From Lawsonia intracellularis PHE/MN1-00 (GTDB taxonomy: Bacteria > Desulfobacterota > Desulfovibrionia > Desulfovibrionales > Desulfovibrionaceae): DNA of 64,000 bases. The DNA is taken from NCBI RefSeq assembly GCF_000055945.1, contig NC_008011.1:434001-498000 (forward strand), read 5' to 3'. The stretch's first letter is position 1. Each line of letters opens with the position of its first letter. The position numbers and the translations under genes were made by a program. Below the pieces are notes generated by a model. The model saw nothing but the letters and a program-made list of their open reading frames with translations. It made no database searches and was not told the DNA's origin. Of the stretch, positions 1 through 64,000 are shown piece by piece.

Positions 1-617
1 AAAAAGTTATCAAATGGTCCAGCATGAATATCACGTCCTTTAGCACTTAATATACCTGCTGTAACTGTATGGCCTAACCCAAAAGGATTACCAATAGCTA
101 GCACCCATTCACCAACTTCCATAGTATCTGAATTTCCAAATATAAGATAAGGTAATGAGTCTTTACTTTTAACTTTTAATAAAGCAAGATCTGTTTCTTC
201 ATCTCTACCTATCACTTCTGCAGGTAGTGATTCTTCTTTGCCTGAGGTACCTTCAAGATTTACTCTAACAGAATCTGCTCCTTCTATCACATGATTATTG
301 GTAACAATATATCCATCTGAAGAAATGATAAAACCAGTTCCTAATGAACGTTGTTTATGTATCTGACTATCAGGCCCTTTAGGTTCAAATTGTTCAAAAA
401 AGCGTTCAAAACCTGGGGGAAGACCACGAAACATTTCCATAGGGAACTCTGTACGACCACGAGGAATTTTTTTTTCTGTACTAATATTGACAACAGCTTT
501 ACTAGCATCTTTTACAAGGGGTACAAAGTTTGGTAAGGCACTTTCTGCAATTGTTGGAACCACAGTTATAATAAACATAAGAGTTATGCATATTATCACC
601 TTTAACTTACAAAACAT
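1..617 (-). CDS. degP: HtrA/DegP-type periplasmic serine protease (5' part; runs off the left edge)
   Basis: The reading frame starts at an ATG at 615-617 behind a TAAGGAG ribosome binding site and continues past base 1, so only about 205 N-terminal residues are present. Residues 1-24 form a signal peptide with likely cleavage after a T-I-A motif. The trypsin-like domain shows the histidine of the catalytic triad in the motif TNNHV (His109) and the aspartate in TDLALLKV (Asp143). The G-N-P-F-G segment at about 176-180 is also typical. The catalytic serine and PDZ domains must lie outside the window. Family knowledge: HtrA proteases degrade or refold misfolded envelope proteins. Family assignment is firm; DegP versus DegQ/MucD cannot be decided from this part. 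Confidence 0.93.
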   Translation of the reverse strand, partial: MFCKLKVIICITLMFIITVVPTIAESALPNFVPLVKDASKAVVNISTEKKIPRGRTEFPMEMFRGLPPGFERFFEQFEPKGPDSQIHKQRSLGTGFIISSDGYIVTNNHVIEGADSVRVNLEGTSGKEESLPAEVIGRDEETDLALLKVKSKDSLPYLIFGNSDTMEVGEWVLAIGNPFGLGHTVTAGILSAKGRDIHAGPFDNF

Positions 618-817
618 ATAACTCTCCTTAAAACTATCAACCTTGAATAATTAGGGATTAAAAATAAGATAAACGTATATTATAAATCTAGCTCTTATGA
701 AATATTATCAAGGATACTAACTTGCCTCAATATTTGAGTATATAAATATAACTTATGATAATGATAACAAAAAATATGTAACAAACTCCATTTTTATAAT
801 CAGCTACATAAAAATGG

Positions 818-3232
818 TTAAAAAAATTGTTTTAATAAATCCTCACCACGTTCAATAGTATTCACCTCATTATCTTTACTATCAAAATATTCTGGAACTG
901 TACCTACATAAAAAGGTAATACAACACTATTGGTACTATTAGCAGTTGCTCTATTCCCTGTCTGAGTATCTATTGAAGCAAAAGTAATCCCATCAGGAAC
1001 AGGAAAGTCACTTTCAGGATATTTTTTCAATACTACTTTTGAATATTCTGTAAAAATAGGAAGAGCAGCAACAGCACCTGTGCCATCTTTACCTAATGTC
1101 TGTGGATGATCATTACCAACATAAACACCTGTAACAAGATAGGGTGTAAATCCAATAAACCATGCATCATGCTCCCCATTTGTAGTTCCTGTCTTTCCTG
1201 CTAGAGGACGCTCAAGTACTTTTGCTTTTCTTGCTGTACCAATATTAACAACATTTTTTAATAGTGAAGCCATAATATACGCATTCTGTGGTGAAATAAC
1301 AGGATGTTGTTCTATTTCCTGGCGGTAAATAACAGTATTATTAGAATCTTTAATAGAAAGAATAAACCGTGGCGTGGCTAAGTTACCACCATTTGCAAAT
1401 GCTGTATAGGCATTTACAAGACGAATAGGAGTTACTTCAACTGCACCTAAACTAATAGAAAAAAATTCAGGGAAATTACCATTAAATCCTAAAGCCTTAG
1501 CTCTTTCAATAACAGCAGGTAATCCTATAGACTGTGCAATTCTTACTGTACATAAATTTCTTGAAAGTGCAAGAGCATTGCTAAATAACATTGGTCCTTT
1601 AAAATTTTTTTCGTAATTACCTGGTCTCCAAATATCCCCACTTTCCATAAATTCTACTATAGGTGCATCAAGCACCATAGTTGCAGATGTATAATCATGA
1701 TCAAGTGCTGCAGAGTATACAATTGGCTTAAATGCAGAACCTGGTTGCCTCATTGCCTGTACAGCTCTATTAAATTGGCTCTTTCCAAACTCATAACCAC
1801 CAATCATAGCTATCACATCGCCTGTATTTGGCTCTATAGAAATTAATGCTCCTTGGATTTGTGGTAACTGTTGAAGAGCTAAAGGAATAGGTTTAGAAGT
1901 ATCTAGTGTTTTAGAACTATACCTATGTGTAGAGTCTGGGCCAACTCCAGATACCCATATAATATCTCCAGGATTTAAAACACTACGTGCATCTTTGATA
2001 GGAGCACAATAAGCTGATCGAACTTCTGGATTAGGTTTACGTGCCCAACCCATAGTCTCTACACTAACAAACCCTTTATAAATGCTACTAAGGAATACTT
2101 CTGCACCTTCTTGACTAACTTTACTAACAATTGCTTTAGCCCATGCACCACCATCAAGTTTTTCAGGTGTAAATGTAGCATTTTCTAGGTAATGCTGAAT
2201 CATTGTTGAAGAAATGTGCTCAATAGGTCCTTTCCAACCTTGTCGTTTACTAAAATTTTCAAGTCCATTTCTTAAAACATCATATGCCACAAGTTGTGCC
2301 TGAGGATCCATTGCTGTCTGGATAGTAAACCCAAGTTCATAAAGTGCATCTTCTCCATATAAAGGGAGCACAATTCCATACTGAGAAATATTTTCTTTAC
2401 TAAGAAAGGAAACAAGCTGCTTACGGACTTCTTCCATATACCAACTTGATTCAGCTCCTAACCCTTCTTTCATTGAAGAAAAATATAGTGGTTCTTGAAG
2501 AGCCTCCTCATATTCAGCCTGGGTAATCCAACCAACATCATGTAGCCTACGAAGAGCATAACGTTGTCTAATTTTTGCAGCCTCAGGATCTTTATAGGGA
2601 TTATACCGAGAAGGTGCTTGTGGAAGTCCTGCAAGAAGAGCACATTCAGCTAATGAAAGATCTTTAGCATGCTTAGCAAAATAAGTCCTTGCGGCTGCCT
2701 CAACCCCATAAGAATGAGCACCTAAAAATGTCTGATTTAAGTATATAGTTAAAATTTCATCTTTAGAAAGATATTTCTCTAGACGGTAGGCAAGAATTGC
2801 CTCTTTTATCTTACGCTCATAACTTCTTTCAGGGCTTAACAAAAGACGTTTAATGACTTGTTGAGTAATCGTACTTCCACCTTGGCGTGTTGTCCCTGAT
2901 TGAAGATTTATTAAAAAAGCCCGGATAATAGCAAGCGGATTAACACCTTCATGTTCATAAAACTCAGCATCTTCTGCAGCTAAAAATGCCTTAGGCAAAA
3001 AAGGAGACATTTCGCTTAATGGGATAAGAAAACGCTTCTCTCGATATATATACCCAATAAGTGTTCCATCTCTAGCAAGAACTGTTGTTACTAAAGCTGG
3101 TCTATAGTCATTAAGCTTTGTAATATTAGGAAGATCTCTACTAACCCAAAAATAAAGACCTATTAGTCCTATAATAGATAGTAAAATAATACCAAAACAA
3201 AAAATAACAATATTCAGAAAAAACTTTTTCAT
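818..3232 (-). CDS. mrcA: Class A penicillin-binding protein 1A (glycosyltransferase/transpeptidase)
   Basis: This bifunctional peptidoglycan synthase is about 804 residues. An N-terminal membrane anchor (about residues 4-30) is followed by a GT51 glycosyltransferase domain with the catalytic motif EDAEFYEHEG (Glu87) and the RQGGSTITQQ motif. The transpeptidase domain has SAFK (active Ser499), an S-R-N motif and KTGTT near the C terminus. The open frame extends upstream to a TTG, with another ATG at 3254-3256. I chose the ATG at 3230-3232 because the membrane anchor begins directly after it; neither ATG has a strong ribosome binding site. It acts in the inner membrane, polymerising and cross-linking glycan. 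The gene lies 200 bp downstream of the protease gene on the same strand. Confidence 0.93.
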   Translation of the reverse strand: MKKFFLNIVIFCFGIILLSIIGLIGLYFWVSRDLPNITKLNDYRPALVTTVLARDGTLIGYIYREKRFLIPLSEMSPFLPKAFLAAEDAEFYEHEGVNPLAIIRAFLINLQSGTTRQGGSTITQQVIKRLLLSPERSYERKIKEAILAYRLEKYLSKDEILTIYLNQTFLGAHSYGVEAAARTYFAKHAKDLSLAECALLAGLPQAPSRYNPYKDPEAAKIRQRYALRRLHDVGWITQAEYEEALQEPLYFSSMKEGLGAESSWYMEEVRKQLVSFLSKENISQYGIVLPLYGEDALYELGFTIQTAMDPQAQLVAYDVLRNGLENFSKRQGWKGPIEHISSTMIQHYLENATFTPEKLDGGAWAKAIVSKVSQEGAEVFLSSIYKGFVSVETMGWARKPNPEVRSAYCAPIKDARSVLNPGDIIWVSGVGPDSTHRYSSKTLDTSKPIPLALQQLPQIQGALISIEPNTGDVIAMIGGYEFGKSQFNRAVQAMRQPGSAFKPIVYSAALDHDYTSATMVLDAPIVEFMESGDIWRPGNYEKNFKGPMLFSNALALSRNLCTVRIAQSIGLPAVIERAKALGFNGNFPEFFSISLGAVEVTPIRLVNAYTAFANGGNLATPRFILSIKDSNNTVIYRQEIEQHPVISPQNAYIMASLLKNVVNIGTARKAKVLERPLAGKTGTTNGEHDAWFIGFTPYLVTGVYVGNDHPQTLGKDGTGAVAALPIFTEYSKVVLKKYPESDFPVPDGITFASIDTQTGNRATANSTNSVVLPFYVGTVPEYFDSKDNEVNTIERGEDLLKQFF

Positions 3233-3382
3233 GTCAAAGCTGATAACCTGTTTCATCCTTGACGTAAAGAAAAAGTAGTAACATATCAAAATAAATAATT
3301 ATAAGTTGAAATACTATTAATATATAATACATACTAAGATTACAATAGATTAAAAAATACAAAATTAACAATAAAATACATA

Positions 3383-4891
3383 TTAACGCTTTAGTTCAAG
3401 TGCTTTTTGTAGCATTGTGTCTGCTGTTGTAACAGATTTACTATTCATCTGAAAACCACGTTGAATAATAATCATATTAACCATTTCTCTGCTCATGTCT
3501 ACGTTAGAAGTCTCAAGTTGATTCACACTAAGTTTTCCATAGTTAGATGTTCCTGGCAATCCAAACTCTGGCCCACCTGAGTCAAGTGTTGCGGAATAAT
3601 GGTTATTCCCTTCTCGTCTTAATCCATCCTCACTTGTAAAGCGTGCTAAAGGAATATTATAAAAATCAACAACCTGACTATTACTATACTTACCTTGTAA
3701 TTTCCCTTCAGAGGTAATTGTGACATCTACTAGATCTCCCTGAGGATAACCATCTTGGCTATATCTTCTTGTTGAAGATGATCCATTTCTTGCTGTAGAA
3801 TTACCGCTGGATGTTTGTATTGGCATCATTGATGGCAATTTCCCAATATCTGTACCTATGGCAGCAGCGGATGCTGGAGCTCCTGCCCACATATTCTGTT
3901 GGCTTTTAATTCCAAAGTCTAATGTTAAAGGCTGTATTCCTGCACCAACAAAATTTGCTGAAAACTGTGGTAAACCATTGACTAATGGTGCTGGTTGCCA
4001 TGCATTTAAATCTTTTGTTGCAGAGCCAGTAGGAGTAAAAGCTGTCATATTTTTTAATTCGCCATTACTTGAAAATGTCATAGTTCCAGACATTAAGAGA
4101 CCTGCACTATCTGTTCCTGATGCAGCACTTCCATCTTCACTAGGATTCATAGCTACAAGGTATTCAAATGTTTTACTTCCTGTTGAAGAGGGTGCTCCAT
4201 CAAAATATACAGTTATATCGTGAGAATTTCCTTGTTGATCATATACTCTCATAGGTTGTGCATATGAGTAGTTTGATGTAGAAATAGGAGGTGTTCCATT
4301 TCCTTTCCAGCTCTCAAGAAGTGCAAAGTATGGATTAGCTTCACTTTGTGTTTTATCTGTACTATCACCAAGGTTTACCACAGCGTTTAATGCTGTACTT
4401 GTTTTTGCAGGAGACTTTGCTACTGTAGGATCATTAAAGTCTAACTGAATTGGTTCAAGGGTTTCCTTTTTTATGTTAGGATTATTAGATATTCTTGAGC
4501 CCATTAAAGTAAATCCGCTAGGATCATTTAAAAAACCATCTTGAGTAAAACGAAAATTCCCTGCTCGTGTATAGTGTACTTTATCCTCTAATGTAACCTG
4601 AAAAAAACCTTTTCCACCAATAGCAAGATCTGTTACACTATTGCCAGGTTCAAAAGCACCCTGTGTAAAAATTGTGCGAACACTTCCAACCTGTGCTCCC
4701 ATACCAGCCTGGTTTGGCCCCTGACTTCCAGTAGAACCTATTGCTAAATCTTGACTAAACAGGTCTTGAAACACTACCTGTTGCTGCTTATACCCAATGG
4801 TATTTGCGTTAGCAATATTATTGGAGACAGTACCCAACCCTGTACTATGGGTTTTCATACCTGTTGCACCAATAAACAAACTCCCCATCAT
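3383..4891 (-). CDS. flgE: Flagellar hook protein FlgE
   Basis: This 502-residue protein forms the flexible hook joining the basal body to the filament. The N terminus has the flagellar rod/hook signature (SNNIANANTIGYKQ). The C terminus has the matching helix with the pattern TSNVDMSREMVNMI, followed by MLQKALELK. The variable middle is the surface-exposed D1-D2 region. The frame opens further upstream, but AGGAG lies 8 bases before the ATG at 4889-4891, so the start is placed there; a second ATG follows immediately. No other flagellar gene is next to it. Length is within the usual 400-600 range. It implies a motile stage in this organism. Confidence 0.95.
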   Translation of the reverse strand: MMGSLFIGATGMKTHSTGLGTVSNNIANANTIGYKQQQVVFQDLFSQDLAIGSTGSQGPNQAGMGAQVGSVRTIFTQGAFEPGNSVTDLAIGGKGFFQVTLEDKVHYTRAGNFRFTQDGFLNDPSGFTLMGSRISNNPNIKKETLEPIQLDFNDPTVAKSPAKTSTALNAVVNLGDSTDKTQSEANPYFALLESWKGNGTPPISTSNYSYAQPMRVYDQQGNSHDITVYFDGAPSSTGSKTFEYLVAMNPSEDGSAASGTDSAGLLMSGTMTFSSNGELKNMTAFTPTGSATKDLNAWQPAPLVNGLPQFSANFVGAGIQPLTLDFGIKSQQNMWAGAPASAAAIGTDIGKLPSMMPIQTSSGNSTARNGSSSTRRYSQDGYPQGDLVDVTITSEGKLQGKYSNSQVVDFYNIPLARFTSEDGLRREGNNHYSATLDSGGPEFGLPGTSNYGKLSVNQLETSNVDMSREMVNMIIIQRGFQMNSKSVTTADTMLQKALELKR

Positions 4892-5255
4892 GATAACATC
4901 TCCTAAAAATAGTTTCATGCGGCAAAATGTACCTACACATCTCTATATAAAGCAGAAGCCATGCCAAGAAATTTTTGCCTATTATATACTTATCTATAAC
5001 TTTTTGTAATAAAAGATTTATTTTTAACTTGTTTACCAACTATCTCTACTTTAACAATGATACAGAAAATACACTTATTATTAGTAGTAACAAGGCTAAT
5101 AACCAAGTAAAAAATCAAATAAAATTTTTATAAAACTTTATGAAAGGTATGATAAGTATCTACTTGCGAACTGTATATATAATACGTTATTAACACGCAG
5201 TTAAAAATATATTGAATTATTCTTTCATTCTTAATAACTCGTTAGGTATCTTACT
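4892..5255. other. Intergenic region between divergent flgE and purC
   Basis: These 364 AT-rich bases separate two divergently transcribed genes and should carry promoters for both. I could not recognise a convincing -35/-10 pair. Short open frames here lack ribosome binding sites and resemble no known protein. Confidence 0.5.
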
Positions 5256-6152
5256 ATGCAAGTTGTAACAAACACAGACCTCAAAGAATTTCCTCTCTAT
5301 AGTCGTGGTAAAGTCCGTGATATTTACTCTATTGATCAAAATACCCTTCTTATTATAACAACAGATAGAATGTCTGCTTTTGATGTTATTTTACAAGAAC
5401 CTATTCCTTATAAAGGTATCATCCTCAACCAACTTACTCTATTTTGGATGAAAAAATTTCAACACCTTGTTCCAAATCATATAATAGAAAGCAATGTAGA
5501 TAACTTTCCCAGCAACCTTGAGCCATATAAAAATTTACTTGAAGGACGATCTGTTTTAGTAAAAAAAACAACGCCATTGCCTATTGAATGTATTGTCCGT
5601 GGGTATATCTCTGGATCTGGCTGGAAAGATTATCTTACAACTAATTCTATTTGTGGTTATCCTCTTCCTCCAGGACTAAAAGAGTCTGAAAAATTAGCAA
5701 CAGCACTGTTTACACCATCAACAAAAGCAGATTTGGGTCAACATGATGAAAATATTTCAATAGAAACAACAGAGCATCTCTTAGGGAAAGATACTACTAC
5801 ATTAGTAGCTTCACTTTCTCTCCTTATGTTTAATGAAGCTTCGGTTTGGGCTGAAGATCGTGGGATTATCATTGCTGACACAAAATTTGAATTTGGTATA
5901 CTTGATGGACAAGTCATACTAATAGATGAAGTACTCACACCAGACTCATCACGTTTTTGGCCTACAAAAAACTATATACCAGGTAAAAGTCAACCAAGTT
6001 TTGATAAACAATATCTAAGAGACTGGCTTGAAACACAGCTATGGAATAAAACATCCCCTGCCCCCAACCTACCTAAAGATGTTATTCAAACAACCTATGA
6101 TAAATACCATGAAGCCTATACTATTTTGACAGGAGAAAATATTGGTATATAA
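5256..6152 (+). CDS. purC: Phosphoribosylaminoimidazole-succinocarboxamide synthase (SAICAR synthetase)
   Basis: PurC performs the ATP-dependent ligation of aspartate to CAIR in de novo purine synthesis. The N-terminal signature SRGKVRDIY (residues 16-24), the segment VRGYISGSGWKDY around residue 115 and the C-terminal LIDEVLTPDSSRFWP are all family hallmarks. At 298 residues it belongs to the longer PurC class seen in many bacteria, not the 240-residue enterobacterial form. There is no other purine gene beside it. The next gene, fabI, follows after 40 bases on the same strand and may be cotranscribed. Confidence 0.95.
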   Translation: MQVVTNTDLKEFPLYSRGKVRDIYSIDQNTLLIITTDRMSAFDVILQEPIPYKGIILNQLTLFWMKKFQHLVPNHIIESNVDNFPSNLEPYKNLLEGRSVLVKKTTPLPIECIVRGYISGSGWKDYLTTNSICGYPLPPGLKESEKLATALFTPSTKADLGQHDENISIETTEHLLGKDTTTLVASLSLLMFNEASVWAEDRGIIIADTKFEFGILDGQVILIDEVLTPDSSRFWPTKNYIPGKSQPSFDKQYLRDWLETQLWNKTSPAPNLPKDVIQTTYDKYHEAYTILTGENIGI

Positions 6153-6192
6153 ATGCGTTGCAAATATAAAATACTATGAGTAAGAGGTCCCT

Positions 6193-6957
6193 ATGCTCTT
6201 AAAAAATAAAAAATGCCTTATTCTTGGAATTGCTAATAACAAAAGTATTGCCTATGGAATTGCTTCATCTTTTAAAGAACATGGTGCTAAGTTAGCATTT
6301 AACTATGTTAATGATGCTATCCAAAAACGTGTGGAACCTATTTCACAGGAGTTAAATGGAGATTTTATCTTCCAATGTGATGTTAGTAAAGATGATGAAA
6401 TTAAAGAAGCTGTAAAACTGGTTCAAAAAGAATGGGGGCATATTGATGTCCTTGTTCATTCTGTAGCTTTTGCTAACAGAGAAGATTTAACAAAACGTTT
6501 TATTGAAACATCACGTGATGGTTTTCACTTAGCCTTAGATATTTCTACCTATTCTCTTATCACATTATGTCATGCATTTGAACCACTCTTTGTCCATGGC
6601 TCTTCTGTTCTTACGATGACATATTATGGTGCTCAAAAAGTAATTCCTCATTATAATGTAATGGGTGTAGCTAAAGCTGCTCTTGAATCTTCTGTACGAT
6701 ACTTATCTGTCGAGTTAGGCGAAAAAAACATCCGTATTAATGCTATCAGTGCAGGTCCTATTAAAACATTAGCTGCCTCTGGTATTTCTGACTTCAAAAA
6801 AATTTTTAATCATATAGAAGAACATTCACCATTAAAACGTAATGTAACTATCGAAGATGTAGGTAAATCTGCTGTTTTTTTAGCTTCAGACCTATCATCA
6901 GGAGTAACAGGTGAAATTCTTTTTGTTGATGCTGGCTACAATAATTTAGGTATTTAA
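6193..6957 (+). CDS. fabI: Enoyl-[acyl-carrier-protein] reductase (NADH), FabI type
   Basis: FabI is a short-chain dehydrogenase that reduces trans-2-enoyl-ACP, the last step of each fatty acid elongation cycle. The 254-residue protein has the FabI nucleotide-binding segment GIANNKSIAYGIA near residue 12. Its Y-x6-K active site is Tyr154 and Lys161, with a second conserved tyrosine pair at 144-145. This spacing distinguishes FabI from FabG-type reductases. A GAGG-like ribosome binding site precedes the ATG. It would be the expected target of triclosan-type inhibitors, by family knowledge. It lies 40 bases after purC and 179 bases before the malic enzyme gene. Confidence 0.95.
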   Translation: MLLKNKKCLILGIANNKSIAYGIASSFKEHGAKLAFNYVNDAIQKRVEPISQELNGDFIFQCDVSKDDEIKEAVKLVQKEWGHIDVLVHSVAFANREDLTKRFIETSRDGFHLALDISTYSLITLCHAFEPLFVHGSSVLTMTYYGAQKVIPHYNVMGVAKAALESSVRYLSVELGEKNIRINAISAGPIKTLAASGISDFKKIFNHIEEHSPLKRNVTIEDVGKSAVFLASDLSSGVTGEILFVDAGYNNLGI

Positions 6958-7057
6958 CAATACATGCTTTATACAACATATTGTGAGTTACAATAGCCAT
7001 AACACATTTATATTCTATATAATAACAGTAGAATAATAATAGAATATTTTTTATGAC

Positions 7058-7077
7058 CTATTGTATCTATACAATAG
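7058..7077. promoter_or_regulatory. Inverted repeat upstream of the malic enzyme gene
   Basis: Two perfect 9-base arms, CTATTGTAT and its complement, are separated by 2 bases, 60 bases upstream of the maeB start. The tight spacing suits a dimeric repressor or activator site better than a terminator. A related 8-mer, ACAATAGC, occurs at about 6989. The function is inferred only from position and symmetry. Confidence 0.3.
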
Positions 7078-7136
7078 TAAATAGATTAATACATATAAGA
7101 CTATATTCTTTTTGAGAACAACTTAAAGGAGCGGTT

Positions 7137-8456
7137 ATGGCTTTAGTTACAAAAGAAGAAGTACTTCAATACCATAGTGAACCCCGACCAGGTAAACTTG
7201 AAGTATTTCCTATAAAACCATGTAAAACACAAAAAGATCTCTCTATGGCTTATAGTCCTGGTGTAGCAGAAGCCTGCCTAGCTATTTCTGAAGATAAAGA
7301 TACTTCATTTCTATACACAGATAAAGCAAACTTAGTTGGAATCATTTCTAATGGTTCAGCTGTATTAGGACTTGGGAATATTGGTCCAGAAGCTGCAAAA
7401 CCTGTTATGGAAGGAAAAGCTATCCTTTTTAAACAATTTGCTGATATAGATTGTTATGATATCGAAATTAAAGCAACAGAGATTGATCATATTTGTGAAG
7501 TTATTAAAGCACTTGAACCAACATTTGGTGCAATTAACCTTGAAGATATTAAATCACCAGAATGCTTTGCCATTGAAGAGCGACTAAAAAATGAAATGAA
7601 TATCCCTATATTTCATGATGATCAACATGGAACTGCAATTATTTCATCTGCAGCACTTCTTAATGCATTAGAAATTGCAAACAAGAAAATTGAAGATATC
7701 CGTATGGTCATTTCTGGTGCAGGAGCAGCTGCTATTGGATGTGGACGTCTGTTTAAAATTCTTGGTGTTACTCCTGAAAATATTGCAATGTTTGACTCTG
7801 AAGGTCATATTAATGTCTCTCGAACAAACCTTAACCAAGAAAAAAAAGAATTTGCTACACAAAAAACATATACAACCATTAGTGAAGCAATAGATGGTGC
7901 AGACTGCTTTATTGGTTGCTCTGTTCCTGGAGTCATCACTGAAAGAATGGTTGAAACAATGGCTAAAACACCTATCATTTTTGCATGTGCAAATCCTGTT
8001 CCTGAAATTGGTTACAATGAAGTAAAATCAATACGACCTGACGCTATCATGGCTACAGGACGCTCTGATTTTCCTAATCAAGTCAACAATGTCCTTGGAT
8101 TCCCTTTTATTTTTCGTGGAGCAATAGATACATATGCAACAACAATTAATACAGAAATGAAGATTGCTGCAGCTTATGCCATTGCAGCACTTGCCAAAGA
8201 ATCTGTACCTGAATCCATATGTATGGCTTATAATGTTAAAAATCTTAAATTTGGCCCTGACTATATCATTCCAAAAGCTCTTGATCTACGTCTACTTGAG
8301 TGGGTTGCTCCAGCTGTAGCTCAAGCTGCTATAGCATCTGGGGTTGCCCGTAAAGAACTTGATATTGCCAATTATGCATTAACCCTACATAAACGTCTAT
8401 CTGCAGCACATAAGCGTCAAGAATTACTTCTTAACTCATATGGCTTTTATAGTTGA
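7137..8456 (+). CDS. maeB: Malic enzyme (malate dehydrogenase, oxaloacetate-decarboxylating)
   Basis: This enzyme converts malate to pyruvate and CO2 with reduction of NAD(P). It has the short-form bacterial architecture. The N-terminal catalytic domain has MAYSPGVAEACLAI near residue 40 and a metal-binding HDDQHGTA segment near residue 160. The NAD(P)-binding domain carries the glycine-rich GAGAAAIG near residue 195. At 439 residues it lacks the C-terminal phosphotransacetylase-like domain of E. coli MaeB. The ATG follows a clear AAAGGAG site. An inverted repeat lies upstream. Whether it prefers NAD or NADP cannot be read from the sequence. Confidence 0.92.
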   Translation: MALVTKEEVLQYHSEPRPGKLEVFPIKPCKTQKDLSMAYSPGVAEACLAISEDKDTSFLYTDKANLVGIISNGSAVLGLGNIGPEAAKPVMEGKAILFKQFADIDCYDIEIKATEIDHICEVIKALEPTFGAINLEDIKSPECFAIEERLKNEMNIPIFHDDQHGTAIISSAALLNALEIANKKIEDIRMVISGAGAAAIGCGRLFKILGVTPENIAMFDSEGHINVSRTNLNQEKKEFATQKTYTTISEAIDGADCFIGCSVPGVITERMVETMAKTPIIFACANPVPEIGYNEVKSIRPDAIMATGRSDFPNQVNNVLGFPFIFRGAIDTYATTINTEMKIAAAYAIAALAKESVPESICMAYNVKNLKFGPDYIIPKALDLRLLEWVAPAVAQAAIASGVARKELDIANYALTLHKRLSAAHKRQELLLNSYGFYS

Positions 8457-8557
8457 AAACTAATATAACCCACTCTAACTAATGTACTAATGCTTAATTT
8501 ATTCATTCTATGTAATCAAAGATAAACAAGTTACTTTTTTATTGTTATAATTATATC

Positions 8558-8585
8558 TTGACAAAGATATATAAAGACATCTAAA
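8558..8585 (+). promoter_or_regulatory. Candidate promoter of the rpsF-rpsR-rplI operon
   Basis: A perfect -35 box TTGACA (8558-8563) is followed after 16 bases by TCTAAA (8580-8585), which matches the -10 consensus at four of six positions. Transcription from here would give a leader of about 60 bases before rpsF, carrying the hairpin at 8605-8626. Confidence 0.45.
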
Positions 8586-8604
8586 AAGTTCCTAACTTAA
8601 CCTT

Positions 8605-8626
8605 GTCTATTCAATTGAGAATAGAC
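8605..8626 (+). promoter_or_regulatory. Leader hairpin before rpsF
   Basis: A perfect 8-bp stem (GTCTATTC pairing with GAATAGAC) encloses a 6-base loop, 27 bases upstream of the rpsF start. Many bacteria autoregulate rpsF operons through an S6:S18-binding leader RNA. I do not see the conserved CCG element of that motif clearly, so the link is only suggested. Confidence 0.4.
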
Positions 8627-8653
8627 CATAAGTCCATAAGGGGATTTTTTATC

Positions 8654-8971
8654 ATGAGAAAATTTGAAACATTATTACTTTTATCTCCAGAACTTTCTCC
8701 AGATGCACGTGAAGCACTACTAGTAAAGCTTGTTAGTATTATTGAAAAAAATAAAGGACAATTTACTGTAAATCACTGGGGTATGAGAGATCTTGCTTAT
8801 CCTGTACAAAAACACATGCGTGGGTATTACGTTCTTCTTGAATATACAACGTATCCAAATATTATAGAAGAATTAGAGCGTATTATACGCATTACTAATG
8901 GAATATTTAAATTCATGACGATTAAACTTGAAGAACACATTGAAGAAAAACAACTCGAGGAGGTAGTATAA
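8654..8971 (+). CDS. rpsF: 30S ribosomal protein S6
   Basis: S6 is a 30S platform protein that binds 16S rRNA as a heterodimer with S18. The 105-residue product begins [15 protein letters not shown] and contains the conserved [13 protein letters not shown] and GYYVLLEY segments. The frame opens 51 bases earlier, but the standard S6 N terminus and the AAGGGG site fix the start at 8654. It is the first gene of rpsF-rpsR-rplI, with rpsR starting one base after its stop codon. Confidence 0.97.
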
Positions 8972-8972
8972 T

Positions 8973-9236
8973 ATGACTTTTAAGAAAAAATTTGCTCCTC
9001 GTCGTAAATTCTGTCGTTTTTGTTCAGATAAAGAGCTTCCTTTAAATTATAAACGACCTGATATATTAAGAGACTATATTACAGAACGAGGAAAAATTAT
9101 TGCTCGTCGTATTACAGGAACTTGTGCAAAACATCAACGTTTGCTTTCCACAGAGATTAAACGTGCTCGACAAATGGCACTACTTTTCTTTACATCTAGT
9201 CACTCTTCTGATGTAAAAAGAAAGAGTAATATTTAG
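8973..9236 (+). CDS. rpsR: 30S ribosomal protein S18 (zinc-ribbon-type)
   Basis: S18 pairs with S6 on the 30S platform. The 87-residue protein shows the conserved [15 protein letters not shown] and RRITGT segments. It has the cysteine-containing form of the protein: Cys14 and Cys17 in FCRFC, plus Cys51 and His54 in TCAKHQ. Together these make a plausible C-C-C-H zinc site that E. coli S18 lacks. A GAGGAGG ribosome binding site lies at the end of rpsF. The C-terminal tail (about 15 residues) is longer than usual. Confidence 0.97.
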
Positions 9237-9246
9237 GAGACTAACT

Positions 9247-9768
9247 ATGAAAGTCATTTTACGTTCTGATGTGGAAAACTTAGGCCGTCTTGGAGATATT
9301 GTTACAGTAAAATCAGGATATGGGCGAAACTACTTATTACCCCAAGGTCTTGCTATGCTTGTAACACCAGGAAACATGAAAGTATTTGAATTAGAATTTA
9401 AAAAGCTACAAGAACGAATGAATGATATACGTTCTAAAGCAGATGAATTAGCTAAACGTATTTCAGGATTAATTGTTACTGTACTCATGCGTGCTGGTGA
9501 TAATGATAAACTTTATGGCTCTGTTACTACAAGCATTATTGGTCATGCACTAGCAGAACAAGGTATAGATATTGATCGACGCCGTATTTTGCTTGATGCA
9601 CCTATTCGTACACTTGGACAACATACTGTACGCGTACGGCTACATGCTGATGTTATTGCAGAATTTATTGTAAATGTAGCCTCTGAAGAAAAACTGTATG
9701 ACGATACTCCAGACAGAACCGAAACAGAAGAATCTACAAAAGAACTCCAAGAAGAACACGCAGAGTAA
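9247..9768 (+). CDS. rplI: 50S ribosomal protein L9
   Basis: L9 binds 23S rRNA near the L1 stalk and reaches towards the neighbouring ribosome. The N-terminal domain begins MKVILRSDVENLGRLGDIV and includes GYGRNYLLPQGLA. A helical connector at about residues 45-75 leads to the C-terminal domain. At 173 residues it exceeds the usual 148-150 because of an acidic, Glu/Thr-rich tail of about 25 residues. That tail is encoded where the dnaB frame already overlaps. It completes the rpsF-rpsR-rplI cluster. Confidence 0.96.
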   Translation: MKVILRSDVENLGRLGDIVTVKSGYGRNYLLPQGLAMLVTPGNMKVFELEFKKLQERMNDIRSKADELAKRISGLIVTVLMRAGDNDKLYGSVTTSIIGHALAEQGIDIDRRRILLDAPIRTLGQHTVRVRLHADVIAEFIVNVASEEKLYDDTPDRTETEESTKELQEEHAE

Positions 9769-11194
9769 CTCTTCATCTCTTAATGTAAAAAATAAGAATG
9801 ATTCTTCCGTAAATCATGTATCACATGATTTGCTTCGTAGAGTTCCTCCGCATAATGTTGAGGCTGAACAAGCAGTTCTTGGTGGCATTTTTTTACGTAA
9901 TACTGTTTTTCATACATTAATAGATATTGTTAGAGCTGAAGATTTTTATATTCCCAGCCATCAAATTCTTTACACAACTTTTTGTGAGTTATATAGAAAA
10001 AGTGCACCTATTGACCTAGTCTCTGTAGCAGCTTTTCTAAATGACCAAGGGTTGCTTGAACAAGTTGGTGGTGCTTCCTATTTAGCAGAATTAGCACAAA
10101 CAGTAGTTAGTGGTGCTAATGCAGAATATTATGCAACAATAGTAAGAGATAAATCTCTTCATCGTACTCTTATTAATGCCTGTTCAACAATTATAACAAA
10201 CTGTTTTGATCCTTCTTGTAATGTAGATTCGCTTCTTGATGAGTCAGAACAAACTATTTTTTCTATCTCAGAGCGCACGGTAGGAAAAGCATTTAAAAGC
10301 TCTAAAGATCTTATTTCTAATGTCTTTCAAGAACTTGAAAAACGGTTTGAACGTAAAGAGCAAGTTACTGGAATCACAACAGGCTATAATAGGCTTGATA
10401 AACTCACAGCTGGTCTGCAACCTTCAGATCTTATTATTGTTGCTGCACGTCCATCTATGGGAAAAACTGCCTTTAGTTTAAATATGGCTATGCGTTCTGC
10501 TATCCAGCAAGGTACTCCTGTTGCTATTTACTCACTTGAAATGTCTATGAATCAACTTATGATGAGAATGTTATGTGCATGGGGTAAAGTTGATCTTTCT
10601 CATTTAAGACATGGATATCTAAATAGTGATGAGTGGAGTAGACTTTATCATGCTGCAGATGTTCTAGGACAAGCGCCTATATTTATTGATGATACACCAG
10701 CACTATCTCCTCTTGAGTTACGTGCAAGAACTCGTAGATTGAAAATAGAATCAGATGTTGGTCTTGTTGTTATTGATTATCTTCAACTTATGCGTGGTAA
10801 TAAACGTACTGATTCTCGTGAACAAGAAATTTCAGAAATTTCACGCTCACTTAAATCATTAGCAAAAGAAATCAATATTCCTGTGGTAGCATTGTCACAA
10901 TTAAATCGTAAACTTGAAGATCGGACAGATAAACGACCTCAACTCTCTGACTTACGTGAATCAGGAGCTATTGAGCAAGATGCAGATGTCATCATGTTTA
11001 TTTATAGAGATGAAGTCTACCATAAACAACAAGATAATGCTAAAAAAGGTACGGCAGAAATTATTATAGGTAAACAACGTAATGGACCTATTGGAACAGC
11101 TACACTTGCTTACCTTGCAAATTACACTGCATTTGAGGACTTAGAGCCTGGTCTTTCGGCTTCACCTTCTGAAACTTATAGCAACATAGCTTAA
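9698..11194 (+). CDS. dnaB: Replicative DNA helicase DnaB
   Basis: DnaB is the hexameric 5'-3' helicase that unwinds DNA at the replication fork and binds primase. Its N-terminal helical domain begins with RRVPPHNVEAEQAVLGG, and the RecA-like motor has Walker A ARPSMGKTA near residue 250 and Walker B LVVIDYLQLM near residue 360. The arginine-finger region IIGKQRNGPIG is at the C terminus. The only ATG start (9698) overlaps rplI by 71 bases and adds a Lys/Asn/Ser-rich leader of about 45 residues. A TTG at 9830 would instead give the usual N terminus. The start is therefore uncertain. Confidence 0.95.
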   Translation: MTILQTEPKQKNLQKNSKKNTQSNSSSLNVKNKNDSSVNHVSHDLLRRVPPHNVEAEQAVLGGIFLRNTVFHTLIDIVRAEDFYIPSHQILYTTFCELYRKSAPIDLVSVAAFLNDQGLLEQVGGASYLAELAQTVVSGANAEYYATIVRDKSLHRTLINACSTIITNCFDPSCNVDSLLDESEQTIFSISERTVGKAFKSSKDLISNVFQELEKRFERKEQVTGITTGYNRLDKLTAGLQPSDLIIVAARPSMGKTAFSLNMAMRSAIQQGTPVAIYSLEMSMNQLMMRMLCAWGKVDLSHLRHGYLNSDEWSRLYHAADVLGQAPIFIDDTPALSPLELRARTRRLKIESDVGLVVIDYLQLMRGNKRTDSREQEISEISRSLKSLAKEINIPVVALSQLNRKLEDRTDKRPQLSDLRESGAIEQDADVIMFIYRDEVYHKQQDNAKKGTAEIIIGKQRNGPIGTATLAYLANYTAFEDLEPGLSASPSETYSNIA

Positions 11195-11448
11195 TTCTAT
11201 AAGTTACCCATCATAATTTAAAAGTATTTGGTTAGTATTAGTTATTAAACAAACTGGAGCCTTACAATATCTTAAATTAATTAAAAAATGTTAACTGACT
11301 AACCTATATGATAATATATAAAACTTGATTAACTTAAAAACTAATTAACATATATAATATAATTCATTTAGATAAATAAATTATCACTCATTTTTTGATG
11401 GATATGCATCCTACTACTCTATCCTATTTTAACTAACCAAATTACAAT

Positions 11449-12039
11449 TTATTTATTTATCCATAAACTAAGATTAGTTGCAAACTCAGTTTCAGTATAT
11501 GTTGGTGTATTGTACATACCTGCAGATAACCTTTGACGTGAAGCTTCTGCTAAAATAATAGCTGCTGCAACAGAAACATTAAAACTTTGAACCATACCAT
11601 ACATAGGAATATAAAGTTCACTGTCAACTAATCCTGTAAGTTCTGGAGGGACGCCAGCATGTTCATTACCCATAATAATAGCTGTTGAACCAGTAAAATT
11701 ATGTGATAATAATGGTTGAGCTTGTGACGTACAACTTGTAGCAATTACTTTATAGTTATCCTCTTTTAACATTCTAATAAGTTTATTAGCAGACTGATGG
11801 TAGATAGTTTTTACCCACTTTTTTGCTGAAGCAGAACTTTTACTACCTAACTTTGGGAAAGGTGTATCTGTGTAATAAAGATGTATTGTATCAATGCCAA
11901 AAGCATCTGCACTACGATAAATAGCAGATACGTTATGTGGATCATGTATATTTGCTAATACAAGTGTCAAATTTTTTTGTCGTAACGAAAGGACATGTTT
12001 AATTTTTGCTAATCGTTCTGAAGTAATATTTTTTCCCAC
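11449..12039 (-). CDS. trmH: TrmH/SpoU family RNA 2'-O-methyltransferase
   Basis: These enzymes transfer a methyl group from SAM to a ribose 2'-hydroxyl, typically Gm18 of tRNA. The 196-residue protein has the three SPOUT trefoil-knot motifs. They are NVSAIYRSADAFG near residue 35, AIIMGNEHAGVPPEL near residue 138 and MVQSFNVSVAAAIILAE near residue 165. It is shorter than E. coli TrmH (229 residues) but keeps all motifs. It converges with dnaB across 254 bases and lies 49 bases downstream of the ABC-F gene on the same strand. Assignment as tRNA Gm18 methyltransferase is the most likely of the family's options. Confidence 0.85.
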   Translation of the reverse strand: MGKNITSERLAKIKHVLSLRQKNLTLVLANIHDPHNVSAIYRSADAFGIDTIHLYYTDTPFPKLGSKSSASAKKWVKTIYHQSANKLIRMLKEDNYKVIATSCTSQAQPLLSHNFTGSTAIIMGNEHAGVPPELTGLVDSELYIPMYGMVQSFNVSVAAAIILAEASRQRLSAGMYNTPTYTETEFATNLSLWINK

Positions 12040-12088
12040 ATATTTTCTCGCTTAAAATAAATTGCCTACTCAACATACAAAGTATTTT

Positions 12089-14086
12089 TTAGGAAATAGC
12101 TATACGTTGTTGTTCTAATGCATTAATTTCTAATTCAAGTTTTTCAAGCTTATCTATAATTCTGTCTGTTTGATCTTTTACTTCACTAAATTGCTTAAGA
12201 AGTTTTGCTGTTTCTATTCCACTTCCATGCCCTGCAGGAGTGGCTAATAGTTGTTCAAGATTATGCTGTTTTTCTAATAAAATAGAAAGCTCTTCTTCAA
12301 GACGTTTGTAAGCTATTTGCTTTGGCTTTATCGTATTATACAGTTCATTTCTCTTTTTAGCTTGTTCTCTTTTTAAACTTTTTAGTTCATCACGACTATA
12401 ACTAATAACGCTATTTTTTTTATTTTTTTGGGTAAGACAATTTTTTTGATTATCCTGAGTTTCAACTATTGTTACTTGCTTTAACCCCTGTTTTCTAGCT
12501 TCATCATACTGTAAAAAACCTTGCTCATATCGAGTAAGTCCTTCAGAAGAAAGAGCCCAAGCTTCGTCTGTTACATTAGAACATAAATAACGATCATGAG
12601 CTACAACAAGAAGAGTACCACTAAAATTACTAAGTGCATTAACAAGTGCTTCACGACTCTCTAAATCAAGATGATTTGTTGGTTCATCAAGAACTAAAAA
12701 GTTTGCTTTATTAAGAAAAAGAGACGCAAGTACAAGCCTAGCCTTTTCCCCACCAGAAAGCATTTGAATAGTGCGATCAAAATATCCTTGTCCAAGAAGA
12801 AATAATCCTAGAACACTCATAAGTTCTTCTTCTGTCATTTTAGGATCAGAAAGTCTCCTTATTTCTCCAAGGACTGTACCTGAAGTATTTAGTATTTCTG
12901 TCTGATGTTGGCTATAATAACCTAACCGTACCCCTGATCCTAGGGTTAGAGAACCTCCTGTAGATTTTAGTTGTCCTGCAATAATCTTGAGCAATGTTGA
13001 TTTTCCACAGCCATTAGGACCAACAAGTGCAATACGTTGACCATTTAAAAGACTAAACGTAAGAGAAGGCCATAATTGACGACCATCTGGAAAAGAAAAT
13101 GATAATGCTGCTGCAGAAAGAATAACTTTATCAGCCTTAAGAGGGGTTGGCCATATAAACTTAAGCTCTTTTCGCTTGATTTCAGGTTTATATTCTTCAA
13201 GCTCCTGTTCAAGCTTTTTTGCCATCTTTTGCCGAGACGATGCTTGGCGTGCCTTTGTAGCCTTAGCACCAAACCTTCTCACAAATTCCATTTTCCTTTC
13301 AATTTCATCTGTAATACGTTGTGTTTCTCGTGCTTTTTGTTCTTCAATTTCTTCACGTAACACCATAAATTGTGAAAATGTGAGTTTCCGAAAAACTGGC
13401 TTCAATCCACCAAGGTATAAAATATGTGTACCAACATTATCCATGAAAACCCTATCATGAGCTACAAATATGAGTATCCCTTTATATTCTCTTAAAAACT
13501 CTTCAAGCCACTCAACAGATTCAATATCAAGATGATTTGTTGGTTCATCTAATAAAAGAACATCTGCACCAGCAACTAAAACTCTAGCTAACTTTGCCCT
13601 TTCTCTCCAACCACCAGACAGTTTAGAAAGTGGTAAATCAAACATATTATCAGTAAAACCTAAACCAGAAAGAATCTCTTTTGCTTTATATTCAGGATGA
13701 TATCCATATAGAGTTTCAAGCTCTGTATGTTTTAAACTTAGCTCTGATAACTTCTTTGAATCATTTGCTTGAATAGCTTCTTCCCATGTAGCCCAAAAGT
13801 CATGCCAATCAGGTAGAACTTCAAGAACCCATGTAAGTAAAGAAACATCCAGAGCACTAGGAGCTAATTCTTGCTCTACATATCCTATACGAGTTCCTTT
13901 TGGAATAATCACTCTTCCAGAATCAGGTATATCAACTTCAGCAATAATACGTAATAACGTAGACTTACCACATCCATTTGGACCAGAAACACATAACCGA
14001 ATACCAGAATCAATATCTAACGAAAAATCTGAAAAGATATCTTGTCCACCAAAAGACTTAGAAAAATTTTGAATAGTAATTTTCAT
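12089..14086 (-). CDS. ABC-F family ATP-binding protein
   Basis: The 665-residue protein has two fused ABC ATPase domains and no membrane segments, as expected for ABC-F proteins that act on ribosomes. Each half has Walker A (GPNGCGKST), a signature loop (LSGGWRERAKLA and LSGGEKARLVLA) and Walker B with DEPTNHLD. A charged inter-domain linker at about residues 225-320 matches the P-site tRNA interaction motif region. The C-terminal roughly 90 residues, rich in Glu, Lys and Leu, look like a coiled coil as in Uup and YheS. It is followed downstream by trmH. Which ABC-F subfamily it belongs to is not settled here. Confidence 0.9.
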   Translation of the reverse strand: MKITIQNFSKSFGGQDIFSDFSLDIDSGIRLCVSGPNGCGKSTLLRIIAEVDIPDSGRVIIPKGTRIGYVEQELAPSALDVSLLTWVLEVLPDWHDFWATWEEAIQANDSKKLSELSLKHTELETLYGYHPEYKAKEILSGLGFTDNMFDLPLSKLSGGWRERAKLARVLVAGADVLLLDEPTNHLDIESVEWLEEFLREYKGILIFVAHDRVFMDNVGTHILYLGGLKPVFRKLTFSQFMVLREEIEEQKARETQRITDEIERKMEFVRRFGAKATKARQASSRQKMAKKLEQELEEYKPEIKRKELKFIWPTPLKADKVILSAAALSFSFPDGRQLWPSLTFSLLNGQRIALVGPNGCGKSTLLKIIAGQLKSTGGSLTLGSGVRLGYYSQHQTEILNTSGTVLGEIRRLSDPKMTEEELMSVLGLFLLGQGYFDRTIQMLSGGEKARLVLASLFLNKANFLVLDEPTNHLDLESREALVNALSNFSGTLLVVAHDRYLCSNVTDEAWALSSEGLTRYEQGFLQYDEARKQGLKQVTIVETQDNQKNCLTQKNKKNSVISYSRDELKSLKREQAKKRNELYNTIKPKQIAYKRLEEELSILLEKQHNLEQLLATPAGHGSGIETAKLLKQFSEVKDQTDRIIDKLEKLELEINALEQQRIAIS

Positions 14087-14089
14087 GTA

Positions 14090-14959
14090 TTATTCATCTA
14101 TATGTTGAACGTCAGCTTTCATTCTCTTGTTACGAGCAGCCTCTTGTTTTCGCTCACGGGTTCCTAATATTTTATATTTATTCCAAGAAGAAGAATGCTC
14201 TTGATGACGTGCAAAAATAAGAAATCCTGTATGAGCTATCATTCTATCTTCAGGTCTAATTCGATCAATAATAGGCTTCCAATGACGAATCAAAATTTCA
14301 CAAATCTCTATATTATCAAATGGACCATTATCTAAACCAAGTAAAAGTTCATTTATTTGGTTTGTAGTAGGTACAAAAAAAGCTAACGATGCTCCAGGAG
14401 ATACTGCCTTAGGAATAAATGTTAGGTATTCCCAGGGTGTTCTCACATCAAGAAATAAGGCATCAGCCCCTGTTACCTGACCAAAACCTTCTGATATATC
14501 TTGATGATGCATAGTTACATTATCTCCTAATCCAGCCCATTGTAAATTATGCTTTGCAAGAGTATAAAATTCTTCTCGTGCCTCAAAGGTGTGTACATGC
14601 CCAGTTGGGCCTGAAAACCATGATAATGCCATAGTTAAACTTCCTGAACCTGTGCCTGCCTCAATAACTGTTCTTCCTGGCCCAACACCAAGACGTATAC
14701 AAATATAACTTATATCTTTTGGATAAAGCACTTGTGTTTGTCTTTTAGTATTTCTAATAATATCATTAATAGTAGGTCGTTGAATGCAACAGGGTGTACC
14801 AAGTGTAGTAAAAATTTCAGTCCCATATGATGCATGTACAATGTCATCCACCTTAAGAATGCCATCTTGTGTATGTATATCCTGATTTTTTTCAATTCGA
14901 TAAAGTTTAGATTTACCTCTTGGTGTTATAATACAAACAAGATCTCCATATGCTGGCAT
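14090..14959 (-). CDS. trmI: tRNA (adenine-N1)-methyltransferase, TrmI type
   Basis: TrmI methylates A58 in the T loop of tRNA. The 289-residue protein has a small N-terminal beta domain followed by a Rossmann methyltransferase with the SAM-binding motif VIEAGTGSGSLTMALS near residue 118. DALFLDVRTPWEYL near residue 165 is the typical catalytic-domain segment. An AAAGGAAA site precedes the ATG. It ends 3 bases before the ABC-F start on the same strand, so trmI, the ABC-F gene and trmH probably form one operon linked to translation. Confidence 0.88.
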   Translation of the reverse strand: MPAYGDLVCIITPRGKSKLYRIEKNQDIHTQDGILKVDDIVHASYGTEIFTTLGTPCCIQRPTINDIIRNTKRQTQVLYPKDISYICIRLGVGPGRTVIEAGTGSGSLTMALSWFSGPTGHVHTFEAREEFYTLAKHNLQWAGLGDNVTMHHQDISEGFGQVTGADALFLDVRTPWEYLTFIPKAVSPGASLAFFVPTTNQINELLLGLDNGPFDNIEICEILIRHWKPIIDRIRPEDRMIAHTGFLIFARHQEHSSSWNKYKILGTRERKQEAARNKRMKADVQHIDE

Positions 14960-15123
14960 ATAATTTCCTTTTAATACTTACTATATAAAATTTAATTCTA
15001 CTATGTAGTCATACAAGGTATAAAACAAGTTCCTAGAATATATAAAGCCTTATACCTTGCTAATAAGGCTTAACAATACTATCTTAAAAAATTATTTCCA
15101 TTCTAAGTAGTGAGGGGAAAATT

Positions 15124-17136
15124 GTGAAGAAATTTTTTATTATACTATTTGTTATTATTATTCTACTTATATCAGGTATCGCCATATTCATATATACCAA
15201 TAAAGATAAAATTACGTTAGCTATTTCAAAGGCTGTTGAGTCTGCCACAGGACAACCACTTTACACAGATAGTATACCAAGTCTTTCTTTTTTCCCCACC
15301 CCTGGGATTGAACTTGGAAAATCCTCTTGGGGAAACCCTGATACTAATGAAATTTCTGTAGAGCTAATAAAGTGTGTCTTTAGATTTTCTCTCTTAAAAT
15401 TATTTACTGGTACTATTGCTATTGATGAAATATTTTTTGAACAACCTTCCATTATTATACAAAAGAAAAATGCACAAAATAAAAAAATACAATCTACAGC
15501 TGCAGTAACTTCAACTAATGCCATTAATCCTCAAGAAGATAAAAAAGCATCCTTTCAACTTCCAGAAATAAGTATTTCCTCTGTCACCATAAAAGATGGG
15601 ATGTTAAAATTTTTTGATGGACGTAAACAGATAATACTTACCGGACTACAATTAACTGCAAAAAATATTTATCCTCAAAGCACAGGTAAAATTTCTATAC
15701 ATACTCAAGCGTTATTTCAACCAGAAAATATTTCCTTTGTAACAGAAGGGAATGTATCAATTATTCTTGATAAAAATATACTTTCTATAGAACATATAAA
15801 ATTTATTATTAATCCTAAAACTGGATTAACAGTCTCAACTCCCATAACTATAGAAGGAAATGGACGCTACCTTTTTGATAAAAATTTGTTAGAAAAATCA
15901 GATATACAAGTAAAACTAGATCAATTTAAAATAAATGCTAATGGTTCGTTAGAACTTAATAAACTTCAAGGAACAGCAGTAATTAATGCGTCTGGTTCAT
16001 TAAAAAAACTTGCTAGCACCTTAGGAATGATGCTTATCACTCCTGAAACAAAAATTTTTGAGAACTTCTCTGCTCAAAGTAAAGTACAAGTTAATGGACA
16101 ATATATTCAACTAACAGATCTCAAAATTATGCTTGATGATAGCCAAGTTACCGGAAAGCTAGCTCTAAATCTTCCTAATAAACTTTCTGGAAATCTTTCC
16201 CTAACAACTATTAATCTTGATCAATACCTACCTATATCTTTTGCTAAACATACACCAGTAACAAAAAATCTAATACAAACATCATCTGTAACTACTGCTC
16301 AACATACTATAAAAAACACTCAACAACAAACAATCTCTTCTTCACTTCCAACATTAGATCTTAAGTTAACTGCTGATAGTATTATTATATCTAAATTACA
16401 TATAGAAAAATTAAATAGTCAACTACATGGTAATCCATCAAATTATGTCCTTGATCCATGTACTTTTATTTTTTACGAAAGTCCTATTTCTGTAAAAGGA
16501 AAAGGAAATCTTACTGCATCTAACCCAAGATATGAAGCAACAATTACAGGCTCACATATTAATCTTACATCCCTTCTTAGTGATATTTCTAAAACAGCTA
16601 TAATCAAAAAAGGTACTGTTGATCTGTCTGCAGAAATAACAACCACAGGATCAAATAGTATACAGTTAAAGCAAACATTAAATGGTAAAGCCACTATTGA
16701 AGGAAAAGATATTAATATTCAATTTGGTGCATTACCTGTCCAAAGCCCAGAACTTACTCGGATATCACAACAACCCTTCACAGAACTTAATGGAAAATTA
16801 AAAGCTGTTAATGGAACTATTAATATAGAACAATTTATTCTTAAAGGAACTCCAGTTGCTGCAGCAGCAAATGGTTCAATTTTACTTCCTAATAACACTA
16901 TGAAAATTAATGTTGATATTGCTGTAAAAGATACTGTTATTCCACTTCATATATATGGTGACTTATCAAACCCATCATATCGAGTTGACCCTGCAAGACT
17001 ATTACAAGGTGCTATAACAAAGATACTTAATAAAAAAGAAAAGGATATTTTTGATAAGCTTCCTTTACCCCAAAATGCAAAAGAGTCTATTCAAAATACA
17101 GCAGAAAAAGTCTTTAACAAAATTTTCGGCCGATAA
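15124..17136 (+). CDS. AsmA-family envelope protein
   Basis: This 670-residue protein starts at a GTG preceded by GAGGGG. A single N-terminal membrane helix (about residues 3-25) anchors a large, beta-strand-rich periplasmic region with alternating hydrophobic pattern and a low-complexity Thr/Gln/Ser linker near residue 395. The C-terminal third resembles the AsmA C-terminal domain (GKATIEGKDINIQFGALPV and the final D-P-A-R-L-L segment). AsmA-like proteins are proposed to bridge the periplasm and support lipid transport to the outer membrane. It stands alone and converges with mgtE. The family call is good; the exact role is unknown. Confidence 0.82.
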   Translation: MKKFFIILFVIIILLISGIAIFIYTNKDKITLAISKAVESATGQPLYTDSIPSLSFFPTPGIELGKSSWGNPDTNEISVELIKCVFRFSLLKLFTGTIAIDEIFFEQPSIIIQKKNAQNKKIQSTAAVTSTNAINPQEDKKASFQLPEISISSVTIKDGMLKFFDGRKQIILTGLQLTAKNIYPQSTGKISIHTQALFQPENISFVTEGNVSIILDKNILSIEHIKFIINPKTGLTVSTPITIEGNGRYLFDKNLLEKSDIQVKLDQFKINANGSLELNKLQGTAVINASGSLKKLASTLGMMLITPETKIFENFSAQSKVQVNGQYIQLTDLKIMLDDSQVTGKLALNLPNKLSGNLSLTTINLDQYLPISFAKHTPVTKNLIQTSSVTTAQHTIKNTQQQTISSSLPTLDLKLTADSIIISKLHIEKLNSQLHGNPSNYVLDPCTFIFYESPISVKGKGNLTASNPRYEATITGSHINLTSLLSDISKTAIIKKGTVDLSAEITTTGSNSIQLKQTLNGKATIEGKDINIQFGALPVQSPELTRISQQPFTELNGKLKAVNGTINIEQFILKGTPVAAAANGSILLPNNTMKINVDIAVKDTVIPLHIYGDLSNPSYRVDPARLLQGAITKILNKKEKDIFDKLPLPQNAKESIQNTAEKVFNKIFGR

Positions 17137-17157
17137 TATAACTTTTTAAACATTGCA

Positions 17158-18531
17158 TCATAATAAAAAAAGAGTTGCAAGACCAAGAAAAATAAAAAAA
17201 CCAAAACTATCTGTTATAGCTGTGAGAAAAATACTAGAAGCTTGAGCAGGATCACGCCCTATATAACGGAAGAAAAGAGGAATAGCTCCCCCTGCAAGGG
17301 ATCCTGCAACCATATCCGTCATAAGAGCACCACCCATTACACAACCCAATACAACATTTTGTGTCATCCACATTACAATAACTGAAACAAAAAGCCCCAT
17401 AATTAACCCTGAAGTAATACCTATTTTACCTTCTCGAAAAACAGCAAGCCATGCTCTTTTAACTTCAAAACGTTCTGTTGCAAGTTGACGAATCATAACA
17501 GCTAATGCCTGCTGACCTGTATTACCTGCTTGGTTAGCAACCATAGGCATTAAGACTGCCAAAATAGCCATATGTGCAATCGAACCCTCAAATAAATAAA
17601 CAACAAATGCAGACAATGCAGAAGTTAACATATTAACAATAAGCCAAGGTAATCGCATAAAAACAGATACATACCATGGGGTATCTACGGTTTCATCCTG
17701 GCCTGCCCCTACCATTCCTAAAAGATCAGAACTTGCTTCATCTTGAATGATATCAATAATATCATCATATGTAGCAACACCAAGAAGATGGCCTTCATAG
17801 TCAATAACAGGTATAGCCATCAAGTTATAATGACTAATTTCCTTAGCAACATCATGTTTATCAGTGTCATAATAAGCAACAATAAGATCTTGATGCTTTA
17901 AAGCATGCTGTAATACAGTTCCAGGTTTTAATAACATTAAATCCCTTAAAGAAAGAACACCAACAAGTCTACTTTCTTCATCAATAACATATGCATAATA
18001 AATAATTTCTTTATACTCTATAGTAGTACGAATTTGTGTAATAGCTTCATCAACAGTAATGTCTTGTTTAAACATAGACACTTCTGTATTCATAATCCCG
18101 CCTGCTGTATTTGGGTCAAATGATAACAGCTTGCGAAGTTCTTCTGCATCTTTTTCAACAAGGTTATCTAATAATGCATCCCTATGCTCCTTATCTATTT
18201 CATCAAGAACATCTGTTGCATCATCAGGAGACATTTCTGAAATAATTTTAGCTGCATCTGCAGGATCAAGATGTTCTAATATATCTCCAGCTACATCCTC
18301 ACTCAACTCTGCAAGAGCTTCTGCTGCTTCCTCTACAGGAAGATTTTGTACTAAAGAAAGTTGTTTCTCAGTAGAGAGTGTTTCTAAGTATTCAGCTATA
18401 TCTGCTGGATGTATAAAGTCTTTATTATTCTTTAAATGATTTAATGAAATTGCTACTGCTGTATAATCAGTTAGTCGAGAAATATTCTCCCTAGTTAAAC
18501 TATGTGGACGTATTTTATGAGACAATTTCAT
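17158..18531 (-). CDS. mgtE: Magnesium transporter MgtE
   Basis: MgtE is a homodimeric Mg2+ channel gated by intracellular Mg2+. The 457-residue protein has the expected order. An N-terminal superhelical domain of about 130 residues is rich in acidic pairs (LEHLDPADAAKIISEM). Two CBS domains follow at about 135-255. Five transmembrane helices occupy about 285-457, with the pore segment PMVANQAGNTGQQ near residue 340 and the acidic helix MTDMVAGSLAGG near 410. A GAGAG site precedes the ATG. It is monocistronic, convergent with the AsmA-like gene and divergent from nadC. Confidence 0.94.
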   Translation of the reverse strand: MKLSHKIRPHSLTRENISRLTDYTAVAISLNHLKNNKDFIHPADIAEYLETLSTEKQLSLVQNLPVEEAAEALAELSEDVAGDILEHLDPADAAKIISEMSPDDATDVLDEIDKEHRDALLDNLVEKDAEELRKLLSFDPNTAGGIMNTEVSMFKQDITVDEAITQIRTTIEYKEIIYYAYVIDEESRLVGVLSLRDLMLLKPGTVLQHALKHQDLIVAYYDTDKHDVAKEISHYNLMAIPVIDYEGHLLGVATYDDIIDIIQDEASSDLLGMVGAGQDETVDTPWYVSVFMRLPWLIVNMLTSALSAFVVYLFEGSIAHMAILAVLMPMVANQAGNTGQQALAVMIRQLATERFEVKRAWLAVFREGKIGITSGLIMGLFVSVIVMWMTQNVVLGCVMGGALMTDMVAGSLAGGAIPLFFRYIGRDPAQASSIFLTAITDSFGFFIFLGLATLFLL

Positions 18532-18760
18532 ATTACTCTCAGATAATAAACTTAATCTTTTAGGGCATCCAAAACTGCTTGACGAAAATTGCCATGATAC
18601 TTAATTTTAATGATTCTTATTAACTATAAAAAGTACTATTATAGTTTCAATTCTTAATCTGTTTCTAAGCAAAGTTAGGGTATATGATCCAACTTCCTAT
18701 CCGGCAAGAAAAATTTTTATAAATATAATCTCTAGTCTTAATTATAAGTAAAAAAATTAT

Positions 18761-19651
18761 ATGCATTGCCCAACATTTTCAAAATACTTTCAAGGTAAAC
18801 CTTATAATCTTCTTATAACAATGCTCAAATTAGCTCTTGAAGAAGACGGGATAGATTTTACTTCAAAAGGAATATTTTCTTCCACAGAACAAATCCATAC
18901 ACAAATTATTGCTAAAGAACAGACATGTGTTTCAGGACTGCCTGTTATCCCTATTATTATGCAATTATCTTCTCTTACTCATAATGACTATGTATTAAAT
19001 ATCCTTGTAGATGAAGGTCAAGAAGTTCCTATAAATACACCTATAGCAGAGATTATTGGCCCTGCCTTTACTATACTCCAAACAGAAAGGACTATACTGA
19101 ATTTTATTAGTCATCTCTCTGGGATCACAACTACTACTAAAAAATATGTTAATGCTCTTAAAGGCTCTGATATTATACTATTAGATACTCGCAAGACTCT
19201 GCCTGGATTACGTTATCCAGATAAATATGCTGTTCTGTGTGGTGGTGGCATGAATCATAGATGTAATCTAGAAGAATTATTACTAATAAAGGACAACCAT
19301 ATTGATAAAGCTGGTTCATTAACAAATGCAGTTAAATCATTACGTAACACATATAACCCTTGTCCGCCTATTGAAGTAGAATGTCGAAACCATAGTGAAG
19401 TCATTGAAGCTGTTGAATGCCAAGTTAACCGTATTATGCTTGATAATATGTCTATAGATACTCTTTGCTCATCACTTATGGTTATCCCTAAATCTATTCA
19501 AGTAGAAGTAAGTGGAGGTATTACTCTTAATAATCTCAAAAATATTGTAACTAGCCAATATAAGCCTCACTATGTCTCTGTAGGATGTATTACAAACTCT
19601 GCATCAGCTGCTGATTTTAGCATGCGTGTTATAAGGGAGAAAAGGGTATGA
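18761..19651 (+). CDS. nadC: Nicotinate-nucleotide pyrophosphorylase (quinolinate phosphoribosyltransferase)
   Basis: NadC condenses quinolinate with PRPP to give nicotinate mononucleotide, the third step of de novo NAD synthesis. The 296-residue protein contains TERTILNFISHLSGI near residue 108, LDTRKTLPGLR near residue 142, the LLIKDNH segment near residue 177 and the late IQVEVSGGI motif. It is the first gene of nadC-nadA-nadB and overlaps nadA by four bases (ATGA), which indicates translational coupling. No good ribosome binding site precedes the ATG. Confidence 0.95.
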   Translation: MHCPTFSKYFQGKPYNLLITMLKLALEEDGIDFTSKGIFSSTEQIHTQIIAKEQTCVSGLPVIPIIMQLSSLTHNDYVLNILVDEGQEVPINTPIAEIIGPAFTILQTERTILNFISHLSGITTTTKKYVNALKGSDIILLDTRKTLPGLRYPDKYAVLCGGGMNHRCNLEELLLIKDNHIDKAGSLTNAVKSLRNTYNPCPPIEVECRNHSEVIEAVECQVNRIMLDNMSIDTLCSSLMVIPKSIQVEVSGGITLNNLKNIVTSQYKPHYVSVGCITNSASAADFSMRVIREKRV

Positions 19652-20703
19652 GTCGCTTTTTGAATAAAGAAGAAAAAAGTAAACATATAACAAGCCTAAA
19701 GTCATCACTTGGAAATCAAGTTTCTATATTAGGACATCATTATCAAGAACAAGGAGTTATTGATCACTGTGACTACACAGGTGACTCTCTTGAGCTAGCT
19801 CAACGTATTGCTCATTTGGACTCAGAACATATTGTTTTTTGTGGTGTTTATTTTATGGCTGAATCTGCAGCATTACTTGCAAAAGAAGAACAATCTGTTT
19901 ACCTTCCTGAACCTGCAGCCAATTGCGTTATGTCTCTTATGAGCCCTGCATATCTTATAGAACGACTATTTAAAAAACTTACTGCTTCTGGAAGAAAACT
20001 TATTCCTGTTGCTTATGTTAATACTGAAGTCGATGTCAAAGCTATTGTTGGAAAATATGGTGGAGCGACTTGCACTTCCTCTAGTGCTGATAAAGTATTA
20101 AAATGGGCTCTAAATGAAGGAGATGGTGTTTTTTTTCTTCCTGATAAAAATTTAGCATATAATACTGCAAAAAATATAGGTATTCCTAAAAAAAACTTAC
20201 ATATTCTTGATATCCGAAAAAAAGGGGATGTTGCAGATCTTGAAGCATCTAAACAAGCCGATATTATTGTTTGGCCAGGACTGTGTGCCATTCACGCACG
20301 ATTCCTTATGCAACATATCCATTTAGCAAGAGAAAATTATCCTAATTGTACTATTGTAGTACATCCTGAATGTACACCAGAAGTTGTAAAGGCTTCTGAT
20401 GCAGTAGGTTCAACATCTTTCATTATTAATTATGCTAAAAATGCTCCTGATGGTTCTCATATTGTTATTGGAACTGAAATTAATCTTGTTAGTCGTCTTA
20501 AAAATGAACATAAACATAGAATAAAAACCACTCCACTTAGAGCAAGTGCATGTTCACATATGGCTAAATGTAACCCTGATAAACTTTATACCACACTACA
20601 TAGTATTGCTAATAATAATGCAACACCAATATCAATTGAACAGGAAACTAAAACGTTTGCTCGTGCAGCACTTGAACGTATGATGCAAATTATTACTGTA
20701 TAG
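19648..20703 (+). CDS. nadA: Quinolinate synthase A
   Basis: NadA condenses iminoaspartate with dihydroxyacetone phosphate on an oxygen-sensitive [4Fe-4S] cluster to form quinolinate. The 351-residue protein begins with the HHYQ segment (LGHHYQEQGVIDHCDY). The three cluster cysteines can be assigned to GATCTSSSADKVL, WPGLCAIHARF and the C-terminal SHMAKCNPDKLY. The start ATG overlaps the nadC stop and is preceded by AAGGG. It supplies NadC and takes its substrate from NadB, encoded next. Confidence 0.95.
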   Translation: MSRFLNKEEKSKHITSLKSSLGNQVSILGHHYQEQGVIDHCDYTGDSLELAQRIAHLDSEHIVFCGVYFMAESAALLAKEEQSVYLPEPAANCVMSLMSPAYLIERLFKKLTASGRKLIPVAYVNTEVDVKAIVGKYGGATCTSSSADKVLKWALNEGDGVFFLPDKNLAYNTAKNIGIPKKNLHILDIRKKGDVADLEASKQADIIVWPGLCAIHARFLMQHIHLARENYPNCTIVVHPECTPEVVKASDAVGSTSFIINYAKNAPDGSHIVIGTEINLVSRLKNEHKHRIKTTPLRASACSHMAKCNPDKLYTTLHSIANNNATPISIEQETKTFARAALERMMQIITV

Positions 20704-20751
20704 AACTATATCAAAACCAATGACTCTAAGTAAATAGTCAAGGTATTATTT

Positions 20752-22335
20752 ATGAATCAACACCGATATTACTCTCAAGTACTTATTATTGGTGGTGGCA
20801 TTGCTGGAGTAACTACAGCACTTGTCTTAGCAGATGCAGGATTTGAAATCACACTTATTGTTCCTAGTAAAGAACTTGATGGTGGTAATTCTCAGCTTGC
20901 TCAAGGAGGTATTGTTTTCCATTCACAAGATGATAACAAACAGCTTGAAAATGATATCCTCAATGCAGGCCATCAACATAACTATTTAAAAGCTGTACGT
21001 TTCCTTTGTAAAAAAGGACCAGAAGTAGTTCATCGTCTATTAATAGAACGTATAGGTATTCCATTTGAAATCGATAAACAGAAAGGAACATGGAGTGTTA
21101 CTCGTGAAGGAGGACATAGCTCTGCTCGGATTATTCATTGTGCTGATCATACAGGAAAATCTATTATGGAAGGTCTTCTAAAAGAAATACAAAAAACTTC
21201 TAATATTCAAATCCTTACTCATAGAACAGCTATAGACCTTATTACAACACATCATCATGCAAAACTGAAAGAATATCGTTATAATCCTGAGAATCAGTGT
21301 TTAGGAGCATATGTTTTTAACGAACAGACAAATGAAGTAGAAACACTACTTGCAGATTGGACAGTATTAGCAACAGGAGGAATAGGACAAATATATCTTC
21401 ATACTACAAATACAGAGGCTTCTATAGGCTCTGGTATTGCTATGGCGCATCGTGCAAGTGTTAAACTCACTGACTTAGAATATATACAATTTCACCCTAC
21501 TGCTTTATATAGTTGTAATAAAACACAAAAATTTTTAATTACTGAAGCATTACGTGGTGAAGGTGCAAAGCTTACGAATACACAAGGTAAAGCATTTATG
21601 AAAAAATATGATACACGTGCTGAACTTGCACCTCGTGATATCGTTGCCAGAGCAATTATGGAAGAATTATTACATACTGGAGAACAATGTGTATACCTAG
21701 ATCTTTCAAACGTATCACATGATATTACCAAACGTTTTCCTACTATCTATAATTATTGTTATCAACAAGGTCTTTCAATAAAAAATTCTCCTATCCCTGT
21801 TGTTCCTGCAGCCCATTATTTTTGTGGCGGGATTCTTACTGATACCCAAGGACAAACCTCTCTTTCAAGATTGTTTGCTGTTGGAGAATGTAGTTGTACA
21901 GGTGTACATGGAGCTAATCGCCTTGCAAGTACTTCATTACTTGAAGGGTTACTATGGGGTTATAGCACAGGATTACATATTTCCCGAAAAAAAAATAAAA
22001 AGAACTTTTTATCTACACGTATTATCAATGCTATTCCAAATTGGGAGTGTACAGGTAATGAAAAAAATGATGATCCAGCACTTATTACACAAGACTGGAC
22101 TTCTATACGACACATTATGTGGAATTATGTAGGAATTTGCCGAACAGGTAGTCGACTCAAGAGAGCTTTTGAAGAACTTAGGGATCTTTCAAGACATCTT
22201 CATGATTTTTATAAAAATACTCCTATTTCAAAACCAATTATAGATCTCTTTCATGGTAGTCAAACTGCTTATATTATAACCCAAAAAGCACTTCTCAACA
22301 CAAAAAGTATAGGTTGTCACTACCGTATAAATTAA
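20752..22335 (+). CDS. nadB: L-aspartate oxidase
   Basis: NadB oxidises L-aspartate to iminoaspartate using FAD, the first step of the de novo NAD pathway. The 527-residue protein has an N-terminal FAD-binding motif IIGGGIAGVTTALVLADAG. It also has the substrate region REGGHSSARIIH, the QFHPTAL segment and the C-terminal GVHGANRLASTSLLEGL signature shared with fumarate reductase flavoproteins. It lies 48 bases after nadA in the same orientation. The complete nadCAB set indicates that the organism makes its own NAD from aspartate. Confidence 0.95.
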   Translation: MNQHRYYSQVLIIGGGIAGVTTALVLADAGFEITLIVPSKELDGGNSQLAQGGIVFHSQDDNKQLENDILNAGHQHNYLKAVRFLCKKGPEVVHRLLIERIGIPFEIDKQKGTWSVTREGGHSSARIIHCADHTGKSIMEGLLKEIQKTSNIQILTHRTAIDLITTHHHAKLKEYRYNPENQCLGAYVFNEQTNEVETLLADWTVLATGGIGQIYLHTTNTEASIGSGIAMAHRASVKLTDLEYIQFHPTALYSCNKTQKFLITEALRGEGAKLTNTQGKAFMKKYDTRAELAPRDIVARAIMEELLHTGEQCVYLDLSNVSHDITKRFPTIYNYCYQQGLSIKNSPIPVVPAAHYFCGGILTDTQGQTSLSRLFAVGECSCTGVHGANRLASTSLLEGLLWGYSTGLHISRKKNKKNFLSTRIINAIPNWECTGNEKNDDPALITQDWTSIRHIMWNYVGICRTGSRLKRAFEELRDLSRHLHDFYKNTPISKPIIDLFHGSQTAYIITQKALLNTKSIGCHYRIN

Positions 22336-22389
22336 TGTAGGATTAAGTATAACCTTTAGTTTCTCTCATATCTTTTTATGAATGTAGAC

Positions 22390-22695
22390 TTATCCTTCTA
22401 GCATCCCTGCATACTGAAATAATGATCGAACTACAATTGTTTGTAATAACTGTATAATAATCAAGACAACAATAGGAGATAAGTCTAACCCACCAACAAG
22501 TGTAAAAGGAAGAAATTTTCTAACTTTATAAAAAACTGGCTCTGTAAGGGCATAAAACATACGAACAATATTATTATATGGATCAGGTCTTACCCATGTT
22601 AATAATACAGCTATAATGACAATCCAAAAGTACAAAGAAAGAATAATATCAAGAACCCTTGCAATACCTAATAAAATATTTCCAAAAACAAACAT
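22390..22695 (-). CDS. YggT family membrane protein
   Basis: This 101-residue protein has two hydrophobic membrane stretches (about residues 8-35 and 62-92) joined by the conserved WVRPDPYNNIVRMFYALTEP segment that defines the YggT family. An AGGGA site precedes the ATG. The family is associated with cell division and osmotic stress phenotypes, but its molecular role is not established. It converges with nadB. Confidence 0.88.
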   Translation of the reverse strand: MFVFGNILLGIARVLDIILSLYFWIVIIAVLLTWVRPDPYNNIVRMFYALTEPVFYKVRKFLPFTLVGGLDLSPIVVLIIIQLLQTIVVRSLFQYAGMLEG

Positions 22696-22800
22696 AGTCC
22701 CTCCAATAAAATCTTCCTCAAATGTTCTATAACCCTTAATATCTTATAATTCCCTATAAACTCTAAGGAATATAGCTAGTATCCAATACCATTTTTTTAC

Positions 22801-23475
22801 TTATTGATAAAGACCTTGAAGGGCATCATATAAGTCTGAAAATTTCTCAATATGTATTGATGCAGAAAGAGATGTATTGCAATAAGCTATTAATGGTATA
22901 GAAGCAGCACGAGCTGCTCCTTCATCAGTTAAACTATCTCCAATAAAAGCTACTTTAGAAGGTTCAGTATTCCATATTTCTAGTATTGTTAGAAGTCCTT
23001 CAGGATCTGGTTTTGCAGGAAAAAGATCAGATGTTATAATAGGATCAAAAAATCCATTTAAATCTAATGAAAGTAGCACATCATTTATTCCTTTGGAAAC
23101 TCGATTTGTATTAATACCAAGTTGTATTCCTCTACTTTTTAACCAATGTAATAAATTCATCAATCCTGGCTCTATCTTAAGGTGCGGTAATACTTCATTT
23201 TTATAAGAAAAACGTTGTGTTACTTCTTTTAGTTTTTCTCTATCTTCATGTGCAATAAGAAAGTTCATAGCATCTTGCACAGAAGCCATCTGCACATAAT
23301 CTGCTTCTTCTTTTGTCATATTAGGATAACCAAGCTCTTGAAGTATTTTATTAAAATAACCTACATTAATACTTTTAGAATCAATAATAACACCATCACA
23401 GTCAAAAATAATTCCTACTATACCCTGAGGAAATATATTTTTTACTTGGTTAAATAACGAGTTATTATATGACAT
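22801..23475 (-). CDS. HAD-superfamily hydrolase (phosphoglycolate phosphatase-like)
   Basis: The 224-residue protein has HAD motif I as FDCDGVIID near residue 23. Motif II falls in the LGINTNRVSKG segment (the usual Ser/Thr is the T of NTN), motif III is the lysine of FPAKPDPEG and motif IV is FIGDSLTDEGAA. The inserted helical cap between motifs I and II marks subfamily I, as in Gph and beta-phosphoglucomutase. The start has an AAGGA site. Its substrate cannot be told from sequence. It is transcribed towards yggT after a 105-base gap. Confidence 0.82.
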   Translation of the reverse strand: MSYNNSLFNQVKNIFPQGIVGIIFDCDGVIIDSKSINVGYFNKILQELGYPNMTKEEADYVQMASVQDAMNFLIAHEDREKLKEVTQRFSYKNEVLPHLKIEPGLMNLLHWLKSRGIQLGINTNRVSKGINDVLLSLDLNGFFDPIITSDLFPAKPDPEGLLTILEIWNTEPSKVAFIGDSLTDEGAARAASIPLIAYCNTSLSASIHIEKFSDLYDALQGLYQ

Positions 23476-23595
23476 ATAAATCCTTATCTTAATGTTATCT
23501 TATATAACAAATGGAAACACTTTCTTTTTAAAAAGAACAGGTGTAATTACATAGTAAAAGATATATTTAAATATAGTTAGATTAATTCCAAATCC

Positions 23596-23624
23596 TTGAC
23601 CTATAGATATTGAATAGATATTCT
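23596..23624 (+). promoter_or_regulatory. Candidate tatA promoter
   Basis: TTGACC (23596-23601) and TATTCT (23619-23624) are separated by 17 bases, and the GGAGG ribosome binding site of tatA follows 13 bases later. This would give a very short leader. The match to the sigma-70 consensus is moderate. Confidence 0.4.
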
Positions 23625-23645
23625 ATACTGATAATTGGAGGCAAT

Positions 23646-23843
23646 ATGTATGGTATTGGCATGCAAGAGCTCTTAGTAATTCTTGTCATAGCAGTTATTA
23701 TCTTTGGCGCTAAAAAACTCCCTGAGATTGGGGGAGGGCTAGGAAAAGCTATACGCAACTTTAAACGTTCAAGTTCTGAACCTGATGAAATTGATATCAC
23801 CCCTACGACTAATAAAACTGATAAAGTTGATAATGATAACTAG
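23646..23843 (+). CDS. tatA: Sec-independent protein translocase protein TatA
   Basis: TatA oligomerises in the inner membrane to pass folded, twin-arginine-signal proteins. The 65-residue protein has the short N-terminal membrane helix ([17 protein letters not shown]), the hinge [18 protein letters not shown] amphipathic helix and an acidic disordered tail. The ATG at 23646, next to GGAGG, gives the typical M-x-G-x-G-M start. A tatB or tatC gene is not adjacent, so the other Tat components must be elsewhere. An eight-unit TAA repeat follows its stop codon. Confidence 0.93.
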
Positions 23844-23844
23844 C

Positions 23845-23868
23845 TAATAATAATAATAATAATAATAA
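23845..23868. repeat. (TAA)8 trinucleotide microsatellite
   Basis: Eight uninterrupted TAA units begin one base after the tatA stop codon. The tract is in the intergenic region between tatA and the convergent bamD. Such pure short repeats are prone to slippage and may vary between isolates. Confidence 0.95.
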
Positions 23869-23963
23869 TTTATATTATACTATCATATAGTAACTCTATT
23901 CTTATGCTATACCTACAGTAAAAATATACTATAACTTGCATAGGATACAGTCAAAGTTATACA

Positions 23964-24686
23964 TTACAACCAATTAAATAACCTTTTCCAACTACCATGA
24001 ATTTGTTCTCTTTCAGCTTGTGACTCTTGTTTCCTGTATAAAAAATATGCTGCTAACGATCTTTCTTTTGTATACTCAGACACACTAGGAACATCAGAAA
24101 AGTTTTCTAAAATAAAGGTATATCTCTTCCATGCTGGACCATACTTACCCATATTCCAAAATACATTAGCAATATAAAGTTCATGTTCTACCATAATCAA
24201 TCGACAAGCTTTCATTTCATTTACAGCAGCTTCAGCATAGGGAGAATCAGGGAAAGTTTCCTGAACTCTTTGAAAATACTCATAAGCTTCTTGTATAGAC
24301 GTTGTTGGCCTATCAATAGAAATAAAAGTTTTTAAATTTGACATTCCAATTTGATATAAGACATATGGAATATCTGGATGACGAGGATGAAGCGTCTCAA
24401 ATTCTTTATAAGCTTCTACAGCTTCAGCGTACTTTTCATCAAAAAAAAGAGCATCACCAAGTGCACGCTCTGCTTCAACTGTATATGGACTAAGTGGATA
24501 ATTATCTTTTAATTTTTCATAATACTCTGCTGCTTGTGCATAATGTTTTTCTTCCATTGCATCTTTTGCATTTTCATAAAGTTCTTGTGCTGTTTGTTCA
24601 GGCCTAGGTACTGCAAAATAATCAATTATACCACAACCAGGAAGATAAACTAACATTATAACTAATACTACATAACGAATATACAT
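23964..24686 (-). CDS. bamD: Outer membrane assembly lipoprotein BamD
   Basis: BamD is the essential lipoprotein partner of BamA in inserting beta-barrel proteins. The signal peptide ends in a lipobox with the modified Cys at residue 18 (LPGC). Tandem TPR-like helices follow, including YAQAAEYYEKLKDNYP and YAEAVEAYKEFETLHP. The conserved VEHELYIANVFWNMGKYGPAW segment near residue 170 is typical. Length (240) fits the family. It lies 5 bases downstream of trxB, so it is probably cotranscribed with the thioredoxin genes. Confidence 0.9.
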   Translation of the reverse strand: MYIRYVVLVIMLVYLPGCGIIDYFAVPRPEQTAQELYENAKDAMEEKHYAQAAEYYEKLKDNYPLSPYTVEAERALGDALFFDEKYAEAVEAYKEFETLHPRHPDIPYVLYQIGMSNLKTFISIDRPTTSIQEAYEYFQRVQETFPDSPYAEAAVNEMKACRLIMVEHELYIANVFWNMGKYGPAWKRYTFILENFSDVPSVSEYTKERSLAAYFLYRKQESQAEREQIHGSWKRLFNWL

Positions 24687-24691
24687 ATAAA

Positions 24692-25618
24692 TTAAACATC
24701 CAATTGTTCAATATAGCTAAAGGCTGCTGTTGCTGCTGTTGCTCCATCACCAACAGCTGTAACCACTTGACGACATTGCTTTGAACGTATGTCACCAGCA
24801 GCAAAAACACCTGGTAAATTTGTTCTCATCTCACTATCTGTTAAAACAAAACCACTTGCGTCTAAAGCAAGTTCTGAAGGTAAAAAATCACTTTTTGGCT
24901 CATAACCAATAAAGATAAATAAACCACTTACTTCAATCTTTGATATCACTTGTGTTTTAACATTTTCAACTTCAAGAGCTTCAAGCTCACTTTCACCATG
25001 AAGCATAGTGATACGGCTATCTAAAATAAGCTTTATTTTATTAGTAGTAGCCATTATTTTATCTTGATAATGTTTATTTGCACGAAATTTATCACGACGA
25101 TGTATTAAATACAATTTTTTTACAATACGAGAAAGATATAACGCTTCTTCAAGGGCTGTATTTCCTCCACCAACAACGGCTACAACCTGATCACGAAAAA
25201 AGTTTCCATCACATAATGCACAATATGAAACACCTCGACCTCTAAGCTCGCTTTCTCTCTGCAACCCTAACATTTTAGGGGAAGCACCTGTACAAATAAT
25301 AATACTTTTCCCAATAATGTCTTTTTCACCGACTGTAAGCTTATTTTCACCTGGAGTATGAATAAAAGAAGTTACATTATCATTATAACGAGTAAGTGTA
25401 TATCCGTCGAGATGTGCTGAAAAAAAGTCAGCTAACTCCCAACCTTTAATACCTAAAGGGAATCCGGGATAATTTGTAACCTCTTCTGTTTTCAGAAGTT
25501 GACCTCCTGGGGCAAGCATTTCTATTAGTGCTACAGATAATCCTGAACGACATAAATATAATGCAGCAGTTAAACCTGCAGGTCCACCACCTACGACAAT
25601 ACTGTCGTATTGCTTCAT
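24692..25618 (-). CDS. trxB: Thioredoxin reductase
   Basis: TrxB passes electrons from NAD(P)H through FAD and a redox disulfide to thioredoxin. The 308-residue protein has the FAD motif GGGPAGLTAALYL near residue 10, the NAD(P)-binding GGGNTALEEAL near residue 155 and the C-terminal GVFAAGDI FAD motif. The active-site cysteines are Cys133 and Cys136 in CALC, where E. coli has CATC. The HRRDKFRA segment with two arginines is the kind that contacts the NADPH phosphate, so NADPH use is plausible. It overlaps trxA by four bases. Confidence 0.95.
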   Translation of the reverse strand: MKQYDSIVVGGGPAGLTAALYLCRSGLSVALIEMLAPGGQLLKTEEVTNYPGFPLGIKGWELADFFSAHLDGYTLTRYNDNVTSFIHTPGENKLTVGEKDIIGKSIIICTGASPKMLGLQRESELRGRGVSYCALCDGNFFRDQVVAVVGGGNTALEEALYLSRIVKKLYLIHRRDKFRANKHYQDKIMATTNKIKLILDSRITMLHGESELEALEVENVKTQVISKIEVSGLFIFIGYEPKSDFLPSELALDASGFVLTDSEMRTNLPGVFAAGDIRSKQCRQVVTAVGDGATAATAAFSYIEQLDV

Positions 25619-25938
25619 GATAACGCCTTTTCTTTAAGCATAGTAATAATACTTGTTTTAGAGACAGCTCCTGTAAGTTGCTCTACCACTTCACCATTTT
25701 TAAAGAGAATAAGTGTAGGAATAGCTTTAATACCATACTGCCCAGGTGTTATCGTATTTTCATCTACATTCAACTTTACTACATGTATATCACTTGCATA
25801 CTCAAGAGCTATTTCGTCTATAATAGGACCAATAGCACGACATGGCCCACACCAAGGAGCCCAAAAATCTACTAACACTGGTTTATTAGATTTTAAAACA
25901 ATAGTATCAAAATTTGTATCTGTAACTTGGGCAGCCAT
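25615..25938 (-). CDS. trxA: Thioredoxin
   Basis: A 107-residue classical thioredoxin. The redox motif WCGPC has its cysteines at residues 30 and 33, and the cis-proline segment AIPTLILFKNGE lies near residue 73. It reduces disulfides of cytoplasmic enzymes and is recycled by TrxB, encoded directly downstream with a four-base overlap. The start follows an AAGGAGGA site, one of the strongest in the window, consistent with high expression. Confidence 0.96.
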   Translation of the reverse strand: MAAQVTDTNFDTIVLKSNKPVLVDFWAPWCGPCRAIGPIIDEIALEYASDIHVVKLNVDENTITPGQYGIKAIPTLILFKNGEVVEQLTGAVSKTSIITMLKEKALS

Positions 25939-26063
25939 AGGTTCCTCCTTAATAGAGAACTATCATCTTTTAATAAAAACAACTGTTATACTTTAGAAGC
26001 TAGTTATAAAAACTGTCAAGATGAAAGCATTACTATGTTATAATTTCATTGATGATAGTAAAA

Positions 26064-27131
26064 TTATACTTTCACCATGTCATCTGGAATATGTTGTCCT
26101 CTTGGAATAGCAGAAAGATCTAATCTATGACAATATCCTTTCTCTGCTAATAACTCTCCATAATAAGCTATCATTACTGCATTATCTGTACAAAGCTTTT
26201 GTTCAGGTAACAATATTTTTTTATTATAATTGATAGCAAGATTATGCATAGCTTGACGGACAAAAGAATTTGCAGCTAACCCTCCAGCAACAATAATAGT
26301 TTTTATCTCATTAGTATATTTTTGAAGTGCTCTTTCCATCTTTATATATAGTGTTTCAGAAATCGCAAGTAAATAGGAGGAACAAACATTATAAAGCTCT
26401 TCTTTAATGGCTACTTTACTATTATTTGAACAATAACGTTGACCTTCTTCAATAAGTTGAGGATATTGCTTTAGATACATTGCAGCAGACGTCTTAAGAC
26501 CACTAAAGCTGAAATCTAGTTCTGAATTATGTATATATGGTCGAGGAAACAAATATGGATCTGGGATTCCTTGTTGAGCTAATTTATCAATAATAACTCC
26601 ACCAGGATAAGGTAGCCCTAACATTTTTGCAAACTTATCACAGGCTTCACCAGCAGCATCGTCCAATGTTCTTGCCAAAAGAATAAAAATATCTGGAGCA
26701 TCTATTTTATAAATGTGTGTATGACCTCCAGAAACAAGGAGTCCTAATGCTGGATACTCTATAGGTTCCTCAATAGCTGCCACAAGGAGATGAGCATGTA
26801 GATGATTAATACCTATTAAAGTCTTACCAGATGCTAATGCTAGACCTTTTGCAAAAGCTAACCCAACAAGTAGTGCTCCCAATAAACCTGGTCCACGTGT
26901 TACAGCAATAACGTCTAAGTCAGCTAAGGTAACCTTCGCATCTTCCATAAGTTTATCATATAATGGTCCAAGGCACCTATAATGCTCTCGAGATGCAAGC
27001 TCAGGAACAACGCCACCAAATAGAGCATGTAAAGGTGCTTGTGTTCCTAAGATAGAACCTATACATTTTCCATTTTCAACAAGGGCAACAGCAGTCTCAT
27101 CACAAGATGTTTCAATTCCAAGACATAACAT
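26064..27131 (-). CDS. tsaD: tRNA N6-adenosine threonylcarbamoyltransferase TsaD
   Basis: TsaD transfers the threonylcarbamoyl group to A37 of ANN-decoding tRNAs. The 355-residue protein has the ASKHA-fold N terminus LGIETSCDETAVA. The metal-binding HxxxH is formed by His110 and His114 in NHLHAHL. GLLVSGGHTHIY, SFSGLKTSA and the GGLAANSF segment near the C terminus are also present. Its partner TsaB is encoded at 44842-45636 in this window; TsaE and TsaC are not seen. No clear ribosome binding site precedes the ATG. Confidence 0.95.
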   Translation of the reverse strand: MLCLGIETSCDETAVALVENGKCIGSILGTQAPLHALFGGVVPELASREHYRCLGPLYDKLMEDAKVTLADLDVIAVTRGPGLLGALLVGLAFAKGLALASGKTLIGINHLHAHLLVAAIEEPIEYPALGLLVSGGHTHIYKIDAPDIFILLARTLDDAAGEACDKFAKMLGLPYPGGVIIDKLAQQGIPDPYLFPRPYIHNSELDFSFSGLKTSAAMYLKQYPQLIEEGQRYCSNNSKVAIKEELYNVCSSYLLAISETLYIKMERALQKYTNEIKTIIVAGGLAANSFVRQAMHNLAINYNKKILLPEQKLCTDNAVMIAYYGELLAEKGYCHRLDLSAIPRGQHIPDDMVKV

Positions 27132-27234
27132 AAGAATAATAAATAATATGATGTAATAATTAAATAAAATAGTGAATTAAGATGATTACTAGTTAAGAAA
27201 TAGGAAAAAATATGGTAGATTATATATAGATATA

Positions 27235-28242
27235 TTACTTATACTTTGCATAGATGTTAGCAACAGCCTCAACATCTTTCTTAGATCCTATGACTAGTGG
27301 AACTCGGTTATGTAAACTTAATGGTACATAATCCAAAGTTCTATAAAGGCCATCAGTTGCAGCACCTCCAGCATTTTCAGCTACAAAAGCAAGTGGTGAA
27401 GCTTCACATAAATAGCGTAGCTTTCCATGCATTTTCCCCTTACGATTATCAGATGGATACATGAAGACTCCACCATAAAGAAGCGTTCTATGAAAATCTG
27501 CGACTAAAGAGCCAACATATCTTGCTGATCGTACTTTTTCTTTAGAAGATGGCTGCTTAAAATACATTACAGCTTCACGAGTGGGTGTATCCCAATAATC
27601 CCAATAACCTTCGTTTACTGAATATATAAAACCTTCGTCTGGTATTTTAATATCAGTATGTGAAAGTAAAAATTCACCAACACTAGGATCTAATGTAAAT
27701 CCATGAACACCTTGTCCAGCAGTATAAACAAGCATTGTTGATGTACCATATAAAAAATATCCAGCAGCAATTTGTTCTGAACCTGGCTGTAATACTTCAT
27801 CAAGTTCAACATCTCCAGTTTTACCAGGCTTACGACGTAATATAGAAAAAATAGTCCCAACATTAATATTTACATCAATGTTAGAAGAGCCATCTAAAGG
27901 ATCAAATATAAGGATATAATCACCACGAGGGAATGCAGCTGAAACTTTGATCAACTCTGCGTGTTCCTCAGAAGCCATAGCACATAAGACACCTGAGCGT
28001 TCCATTCTATACAGAAGGACTTTATCTGCAAATTCATCTAACTTTTGTACTTTCTCTCCCTGTATATTAATATCACCTGTCCCCCCAAGTACATCAAGTA
28101 ATCCTGCTTTATTTACACTTCGAGAAATAATTTTAGCTGATAAAATTAAGTCATGAAATAAAGATGTAAAATGTCCTGTTGCTTGAGGAGCCCTCTGCTG
28201 CTGCAAAAGGAGATGTTCGGTCACAGTAACTTCAGAAGACAT
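27235..28242 (-). CDS. fbp: Fructose-1,6-bisphosphatase, class I
   Basis: FBPase hydrolyses fructose 1,6-bisphosphate in gluconeogenesis. The 335-residue protein has the metal-binding motif [12 protein letters not shown] near residue 110. It also has [11 protein letters not shown] near 205, [13 protein letters not shown] near 235 and the substrate segment [16 protein letters not shown] near 252. The frame opens eight codons earlier, but AGGAG stands five bases before the ATG at 28240-28242, which decides the start. It is monocistronic, with 103 bases to tsaD. Confidence 0.95.
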
Positions 28243-28355
28243 GTCTTCTCCTAATAAAGACGACAAATTAAATTACACATACAGATTATGTAATGGAATA
28301 CTACCTATTACGTAACAGAACAACCCCCTGCTTACTCATATTTTAACTGAATTAG

Positions 28356-29225
28356 CTATGGATTTTCTGAGTTTTCTAATAACGTATTTTGAGCCTCTAT
28401 TTCTGTATTTTCTTGCAAATCAACAAGGAAACACTGATTAGTTTCTTCAAAAAACTTTCCAGATACAGGTGTTGCAAAAACTATTTCTTGATTACCTATA
28501 AAGTGAGATAACCAAAAAAATTCTCCATTTTGGTTAGATACCCTACCACTAACCGAATTTTTTAGTAATGATTCCCAATTTTCTTTAGCAAGGGGGGTAT
28601 CTTCAAATGAAAACTGCCCTGACCATAATACAGCTTCTGGAGAAAAGATAACTAGAGCCTTACTATATGGTGAATATAATGATAACTTCTCTATGTCAAA
28701 ATATACAACAAAAAGTGCTTTCATATCTGAGTCAACATATACAGGTACAGAAAAAAATACTTTGGGTCCAATACTTGTTTCTTGAACTGCTGCTCGAATA
28801 TCACGCAACATCTTTCCTCTTGGCTTAGCCTCTATAATTTTGGCTAAATCAGATTTTTCTAATAGATTCTCTGGCTCTTGTGCTATTAGTTCTCCGTTTG
28901 GTTCAATAAGAACAACTCCAGATAACCAAGGAAATGTATTTAATAATGCTATAATACTTTCATCAGATGGGGGTTTGTCTGAGTTTTGAAGGTACCGTTG
29001 AAGAGCTTCAAGCTGTGTATCAATACCCATCATTCTTGAAGCTAGAATAACATCTTTTTCATCTAACTTATCAGTATCTGAGTAATTAATACAAGCTGGT
29101 TTATTAATATAGCTACCATAGAACTTTTTTGTCCTTTTCCATGAATTTGAAACACTCTGAATACCACAACCTGTGATAATAATTGTTAGTCCCAGACAAA
29201 GAACTATAAAAATATTACGGGACAT
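28356..29225 (-). CDS. Putative lipoprotein with sensor-like (Cache/PDC-like) region
   Basis: I do not recognise a characterised homologue. The 289-residue protein has a lipoprotein signal with lipobox IITGC (Cys20). The rest is a soluble, presumably periplasmic region. The stretch PWLSGVVLIEPNGELIAQEP followed later by GPKVFFSVPVYVDSDMKALFVVYFD resembles the ligand-binding fold of Cache/PDC sensor domains, an inference from pattern only. No membrane or output domain follows, so it is not a receptor by itself. AGGAG precedes the ATG. It lies 29 bases after a TPR gene in an operon-like row with ftsB and pgsA. Confidence 0.72.
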   Translation of the reverse strand: MSRNIFIVLCLGLTIIITGCGIQSVSNSWKRTKKFYGSYINKPACINYSDTDKLDEKDVILASRMMGIDTQLEALQRYLQNSDKPPSDESIIALLNTFPWLSGVVLIEPNGELIAQEPENLLEKSDLAKIIEAKPRGKMLRDIRAAVQETSIGPKVFFSVPVYVDSDMKALFVVYFDIEKLSLYSPYSKALVIFSPEAVLWSGQFSFEDTPLAKENWESLLKNSVSGRVSNQNGEFFWLSHFIGNQEIVFATPVSGKFFEETNQCFLVDLQENTEIEAQNTLLENSENP

Positions 29226-29254
29226 TAATAACTCCTGATCCCTAGAATATAAAT

Positions 29255-30136
29255 TTAACCTTTTGCTCTTTTTTCAAGACGTGTTACTAAGGCCTCTAAC
29301 ATAGCAATAACTTCAGCCTGATGATTGATATTATAACTGTTCGTAGTAGAACTACTAAAACTAGACGCATTCCTAGCCTGTGCTAACATTTCACTAAGCT
29401 CTACTTTTCTTGCATGTAAAGAAACTATCTCTTCATGATTAGTAGCTTGAGACTCTAATTCTTGATAAATTTTTATTGCACTTACAATATCTCCTTGTTC
29501 AGCAAGGACTTCTGCCATTGAACGTGTACAAACTGGAAAAGAATCATCCTTAGATTTAGATACTACTGCCATATCCTCCGGACGATCAAAAAAAAGCTCT
29601 TCACTATCACCGACTTCTTCTATGTCAACTATATCATTACTAGACTGAACTATACCAGATGACTGTGAGCTTGTCTGTAGTGAGGCAAATGACTGTTTAG
29701 TGTTAGAATAATGTGAAAACTCTGTTGATTTTCTTTCAGATAATCCTTTTAAACCATAAGATAAAAATTCTTTTAGCGTCAAATCTGGGTATAATACAAG
29801 AGCTGATATTAAACCCATATAAAGACCAAAGTCACCTCCAACCTGTGCACCAGATTGTCCCCATGCTGCCCAAAAATCAGGATATTGATTAAAAAGATTA
29901 GCAATTAAAATGCTTTCAGATGAGCAACCTTCCATATCTCCAATACTATATAGAAGATGTATTAAAAAAAGTCTTGCTTCAAGAAAATCTGGATGATGTT
30001 CAAGACCATGTCTTAGTGTCTCAAGTGCTTTTGTAACATCTCCAGACTCAAATAAAAGCTTTGCAAGAGGGAAAAAAACTCTAGAGCTTGGTTCTTGTTC
30101 TAATATTTCCTGAAACCATTCGATTTTGGGGGTCAT
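29255..30136 (-). CDS. Tetratricopeptide-repeat protein
   Basis: The 293-residue protein has two or three TPR-like units at the N terminus (SRVFFPLAKLLFESGDVTKALETLRHG). Another lies near residue 215 (MAEVLAEQGDIVSAIKIYQEL), separated by a Ser-rich acidic linker. It has no signal peptide or membrane segment and is probably cytoplasmic. An AGGAG site precedes the ATG. TPRs mediate protein-protein contacts; the partner is unknown. It is placed between ftsB and the lipoprotein gene on the same strand with short gaps. Confidence 0.78.
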   Translation of the reverse strand: MTPKIEWFQEILEQEPSSRVFFPLAKLLFESGDVTKALETLRHGLEHHPDFLEARLFLIHLLYSIGDMEGCSSESILIANLFNQYPDFWAAWGQSGAQVGGDFGLYMGLISALVLYPDLTLKEFLSYGLKGLSERKSTEFSHYSNTKQSFASLQTSSQSSGIVQSSNDIVDIEEVGDSEELFFDRPEDMAVVSKSKDDSFPVCTRSMAEVLAEQGDIVSAIKIYQELESQATNHEEIVSLHARKVELSEMLAQARNASSFSSSTTNSYNINHQAEVIAMLEALVTRLEKRAKG

Positions 30137-30158
30137 TTAGGTGACTCCTAGGACCTAA

Positions 30159-30470
30159 TTAATCTTTTTTTATTGTAATTAAATATAATATTTCATTATC
30201 TTTTACAAAATTTAGATGTTGCCTTATCATCTTTTCAATATAACTGGGATTACTATGCAATAATTGTATCTCATGACTTAACCTTGCAATAGTATCATCA
30301 TATTTCTGTAACTCTTGAGTAATAGATTTATGTTGCAAAATCAATTCCCGATAAGAAATAAGACTGTGAGCACCCCAAACTAGTCTAACTACAAGTATAA
30401 TATTTAATAAGATAGCTATCGATAATACTCCAAGCTTTAAAAAAGCTGATCTACTAGATACACTATACAC
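30159..30470 (-). CDS. ftsB: FtsB/DivIC-family cell division protein
   Basis: The 103-residue protein starts at GTG preceded by AAGGA. It has a single N-terminal membrane helix (about residues 11-32), then a coiled-coil stretch of about 45 residues, and ends with the typical EKMIRQHLNFVKDNEILYLI segment of the septum-formation-initiator family. FtsB forms a complex with FtsL and FtsQ at the divisome. It lies 11 bases after pgsA on the same strand. The family is small and divergent, so FtsB is the best rather than the only possible call. Confidence 0.82.
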   Translation of the reverse strand: MYSVSSRSAFLKLGVLSIAILLNIILVVRLVWGAHSLISYRELILQHKSITQELQKYDDTIARLSHEIQLLHSNPSYIEKMIRQHLNFVKDNEILYLITIKKD

Positions 30471-30481
30471 ACTTGTTATCC

Positions 30482-31033
30482 TTATTTATATTGCCAATTT
30501 TTATAAAAACTATAGAAATACTTTACTCCTGAAAGTACAGTGAGAATAAGGGCTATGTAAAGTAAAAAAAGTCCTATCTTATAAAAATCTATACCAAATA
30601 AGGAATAGTGTAAAAGAAGAGGAACAATAGCGACCATTTGAAGAATTGTTTTAATTTTTCCATAATTATCTGCTGCAATAATAATTCCTTCATCTGCTGC
30701 AATAGCTCTTAGGCCTGTAACAGCAAGTTCACGACCAATGATAATAATAGTTACCCATGCAGGAACCCAATCTAACTTCACAAACATAATAAGAATAGAA
30801 CAAATAAGAAGTTTATCAGCTAATGGGTCAAGAAATTTACCAAAACTTGTCACCATATTTTCTTTACGAGCTATATGACCATCAAGATAATCTGTAACAG
30901 AAGCAATACAGAAAAGTAATGTAGCTAAAAAACAAGTTATTGGACCTTCAAAATAAAGTAATACTATTATGGGAATAACAAAAACAGTCCTGACTAAAGT
31001 AATAGAGTTTGCTAGATTAAGTATTATCTTCAT
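30482..31033 (-). CDS. pgsA: CDP-diacylglycerol--glycerol-3-phosphate 3-phosphatidyltransferase
   Basis: PgsA makes phosphatidylglycerol phosphate in the inner membrane. The CDP-alcohol phosphotransferase signature is present near residue 53 as D-Y-L-D-G-H-I-A-R followed by G-K-F-L-D-P-L-A-D-K. Four to five hydrophobic helices span the 183-residue protein. The frame begins three codons earlier, but an AGAGG site nine bases before the ATG at 31031-31033 favours this start. It is the first gene of pgsA-ftsB-TPR-lipoprotein. Confidence 0.93.
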   Translation of the reverse strand: MKIILNLANSITLVRTVFVIPIIVLLYFEGPITCFLATLLFCIASVTDYLDGHIARKENMVTSFGKFLDPLADKLLICSILIMFVKLDWVPAWVTIIIIGRELAVTGLRAIAADEGIIIAADNYGKIKTILQMVAIVPLLLHYSLFGIDFYKIGLFLLYIALILTVLSGVKYFYSFYKNWQYK

Positions 31034-31189
31034 CCAAATCATCCTCTTTCACATTGCTCTGATGTTTTAGCAAAACTTTTTCCTCAATCTTCGTTATCTT
31101 AACTCTACTAATATACTAGCAACTATTAACAACATATTATAATAATTAAGTTATTACCTACTGTTACTAATACAAAAACAGCTTTAATA

Positions 31190-32008
31190 TTAAATGAGCC
31201 TTAATGCGTTTAATGTAGCTTCTGTAAGCTGCAAAAATTTTTCTTTAGCTTCTGAATGTTCTTCCATACAAACGACTGGCTTCCCACAGTCAGCTGCAAC
31301 TACTGTTAAAGGATCAAGAGATATTTGACCTAATAAAAGAAGATTTTCCTTATCAGCAAGTTGAACACCACCATCTTTTTTAAAAATTTCAATTTCATGA
31401 CCACAGTTAGGACAAGAAAGACCACTCATATTTTCTACAATACCTAAAATAGGTGCTTTAATTTGACGTAAAAAATCCAAAGCTTTTCTTACATCTGCCA
31501 AAGATATTTCTTGTGGAGTTGTAACAACAATACACTTTGCGTCTGGAATGGAATTAAGGACAGCCATATGCTCATCTCCTGTTCCTGGAGGGGAATCAAT
31601 AAGAAGAAAATCAAGATTTCCCCAATAAACTCCACTTAAAAACTGCCTAATAGCTCCTACTTTTTTAGGTCCTTTCCAAACAATAGCTGTATCTTCTTTT
31701 TCTAAAAAAGAATCCATTGAAACTACACATAGCTTATCATTATAAAAAACAGGAATCATACGTCCTTGCTCATCAACTTCAACATGTCCTGAAAGACCTA
31801 ATAAACGTGGGATGCTAGGACCATGAAGATCAACATCCAAAATACCAACACGGAAACCTTTTTGCATAAGAGAAACAGCAAGGTTTACTGTTACAGAGCT
31901 CTTACCAACACCACCTTTTCCACTCATAATAAAAAGTTTATGCTGAATAGTATCTATATTTTTTTTTAATTGCTTATCTTGCATAGCAGGTGAAAGAGGA
32001 ATATTCAT
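31190..32008 (-). CDS. mrp: Mrp/NBP35-type iron-sulfur carrier P-loop ATPase
   Basis: The 272-residue protein has the deviant Walker A motif SGKGGVGKSSVTVNLA near residue 29, a Walker B/switch segment LLIDSPPGTGDEH near residue 135 and the signature NMSGLSCPNCGHE with the CxxC that binds a bridging [4Fe-4S] cluster. ApbC/Mrp proteins scaffold or transfer Fe-S clusters, fitting with the Fe-S enzymes in this window (NadA, the radical SAM protein). AAGGA lies upstream of the ATG. It lacks the N-terminal DUF59 domain that some homologues carry. Confidence 0.92.
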   Translation of the reverse strand: MNIPLSPAMQDKQLKKNIDTIQHKLFIMSGKGGVGKSSVTVNLAVSLMQKGFRVGILDVDLHGPSIPRLLGLSGHVEVDEQGRMIPVFYNDKLCVVSMDSFLEKEDTAIVWKGPKKVGAIRQFLSGVYWGNLDFLLIDSPPGTGDEHMAVLNSIPDAKCIVVTTPQEISLADVRKALDFLRQIKAPILGIVENMSGLSCPNCGHEIEIFKKDGGVQLADKENLLLLGQISLDPLTVVAADCGKPVVCMEEHSEAKEKFLQLTEATLNALRLI

Positions 32009-32088
32009 AGATAGTTATCCTTTAATTTAAGGATGTTAATAGTGTATGGATTCAATATATAAAAAAATAGAATTCCACTAGTATATAT

Positions 32089-32769
32089 TTACCAACCATA
32101 ATCTCCCACAAGGTCAACAAAAGCAACATTACCAATAACTGTTGATGTAACAGTGTTATTCTTTTTGGTTATACACATCAACTCTTGTTCTCGTGGGTTT
32201 TGACCGACAGGAATAACCATAACTCCTGGATCTCCTAGTTGATTAAGTAATGGTAAGGGGATATTTGGACCACCAGCAGTAACAATAATTCTATCAAAGG
32301 GAGCATGTTCCTCCCACCCTAAGGTCCCATCAGAAAGGCAAGTTCTAATTTTTCTATATCCTAACAAAAAAAATAATTCTTTTGTTTGAAAATACAACTC
32401 CCTAACACGTTCTAGACTAAATACCTCAAGACCTATATTGGCTAAGATAGCTGTCTGATAACCAGAACCAGTACCGATCTCAAGGACACTTAAACCTGGA
32501 GTCGGCTCAAGGAGGCTAGTCATAATAGCAACGATATATGGACGAGAAATAGTTTGCCCATAACCTATAGGGAGGGGATAGTCGTCATATGCACGACTTT
32601 GTAATGCTTCAGGAACAAATAAGTGTCGATGTACATTACGCATTGCTGTAAGAACATAAGAGTTAGTAATTCCTCTTTGTTCAAGTTGTGTAATAACCAT
32701 ACGCTCACGCTGACGCCTCAAATCGCTAGCCAAAGGAAAATTATTTTTTGATGTATGGTATCTCAACAT
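32089..32769 (-). CDS. pcm: Protein-L-isoaspartate O-methyltransferase
   Basis: Pcm methylates isoaspartyl residues to start their repair in damaged proteins. The 226-residue protein has the family segment [21 protein letters not shown]. The SAM-binding motif [15 protein letters not shown] lies near residue 95, and [14 protein letters not shown] and a C-terminal [10 protein letters not shown] motif follow. Length fits. It lies 80 bases before mrp on the same strand. Upstream is a long empty intergenic region. Confidence 0.94.
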
Positions 32770-33193
32770 TTATCCAAACTTTTTTGAAAAGAACCTAAAC
32801 TAAATAGTACAATATCAACCTTTAATACCTAACTCAATAGTTAATTATAGTAGAATATTAATGCTATCTATATTTTCCTTATTGTTTTTATAGAATCACT
32901 ATCCATTCTTTTATAATTTTTTTTTTACTATGTTAGTATATAGAGTTATCTTAACCAAATCTCTTTTCTAACTATCACTTAACAAAATGTTGCTTATTAT
33001 AATATTTATTACTAACCAGTTACATAACCTATGTTACTTGCTGATTTGTTTTACTCTCATCATTTTTATTTTTTAACTTCACATAATCTTATATGAACAC
33101 ACTGATAGTTGCTTTTCTAAAAATAATACCATAAAAATTTTAAAGGAAATAACAGCCAGTTACTAAGTCTTATTTAATCTTTTGAGAGTGTAT
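32770..33193. other. Intergenic region between divergent pcm and the M23 peptidase gene
   Basis: About 424 bases of very AT-rich sequence with long T tracts. It must hold promoters for two divergent genes, but I see no tRNA, convincing hairpin or coding frame in it. It could hide a small RNA that cannot be recognised by eye. Confidence 0.5.
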
Positions 33194-34507
33194 ATGTCCA
33201 AGACAAAACTTCTTGTTATAACTATAGGAATAGCCAGTATTATTCTTGCCGCTGCTACTTACATTTTTTTCAAAAACACAGATCCACCTATTATATCTAT
33301 GATTCAACCTACACAATATATTTCTCCAAGACAACCACTAACACTTACTATTACAAGTAAATACTCGCCTCTCAAACTTATTCAAATTATAGTGAAACAA
33401 AATGAATACACAAAAACACTTATCAATCAACCTATCATCAATGGACACCTTATAGAAACAGTTGATATAGACTTTAAAAAATCAGGCCTCCAAGATGGAC
33501 CTTTTGAATTAATAGTTAAAGCACAAGACTCGTCCTACTCAAACTTTGGGAAAGGGAATATTTCTAACAAAACATGGGATATGAACTTTGACTCTCAACC
33601 ACCACAAATTACAATCCATAGTCCTACCCCATCACTCCATAAAGGAAGTGCTACAGCTATTGCTTTCACTGTATCTAAGCCAGTAGCAGTTATAGGGGTT
33701 CAACTTGAAGAAAAATTTTTTCCAGCATTTCAGCAGGCTAATGGAACGTATTATTGCTTCTTTCCATTCCCAATTGAGTTTTCTCCAAAAACATTTAATC
33801 CAAAACTTTTTGCACAGGATCTTGCAGGTAATAAATCTTATATATCTGTTCATGTTCACTCATTAGAGCGCTCTTTCAAAATAGATACATTAACAATCAC
33901 TGATACATTCTTAGATAAAAAAATGCCTAACTTTGAACAAAATTTTCCTGATACTCAAACACAAGTTGAACGCTATATTAAAGTGAATAGTATACTACGA
34001 ATCGAAAATGAAAAAAAACTTATTGAAATTAGTAAAAAAACATCCCCTATGATGTTATGGTCAGGGAAATTCCATACACTCCCACGTGCAGCTGTTAAAG
34101 CTACCTTTGGTGAAAATCGAACATATATGTATCAAAATCAGAAGATTGATCAACAATTTCATATGGGGCTTGACCTTGCCTCAACAGCAAATGCTCCTAT
34201 CCCTGCTGCAAATGATGGTATAGTGGTCTATACAGGCGACTTGGGAATATATGGGAACATTGTTATTATTGATCATGGATTAGGATTACAGACACTATAC
34301 TCTCACTTAAGTAAAATTACAGCAAAAGAAGGTGACGTTGTAAAAAAGGGTGATCTAATAGGCTATACTGGCATGACAGGACTAGCTGGAGGTGATCATC
34401 TACACTTTGGTTTTCTTGTTGGAGGCATTCAAGTAAACCCTATTGATTGGCTTGATCCAAAGTGGATTAAAAATACTATTATAACCCGACTCAATAATAA
34501 TGTATAA
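33194..34507 (+). CDS. M23-family (LytM-type) metallopeptidase
   Basis: The 437-residue protein has an N-terminal membrane helix (about residues 6-26), beta-rich periplasmic domains at about 35-235, and a C-terminal LytM domain. The zinc ligands are visible as HMGLD (His323, Asp327) and HLHFG (His402, His404). SHLSK and the GDHLHFG context match active M23 endopeptidases that cleave peptidoglycan cross-bridges. A TTG lies four codons earlier; the GAGAG before the ATG at 33194 favours the latter. It stands alone upstream of rpsB. The specific substrate bond is not known. Confidence 0.9.
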   Translation: MSKTKLLVITIGIASIILAAATYIFFKNTDPPIISMIQPTQYISPRQPLTLTITSKYSPLKLIQIIVKQNEYTKTLINQPIINGHLIETVDIDFKKSGLQDGPFELIVKAQDSSYSNFGKGNISNKTWDMNFDSQPPQITIHSPTPSLHKGSATAIAFTVSKPVAVIGVQLEEKFFPAFQQANGTYYCFFPFPIEFSPKTFNPKLFAQDLAGNKSYISVHVHSLERSFKIDTLTITDTFLDKKMPNFEQNFPDTQTQVERYIKVNSILRIENEKKLIEISKKTSPMMLWSGKFHTLPRAAVKATFGENRTYMYQNQKIDQQFHMGLDLASTANAPIPAANDGIVVYTGDLGIYGNIVIIDHGLGLQTLYSHLSKITAKEGDVVKKGDLIGYTGMTGLAGGDHLHFGFLVGGIQVNPIDWLDPKWIKNTIITRLNNNV

Positions 34508-34600
34508 CCTTTATAGAACATTATTCTATAAGTAAAACTAAAGCTTTTCTATAGATAAGATTAGTTGAAAAAAAGTCCTAATAATTATTGACATATTGTC

Positions 34601-34628
34601 TTGACATATCTTTGTTGTTCATTTTACT
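34601..34628 (+). promoter_or_regulatory. Candidate rpsB promoter
   Basis: TTGACA (34601-34606) is followed by TTTACT (34623-34628) after 16 bases, a four-of-six match to the -10 consensus. It would give a leader of about 120 bases before rpsB. Another TTGACA at 34588-34593 has no equally good partner. Confidence 0.45.
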
Positions 34629-34673
34629 AGTTAACGGCTTTCTAAACTTCGTAAATAAACACACACTAACAGC

Positions 34674-34733
34674 GGTCTGGGGTGCCCCTATCTAAGAGGT
34701 AGTAAAGACCTGGGTTATTGTGGAAGTAAACCC
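34674..34733 (+). promoter_or_regulatory. Structured 5' leader of the rpsB-tsf mRNA
   Basis: An outer stem GGTCT/AGACC (34674-34678 with 34706-34710) encloses two hairpins. One is a GC-rich stem at 34679-34688, the other a 6-bp stem CTATCT/AGGTAG with an AAG loop (34688-34702). A second domain, GGGTT/AACCC (34712-34716 with 34729-34733), follows, and the AGGAG site of rpsB lies about 12 bases downstream. This compact GC-rich fold in an AT-rich intergenic region suggests a regulatory RNA, possibly S2 autoregulation. I do not match it to a named family. Confidence 0.55.
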
Positions 34734-34755
34734 CTTAACGTTTCAGGAGAATCTT

Positions 34756-35631
34756 ATGGCTTATGTTAGCATGAAACAAATGCTAGAAACTGGTGTCCAC
34801 TTTGGTCATCAAACTCGACGTTGGAATCCTAAAATGCGTCCTTATATTTTTGGAGCCCGTAATGGTATTCATATCATAGATCTTCAACAGACTGTAAAAC
34901 TTTACCGTGCTGCTCATGATAAAATTGTAGAAACTGTTGCTGCAGGTGGAAGTGTTCTCTTTGTTGGGACTAAACGTCAAGCACAAGAAGCTATTGCAAC
35001 TGAAGCTACTCGAGCAGGACAATATTATGTAGCTAATCGTTGGATGGGCGGAACTCTTACTAACTTCTCTACAATACAAAAAAGTATTGAACGTCTTAAC
35101 CGTCTTGAAACTATGTTCTCTGATGGCTCTGTTAACAGATACCAAAAAAAAGAAATATTAACTCTCAACCGTGAAATGGATAAACTTGAGTTAACACTTG
35201 GTGGTATTAAAAATATGGAACGTCTACCACAACTCATTTTTATCATTGATCCTCATCGAGAAAATATTGCTGTAAAAGAAGGTCGTAAACTAGGAATTCC
35301 TATTATGGCTGTAACCGATACAAACTGTGATCCAGATCTTATTGACTATATTATTCCTGGAAATGATGATGCAATACGAGCTATAAAACTTTTTGTTACA
35401 GCTATGGCTGACGCCTGTATTGAGGGTGAAGCTTTACAAAAAGATACTAAGAATAAAAATCTTGAGGAAGAATTAAAACAAATAGCTACGGCTGAATGTA
35501 ATAAAGAATCTACCTCTATAGAGCAAGAGCTTATTATAGCTTCTGAACAAACAGAAACAAAAGAAAATAATATTGAAGAATCAGTATCAGAAGTAGTTAT
35601 TACTAATGAGTCTGAACTCATCACAGAATAA
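34756..35631 (+). CDS. rpsB: 30S ribosomal protein S2
   Basis: S2 binds at the 30S body-head junction. The protein begins [19 protein letters not shown] and carries [17 protein letters not shown] and [11 protein letters not shown], all S2 hallmarks. The frame opens 36 bases earlier, but AGGAG before the ATG at 34756 and the conserved N terminus fix the start. At 291 residues it exceeds the usual 230-260 because of a Glu-rich C-terminal tail of about 45 residues. It is followed by tsf, the usual partner. Confidence 0.96.
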
Positions 35632-35656
35632 TTTTATAATGCCCTGGAGATAGATT

Positions 35657-36541
35657 ATGAGTATCAGTGCATCAATGGTGAAAACCTTACGTGAAAGAAC
35701 TGGCGCAGGAATGATGGATTGTAAGCAGGCTCTTGAAGAAGCAAATGGAGATATGGAAAAAGCTATCGACTGGTTACGTCAACGAGGCCTCTCAAAAGCT
35801 TCAAAAAAAGCTGGAAGAGCAACAACAGAAGGTTTAATTGGTTGTCAAGTACTTCCTGGCTCAACATCTGCTGTACTTGTTGAGGTAATGTGTGAAACAG
35901 ATTTTGTCTCTCGAGATGAAGTCTTTAAAAAATTTGTTGATGACATTGTTTCGCAACTTGTGGCAAATTTTCATAATAATGATGTTGATCTGCTTGATCA
36001 ACCATCTGGAAATAAAAATCTTAGTATTAGAGATCTGTTAAATGAAACTATTGCTACTATAGGAGAAAATATTGTCATTGGCCGATCTATAAAGATGGAG
36101 TTAACACCTGGGAAAAATGGTATGATTGGACACTATGTCCATACTAATGGGAAAATTGCTGTTTTAGTAGAACTAGCAACAGAAACAAAAGAAACAGCCT
36201 CATCACCTAAGTTCCAAGAGTTAGCAAAGAATATAGCTATGCAAATTGCTGCAACAGCACCTCTTGCTCTTAATTCTGAAAGCCTTGATCCTTTAAAAAT
36301 TGATCGTGAACGTGAAGTATATCGTCAAAAAGCACTGGAAGAAGGTAAGCCAGAAAACATGATAGAAAAAATTGTAGAGGGAGCTGTAAAAAAATATCTA
36401 AAAGAAGTTTGTTTATTGGATCAACCATATATTCGTGATGATAAACTTTCTATAGCTGAACTTATAAAAAAAGTTTCCAATGAAATTGGAGAACCTATAT
36501 CTATTATAGAGTTTGTTAGGATCCAGCTAGGCGAAGAATAG
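35657..36541 (+). CDS. tsf: Elongation factor Ts
   Basis: EF-Ts exchanges GDP for GTP on EF-Tu. The 294-residue protein has the N-terminal UBA-like domain with LRERTGAGMMDCKQALEEA near residue 10 and the core motif VEVMCETDFVSRDEVF near residue 75. GKIAVLVEL and the C-terminal segment with KYLKEVCLLDQPYI complete it. A GGAGA site precedes the ATG, 25 bases after rpsB. A strong terminator follows the stop codon, so the rpsB-tsf transcript probably ends there. Confidence 0.97.
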   Translation: MSISASMVKTLRERTGAGMMDCKQALEEANGDMEKAIDWLRQRGLSKASKKAGRATTEGLIGCQVLPGSTSAVLVEVMCETDFVSRDEVFKKFVDDIVSQLVANFHNNDVDLLDQPSGNKNLSIRDLLNETIATIGENIVIGRSIKMELTPGKNGMIGHYVHTNGKIAVLVELATETKETASSPKFQELAKNIAMQIAATAPLALNSESLDPLKIDREREVYRQKALEEGKPENMIEKIVEGAVKKYLKEVCLLDQPYIRDDKLSIAELIKKVSNEIGEPISIIEFVRIQLGEE

Positions 36542-36552
36542 CTTTAAGAAAT

Positions 36553-36580
36553 AAAAAGGGGGCGTTTGCCCCCCTTTTTA
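36553..36580 (+). terminator. Rho-independent terminator after tsf
   Basis: An A tract leads into GGGGGC, a GTTT loop, GCCCCC and a run of five T. It begins 11 bases after the tsf stop codon. This is the clearest intrinsic terminator in the window, and the near-symmetric A and T tracts could let it act in both directions. Confidence 0.92.
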
Positions 36581-36642
36581 TATTATAACTTAGGATAAAA
36601 AAATATTTTCTATAGTATTATATAGTTCTAAACAGAGTCTCT

Positions 36643-37623
36643 ATGCATACTTTTTCTAATGCTCACGTCCTTATCACAGGGGGTCTTGGATTTATTGGTT
36701 CTAACCTTGCGATTCGTTTAGTAAAAGAAGGAGCTAAAGTAACTATTATTGATAGTCTCATGCCTATGTATGGAGGGACTATGTATAATATTCATGACAT
36801 TGCAGATAAAGTTAGAATTAATATCTCTGATATACGTGATCCCTATAGCATAAAAGCACTAGTAAAAAATCAAGATATTCTATTTAATCTTGCAGGCCAA
36901 ACAAGCCATATAGACTCTATGATTGATCCATATACAGACCTTGATATCAACTGCAAAGCACAACTTTCTATCCTTGAAGCCTGTAAAAATAACAATCCTT
37001 CTATTCGTATTATTTTTGCAGGAACTAGGCAAATTTATGGAATACCTCAATATCTTCCTGTTGATGAAAAACATCCTGTGTACCCTGTTGATGTTAATGG
37101 TATCAACAAAATAGCAGGGGAATGGTATCATATACTGTATAATAATGTATATGGAATCAAAACATGCTCATTACGTCTAACAAATACTATTGGTCCACGG
37201 ATGCGTATCCGTGATGATCGTCAGACATTTTTAGGGATATGGATTAAAAACGTACTTTGTGGGAAGCCTATTGAAGTGTGGGGAGGAGAACAATTAAGAG
37301 ACTTTTTGTATGTTGATGATTGTATTGAAGCACTTCTTTTAGCGGCTAAAAATGAAAATACTTTTGGAAAAGTTTTAAATGTAGGAGGAAAAGAACCAGT
37401 CTCTTTACAACATGTTGCAGAATTACTTATTGAAGTTGTAGGTGAAGGAAGTTATATAATAAAAGAGTACCCTATGGATAGAAAAAAAATTGATATTGGT
37501 AACTATTATACTGATAATACATTGATATCTGATATCCTAAACTGGAAACCTACAACATCTTTACGTACTGCACTAAAAAAGACAATTGCTTATTATAAAC
37601 CTATTCTTAATGAATACCTTTAA
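36643..37623 (+). CDS. NAD-dependent epimerase/dehydratase (extended SDR, nucleotide-sugar modifying)
   Basis: The 326-residue protein has the Rossmann motif ITGGLGFIGSNLA near residue 10, an acidic residue after beta-2 (IIDS) and the AGTRQIYG segment near residue 125, as in sugar-nucleotide epimerases. The expected YxxxK active site is altered: the position four before Lys156 is Asn152 (VNGINK), so the usual catalytic Tyr is missing. Residues RDFLYVDDCIEALLLA near 225 mark the family. It is the first of three genes for surface-sugar assembly, placed after the tsf terminator. Its exact substrate is unknown. Confidence 0.85.
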   Translation: MHTFSNAHVLITGGLGFIGSNLAIRLVKEGAKVTIIDSLMPMYGGTMYNIHDIADKVRINISDIRDPYSIKALVKNQDILFNLAGQTSHIDSMIDPYTDLDINCKAQLSILEACKNNNPSIRIIFAGTRQIYGIPQYLPVDEKHPVYPVDVNGINKIAGEWYHILYNNVYGIKTCSLRLTNTIGPRMRIRDDRQTFLGIWIKNVLCGKPIEVWGGEQLRDFLYVDDCIEALLLAAKNENTFGKVLNVGGKEPVSLQHVAELLIEVVGEGSYIIKEYPMDRKKIDIGNYYTDNTLISDILNWKPTTSLRTALKKTIAYYKPILNEYL

Positions 37624-37626
37624 TTC

Positions 37627-38781
37627 ATGACTAACACTTACTCTATTCCTCAAGCTAACCCTAGCATTTACTTCCAACAGTATCGTGAAACTATTATAAA
37701 AAAAATAGAGGAAGTACTTAATAGTGGTTGTTATATTAACGGAGAGCAAGTTGAACTTTTTGAAAAGCAATTTGCCCAATATTGTAATGTAAAACATGCA
37801 GTTGGTGTAGCTAATGGAACCGATGCTATAGAACTTACACTTCGTGCGTTGAATATTGGCCCTGGAGATCTTGTTTTTACTGTTTCACATACAGCCGTGG
37901 CTACTGTTGCTGCCATTGAGCGTACAGGTGCCCTCCCTGTCTTAGTAGATATAACACAAAATACATATACAATGTGTCCTGTAAGTCTTGCTGAAACACT
38001 TGCAGCTGCTTATAAGGGAAAGTATCCTGGGAAGCCAGCAGCCATTATCCCTGTACATCTTTATGGAGAATGTGCAGATATGAATGAAATACTTCATGTT
38101 GCAGGACAGTTACCTGTTATTGAAGATTGCGCACAGGCTCATGGAGCTAAATATAATAATAAAAATGCTGGTAGTATAGGTATTGCAGGAACCTTTAGTT
38201 TCTATCCAACAAAAAATCTTGGAACACTTGGTGATGGCGGTTGCATAGTGACTTCTAACACACTCCTAGCAGAACAAATAAAAGCACTTAGAGAATATGG
38301 TTGGAAACAACGCTATATAAGTAACTTTCCTGGAATTAACTCTCGTCTTGACGAACTTCATGCAAGTATTCTTAATATATTTCTTCCAGTACTCAATAAA
38401 TCTAATGAAATCCGTAGAAAAATTGCTAAGATATACCATGCTGAACTGCAAAAATTAAAAAATATACAATTACCATTAGAAAAACCCGATAGAACACATA
38501 TATATCACTTATATGTTATCCAAGTAGATAATAGGGATATGTTAAAAATATTCTTGAGTAACAAAGGAATTACTACAGGTATTCACTACCCGCAACCCGT
38601 TCATAAACAACCAGCATATATCAATAGACTTCCCCTTTCACCACATGGACTACCTGAAACAGATAAAATTTTTCCAAAAATATTGAGCCTTCCTCTCTAT
38701 CCAGGCCTTTCTGAAAATGATATATTGTATATTACATCAACTATACAAAAATATTTTGATTCATCCTCTCGGAATAACTAA
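37627..38781 (+). CDS. DegT/DnrJ/EryC1/StrS-family sugar aminotransferase
   Basis: The 384-residue PLP enzyme has the family start (N-P-S-I-Y-F-Q-Q-Y and YINGEQVELFEKQFA) and the segment GVANGTDAIELTLRAL near residue 60. IEDCAQAHGA is near residue 168, and the Schiff-base lysine is Lys196 in FYPTKNLGTLGDGG. Such enzymes aminate keto-sugar nucleotides to make amino sugars for LPS, O-antigen or glycoproteins. It begins 3 bases after the epimerase stop and abuts the glycosyltransferase start, indicating one operon. Confidence 0.92.
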   Translation: MTNTYSIPQANPSIYFQQYRETIIKKIEEVLNSGCYINGEQVELFEKQFAQYCNVKHAVGVANGTDAIELTLRALNIGPGDLVFTVSHTAVATVAAIERTGALPVLVDITQNTYTMCPVSLAETLAAAYKGKYPGKPAAIIPVHLYGECADMNEILHVAGQLPVIEDCAQAHGAKYNNKNAGSIGIAGTFSFYPTKNLGTLGDGGCIVTSNTLLAEQIKALREYGWKQRYISNFPGINSRLDELHASILNIFLPVLNKSNEIRRKIAKIYHAELQKLKNIQLPLEKPDRTHIYHLYVIQVDNRDMLKIFLSNKGITTGIHYPQPVHKQPAYINRLPLSPHGLPETDKIFPKILSLPLYPGLSENDILYITSTIQKYFDSSSRNN

Positions 38782-39591
38782 ATGAATATGTCTTCAACTA
38801 AGGATATTCCTCACTCAAAAATTACCCCTTCTATTACAGGCCTTGTTTTAACATATAATGGAGAAAGACTGCTTGAACATTGCCTTACTTCACTTCAATT
38901 TTGTAACCATATCCTTGTAGTAGATTCTTTTAGTTCTGATAGAACAATTGAAATTGCTAAATCTCATAATGTGCAATTTATACAAAATAAATGGAATGGT
39001 CCTGTTGCACAATTTACTTATGCTTTTCCCCTTATAAAAACAGAGTGGATCATAACCATTGATCAAGATGAAATATGCTCCCAAGCACTTCAAAATACTA
39101 TTATAACAGCTATTCAAAATGTATCTCAAAATGTATGTGGTTTTTATGTCCCACGACGTTCATGGTATTATGATCGCTTTCTTAAATATAGTGGTTGGTA
39201 TCCAGACTATCTTCTTAGAGTCTTTAGAAAAAATGGAATTTATTTTTCCCAACAAGGTGTTCATGAAAAAATACATCCTCATACACATACCAAAAAACTT
39301 ATAGGGGATATCCTTCATTATCCATATAGTAGTTTTTATCAACACCTCGAAAAGATTAATAGTTACGCTCAATATGGTGCTGAAGATTTAGCTAAACAAA
39401 AAAAATCTGGTGGAATTTGTATAGCTATTTCTCATGGATTAGGACGATTTATACGAATATATATCCTAAAAAAAGGATTTCTTGATGGAAAAGCAGGTTT
39501 TATCAATGCAATTCATGGAGCATATTATGCATTTCTAAAATATATCAGAATAAATGAAGGAACTTGGGGAGCTCCATATAATCATCAATAG
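38782..39591 (+). CDS. Family 2 glycosyltransferase (WaaE/KdtX-like)
   Basis: The 269-residue protein has an N-terminal GT-A domain with [15 protein letters not shown] near residue 17, the motif [14 protein letters not shown] near residue 47 and the metal-binding ITIDQDE near residue 92. A hydrophobic C-terminal region follows. The overall pattern matches the WaaE/KdtX group, which adds a sugar to the lipopolysaccharide inner core. Its ATG immediately follows the aminotransferase stop codon (TAAATG). It ends 20 bases before pyrH, so all three sugar genes may be read through into the pyrH operon. Confidence 0.85.
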
Positions 39592-39611
39592 CCTTTAGAG
39601 AGAGTTATATT

Positions 39612-40328
39612 ATGTCTCAAATGACATACAAAAGGGTACTACTTAAACTAAGTGGTGAATCACTTGCAGGAAGACAACTTACTGGTATTGATCCAGATAC
39701 AGTGGCTGTACTTTGTAATGAACTTTCAAGCGTAATTGAATTAGGCCTTCAAATAGCATTAGTCATTGGAGGTGGCAATATTTTTCGTGGACTATCAGCT
39801 TCAGCAAAAGGTATGGATCGTTCATCAGCTGATTATATGGGAATGCTTGCTACTGTATTAAATGCCTTAGCTATTCAAGATACACTAGAAAAAAAAGGAC
39901 ACCCTACACGTGTTCTTTCTGCTATTGCTATGCAAGAAGTGTGTGAACCCTATGTAAGACGGCGTGCAATGCGTCATCTTGAAAAAGGAAGAGTTATTAT
40001 TTGTGCTGCAGGTACTGGGAACCCATATTTTACTACAGACACAGCTGCTGCACTAAGATGTATGGAGCTTAAATGTGATGCTCTTATTAAAGCAACAAGA
40101 GTAGATGGTGTATATGACAAAGATCCTTTAAAATTTGATGACGCTGAAATGTTCAAACATCTAACCTATGAAGAAACATTACGTCGTCATATCAAAATAA
40201 TGGATTCTACAGCTATCACATTAGCACAAGAAAATAATATCCCTATTATTGTTTGCAATATGTTTAATGGAAGCATTAAACGTGCTATACTTGGTCAAAA
40301 TCCAGGAACTACTGTTGAAGGAGAATAA
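39612..40328 (+). CDS. pyrH: Uridylate kinase
   Basis: PyrH phosphorylates UMP to UDP. The 238-residue bacterial-type UMP kinase has [12 protein letters not shown] near residue 9, the glycine-rich [10 protein letters not shown] near residue 53, [16 protein letters not shown] near residue 75 and [11 protein letters not shown] near residue 160. It is followed 3 bases later by frr, its usual partner. In many genomes it directly follows tsf; here three sugar genes intervene. Confidence 0.96.
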
Positions 40329-40331
40329 GAA

Positions 40332-40898
40332 ATGGATACAGATAAAGATAAAATATTTCTAGATAGTCAAGAGCGTATGGTAAAAGCAATTACTTCCCTT
40401 GAAAAAGAATTTACAAAACTTCGTACAGGAAGGGCTTCCACCTCTATTGTAGATACTATCAAAGTTGATTATTATGGAACCCCAACACCTATAAATCAGT
40501 TAGCATCTATTGCTATCCCTGATAGTAGCAGCATCACTATTCAACCATGGGATAAAACTGCATTTAACCCTATTGAAAAGGCTATCCTTAAATCAGAATT
40601 AGGTCTTACTCCTATCAATGATGGAAAAATTATTCGTATCACTTTACCACCATTAACAGAAGATCGACGCAAAGATTTAGTAAAACTTGCTCGTAAATAT
40701 GGAGAAGATACAAAAATTGCTATTAGAAACATTCGTCGTGATGCTAATGAACAACTTAAAAGACTTGAAAAGAATAAGTTTATATCTGAAGATGAATTAA
40801 AGGGATTTACTGAAGATATACAAAAAATGACAGATAACTATATAAAAGAAGTGGAAACTCACTGTAAAACTAAAGAAAAAGAAATTATAGAAATATAA
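40332..40898 (+). CDS. frr: Ribosome recycling factor
   Basis: RRF splits post-termination ribosomes with EF-G. The 188-residue protein has the family segments [14 protein letters not shown] near residue 32 and [14 protein letters not shown] near residue 48. It also has TIQPWDK near 73 and the C-terminal helix [20 protein letters not shown] near residue 125. It lies 3 bases after pyrH, consistent with cotranscription. Length matches the usual 185 residues. Confidence 0.96.
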
Positions 40899-40933
40899 AA
40901 ATACTTATAAAGTTATAACGCTCCTTTCAACAT

Positions 40934-41656
40934 ATGTCTAATCCAATACCAAAACACCTTCCCTCTCATATTGCTATTATTATGGATGGCAATGGTCGAT
41001 GGGCAAAACAACGTGGTATGAATCGCACAGAGGGTCATAAACAAGGTGCATTAACTGCAAAATCAATTGTAACAACATGCAGAAAAATTGGTATCAAATA
41101 CTTAACCCTTTATACATTTTCTACAGAAAATTGGGGTAGACCAAAAGATGAAATACATTTTCTCTTTCAATTATTGGTTTCATTTTTAAAACAAGAAGTT
41201 CACTTATTAGAAGAAAACGATATTTGTCTTACTGTATATGGTGATCTCACAAAACTCCCTTTACTAGCAAAAAAAGCCTTACAACATGCCATTGCAAGAA
41301 CTAAACATTGTCAAAGTATGACTGTAAATTTAGCAATTAACTATTCTGGACGCACAGAATTACTATATGCTGTAAAAAAAATGTTAACTGACAGACTTAA
41401 CGCCAACGATCTTAATGAAGAAATATTCCGCAACTATCTTTACTCTAAACAACAACCTGATCCAGATCTGCTTATAAGAACAAGTGGAGAAAAAAGATTA
41501 AGTAACTATTTAATATTTCAAACAGCTTATAGTGAACTTTTTTTTACAAATACACTATGGCCTGACTTCACAGAAGAAGAACTTTATGCCATCTTAAAAG
41601 AATATAATGAACGAAACCGCAGATTCGGGCTCACACAGGAGCAACTACAACAATGA
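40934..41656 (+). CDS. uppS: Isoprenyl (undecaprenyl) diphosphate synthase
   Basis: This cis-prenyltransferase makes the C55 lipid carrier for peptidoglycan and LPS. The 240-residue protein has HIAIIMDGNGRWAKQRG near residue 13 (catalytic Asp in MDGN), TLYTFSTENWGRP near residue 62, a SGRTELLYA segment and the C-terminal DLLIRTSGEKRLSNYL with LWPDF. It overlaps cdsA by four bases. Its product feeds the cell-wall enzymes encoded elsewhere in the window. Confidence 0.95.
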   Translation: MSNPIPKHLPSHIAIIMDGNGRWAKQRGMNRTEGHKQGALTAKSIVTTCRKIGIKYLTLYTFSTENWGRPKDEIHFLFQLLVSFLKQEVHLLEENDICLTVYGDLTKLPLLAKKALQHAIARTKHCQSMTVNLAINYSGRTELLYAVKKMLTDRLNANDLNEEIFRNYLYSKQQPDPDLLIRTSGEKRLSNYLIFQTAYSELFFTNTLWPDFTEEELYAILKEYNERNRRFGLTQEQLQQ

Positions 41657-42450
41657 ATCAAGAAAAAAACTTTCCAAGGATCATTACTGGCGGTCTTCTT
41701 TTACTTCTCCTATTTACTATGCTTATCTTATCAGGAGTTTATATTTTTTTACTAACACTTCTATTTACACTCCTTGCAATGTGGGAATTCTATGCCATGT
41801 TTTGGCATGGAGATGAAGGCATAGGAGGACGTTTGATCTCCCTTCTTATGGGAGGAATCATTCTCACAACAGGATGGCTTAGCCAGGAAGCATTACTTCC
41901 TATCATTGGTATTTCTTTTATTTTTATTACAGTTTACACTCTTATCACTAGTTCACATAGTACTGCTCTTTATTTCAAACAAGTTGGTATTCTTCTTTTT
42001 GGTATTTTCTATATACCTATCCTTCTTGTTCCTATTCTTTGGTGTACACCTTTGGAACAATTCTTTCTTATTTGTATTGTAGCTATTTCTGATAGTGCAG
42101 CTTACTTTGTTGGTCTTACTTATGGTAACCATAAAATTTGGCCTAAAATTAGCCCCCGAAAAAGTATTGAAGGAAGCGCAGCAGGTCTTATTGCATGCAT
42201 TATTATATCAAGTATATTAGGAGTTATTACAGGTAAAGCAAATATACTTTCATTTATTATTCTCACTTCTATACTTGGGATTGTAGCACAACTTGGTGAC
42301 TTTTTTGAATCAGCCCTCAAACGTGCTACACATCTTAAAGATTCAGGTACAATTCTACCTGGGCATGGTGGTATTCTTGATCGTTCAGATAGTTTATTAT
42401 TTGTCATACCAACATATGCACTTTTAAAAAGTTTTATTGTCTACTTTTGA
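41653..42450 (+). CDS. cdsA: Phosphatidate cytidylyltransferase
   Basis: CdsA makes CDP-diacylglycerol from phosphatidate and CTP, the precursor used by PgsA. The 265-residue protein has seven or eight hydrophobic helices and the family signature near the C terminus, covering LGDFFESALKRATHLKDSG and then PGHGGILDRSDS. An earlier SDSAAYFVG segment with PKISPRKSIEGSAAG is also typical. Its ATG overlaps the uppS stop codon. Confidence 0.95.
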   Translation: MNQEKNFPRIITGGLLLLLLFTMLILSGVYIFLLTLLFTLLAMWEFYAMFWHGDEGIGGRLISLLMGGIILTTGWLSQEALLPIIGISFIFITVYTLITSSHSTALYFKQVGILLFGIFYIPILLVPILWCTPLEQFFLICIVAISDSAAYFVGLTYGNHKIWPKISPRKSIEGSAAGLIACIIISSILGVITGKANILSFIILTSILGIVAQLGDFFESALKRATHLKDSGTILPGHGGILDRSDSLLFVIPTYALLKSFIVYF

Positions 42451-42512
42451 ATAAAATACTATTTTTACCCCTTAACTAATTTTTAGTTAATATTACTGTA
42501 TGGTGTAGTTTA

Positions 42513-43721
42513 ATGTTTACCTATATAACATCTCTTCCTTCTCCTGAATGGGAAAAAAGTTTTCCAAGAACAATTTCCATTCTTGGTTCAACTGGTTCAA
42601 TTGGGACAAATGCACTAGATGTTATAAAGTCACATAAAGAACTCTTTCATATTGTTGCATTAGGTGGAGGGAAAAACGTTCAACTACTTGCAAAACAAGC
42701 AATACAATGGAAACCCGACTATCTTGCTGTTCAAGACGAAACTTCAAAAGAAGCTCTTATTCCCTTACTACCAATCAACTATAAACCATCTATATTTGTT
42801 GGTCAGCAAGGGTATGTAAAACTTGCCTCTCTTCCTGAAGTTACAACGGTTCTTTCTGCTCAAGTTGGTGCCGCAGGACTTCATGGAACAGTTGCAGCAG
42901 CAAAAAACGGAAAAGTTATTTGTCTTGCTAATAAGGAAACATTAGTATTAGCAGGAAAACTAATCAAAAATCTATGCTTACAATCTGGAGCAGTCATCTT
43001 ACCTGTTGACTCTGAACATAATGCTATCTTCCAAGCACTATACACAAGAAATCCTAAAACTGTACAAAACATTATTCTTACTGCATCTGGTGGACCATTT
43101 AGAAATAAAAAATATGAATTTTTAAAAAATGTAACACCAGAACAAGCTATTAATCATCCCAACTGGAAAATGGGTACAAAAATTAGCGTTGACTCTGCAA
43201 CAATGATAAACAAAGGTCTAGAAATAATAGAAGCACACTATCTCTATGGATTACCATCAGAGCAAATTAAAATTGTAGTACACCCACAATCATACGTTCA
43301 TTCATTAGTAGAATTTACAGATCACTCTCTTATGGCACACCTTGGTACTGCTGATATGCGTATGCCTATTGCTCACTGTCTTGCCTGGCCTAACTATCTT
43401 AATGTTGGAGTTGAACCATTTGTTCTTTCTAAAATTGGAACCTTGACATTTGAAGAGCCAGATTTAGATTCTTTTCCATGCATTAACCTTGCAAGAGATG
43501 CTCTTGTTGCAGGAACTAGTGCACAGATTATATTAAATGCTGCAAATGAAGTAGCTGTTGATGCATTCCTAAAAAAACAAATTGGATTTATGGATATACC
43601 TATTTTGATCTCTAAAGCATTAGAAGCTGACTCTACACCTGAACCAACGACACTTGAGTCAATAGAAGCACTGGATCAACAAACTCGTCATACTATAAGT
43701 CAATGGATAGAGGTTCATTAA
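42513..43721 (+). CDS. dxr: 1-deoxy-D-xylulose 5-phosphate reductoisomerase
   Basis: DXR commits carbon to the MEP isoprenoid pathway, forming 2-C-methylerythritol 4-phosphate. The 402-residue protein has the NADPH-binding ILGSTGSIGTNALDVI near residue 23 and the catalytic segments LANKETLVLAG near 147 and PVDSEHNAIFQAL near 170. It also has TASGGPF, the DSATMINKGLE motif near 230, and an MRMPIAHCL segment. It overlaps the rseP start by one base (TAATG). The substrate flow links it to UppS. Confidence 0.95.
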   Translation: MFTYITSLPSPEWEKSFPRTISILGSTGSIGTNALDVIKSHKELFHIVALGGGKNVQLLAKQAIQWKPDYLAVQDETSKEALIPLLPINYKPSIFVGQQGYVKLASLPEVTTVLSAQVGAAGLHGTVAAAKNGKVICLANKETLVLAGKLIKNLCLQSGAVILPVDSEHNAIFQALYTRNPKTVQNIILTASGGPFRNKKYEFLKNVTPEQAINHPNWKMGTKISVDSATMINKGLEIIEAHYLYGLPSEQIKIVVHPQSYVHSLVEFTDHSLMAHLGTADMRMPIAHCLAWPNYLNVGVEPFVLSKIGTLTFEEPDLDSFPCINLARDALVAGTSAQIILNAANEVAVDAFLKKQIGFMDIPILISKALEADSTPEPTTLESIEALDQQTRHTISQWIEVH

Positions 43722-44845
43722 TGGATTTTTTACAAACTTTTGTTTCACAATGGAATAATGCCCTTGCGGTAGTTGTTGTACTTGGTGCCTTAATTTTCTT
43801 CCATGAACTTGGACACTTTATGATGGCACGGATATTAGGTATTGGAGTTAAAACATTTTCTTTAGGATTTGGACCAAAAATTTTCACTATAGGAAAAAGA
43901 AAAACAAAATACAGCTTATCACTTATTCCTCTTGGAGGATATGTATCTTTAGCAGGAGAAGAAGATGAAGATGAAAATAAAAAAATAGAACAATCATCAC
44001 AAATAACAGATGAATTATTTTTGCCTACAGAAAAATTTTCTAATCGTCCCCCATGGCACCGATTACTTGTTGTTCTTGCAGGACCTGTTGCAAACATACT
44101 CCTTGCTTTTTTCATTTATTGGGGTGTATCATGGGTACAAGGTAGTACATTTCTACTCCCTATTATTGGGACAATCACAGAAAATAGTCCTGCAGAACAT
44201 GCAGGACTTCTTCCAGGAGATATTATTACACGTGTAGATGGGATGCCTGTTTCCCAATGGGATCAGGTTGCTGAATATATTGCTGAAAGCCAAGGAAATG
44301 AAGTTACTATAACGCTTTCTCGAGATGATAAACTCCTTGAGTTTCGCTTAACACCTGAAGAAAAATCACGTACAAATCTCTTTGGAGAAAAAAAGCCTGC
44401 ATGGTTAATTGGTATCAGTGCACAAGGAGATATAGAAACACGTCCACTATCCTTTCTTGCTGCTTCGGTTACTGGTTTAAAAAAAACATGGTTTTCTATT
44501 AGTTTTACATGTGAAAGTCTTTTAAAATTGTTCCAGAAAGTTGTTCCATTGGACAGCATTGGTGGACCTATTCTTATTGCTCAACTAGTAGGTCAACAAG
44601 CAAATGCTGGTATCATACCTTTACTCCTCTTAACAGCACTTATAAGTATTAATCTTGGGGTACTTAACTTACTACCAATACCTATCCTTGATGGAGGACA
44701 TGTTGTATTCCTTCTGTTAGAGATGATATTCCAGCGTCCTATTAGTCCCTTCATCAAAACTGTATCTATGCGTATTGGTATTGTTCTTCTTCTTAGCCTT
44801 ATGGTCTTTGCCACTTGGAATGATATTATGAGGCTCGTTTCATGA
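43721..44845 (+). CDS. rseP: Site-2 intramembrane zinc protease RseP
   Basis: RseP cleaves transmembrane anti-sigma factors and leftover signal peptides in the inner membrane. The 374-residue protein has the zinc motif HELGH in the first membrane helix (His28, Glu29, His32). A PDZ domain follows at about 145-225 (SPAEHAGLLPGDIITRVDGM), and the second active-site segment LNLLPIPILDGGHVV comes near the C terminus. Only one PDZ domain is evident, unlike the two of E. coli RseP. The frame opens 18 bases earlier, but GAGG eight bases before 43721 favours this start. Confidence 0.93.
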   Translation: MDFLQTFVSQWNNALAVVVVLGALIFFHELGHFMMARILGIGVKTFSLGFGPKIFTIGKRKTKYSLSLIPLGGYVSLAGEEDEDENKKIEQSSQITDELFLPTEKFSNRPPWHRLLVVLAGPVANILLAFFIYWGVSWVQGSTFLLPIIGTITENSPAEHAGLLPGDIITRVDGMPVSQWDQVAEYIAESQGNEVTITLSRDDKLLEFRLTPEEKSRTNLFGEKKPAWLIGISAQGDIETRPLSFLAASVTGLKKTWFSISFTCESLLKLFQKVVPLDSIGGPILIAQLVGQQANAGIIPLLLLTALISINLGVLNLLPIPILDGGHVVFLLLEMIFQRPISPFIKTVSMRIGIVLLLSLMVFATWNDIMRLVS

Positions 44846-45636
44846 GAGATTTAACTCTCACTTTAGGAATTTCAGAACAACATCTTCATATAGTTTTTAT
44901 TAAAGATGAAGAAATACAATATATAAAAGAACGTTCTATAACATCTAATGGGACTGAGATATTAGGACCTCTCATCATAGAGTCACTGGAAAAAGCACAG
45001 TTTTCTCTACAACAAATTTCTCGAATTGCTTGTATTGCTGGACCAGGAAGTTTTACTGGTTTAAGACTTGCTCTAACCACTGCTATTGCTATGAGACGTG
45101 CTTTGTCTATTCCATTAGCAACACTGAATTATCTACATGTGATTGCAGCTAGCGCATGGGCACTCCCAGAGCTGCAGAACATCTCATTACTTCCTAGTTT
45201 ACTTAGAGTCATTACTTATGCACGTCAAAAGCTTTTATATATACAAGATTTTTTAGTAACTAAAACTTTTCCTATGCCAATAGCAAAGCCACGAATATCT
45301 TCTATAGAAGCATCCATTCAAACAAAAGACCCTATACTTTTTATGGGCTCAGGGATACAATACAACTACTCGTTTTTTGCAGAACATGCTCTTATTAATC
45401 CAAATATACTATTATTTCAAAAAAAAATCTCCATTTCTCCATATGCATTACTTCAACTAGTAAAAAACATTCCTCATGAAGAATGGAAACATAATGATCC
45501 TGAACCACTATATCTTCGGCACTGTGATGCTGTAGACAATTTATCTTCTATTAGTTTAAAACAAGGTAAAAACCCTGAAGATGCTTGTTCAACATTTAAA
45601 AAAATTGTTACTCAACCACCTCTATTAGTTACATAA
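44842..45636 (+). CDS. tsaB: tRNA threonylcarbamoyladenosine biosynthesis protein TsaB
   Basis: TsaB is the inactive paralogue that dimerises with TsaD to make t6A37 in tRNA. The 264-residue protein has an ASKHA-like N terminus (LTLGISEQHLHIV) and the YeaZ-family motif GPGSFTGLRLALTTAIAMR near residue 71. The C-terminal half is divergent. It overlaps rseP by four bases, completing the pyrH-to-tsaB run. It pairs with tsaD at 26064-27131. Confidence 0.88.
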   Translation: MRDLTLTLGISEQHLHIVFIKDEEIQYIKERSITSNGTEILGPLIIESLEKAQFSLQQISRIACIAGPGSFTGLRLALTTAIAMRRALSIPLATLNYLHVIAASAWALPELQNISLLPSLLRVITYARQKLLYIQDFLVTKTFPMPIAKPRISSIEASIQTKDPILFMGSGIQYNYSFFAEHALINPNILLFQKKISISPYALLQLVKNIPHEEWKHNDPEPLYLRHCDAVDNLSSISLKQGKNPEDACSTFKKIVTQPPLLVT

Positions 45637-46379
45637 AAATTTTTATTTAATATTTTTTTAGTATTTTTTATAAAAAACTAGCTTAAAAGAAATAAATGAT
45701 TATTATTTATTTCTGTTTTTAGAATATATTTAGAACTACTCCACTATATACTCTTTAAATAAAAATAATCTTTTTTCTTCCTATCATAACTCTCTACTAT
45801 TAATAACTACCCCAATTGTTCTTAAAGAAGTAATTATCCTCAAAGTTAACTCAACTGAAAATTTAACAATTTTGTGAAAGAAGATAGTGAGTTAATCCTT
45901 ACTCATAGTCTTTTTAAAAATCTTTCTAGCTCTTTTGAACTAAGATAGTTAGAAGAATCTATTGCTTATAATAAGAAGAAAAAAGAAATAGAAAATAAGA
46001 TGTATTCTTTTCAGGGAGAGTAAAAAAACTGATGGTAAAACAATACCTCTGGCAGACTTAACTCATTATAAATATGCTGTTAATATGCCTGTTGGGACTA
46101 AAGTATAGTATTAGAACTTTAGAGGATAAGTTAATTACTATCAAAAAGATGGTACAAAAACAACTTCACCTAATTAATCAAGAATAATTTCTTGATGTAT
46201 CTATAGTAATAACTTTCTAATCTTACTTAATGAAATAATATTTTATATTATTTTTTTAACTATAACAGACTATAGTCTGTTATAGTTAATTCCATTAAAC
46301 TATACATTTATTTATCATATATTGTTAAATAATACTTACTCTTTTATTTATATTATACTCTAACTATTCTAAAAATGCT
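45637..46379. other. 743-base gap with apparently decayed sequence
   Basis: No intact gene is visible. Two short open stretches in different plus-strand frames overlap end to end: 45949-46020 (about 24 codons, Lys/Glu-rich) and 45992-46105 (about 38 codons, ending in a peptide with ADLTHYKYAVNMPVGTK). Both end at stop codons, and further stops follow at once. The second peptide looks protein-like in composition, so an eroded gene is possible. Short inverted repeats lie at 46177-46196 and 46256-46289. I do not recognise the parent gene. Confidence 0.4.
46256..46289. repeat. 34-base perfect palindrome upstream of the methyltransferase gene
   Basis: Two 17-base arms meet without a spacer, centred on TATA between 46272 and 46273. 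It lies 90 bases upstream of the methyltransferase start. It could be an operator, a cruciform or hairpin site, or a boundary mark of an inserted segment. Confidence 0.85.
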
Positions 46380-47426
46380 ATGAATTTGAAAGTATTATCT
46401 TTATTCAGTGGTTGTGGTGGGTTAGATTTAGGTGTAGAAGGTGGATTTTTAGTACATAAAGAATGCATTCATGCTACTAGTGATACTCCATGGATTTGTT
46501 TACCTAAAAATAGATTTAATGTCATTTTTGCTAATGATATTATGGCACAAAGTAATGTTGTCTGGTCTTCAAATTTCACAGGTACATTTCAACTAAAATC
46601 AATAGCAGACTTATTGAACGAAAATTTTCAATTTCCTAAAGCAAATCTTGTGATTGGAGGCTTTCCCTGTCAAGATTTTTCTGTTGCAGGAAAAAGAGAA
46701 GGATTAAAAACTCAAAGAGGCTCTTTATACCACTGTATGACTGAAGTCATACAACAAGTTTCTCCAGAAGCATTCATTGCTGAAAATGTATATGGTTTAT
46801 TTTATATTCCTGGTGTACGTGAAAAAATTACATCTGACTTTGAACAAATTGGATACACCGTCTTTTCTTTCCTTTTATTTTCAAATGAGTATGGAGTACC
46901 ACAAATAAGAAGACGAGTATTTTTTATTGGTCTCAAAACTGAAGCTCTTAAAAGAAAAGTTTCTATTAATGAGATTATTCCTCCTAAAACTCATCAAAAA
47001 TTTGTTTCAGTGGGAACAATTTTTAAAGATCTTCAAGAACCAGAATATACTTTGGATAAAGAACAACAAATTTACTCAAAAAGCAAATTCTATGGCTCTC
47101 AATGGGAAGGAAATAGAGAGGTTGATTTATCTTTGCCTTCACCAACGCTACGAGCTAGTGGCCCAGAATTCAGAAGATTATCTAAGGAACATGGTGGGAA
47201 ACATTTAGATGAATTAAAAGATGGAAAAATTGAACGACGGTTAACTGTTAGAGAATATGCAAGAATCCAAACATTTCCTGATGACTTCATTCTTATGTTT
47301 AATAAAAATAACGAAGAAATAATTTCAATGACATCTGCCTATAGACTTATTGGAAATGCTGTTCCACCATTACTTGCATACCATGTAAGCAAAAGACTAG
47401 ATGAGCTCTGGTTTGATATTTTTTAA
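46380..47426 (+). CDS. Orphan DNA (cytosine-5-)-methyltransferase
   Basis: The 348-residue protein has the ordered motifs of C5-cytosine methyltransferases. Motif I is LSLFSGCGGLDLG near residue 5, motif IV is GGFPCQDFSVAG with the catalytic Cys97, motif VI is FIAENVYGL, motif VIII is QIRRRVFFIG, and motifs IX/X are RLTVREYARIQTFPDDF and RLIGNAVPP. The target-recognition region lies roughly between residues 190 and 290, with SPTLRASG at its end. No restriction endonuclease is adjacent, so it is either an orphan or the survivor of a restriction-modification system. No clear ribosome binding site precedes the ATG. Two perfect palindromes flank the gene. The recognised DNA site cannot be predicted from sequence alone. 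Confidence 0.93.
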   Translation: MNLKVLSLFSGCGGLDLGVEGGFLVHKECIHATSDTPWICLPKNRFNVIFANDIMAQSNVVWSSNFTGTFQLKSIADLLNENFQFPKANLVIGGFPCQDFSVAGKREGLKTQRGSLYHCMTEVIQQVSPEAFIAENVYGLFYIPGVREKITSDFEQIGYTVFSFLLFSNEYGVPQIRRRVFFIGLKTEALKRKVSINEIIPPKTHQKFVSVGTIFKDLQEPEYTLDKEQQIYSKSKFYGSQWEGNREVDLSLPSPTLRASGPEFRRLSKEHGGKHLDELKDGKIERRLTVREYARIQTFPDDFILMFNKNNEEIISMTSAYRLIGNAVPPLLAYHVSKRLDELWFDIF

Positions 47427-47479
47427 TTCTATGGTTTCTTTTTATCATCTATAGATTAACTAAAATAACATAGCAGATT

Positions 47480-47531
47480 ATTTATGTATAAACCCTATAT
47501 AGCATGTACTATATAGGGTTTATACATAAAT
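47480..47531. repeat. 23-base perfect inverted repeat between the methyltransferase gene and tRNA-Lys
   Basis: Arms at 47480-47502 and 47509-47531 are exact complements around a 6-base CATGTA loop. It ends 2 bases before the tRNA-Lys 3' CCA. It could end transcription of both convergent genes, but no run of T follows on either strand. The very long perfect stem is unusual for this genome segment. Confidence 0.9.
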
Positions 47532-47533
47532 TC

Positions 47534-47609
47534 TGGTGGGTCGTGCGGGATTCGAACCTGCGACTCTCTGCTTAAAAGGCAGATACTCTACCTGCTGAGT
47601 TAACGACCC
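47534..47609 (-). tRNA. tRNA-Lys (anticodon TTT)
   Basis: Read on the minus strand, the 76-base gene begins GGGTCGTTAACTCAGCAGG and folds into a standard cloverleaf. The acceptor stem GGGTCGT pairs with ACGACCC. The anticodon stem TCTGC/GCAGA holds the loop CTTTTAA, giving anticodon TTT. The T arm contains GGTTCGAATCC. The discriminator A and a genome-encoded CCA are present. It lies at the edge of the accessory-looking segment that holds the methyltransferase. Confidence 0.97.
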
Positions 47610-47799
47610 TTTTTATGAACTGGGTTTTTATAGAAACTCTATCTAAACATGTCAACCCCTGACATTTCTAACTAACTTCATATTTTATCAATAATTATAT
47701 ATAGTTATATATTCATAATAAAATTTCAATAAAAATAAATTGTAACTATAAAGGAACTAATCTAAATTTAGCCCTTGAGTACCAGCTACTATAACAAAG

Positions 47800-49527
47800 T
47801 TAAGATAGTCCCCAAGTTACATAGACAGTATCACGCCAAGAGTAAAAGTCTGTAAAAAATCTTTCTAAAGAAAATGAAGACTTCTCGCCTGTTTTTCTAT
47901 TTTTTACTTCTATAATACCATTTGCAAGACTTTTAGCTCCAATAATAACTTGTATTGGAAAACCTAACAGATCAGCATCATTAAACTTTATTCCAGGCCG
48001 TTCTTCACGATCATCTAAAAAAACCTCTATCCCTTCTGATAAAAAAAATTGATATATTTCTGATGCTTTCATAACCACTGATTCATCTCTAGGATCAAGA
48101 TTGATCAACATAATTTCAAATGGTGCTAATGGAGGAGGAAATATAATACCATACTTATCGTTATTTTGTTCTATACATGCAGCAATAACACGAGATACGC
48201 CTATCCCATAACATCCCATAACCATAAGTTGCTCTTCTCCATTTTCATCAAGAAAAAAAGCATTCATTGATTTAGAATATTTTGTTCCAAGCTTAAAAAC
48301 ATGACCTACTTCAATTCCTTTTGTAAGAGCAATTTCTCTACCACATGAAGGACAACCATCTGCATCTGTAATAAGTCGTATATCAGCAAAAGTAATATTC
48401 TGGACATCTCTAGCTAAGTCAACATGAAGAATATGTTTATCGGGTTTATTAGCTCCTACAACCCAATCATTATAAACCATTAATTCATGATCTGCGATAA
48501 TAGGTCCAGCAGTAAATCCTACAGGTCCAGCAAATCCTACAGGAGCTCCTGTCCACTGATGAACTTGTTCAGGAGTTGCCATAGTTATTACTGTAGCATC
48601 CAGCATATTTTTAACTTTGACTTCATTAACCTCTCTATCACCTCTTACTAATACTGCTACAGGCTTATTATCTATTGTGTATAAAATTGTCTTGATAATT
48701 TGTTGCTCAGGAATAGTAAGAAATGTGCTTACCGCTTTAATTGTATGTTGACCAGGTGTAACAACCTCTTCCATGCTCTTCTCTAAAGTTAAAGCCTTAG
48801 TTTGAGGAGGTAAAGTTGCTGCATGTTCAATATTTGCTGCCCAATCACATTTTCTACAAAAGGCGATAGTATCTTCTCCTGAATCTGCTATTACCATAAA
48901 TTCATGAGAAAAATTTCCTCCTATGGAACCTGAATCTGCCTCTACTGCTCTAAAATCTAATGCCATACATGTAAAAATAGCTTTATAAGCATCAAACATT
49001 GTATGATAACTGATATCAGCTCCTTCATTATCTTGATCAAAAGAATATGCATCTTTCATGAGAAATTCACGAGCCCTCATAAGGCCAAAACGTGGTCGAA
49101 TTTCATCACGAAACTTTGTCTGAATTTGATAAACATTAATTGGAAGTTGACGATAAGAACGAACTTCTCCTCTAAGTAAATGTGTTACAACTTCTTCATG
49201 TGTAGGTCCAAGACAATACTCTCGATCATGCCTATCTTTAATCCTAAGAAGTTCTTTTCCATATTGATCCCAACGGCCTGACTCTTTCCATAAGTCAGCA
49301 GGTTGAACCATAGGCATTAAAATTTCTTCCGCACCTATTCTATTCATCTCACTTCTTATAATAGATATCGCTTTATTAAGCGTCTTTAGCCCCAATGGTA
49401 ACCATGTATAAATACCTGAAGTAAGTTTACGAATCATTCCAGCACGGATTAATAATTTATGACTAAGCAATTCAGCATCACCAGGTGCTTCTTTTAATGT
49501 AGGGATATAACACTGCGACCAACGCAT
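47800..49527 (-). CDS. proS: Prolyl-tRNA synthetase
   Basis: ProS charges tRNA-Pro. The 575-residue class II synthetase is the bacterial type. The N-terminal catalytic part has [20 protein letters not shown] near residue 20, motif 2 is [20 protein letters not shown] near 137-160 and motif 3 is [13 protein letters not shown] near residue 440. An inserted YbaK-like editing domain lies at about 235-390, which removes Ala-tRNA-Pro. The C-terminal anticodon-binding domain follows. It lies alone on the minus strand beyond tRNA-Lys. Confidence 0.95.
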
Positions 49528-49647
49528 AATGACCTCAAATTATTATAATAGTTTAATACAATAAAAATAGTATCTGAAAATGGATAGTTACTTTTCAAAC
49601 TGTTTCTTAATATGACCTGAACAACAAAAAAGATTTATTTTGTTATA

Positions 49648-50544
49648 TTAAATATTGTGAGTTGAACGTCGAGCTCGAAAACGTTTTTCAATACCACGGA
49701 CAACAGCACTTTTGTATCGTGCCCATTCTGGTGCTACAAGCTCTTCTGGAAGAGGGTCAGCTACGACTCTATGAATCACAATATCTGGACGTAACCTATA
49801 TAATGATTCAACAACAAGATCAGAATAGTCTGCTTCAGTTAATGGATAATAGTTACCTGCATTGAACTCTTTTTCAAGTATAGTATTTTTACAAACATAA
49901 ACATTATGGAATTTGATTCCATGAATAGGTAAACTATTTAGTCTATCTATTGTTTGCAACATATGGGTAGGGGTTTCTCCAGGAAGACCAAACATAACAT
50001 GTGCACAAACTTGAAGGCCTGCATTTGCAGCTTGAATAATAGCTTGTTCTGAGCATTTAGAAGAATGTCCACGTTTAATCTTTATAAGTGTTTCATCATG
50101 AAGACTTTGAACACCAAATTCTACCCATTTTTCTAAATAAGGCATTTCTACAATTAAAGATAATTTTTTATTTGTTAAACAATCAGGTCTAGTACCTACA
50201 GAAATACCTGCAACATCCTGTAAACCCTTAATTTGAGCTAAGATAGAAGAAAATTTACTTAATGGTCCGTAGGTATTGGAAAAAGATTGTAGGTAGGCTA
50301 TAAAACGTATATATTGATTGGAAATAGAAAAGTGTTTGTGCCAATAGTTCCATTGTTCAGTTATAGACATACCGGATAAACCAAGGCCGGATCCTGAGCC
50401 AGACACATTACAGAACACACATCCAATGTTGGAATTTGAACGCTCTCTATTTGGACAAGAACTTCCAACATCTAAAGGAATTTTCTGACCACGACATCCA
50501 AGTCGCCGACGAAAATGCATTGCAAGATTATTCCATGTGTTCAT
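49648..50544 (-). CDS. Radical SAM protein, YhcC family
   Basis: The 298-residue protein starts with a family segment (NNLAMHFRRRLGCRGQKIPLD) and has cluster-binding cysteines in SCPNRERSNSNIGCVFC near residue 30, the pattern of the YhcC/TIGR01212 radical SAM group. GISVGTRPDC near 135 and KWVEFGVQSLHDETL near 160 are typical Elp3/MiaB-like core segments. Its biochemical substrate is not established in the family. It is divergent from mreB across an 88-base gap. It lacks fused accessory domains. Confidence 0.88.
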   Translation of the reverse strand: MNTWNNLAMHFRRRLGCRGQKIPLDVGSSCPNRERSNSNIGCVFCNVSGSGSGLGLSGMSITEQWNYWHKHFSISNQYIRFIAYLQSFSNTYGPLSKFSSILAQIKGLQDVAGISVGTRPDCLTNKKLSLIVEMPYLEKWVEFGVQSLHDETLIKIKRGHSSKCSEQAIIQAANAGLQVCAHVMFGLPGETPTHMLQTIDRLNSLPIHGIKFHNVYVCKNTILEKEFNAGNYYPLTEADYSDLVVESLYRLRPDIVIHRVVADPLPEELVAPEWARYKSAVVRGIEKRFRARRSTHNI

Positions 50545-50617
50545 CTTTCTATTGACAGCAGAAAATTTTTAGAACATCAAGTTCATTAGTTCTAATTAAC
50601 TATATTAATTACGGTGA

Positions 50618-51673
<1,056 letters not shown>

Positions 51674-51783
51674 AATATCTGCTTATCTCTGTTTCTTTAT
51701 TTGTAAAAATTATTTACCATAATTAAAGCAGGTTATCATAAAATAAAATATAAACATGTCCTTCACAATCATAGACTGGAAGA

Positions 51784-52668
51784 ATGATGCCCCCTAAGCG
51801 TTTATTGCTCATTTCTGCCTTAATTCTGCTTATTTATTTAGGAGGCTACAGTTGGAACCAGCGTACGCACTTCCTAGATACAATAGTAACTAATGTAGGA
51901 TTAGAAACTTCAGGGTATGTCATTAAGTCTGTTTTGTTTGTACAAGATGCTATTTTAGATGCTTGGAAAAAATATGTAGATCTTGTCAATGTTCGTGAAG
52001 AAAATGACAACTTAAAAAAAGAACTTTCTAAAACAAAAAGAGAGCTATTCCTTGCATCAGAGGAGCGAGCAGAACTGGATAGACTCCGTGACCTACTGAA
52101 GATTTCTCCTCCTATAGGTTGGACTATACAAGGAACTCGTGTTCTTGCTGGAAGAATGGGCTCCAATGCTGCTCTTGCCACCATAGTCATTGATCGTGGA
52201 TATCTTACAGGGGCGATACCAGGAACACCTGTAATAACACAAGACGGTATAGTTGGACGTGTATTTCGTGCTGGACCAACGACTTCAACTGTACTCCTTC
52301 TTATAGATCCAGGAAGTCGTATTGCTGTTGTAAGTCAAAAAAATAGAGTACAAGGTATTCTTGTCGGCTCTGGAGCAATGTCACCTTTAGAGGTACGTTT
52401 TGTTTCACGAAATAGATCTATAGAGCCTGGAGAACTTCTTGTCACTTCAGGCCTAGATGAAGCTTTTCCAAAAGGTATCCCTGTTGCCAAAATATCAAAA
52501 GTAACTGACTCAGATATGTCTCCATTTCAAACAGTTGAAGCAACACCTCTAGTGCCTATCCTAAATATTGAAGAATTACTCCTTCTTCAACAACCAGTAT
52601 ACCATAACCAAAACTTTTCCTCTATTGATGATGTACAACAAACTGAAAGTGTGAGTGTGCTAAAATGA
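51784..52668 (+). CDS. mreC: Rod shape-determining protein MreC
   Basis: MreC is a bitopic periplasmic scaffold linking MreB/MreD to the elongasome. The 294-residue protein has one N-terminal membrane helix (about residues 6-24), a coiled coil at about 65-105 (ENDNLKKELSKTKRELFLASE) and the double beta-barrel domain with GVVGRV-type segments (here DGIVGRVFRAGPTTSTVLLL). Two successive ATG codons stand at 51784 and 51787. It overlaps mreD by four bases. Confidence 0.93.
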   Translation: MMPPKRLLLISALILLIYLGGYSWNQRTHFLDTIVTNVGLETSGYVIKSVLFVQDAILDAWKKYVDLVNVREENDNLKKELSKTKRELFLASEERAELDRLRDLLKISPPIGWTIQGTRVLAGRMGSNAALATIVIDRGYLTGAIPGTPVITQDGIVGRVFRAGPTTSTVLLLIDPGSRIAVVSQKNRVQGILVGSGAMSPLEVRFVSRNRSIEPGELLVTSGLDEAFPKGIPVAKISKVTDSDMSPFQTVEATPLVPILNIEELLLLQQPVYHNQNFSSIDDVQQTESVSVLK

Positions 52669-53135
52669 AATTCCGCAATACTCTTTGGTGGGTACTCTTT
52701 TTCATTATAAGCATATTATTACAAAAAACATTCCCAGGTATTGATACCCTTGTTATAGGACTACTTATATCACTAGAAGAAAGAAGTCCCTTACAAACTT
52801 TATGGGTATTACTTACCATTATTATTATCCAAGAAGGATGTGGAACACTTGATTTTGGGGTATCAATTTTATGGTATAGCTGTGTAATTGGACTATTTTT
52901 TATCGGGTGTTGGTTATTTGAAACAAAAAACTTTTTATTCATTATTCTATTAAGTATTGCCATAGGAATAACAAAGTTTTTTGTTATTACTTTAATGAGT
53001 CATCTACAAAACCTTCCTGACAATACTAGCTTAATCATTAATGAATGTATGCTGCAGGCACTCTATATCCCTATTGCCTGGAAACTTATTTCATTAACAC
53101 GTTCATGGGTGACTAAATATGAAGCTGAAGCTTGA
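52665..53135 (+). CDS. mreD: Rod shape-determining protein MreD
   Basis: The 156-residue protein is highly hydrophobic with five or so predicted membrane helices, as expected for MreD, the integral membrane member of the MreBCD complex. Sequence conservation in this family is low; its position between mreC (four-base overlap) and mrdA (17-base overlap) supports the call. Confidence 0.87.
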   Translation: MKFRNTLWWVLFFIISILLQKTFPGIDTLVIGLLISLEERSPLQTLWVLLTIIIIQEGCGTLDFGVSILWYSCVIGLFFIGCWLFETKNFLFIILLSIAIGITKFFVITLMSHLQNLPDNTSLIINECMLQALYIPIAWKLISLTRSWVTKYEAEA

Positions 53136-54912
53136 TCCTGAAGGTTATCAACCACCAAGAAGTGGAATTTTACTTTTACAATTCCTTATCGGAGCACTTT
53201 TTTTTGTTTTTGTACTTCGTTTTTGGTACTTACAAATTCATAAAGGTACAGAATTTGCTCGGCAAGCACAAAATAACAGACTTCGGAATGAACGTGTCTA
53301 TGCCTCTAGAGGACTTATTAAAGATAAAAATGGTATATTACTTGCTGAAAACCGTCCAGCTTTTGGTCTTGCATTAGTGAGAGAAGACTGCCCTGATATC
53401 ACAACAACCCTTGCACAAGTTAGTGTTTGGATGGATACACCCCTTGAGCAACTAATAGCAAAATTTAATCAAGATAAAAGAAAAGTTAAACCATTTGAAC
53501 CAATCCTGTTGTTTACAGATATTCCTTTTGAACAAGTTGCAAAAATAGAATCTCAGCTTATGCATTGGCCAGGGCTTATAACTGTAGCTCACTCCAAACG
53601 CTATTACCCTCAAAGCCATGAATTTGCACATATACTTGGTTATGTTGCTGAAGCTAATGAAAAAGAACTTGCTATGGATAAAGTACTCTCATTAGGAGAT
53701 ACTATAGGAAAACAAGGTCTTGAGTATATCCTTGAACCACGTTTAAGAGGAGAAAAAGGTGAATATAGTGTTGAAGTGGATGTACTAGGAAGAGCTTTAG
53801 GAAAAGTATTAGTTAAAGCACCCCAGCATGGTGAGGATATTCAGCTTAGCCTTGATGCACAACTTCAACAAAAAATTGTCTCATTACTAGATACACATGC
53901 TGCTTGTGTCATTGTTATAGAACCTCACACAGGAAGACTCCAAGCACTTGTTACGACTCCAGCATATGACAACAATCTTTTTGTACGTGGACTTTCTCAA
54001 AAAAATTGGGAAATCCTAAGAGATAATCCACGTCATCCACTACAAAATAGGACTATTCAAAGTACATATCCTCCTGCTTCAATATGGAAACTTCTTATGA
54101 TAGGATTATTCCTTGAAGAAGGTATTGCCCCTTCAACTCATATAACCTGTACAGGTAGTGTTACTCTTGGAGATCATATATTTCGATGTTGGAAAAAACA
54201 CGGGCATGGCTCTGTTGATATGAAGCGCTCTCTTACTGACTCCTGTGATGTTTACTTTTATATTCTTGGAGAAAAACTTGGAATTGATAAAATTGAAAAT
54301 TTTGCCAAAGCCTGTGGATTTGGTTCTCTCACAAAAATTGATCTCCCTTATGAAAAAGTAGGACTTGTTCCTTCACGCTCTTGGAAGCGTAGCCGGTTTG
54401 GTGATAATTGGTACAAAGGGGAAACACTAAATACATCTATTGGACAAGGATACACCTTAACAACTCCATTACAGATAGCTGTTTTTGTTTCATCTCTTAT
54501 TAATGGTGGTAACTTAATGAAACCATTACTGCTTTCAGAAGATAAACCACAAGTTTTAGGGAAAATCCCATTCTCTGAAGAAACACTAGCTTTTATTAAT
54601 AATACTATGAGACTTACTGTTGAAAAAGGCACAGCAAGAGTTCTAAGACGTAATGACGCTATCATTGGTGGTAAAACAGGTACAGCTCAAGTTGTTAAGC
54701 TTAAAATGGTTGGAGAACGAAGACTCAAAGCAGATGAAGTAAGTTACATGGAGAGAGATCATGCATGGATTGCCTCATGGGGGAAAAAAGATGATCAAGA
54801 GGTTGTCGTTGTTGTTATGATCGAACATGGTGGAATGGGGAGCTCAACAGCTGGTCCAATTGCTCGCAAAGTTTATGATATTCTTTTTTCAACAAAACAA
54901 GAGCATAGTTAA
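53119..54912 (+). CDS. mrdA: Penicillin-binding protein 2 (elongation transpeptidase)
   Basis: PBP2 is the class B transpeptidase of the elongasome and works with RodA. The 597-residue protein has one N-terminal membrane helix (about residues 18-40), the dimerisation/pedestal domain with RGLIKDKNG near residue 65, and the transpeptidase domain. The latter shows SIWK (Ser321, Lys324), the second motif S-C-D in RSLTDSCDVYF and KTGTA near residue 520. It overlaps mreD by 17 bases and precedes rodA by 24. A mecillinam-type target by family knowledge. Confidence 0.95.
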   Translation: MKLKLDPEGYQPPRSGILLLQFLIGALFFVFVLRFWYLQIHKGTEFARQAQNNRLRNERVYASRGLIKDKNGILLAENRPAFGLALVREDCPDITTTLAQVSVWMDTPLEQLIAKFNQDKRKVKPFEPILLFTDIPFEQVAKIESQLMHWPGLITVAHSKRYYPQSHEFAHILGYVAEANEKELAMDKVLSLGDTIGKQGLEYILEPRLRGEKGEYSVEVDVLGRALGKVLVKAPQHGEDIQLSLDAQLQQKIVSLLDTHAACVIVIEPHTGRLQALVTTPAYDNNLFVRGLSQKNWEILRDNPRHPLQNRTIQSTYPPASIWKLLMIGLFLEEGIAPSTHITCTGSVTLGDHIFRCWKKHGHGSVDMKRSLTDSCDVYFYILGEKLGIDKIENFAKACGFGSLTKIDLPYEKVGLVPSRSWKRSRFGDNWYKGETLNTSIGQGYTLTTPLQIAVFVSSLINGGNLMKPLLLSEDKPQVLGKIPFSEETLAFINNTMRLTVEKGTARVLRRNDAIIGGKTGTAQVVKLKMVGERRLKADEVSYMERDHAWIASWGKKDDQEVVVVVMIEHGGMGSSTAGPIARKVYDILFSTKQEHS

Positions 54913-54936
54913 CTCTATATAAGGAAAATTATCTAT

Positions 54937-56052
54937 ATGGAGCCAATAGATCGTAGACTCATTACACATATAAACTGGGGGTTATTAGCCTACACAGGAA
55001 TACTTTTTTTCATTGGAACAAGTAATCTTTATTCAGCAAGTGGTATCCGCTTAGAAAATGGAATCACACTTTCCCCATTTTACCAACGTCAAATTGTATG
55101 GGGAGGATTTGGTTTACTTGCCATGATTGTATCTATGAGTTTTGATTATAGAAAACTACAAAGTCTTGCCCTTCCTTTTTTTCTTTTTACACTTTTTCTT
55201 CTAATACTTACACCTATTCTTGGAAAAACTATTTATGGTGCTAAAAGATGGATACCACTTGGTTTATTCAACTTACAACCTAGTGAGTTAGCAAAACTAG
55301 CGGTTCTAATTATGGGAGCAAGAATGCTTTCACTTGATGGAGCACCTCTTTCATGGGCTCAACTAATAAAAATGTTAATTATTGGAGTTATTCCTGCAGG
55401 CCTTATTGCTCTACAACCAGATTTAGGGACTGCACTCACAGTTTTTGCTATTCTTGGAGGCATGGTTTGCTATCATGGTCTTCAACCTCATGTACTGCGT
55501 ATTTGTCTTATTATTATTCCATTATTAATTCCTCTTAGCTGGTTTTTCCTTCATGATTACCAAAAACAACGTATTGTTACTTTTTTAGATCCTACTAAAG
55601 ATCCTCGAGGATCTGGATACCACATTATTCAATCACAGATAGCTATTGGTTCAGGACAATTCTCAGGAAAAGGTTTTCTTCAAGGAACTCAAAGCCAACT
55701 TCGCTTTTTACCTGAGAAACATACAGACTTTGCTATTGCTGTATTTGGAGAGGAGTGGGGATTTTTAGGCTGTATAACTCTTATGGGATTGTTTTGTCTT
55801 TTCCTATTAGGTATTTTTAACACAGTAAAAGGTGCAAAAGATCGTTTTGGAAGTACATTAGCTGCCGGAATTTTTATGTATTTTTTCTGGCAATTCTTTG
55901 TTAATATTGGTATGGTTCTTGGTCTTATGCCAGTAGTTGGTATTCCATTACCATTTCTAAGTTATGGCGGTAGTGCAACGCTTGTAAACTTTATTTTAAT
56001 AGGCCTTGTACTTAATATTTCAATGCGTAGGTTTGTATTCAAAAGTTATTAA
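54937..56052 (+). CDS. rodA: Peptidoglycan glycosyltransferase RodA
   Basis: RodA is the SEDS-family polymerase that makes glycan strands with PBP2 during cell elongation. The 371-residue protein has about ten membrane helices. Conserved SEDS segments are LQPSELAKLAVLIMGA near residue 110, LQPDLGTALTV near residue 157, LPEKHTDFAIAVFGEEWGF near residue 257 and GIPLPFLSYGGSATLVNF near residue 335. It completes the elongasome genes and lies 24 bases before the bactofilin gene. Confidence 0.95.
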   Translation: MEPIDRRLITHINWGLLAYTGILFFIGTSNLYSASGIRLENGITLSPFYQRQIVWGGFGLLAMIVSMSFDYRKLQSLALPFFLFTLFLLILTPILGKTIYGAKRWIPLGLFNLQPSELAKLAVLIMGARMLSLDGAPLSWAQLIKMLIIGVIPAGLIALQPDLGTALTVFAILGGMVCYHGLQPHVLRICLIIIPLLIPLSWFFLHDYQKQRIVTFLDPTKDPRGSGYHIIQSQIAIGSGQFSGKGFLQGTQSQLRFLPEKHTDFAIAVFGEEWGFLGCITLMGLFCLFLLGIFNTVKGAKDRFGSTLAAGIFMYFFWQFFVNIGMVLGLMPVVGIPLPFLSYGGSATLVNFILIGLVLNISMRRFVFKSY

Positions 56053-56076
56053 TAAAACTAGGGTGGAGAATTTACT

Positions 56077-56424
56077 GTGAGTAAAGAAGAAATCAATGCA
56101 TTTCTTGGTTCTGGAACCACTTATCAAGGAAATCTTATTTTCCAAAATGCTGTTCGTATTGATGGATCCTTTAAAGGTGAAATACAATCTGAAGGTTCCT
56201 TAATCGTAGGAAAAGAAGGCTCAATAGAAGGAACTCTTGATGTTGGAGAACTCATTCTCAGTGGCTTTTTTATGGGCGAAGTCCGTGCAACAAGAAAAGT
56301 GACAGTCCATAAAACAGGAAGGCTTCAAGGAACACTAGTGTCCCCTGCCTTGATTGTTGAAGAAGGAGCCATTATTGATGGTCAGGTTGTAATGCAATCA
56401 CCTATGCCAGAACTATCTGAATAA
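56077..56424 (+). CDS. Bactofilin (polymer-forming cytoskeletal protein)
   Basis: Bactofilins self-assemble into filaments that help localise cell-wall or surface factors. The 115-residue protein has the beta-helical core typical of the family, with repeating glycine-rich turns (AVRIDGSFKGEIQSEG and VGELILSGFFMGEVRATRKV) and ends just after the last turn. It starts at GTG with GGTGGAG upstream. It sits 24 bases after rodA and before the atp genes, so it is probably coexpressed with the shape operon. Confidence 0.9.
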   Translation: MSKEEINAFLGSGTTYQGNLIFQNAVRIDGSFKGEIQSEGSLIVGKEGSIEGTLDVGELILSGFFMGEVRATRKVTVHKTGRLQGTLVSPALIVEEGAIIDGQVVMQSPMPELSE

Positions 56425-56448
56425 TATATAAAAATTAAATCTACTTCT

Positions 56449-56478
56449 TTGACAGAAAAGTATCTTTCAGCTAAGAAT
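56449..56478 (+). promoter_or_regulatory. Candidate promoter of the atp operon
   Basis: A perfect TTGACA (56449-56454) is followed after 18 bases by AAGAAT (56473-56478), a four-of-six match to the -10 consensus. It lies in the 94-base gap between bactofilin and the first atp gene. Confidence 0.35.
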
Positions 56479-56518
56479 TTGGTAATTTAGATAACTATTT
56501 TCATCTAAGGAGTATTAC

Positions 56519-56941
56519 GTGATAGAGCTTAATATTACGTTACTCATTCAATTAATTAATTTTCTAATAGCCCTTATTGGGATTAACTATATTCTTGTCC
56601 AACCTATTAGAAATAGTATATACCAACGCCAACAAGTATTCTCATCAAAAGAGGTATACATTAGTGAACTTACACACCAAGTAAATAAAGACCTTCTTCA
56701 GTATGAATTTATAATTACAAAAACTAAAGAAGAAGCTATCTCCTACTATAAACATGAACAAGAAAATACTGAACGTTTGAAAAATACTATGTTAAATGAA
56801 GCACAAGAAGAAGCAAAAAAACAAACTAAAGAAACACAAATTACAATAATGACTGAAGCACAAGACGCAAAACAATTACTAGAAAAAGAAATCGTTCCTT
56901 TTGCTCATAATATTGTAACGAATTTACTAAAGAATGTATAA
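56519..56941 (+). CDS. atpF': ATP synthase F0 subunit b'
   Basis: The 140-residue protein starts with GTG after AAGGAG. It has one N-terminal hydrophobic helix (about residues 5-27) and then a long charged helix rich in Glu/Lys/Gln, the layout of an F0 b-type subunit. Together with the next gene it forms the b'/b heterodimeric peripheral stalk known from alpha- and deltaproteobacteria and cyanobacteria. It heads the order b'-b-delta-alpha-gamma-beta-epsilon. Confidence 0.88.
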   Translation: MIELNITLLIQLINFLIALIGINYILVQPIRNSIYQRQQVFSSKEVYISELTHQVNKDLLQYEFIITKTKEEAISYYKHEQENTERLKNTMLNEAQEEAKKQTKETQITIMTEAQDAKQLLEKEIVPFAHNIVTNLLKNV

Positions 56942-56961
56942 CTTCTAAAAGGAGTTACTCT

Positions 56962-57537
56962 TTGAACACCTTCTTCTCCTTTATTCTTTCTAAAGATGGT
57001 ATTATTACAATTGCAGGGATTATACTATTTAGTATTCTTATTCACTTTAAAGATCCTTATCATCCCTGGATAAATCTTTTAGGGAGATTTGGAAATCTTA
57101 GTATATTTCTTTATATTCTCTGGCGTGCAGCAGGTAAAAAAATTATTCAATTTTTTTCTCAACAAAAAAACAATATTATTCATAAACTTCAAACACTTGA
57201 ATTACAAAAAAATGAGGTAGAAAAAAACTTAGCTGCTATACAAGCACAAATGGCTCTCCTTAATGCAAAACAAGAAGCTATTCGTGAAGAAAGCCGTATT
57301 CAAGCCGAAAAACTCAAAAAATATATGTTTGATGAAACACAAAAAGAAATTGAACATATTCATAAACAAACACAGCAAATTATAGAAACAGAATCAAAAG
57401 AAATAGCTTATAACCTAAGATCACAACTTGCAGATCAAATAGTAAGTAAAGCTGAAAAAGAATTAAAACATCAATTGGATATGGCTAGTCACTTCAAACT
57501 AATTGATAATGCTTTAACAAAGGTAGTACTCTCTTGA
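56962..57537 (+). CDS. atpF: ATP synthase F0 subunit b
   Basis: The 191-residue protein has two hydrophobic N-terminal segments (about residues 13-27 and 38-55), then a long coiled-coil region of Gln/Lys/Glu-rich heptads (KLQTLELQKNEVEKNLAAIQ) that forms the peripheral stalk. The start is TTG; AAAAGGAG lies seven bases upstream and no in-frame ATG occurs before residue 90, so TTG is the only sensible start. The delta gene overlaps its end by four bases. Confidence 0.88.
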   Translation: MNTFFSFILSKDGIITIAGIILFSILIHFKDPYHPWINLLGRFGNLSIFLYILWRAAGKKIIQFFSQQKNNIIHKLQTLELQKNEVEKNLAAIQAQMALLNAKQEAIREESRIQAEKLKKYMFDETQKEIEHIHKQTQQIIETESKEIAYNLRSQLADQIVSKAEKELKHQLDMASHFKLIDNALTKVVLS

Positions 57538-58100
57538 TTGGAGATATCATTGCACAACGATACGCTCAGGCTTTATTTGATCTTGGGAAAGAGCAAAGTC
57601 TTCATGAAGTGGAACTGTATGATACAGCACTTTCACAAATTGAAGAATTACTTATGACTTCAAATGAGTTAACCTATTTTCTTCATGCCCCTATATTTAC
57701 AATATATGAAAAACAAGGCGTTCTATTAAAATTATTAGAACTAATTGATGCAGCACAACCTATCAAAAATTTTTGTTTGCTTCTTGCAGAGAAAGAACGT
57801 TTACCTCTTCTTACGCAAATTATTAATAGCTTTAAAGTACTTCTTGATAATGCCAAAAACATTGTTCATGGCCAACTTATAACAGCTATTACTTTAGATG
57901 AAAAAAAACAATCTGAACTTCTTATCTCACTAGAAAAACAAACAAATAGAAAACTTGAATTACTGTTTCAAGTAAATCCTGACATTCTTGGTGGCATTGT
58001 TCTTCATATTGGAGACAAGGTTTTTGATGCCAGCCTCCGTACTCAATTAGAATGTATAAGAAATACTATCAAGAAAGGTGAAACGAATCATGCATATTAA
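57534..58100 (+). CDS. atpH: ATP synthase F1 subunit delta
   Basis: Delta joins the b stalk to the top of the alpha3beta3 head. The 188-residue protein has the N-terminal [13 protein letters not shown] helix, the [18 protein letters not shown] core and the C-terminal [25 protein letters not shown] signature. It begins at TTG, overlapping the b gene by four bases; no in-frame ATG lies close. Its end overlaps the alpha gene by 11 bases. Confidence 0.93.
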
Positions 58101-59610
58101 AGCCGATGAGATTAGTACAATCATCAAAGAACAAATCCAAAATTACAGTCAACGTATTGAAACTACAGAAGTAGGAACAGTATTATCTGTAGGTGATGGA
58201 ATTGCACGTGTATATGGTGTGCAAGACGTCATGTCAATGGAGTTGTTAGAGTTCCCTGGTAATCTATTAGGTATGGTTCTTAACCTTGAACAAGATAATG
58301 TTGGAGTTGCACTTCTTGGTGATGACACAGGTGTTGAAGAAGGGTCAACAGTCAAACGGACTGGACGAATCTTTTCTGTTCCTGTTGGAGATGCTGTAAC
58401 TGGCCGTGTTCTTAATCCATTAGGTCAACCTCTTGATGGTTTAGGTCCTCTCAATGCAACTGAAAAAAAGCCTGTAGAAGTAAAAGCACCAAGTATTATT
58501 GACCGTAAAAGCATTTATGAACCATTAGTTACAGGAATTAAAGCCATTGATGCAATGACTCCTATTGGCCGTGGACAACGTGAACTTATTATTGGTGACC
58601 GCCAAACAGGAAAAACATCTATTTGTATTGATGCTATTCTTGCCCAAAAAGAGTCTGGAGTACACTGTTTTTATGTAGCTATTGGACAAAAAGCTTCAAC
58701 AGTTGCACTTGTTGCAGACACACTACGTAAACATGGTGCAATGGAATATACAACTATCATTGCTGCAACAGCCTCTGATCCTGCACCTTTACAATATATT
58801 TCCCCATATTCAGGTTGTACAATGGCAGAGTATTATAGAGATCATGGACAACATGCTTTAATTGTATATGATGATCTATCAAAACAAGCTGTAGCTTATC
58901 GACAAATGTCTCTTTTACTTCGCCGTCCACCAGGACGTGAAGCTTTTCCTGGTGATGTTTTCTATCTTCACTCTAGACTTCTTGAACGGGCAGCTAAGCT
59001 TAGCGATGAACTTGGTGGAGGTTCACTTACAGCACTTCCTATCATTGAAACTCAAGCTGGAGATGTTTCTGCATATATTCCAACAAATGTCATTTCTATT
59101 ACTGATGGACAAGTATATCTAGAGCCAAATTTATTTAATGCTGGTGTGCGTCCAGCAATTAACGTCGGTCTCTCAGTATCCCGCGTTGGTGGTGCAGCTC
59201 AAACAAAAGCAATGAAACAAGTTTCAGGTACAATGCGTCTTGATCTTGCTCAATATAGAGAACTAGCAGCTTTTGCACAATTCAGTTCAGATCTTGACAA
59301 AGAAACACAAACAAAACTTGAACGTGGTGCACGGCTTGTAGAACTATTAAAACAACCACAATATCAGCCCATGCAACTTCCTGAACAAGTAATCGTTATG
59401 TTTGCTGCAACAAAAGGCTTTATGGATGATATACCTATTGATCACATCCAAAATTTTAGCAAAACACTTATTGAATATATACAAACTATGAATCCAAAGA
59501 TTCTTGAGAATATCTCCACCCAACAGGCACTAAACGAAGAGTTAGATCAACAGCTTACAACAGCAATTACAGAATGCAAAAAAACCTTTTTACCTATGAA
59601 TAAAAGGTAA
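58090..59610 (+). CDS. atpA: ATP synthase F1 subunit alpha
   Basis: The alpha subunit carries the non-catalytic nucleotide sites. The 506-residue protein starts [13 protein letters not shown], with Walker [10 protein letters not shown] near residue 170 and the signature [17 protein letters not shown] near residue 355. A GTG four codons earlier is in frame, but the ATG at 58090 with AAGGTG upstream fits the family start. It overlaps the delta gene by 11 bases. Confidence 0.97.
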
Positions 59611-59614
59611 TTAT

Positions 59615-61923
<2,309 letters not shown>

Positions 61924-61933
61924 GAGTTAACAC

Positions 61934-62335
61934 ATGGAGCAATCACTCCATCTTGAAATTATCTCCCCAGATCATACCATTGTTAGTGATCGAGTTACAT
62001 ATGTTAACTTACCTGGAGTTAATGGTGAACTAGGTATCTTACCAGGACACATCCCTTTAATGGCTGCATTAGACATTGGAAAACTTCACTATCAACAAGA
62101 TTCAAAAAATTATTATGTTTTTATTTCCGCTGGATTTGCTGAAGTCTCTAATAATAAAGTAACAGTTCTTACTGAAGCTGCAGAAAAAGCCAGTGAAATT
62201 GATGTGGCTCGTGCACAAGCAGCTAAAGAGCGTGCTAAAGCTCGTCTCTTAAAAGCTGAAGAAGATATTGATATGGCACGAGCAGAAGCTGCTATGCATC
62301 GTGCTATTATACGATTAAATATTTCCAGCCTTTAG
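61934..62335 (+). CDS. atpC: ATP synthase F1 subunit epsilon
   Basis: Epsilon couples the rotor to the c-ring and regulates ATP hydrolysis. The 133-residue protein has the beta-sandwich domain with PGVNGELGILPGHIPLMA near residue 28 and a C-terminal helical hairpin (DVARAQAAKERAKARLLKAEE). It ends the F1 gene cluster. The membrane subunits a and c are not in the window. Confidence 0.96.
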   Translation: MEQSLHLEIISPDHTIVSDRVTYVNLPGVNGELGILPGHIPLMAALDIGKLHYQQDSKNYYVFISAGFAEVSNNKVTVLTEAAEKASEIDVARAQAAKERAKARLLKAEEDIDMARAEAAMHRAIIRLNISSL

Positions 62336-62350
62336 TAACAAAAGGACTTT
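62329..62350 (+). terminator. Weak terminator-like hairpin at the end of atpC
   Basis: CCTTT (62329-62333) pairs with AAAGG (62341-62345) around a 7-base loop and is followed by ACTTTT. It overlaps the atpC stop codon. The stem is only 5 bp, so this is a tentative end for the atp transcript. Confidence 0.3.
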
Positions 62351-62470
62351 TATAATTTACTAAGTAAATATAGTACAATTAATTTAAGATAGTATATTTT
62401 ATATAGCAAACATGAAAAAACATTTTTTCTATATAAAAAGACTTTCTATTATATTAGCACAGGATAAAAT

Positions 62471-63913
62471 ATGGCTGAAATCTTAAGTGTTCAAGAGCTA
62501 ACATATAAAATAAAATATGCTGTTGAGACACTATTACCCTATGTTTGGGTTAAAGGAGAAGTAACAAACTACTCCTGCCCAACATCTGGTCATATTTACT
62601 TTTCTTTAAAAGACAACGAGTCATATCTCCATTGTGTTTGGTTTAACTCTATGCAGCGAGAGACAGAAACATTTGATCCTCTTACAGGAGAAGTCTTTCA
62701 AAATGGTCCTCGTTTATCCCTTGCTAAAACAATTACTAATGGTCAAAAAATTATTTGTGCTGGGACAATTGGTGTCTATCCACCTAAAGGTGGCTATCAA
62801 CTACTTGTAGACTTTGCTCAGTCAGAAGGAGTTGGAGAATGGTATAGTGCTTTAGAAAAACGTAAAAATGAATTACAACAACAAGGATATTTTGATCTTA
62901 GTAGGAAACAAATAATTCCACATAATCCTAAAAAAATTGTTGTTATTACATCTCCAGCTGGTGCAGCTATTCAAGACTTCCTACGTATAGCTAAAGAGCG
63001 AGGAACAGAAAAGTATATTCGTATTTATCCTGTCACAGTACAAGGAGAAGAATCTATCCATCAAATAGCCCAAGCTATTCATACAGAAAATAATTCCAAC
63101 TGGGCTGAAGTTATTGTTCTTATACGTGGAGGAGGAGCTTCTCAAGATCTTATGGTATTTAATGATCAACAGTTAATAGATGCTATCTACACATCAAAAA
63201 TTCCTATACTTGCAGGTATTGGACATGAGTCTGATATCTCTTTTGCTGAACTTACCGCTGATCTTAGAGCTGCAACACCAAGTCATGCTGCACAATTACT
63301 ATGGTCAGAACGAACACAGTTAAAACAACAAGTACATGATATGGAAATAGCACTTACTAAAGCTGCTCATTTTCAATTACAGAAAATTCAATATGTATTC
63401 AATAAATTGAATACTACCTTACAATGGCTTTCACCTTTAAAAAAACTTGAACGTAATGAGTTACAGCTTAACTCTATCTATGAAAAACTAAATGCTATCT
63501 TTAATTACAAATTGAAATTAAAAAATCTTGACCTTATACAATATACACAACTCCCCTCATATTCTATTGTAAAAAAAATATCATATTATAAAGAACAACT
63601 ATCTTTTTTACAAAGAAAACTTTATAGGTATATCCATTCAATTTTATTAACAAAAAAACAAAATACTAATAATAACAAACAATTACTAATAAATAATTTC
63701 TTTCAAAAATATCAACAACTACTATATAACTATGAAAAACTTCATGTTACTCTTAAAATGTTAAACCCTCATCTTTTACTAAAGAGAGGTTATGCCCTTA
63801 TATATCTTCCTAATGGTCAAATCCTTCATAGTATACAAGAAGCTCCAGAGCAAACAATACTTACAATAAAACTTCCTGATGGATTACTCTCTGTGAAAGT
63901 TATTTCAGCATGA
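62471..63913 (+). CDS. xseA: Exodeoxyribonuclease VII large subunit
   Basis: XseA with XseB degrades single-stranded DNA in repair. The 480-residue protein has the N-terminal OB-fold (VWVKGEVTNYSCPTSGHIYFSLKD near residues 25-48), the catalytic domain with VVITSPAGAAIQDFLRIAKER near residue 157, VLIRGGGASQDLMVFND near residue 216 and IGHESDISFAELTADLRAATPSHAA near residue 253. The long C-terminal coiled coil is Lys/Gln/Asn-rich. It lies 135 bases after atpC; xseB is not seen. Confidence 0.94.
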   Translation: MAEILSVQELTYKIKYAVETLLPYVWVKGEVTNYSCPTSGHIYFSLKDNESYLHCVWFNSMQRETETFDPLTGEVFQNGPRLSLAKTITNGQKIICAGTIGVYPPKGGYQLLVDFAQSEGVGEWYSALEKRKNELQQQGYFDLSRKQIIPHNPKKIVVITSPAGAAIQDFLRIAKERGTEKYIRIYPVTVQGEESIHQIAQAIHTENNSNWAEVIVLIRGGGASQDLMVFNDQQLIDAIYTSKIPILAGIGHESDISFAELTADLRAATPSHAAQLLWSERTQLKQQVHDMEIALTKAAHFQLQKIQYVFNKLNTTLQWLSPLKKLERNELQLNSIYEKLNAIFNYKLKLKNLDLIQYTQLPSYSIVKKISYYKEQLSFLQRKLYRYIHSILLTKKQNTNNNKQLLINNFFQKYQQLLYNYEKLHVTLKMLNPHLLLKRGYALIYLPNGQILHSIQEAPEQTILTIKLPDGLLSVKVISA

Positions 63914-63937
63914 TACTAAATTGGAGTATAATATATT

Positions 63938-64000
63938 ATGAGATACTTGCAACAACATGTTTACTATATATTATTTTTTCTCCTACCTTTTTGTATAGTT
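63938..64000 (+). CDS. Start of a probable secreted or membrane protein (truncated by the window edge)
   Basis: An ATG 24 bases after the xseA stop, with GGAG upstream at 63923-63926, opens a frame that stays open to the window end. The 21 visible residues have one positive charge near the start and a hydrophobic run (YYILFFLLPFCIV), as in a signal peptide or membrane anchor. Too little is present to identify it. Confidence 0.55.
   Translation, partial: MRYLQQHVYYILFFLLPFCIV

Follow-up and report, generated by a model that had tools for sequence, protein, structure and literature searches.

A solitary C5-cytosine methyltransferase of Lawsonia intracellularis, probably the survivor of an acquired Type II system with a CGCG ancestry, has an altered recognition loop and probably stands apart from the palindromes that flank it

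Lawsonia intracellularis is a pathogen of the pig gut which lives inside animal cells, and in the stretch of its genome analysed here (the window, 64,000 nucleotides) a cytosine methyltransferase gene lies between a 34-base perfect palindrome and an inverted repeat with 23-bp arms, beside a tRNA-Lys gene, at positions which agree with those given in an earlier note on this DNA. That note took the arrangement for a mobile or formerly mobile cassette with the palindromes as its boundaries, operators or recombination sites, and the locus raises the questions of where the methyltransferase came from, what it may still do, and whether the palindromes have any part in its history. The reading which we prefer, with a probability of about two in three, is that an acquired Type II restriction-modification system, probably of CGCG specificity, has left its methyltransferase behind as an orphan whose specificity has been altered or relaxed, and that the palindromes are a separate matter. 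The features of the locus are collected in Table 1.

Table 1. Features of the methyltransferase locus, with positions counted from the first letter of the window
Feature	Position	Strand	Basis or remark
AT-rich intergenic stretch full of stops	45637..46255		searched with partner endonuclease profiles, none matched
Perfect 34-bp palindrome, 17-bp arms, no loop	46256..46289		member of genome-wide hairpin class
C5-cytosine DNA methyltransferase, 348 aa, catalytic motifs complete	46380..47426	+	ORF and profile matches
Motif I (FSGCGG), SAM binding	46404..46421	+	alignment
Motif IV PCQ, catalytic cysteine	46665..46673	+	alignment
Motif VI ENV	46782..46790	+	alignment
Target-recognition domain (TRD), residues 229-285	47064..47234	+	12/21 family-conserved columns kept
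Altered recognition loop RAS---GPE (3-residue deletion and substitutions)	47151..47168	+	family alignment
Hairpin, 23-bp perfect arms, 6-nt loop	47480..47531		between convergent methyltransferase and tRNA-Lys
tRNA-Lys(TTT), intact; the window has no second copy of its 3' end	47534..47609	-	tRNA gene

The predicted protein matched the profiles PF00145 (E=1.8e-56) and TIGR00675 (E=1.2e-52) and carries motifs I, IV (PCQ), VI (ENV), VIII, IX and X in order, as members of PF00145 do, and a profile search of the genome returned it as the single PF00145 match. The AlphaFold model had a mean pLDDT of 90.6, with the fold of the TRD also confident and with residues 101-113, the loop after PCQ, as the only uncertain part. 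The top PDB match of the predicted fold was M.HaeIII bound to DNA; among relatives of solved structure this GGCC enzyme (PDB 1dct/3ubt) ranks first in sequence (2.9e-36) as well as in fold (1.1e-23), and it has the same C5 architecture, but the two are 29% identical in structural alignment and differ in their recognition domains, and M.HaeIII acts within a complete restriction-modification system. Judged from its sequence, the Lawsonia enzyme most likely keeps its chemistry, in that it would flip and methylate cytosine to 5mC.

Single-sequence searches of the genome-contig and viral-contig collections returned no relatives of the methyltransferase, while an alignment search succeeded and returned 571, of which the best 80 cover many phyla; these best 80, together with plasmid and phage relatives, made up a comparison set of 86. 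The closest relatives are 40-45% identical and belong to Gammaproteobacteria, Bacteroidota, Cyanobacteria and phage. Among 58 relatives of the Lawsonia genome itself the similar-length matches were all at most 37% identical, and the gene was thus probably acquired horizontally, which is one of the parts of the cassette proposal that stand. The GC content at third codon positions (GC3) is 0.166 for the methyltransferase in comparison to 0.16-0.19 for its neighbours, so that the acquisition is not recent and the gene is a long-resident one, ameliorated to the composition of its host and yet intact.

In at least 64 of the 86 relatives an endonuclease adjoins the methyltransferase, which agrees with the statement of the earlier note that cytosine methyltransferases travel in restriction-modification units. 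Four types of endonuclease were found as partners, namely the PDLC03508 type (47), the PDLC03456 type (8), an unnamed PD-ExK type (6) and ThaI (PF15514; 3, with a match at E=1.5e-83), and PD-(D/E)xK motifs are present in two of these types. Since ThaI and FnuDII recognise and cut CGCG (PMC3658993), the target of the family is probably CGCG too, and a CGCG ancestry is likewise probable for the Lawsonia gene; the assignment is based on three of the 86 systems and on the family name, the other endonuclease types having no named specificity here. As a side observation, the unnamed PD-ExK nuclease adjoins a methyltransferase at L045:5280-6179, L046, L121, L129, L130 and L048, and in the members that were scanned neither Pfam nor NCBIfam nor PADLOC gave a significant match, so that it probably constitutes an undescribed family of restriction endonucleases.

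The Lawsonia gene belongs to the same methyltransferase family as the Type II systems of the ThaI/FnuDII type, and three members of that family stand beside ThaI-type endonucleases, but it differs from them in having no endonuclease and in having lost the invariant recognition block described below. No ThaI-, A4- or A5-type endonuclease was found in the Lawsonia genome, the A4 and A5 alignment searches having been run without a positive control, and no cognate endonuclease was seen among the translated ORFs at 40-53 kb. Remnants of an endonuclease were likewise sought in the gap at 45.6-46.4 kb, where the best tblastn hit (E 0.8) and the best HMM hit (E 0.05) amount to nothing; the region 45637-46379 is 22% GC, and the fragments in 45637-46255 look perhaps like decayed coding sequence. 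With an intact gene and no endonuclease of the tested types either adjacent or elsewhere in the genome, the locus is an orphan methyltransferase, as had been suggested, and not a Type II restriction-modification system. The solitary C5 methyltransferases of the Dcm kind also work without a cognate nuclease, but they form another subfamily (the Lawsonia protein falls far below the cut-off of the PRK10458 model), and no gene for Vsr repair was found in Lawsonia.

The departure of the Lawsonia protein from its family is concentrated in the TRD. When a column was counted as conserved at 97% or more across the family (104 columns, 83 outside the TRD and 21 inside), Lawsonia was found to agree with the family at 74 of the 83 outer columns but at 12 of the 21 in the TRD (Fisher p=0.0017). 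The block PTIR[SA]EHHG[NS]IE (PTIR-x-EHHG-x-IE), taken here as the mark of a CGCG-specific enzyme of the ThaI/FnuDII type, is present in all 85 usable relatives and is replaced in Lawsonia alone, by PTLRAS---GPE; the distant relative L050, left out of the counts for its extreme branch, also carries EHHGNIE. There are ten deletions in the Lawsonia protein relative to the family, and its branch is the second longest in the tree (2.79 against a family median of 0.23), although this was a quick tree in which the placement of Lawsonia is unsure. The recognition loop has been rebuilt, and the methylation site would most likely have been changed or relaxed with it.

The composition of the genome was examined alongside. 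Lawsonia has a CpG ratio of 0.43, in comparison to 1.03-1.09 in three relatives, and this falls below the values at all of 86 short loci from hosts of the family (0.46-1.50); the depletion extends over the chromosome and the plasmids and is absent in the sampled relatives. At synonymous sites C before G was 0.063 in Lawsonia against 0.15-0.27, and G after C was 0.053 against 0.16-0.21, while the intergenic TpG ratio of 0.95 shows no excess. There were 51 CGCG sites in comparison to a Markov expectation of 81, a depletion which in part reflects the general poverty in CpG, and in shuffles of synonymous codons CpG was depleted generally with CGCG the lowest among ungapped 4-mers (0.21). The site GGNNCC (NlaIV-type), depleted at 0.67, was considered as a target and rejected, for GGNNTC, GGNNGC and other GGNNxC were also low, GGNNNCC was high, and the same depletion appears in relatives, probably as an effect of codon phase. 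The deficit in CGCG and CpG would fit, as a hypothesis, either past avoidance of CGCG or methylation of CpG followed by deamination, and a link between the methyltransferase and the CpG poverty of the genome is possible.

Two other accounts of the enzyme have to be weighed against a functional orphan with a changed or relaxed site. The gene might be a relic on its way out, with a recognition domain so decayed that the protein is no longer site-specific or active; the long branch, the losses in the TRD, the ten deletions and the missing partner all point that way, but a frame which has stayed open in an ameliorated gene, the retention of the catalytic residues together with 74 of the 83 conserved columns outside the TRD, and a predicted fold that is confident even within the TRD make this account unlikely. 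The orphan might instead stem from a CGCG enzyme whose recognition loop was lost, and have relaxed to CpG-like sites, with deamination of 5mC then driving the loss of CpG throughout the genome. The low CpG ratio and the scarcity of C before G at synonymous sites agree with this, as do an ancestral site which contains CpG and the failure to find Vsr; against it, there is no intergenic excess of TpG, and other AT-rich bacteria, for example Clostridium difficile ribotypes (PMC6141142), are poor in CpG as well, and we regard this strong form of the link as improbable.

As for the palindromes, the 34-bp one is separated by 620 bp from tsaB upstream of it and by 90 bp from the start codon of the methyltransferase, and the hairpin at 47480-47531 lies 53 bp past the stop of that gene, with a predicted energy of -34 kcal/mol as RNA on both strands; its end at 47531 comes within about 2-3 bp of the CCA with which tRNA-Lys ends. 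The two share no sequence, and a search of the genome for other copies, with up to 3 mismatches allowed, found none of either. The survey of such structures covered 40 stretches of 20 kb (L025-L044 and L075-L094) and the window, that is 864 kb or about half of the genome, and it returned 28 perfect inverted repeats whose arms reach 17 bp or more, all AT-rich and all different in sequence, while an order-3 Markov control gave no repeat with arms of even 15 bp; the scattering over the genome which the earlier note had named as evidence against its own proposal was thus largely observed. The RNA-fold z-scores of the hairpins range from -8 to -11, and the longest arms, of 37 bp, occur at L025:14479-14566 and L038:3467-3543.

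With gene calls taken as the longest ORFs of at least 80 codons and tRNA genes left out, convergent gaps held 12 of 31 intergenic repeats with arms of at least 15 in comparison to 14.6% of the intergenic bases (p=0.0009), and divergent gaps were depleted, holding 3 of the 31 in comparison to 26.5% of the bases (p=0.02); in tandem gaps 12 of 16 repeats were closer to the 3' end of the upstream gene, as a trend only (p=0.08). The class is thus one of hairpins that lie mainly at the 3' ends of genes. As with bidirectional intrinsic terminators, a strong hairpin is shared by two convergent genes, but the Lawsonia stems are very long, perfect and AT-rich, no T-run follows either of the two hairpins at the locus, and no consensus terminator was found at either; the hairpins in the sampled relatives are mostly GC-rich and shorter. 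The perfection of the stems was considered as a sign of homogenisation between arms and set aside, as repeats free of mismatches made up 28 of the 35 strong ones in Lawsonia but also 7 of 11 in relatives. Both palindromes at the locus belong to this genome-wide class of hairpins of the gene-end type, and nothing seen here connects them with the mobility of the methyltransferase gene. The one at 47480-47531 is probably a bidirectional 3'-end signal, for termination or processing, while the one at 46256-46289 is atypical of the class, in that the preceding stop is 620 bp away, beyond the AT-rich stretch full of stops, and the start of the methyltransferase is much nearer; as a guess, a decayed gene may have ended there.

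The gene order around the locus was compared with three congeners, all of which keep dxr-rseP-tsaB (one with tsaB cut by a contig end). In these genomes proS adjoins xseA and tRNA-Lys stands elsewhere beside other genes, so that tsaB, tRNA-Lys and proS, not being neighbours there, meet in Lawsonia at a rearrangement junction, on which the methyltransferase sits, and not at a clean insertion. In Lawsonia xseA (62468-63904 of the window) is 13 kb from proS, an operon split by rearrangement. For Lawsonia strain N343 the published differences come to 24 SNPs and 90 indels (PMC3587925).

These results weigh heavily against the proposed cassette, in which tRNA-Lys would be the place of insertion and the palindromes would be the boundaries or the sites of recombination. 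An acquired gene does adjoin a tRNA gene with an inverted repeat on each side, but the repeats are unrelated, unique and matched by similar ones genome-wide, mainly at the 3' ends of genes; no second copy of the tRNA-Lys 3' end, which would mark the far boundary of a tRNA-integrated element, occurs in the window; no integrase or transposase was recognised by eye among the translated ORFs at 40-53 kb, which read as housekeeping genes; and the flanks are not syntenic in congeners. Integration at the tRNA therefore finds no support and a cassette is very improbable. The 34-bp palindrome could also be an operator for autoregulation of the methyltransferase, given its distance of 90 bp from the start and given that in two relatives (L045 and L049) an N-terminal extension resembles a helix-turn-helix and suggests autoregulation, but the Lawsonia protein has no such extension, the palindrome sequence has no second genome copy and others of its class are mostly at gene 3' ends, which leaves an operator a doubtful proposition.

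In the history which we favour, a Type II restriction-modification system would have been acquired horizontally, its methyltransferase half surviving while the partner endonuclease was lost or never arrived in Lawsonia, and the gene would have taken on host composition and settled at the tsaB/tRNA-Lys junction. Selection would have maintained the catalytic core while the recognition loop was rebuilt, with 5mC then placed at a changed or relaxed site by an enzyme that may now act alone, in housekeeping or in regulation; the downstream hairpin would serve the 3' ends of the convergent methyltransferase and tRNA-Lys, and the upstream palindrome would be another of the same class.

For Lawsonia in general, the hairpin class should not be taken for the ends of mobile elements. 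For the family, an invariant recognition block lost where the nuclease partner is also absent offers a natural experiment on a methyltransferase freed from restriction. The enzyme is also a concrete suspect, and one open to test, where the unusual scarcity of CpG in the genome is concerned, and if it did drive that loss, it would provide a bacterial counterpart of the CpG decay of vertebrates, in an intracellular pathogen of animals.
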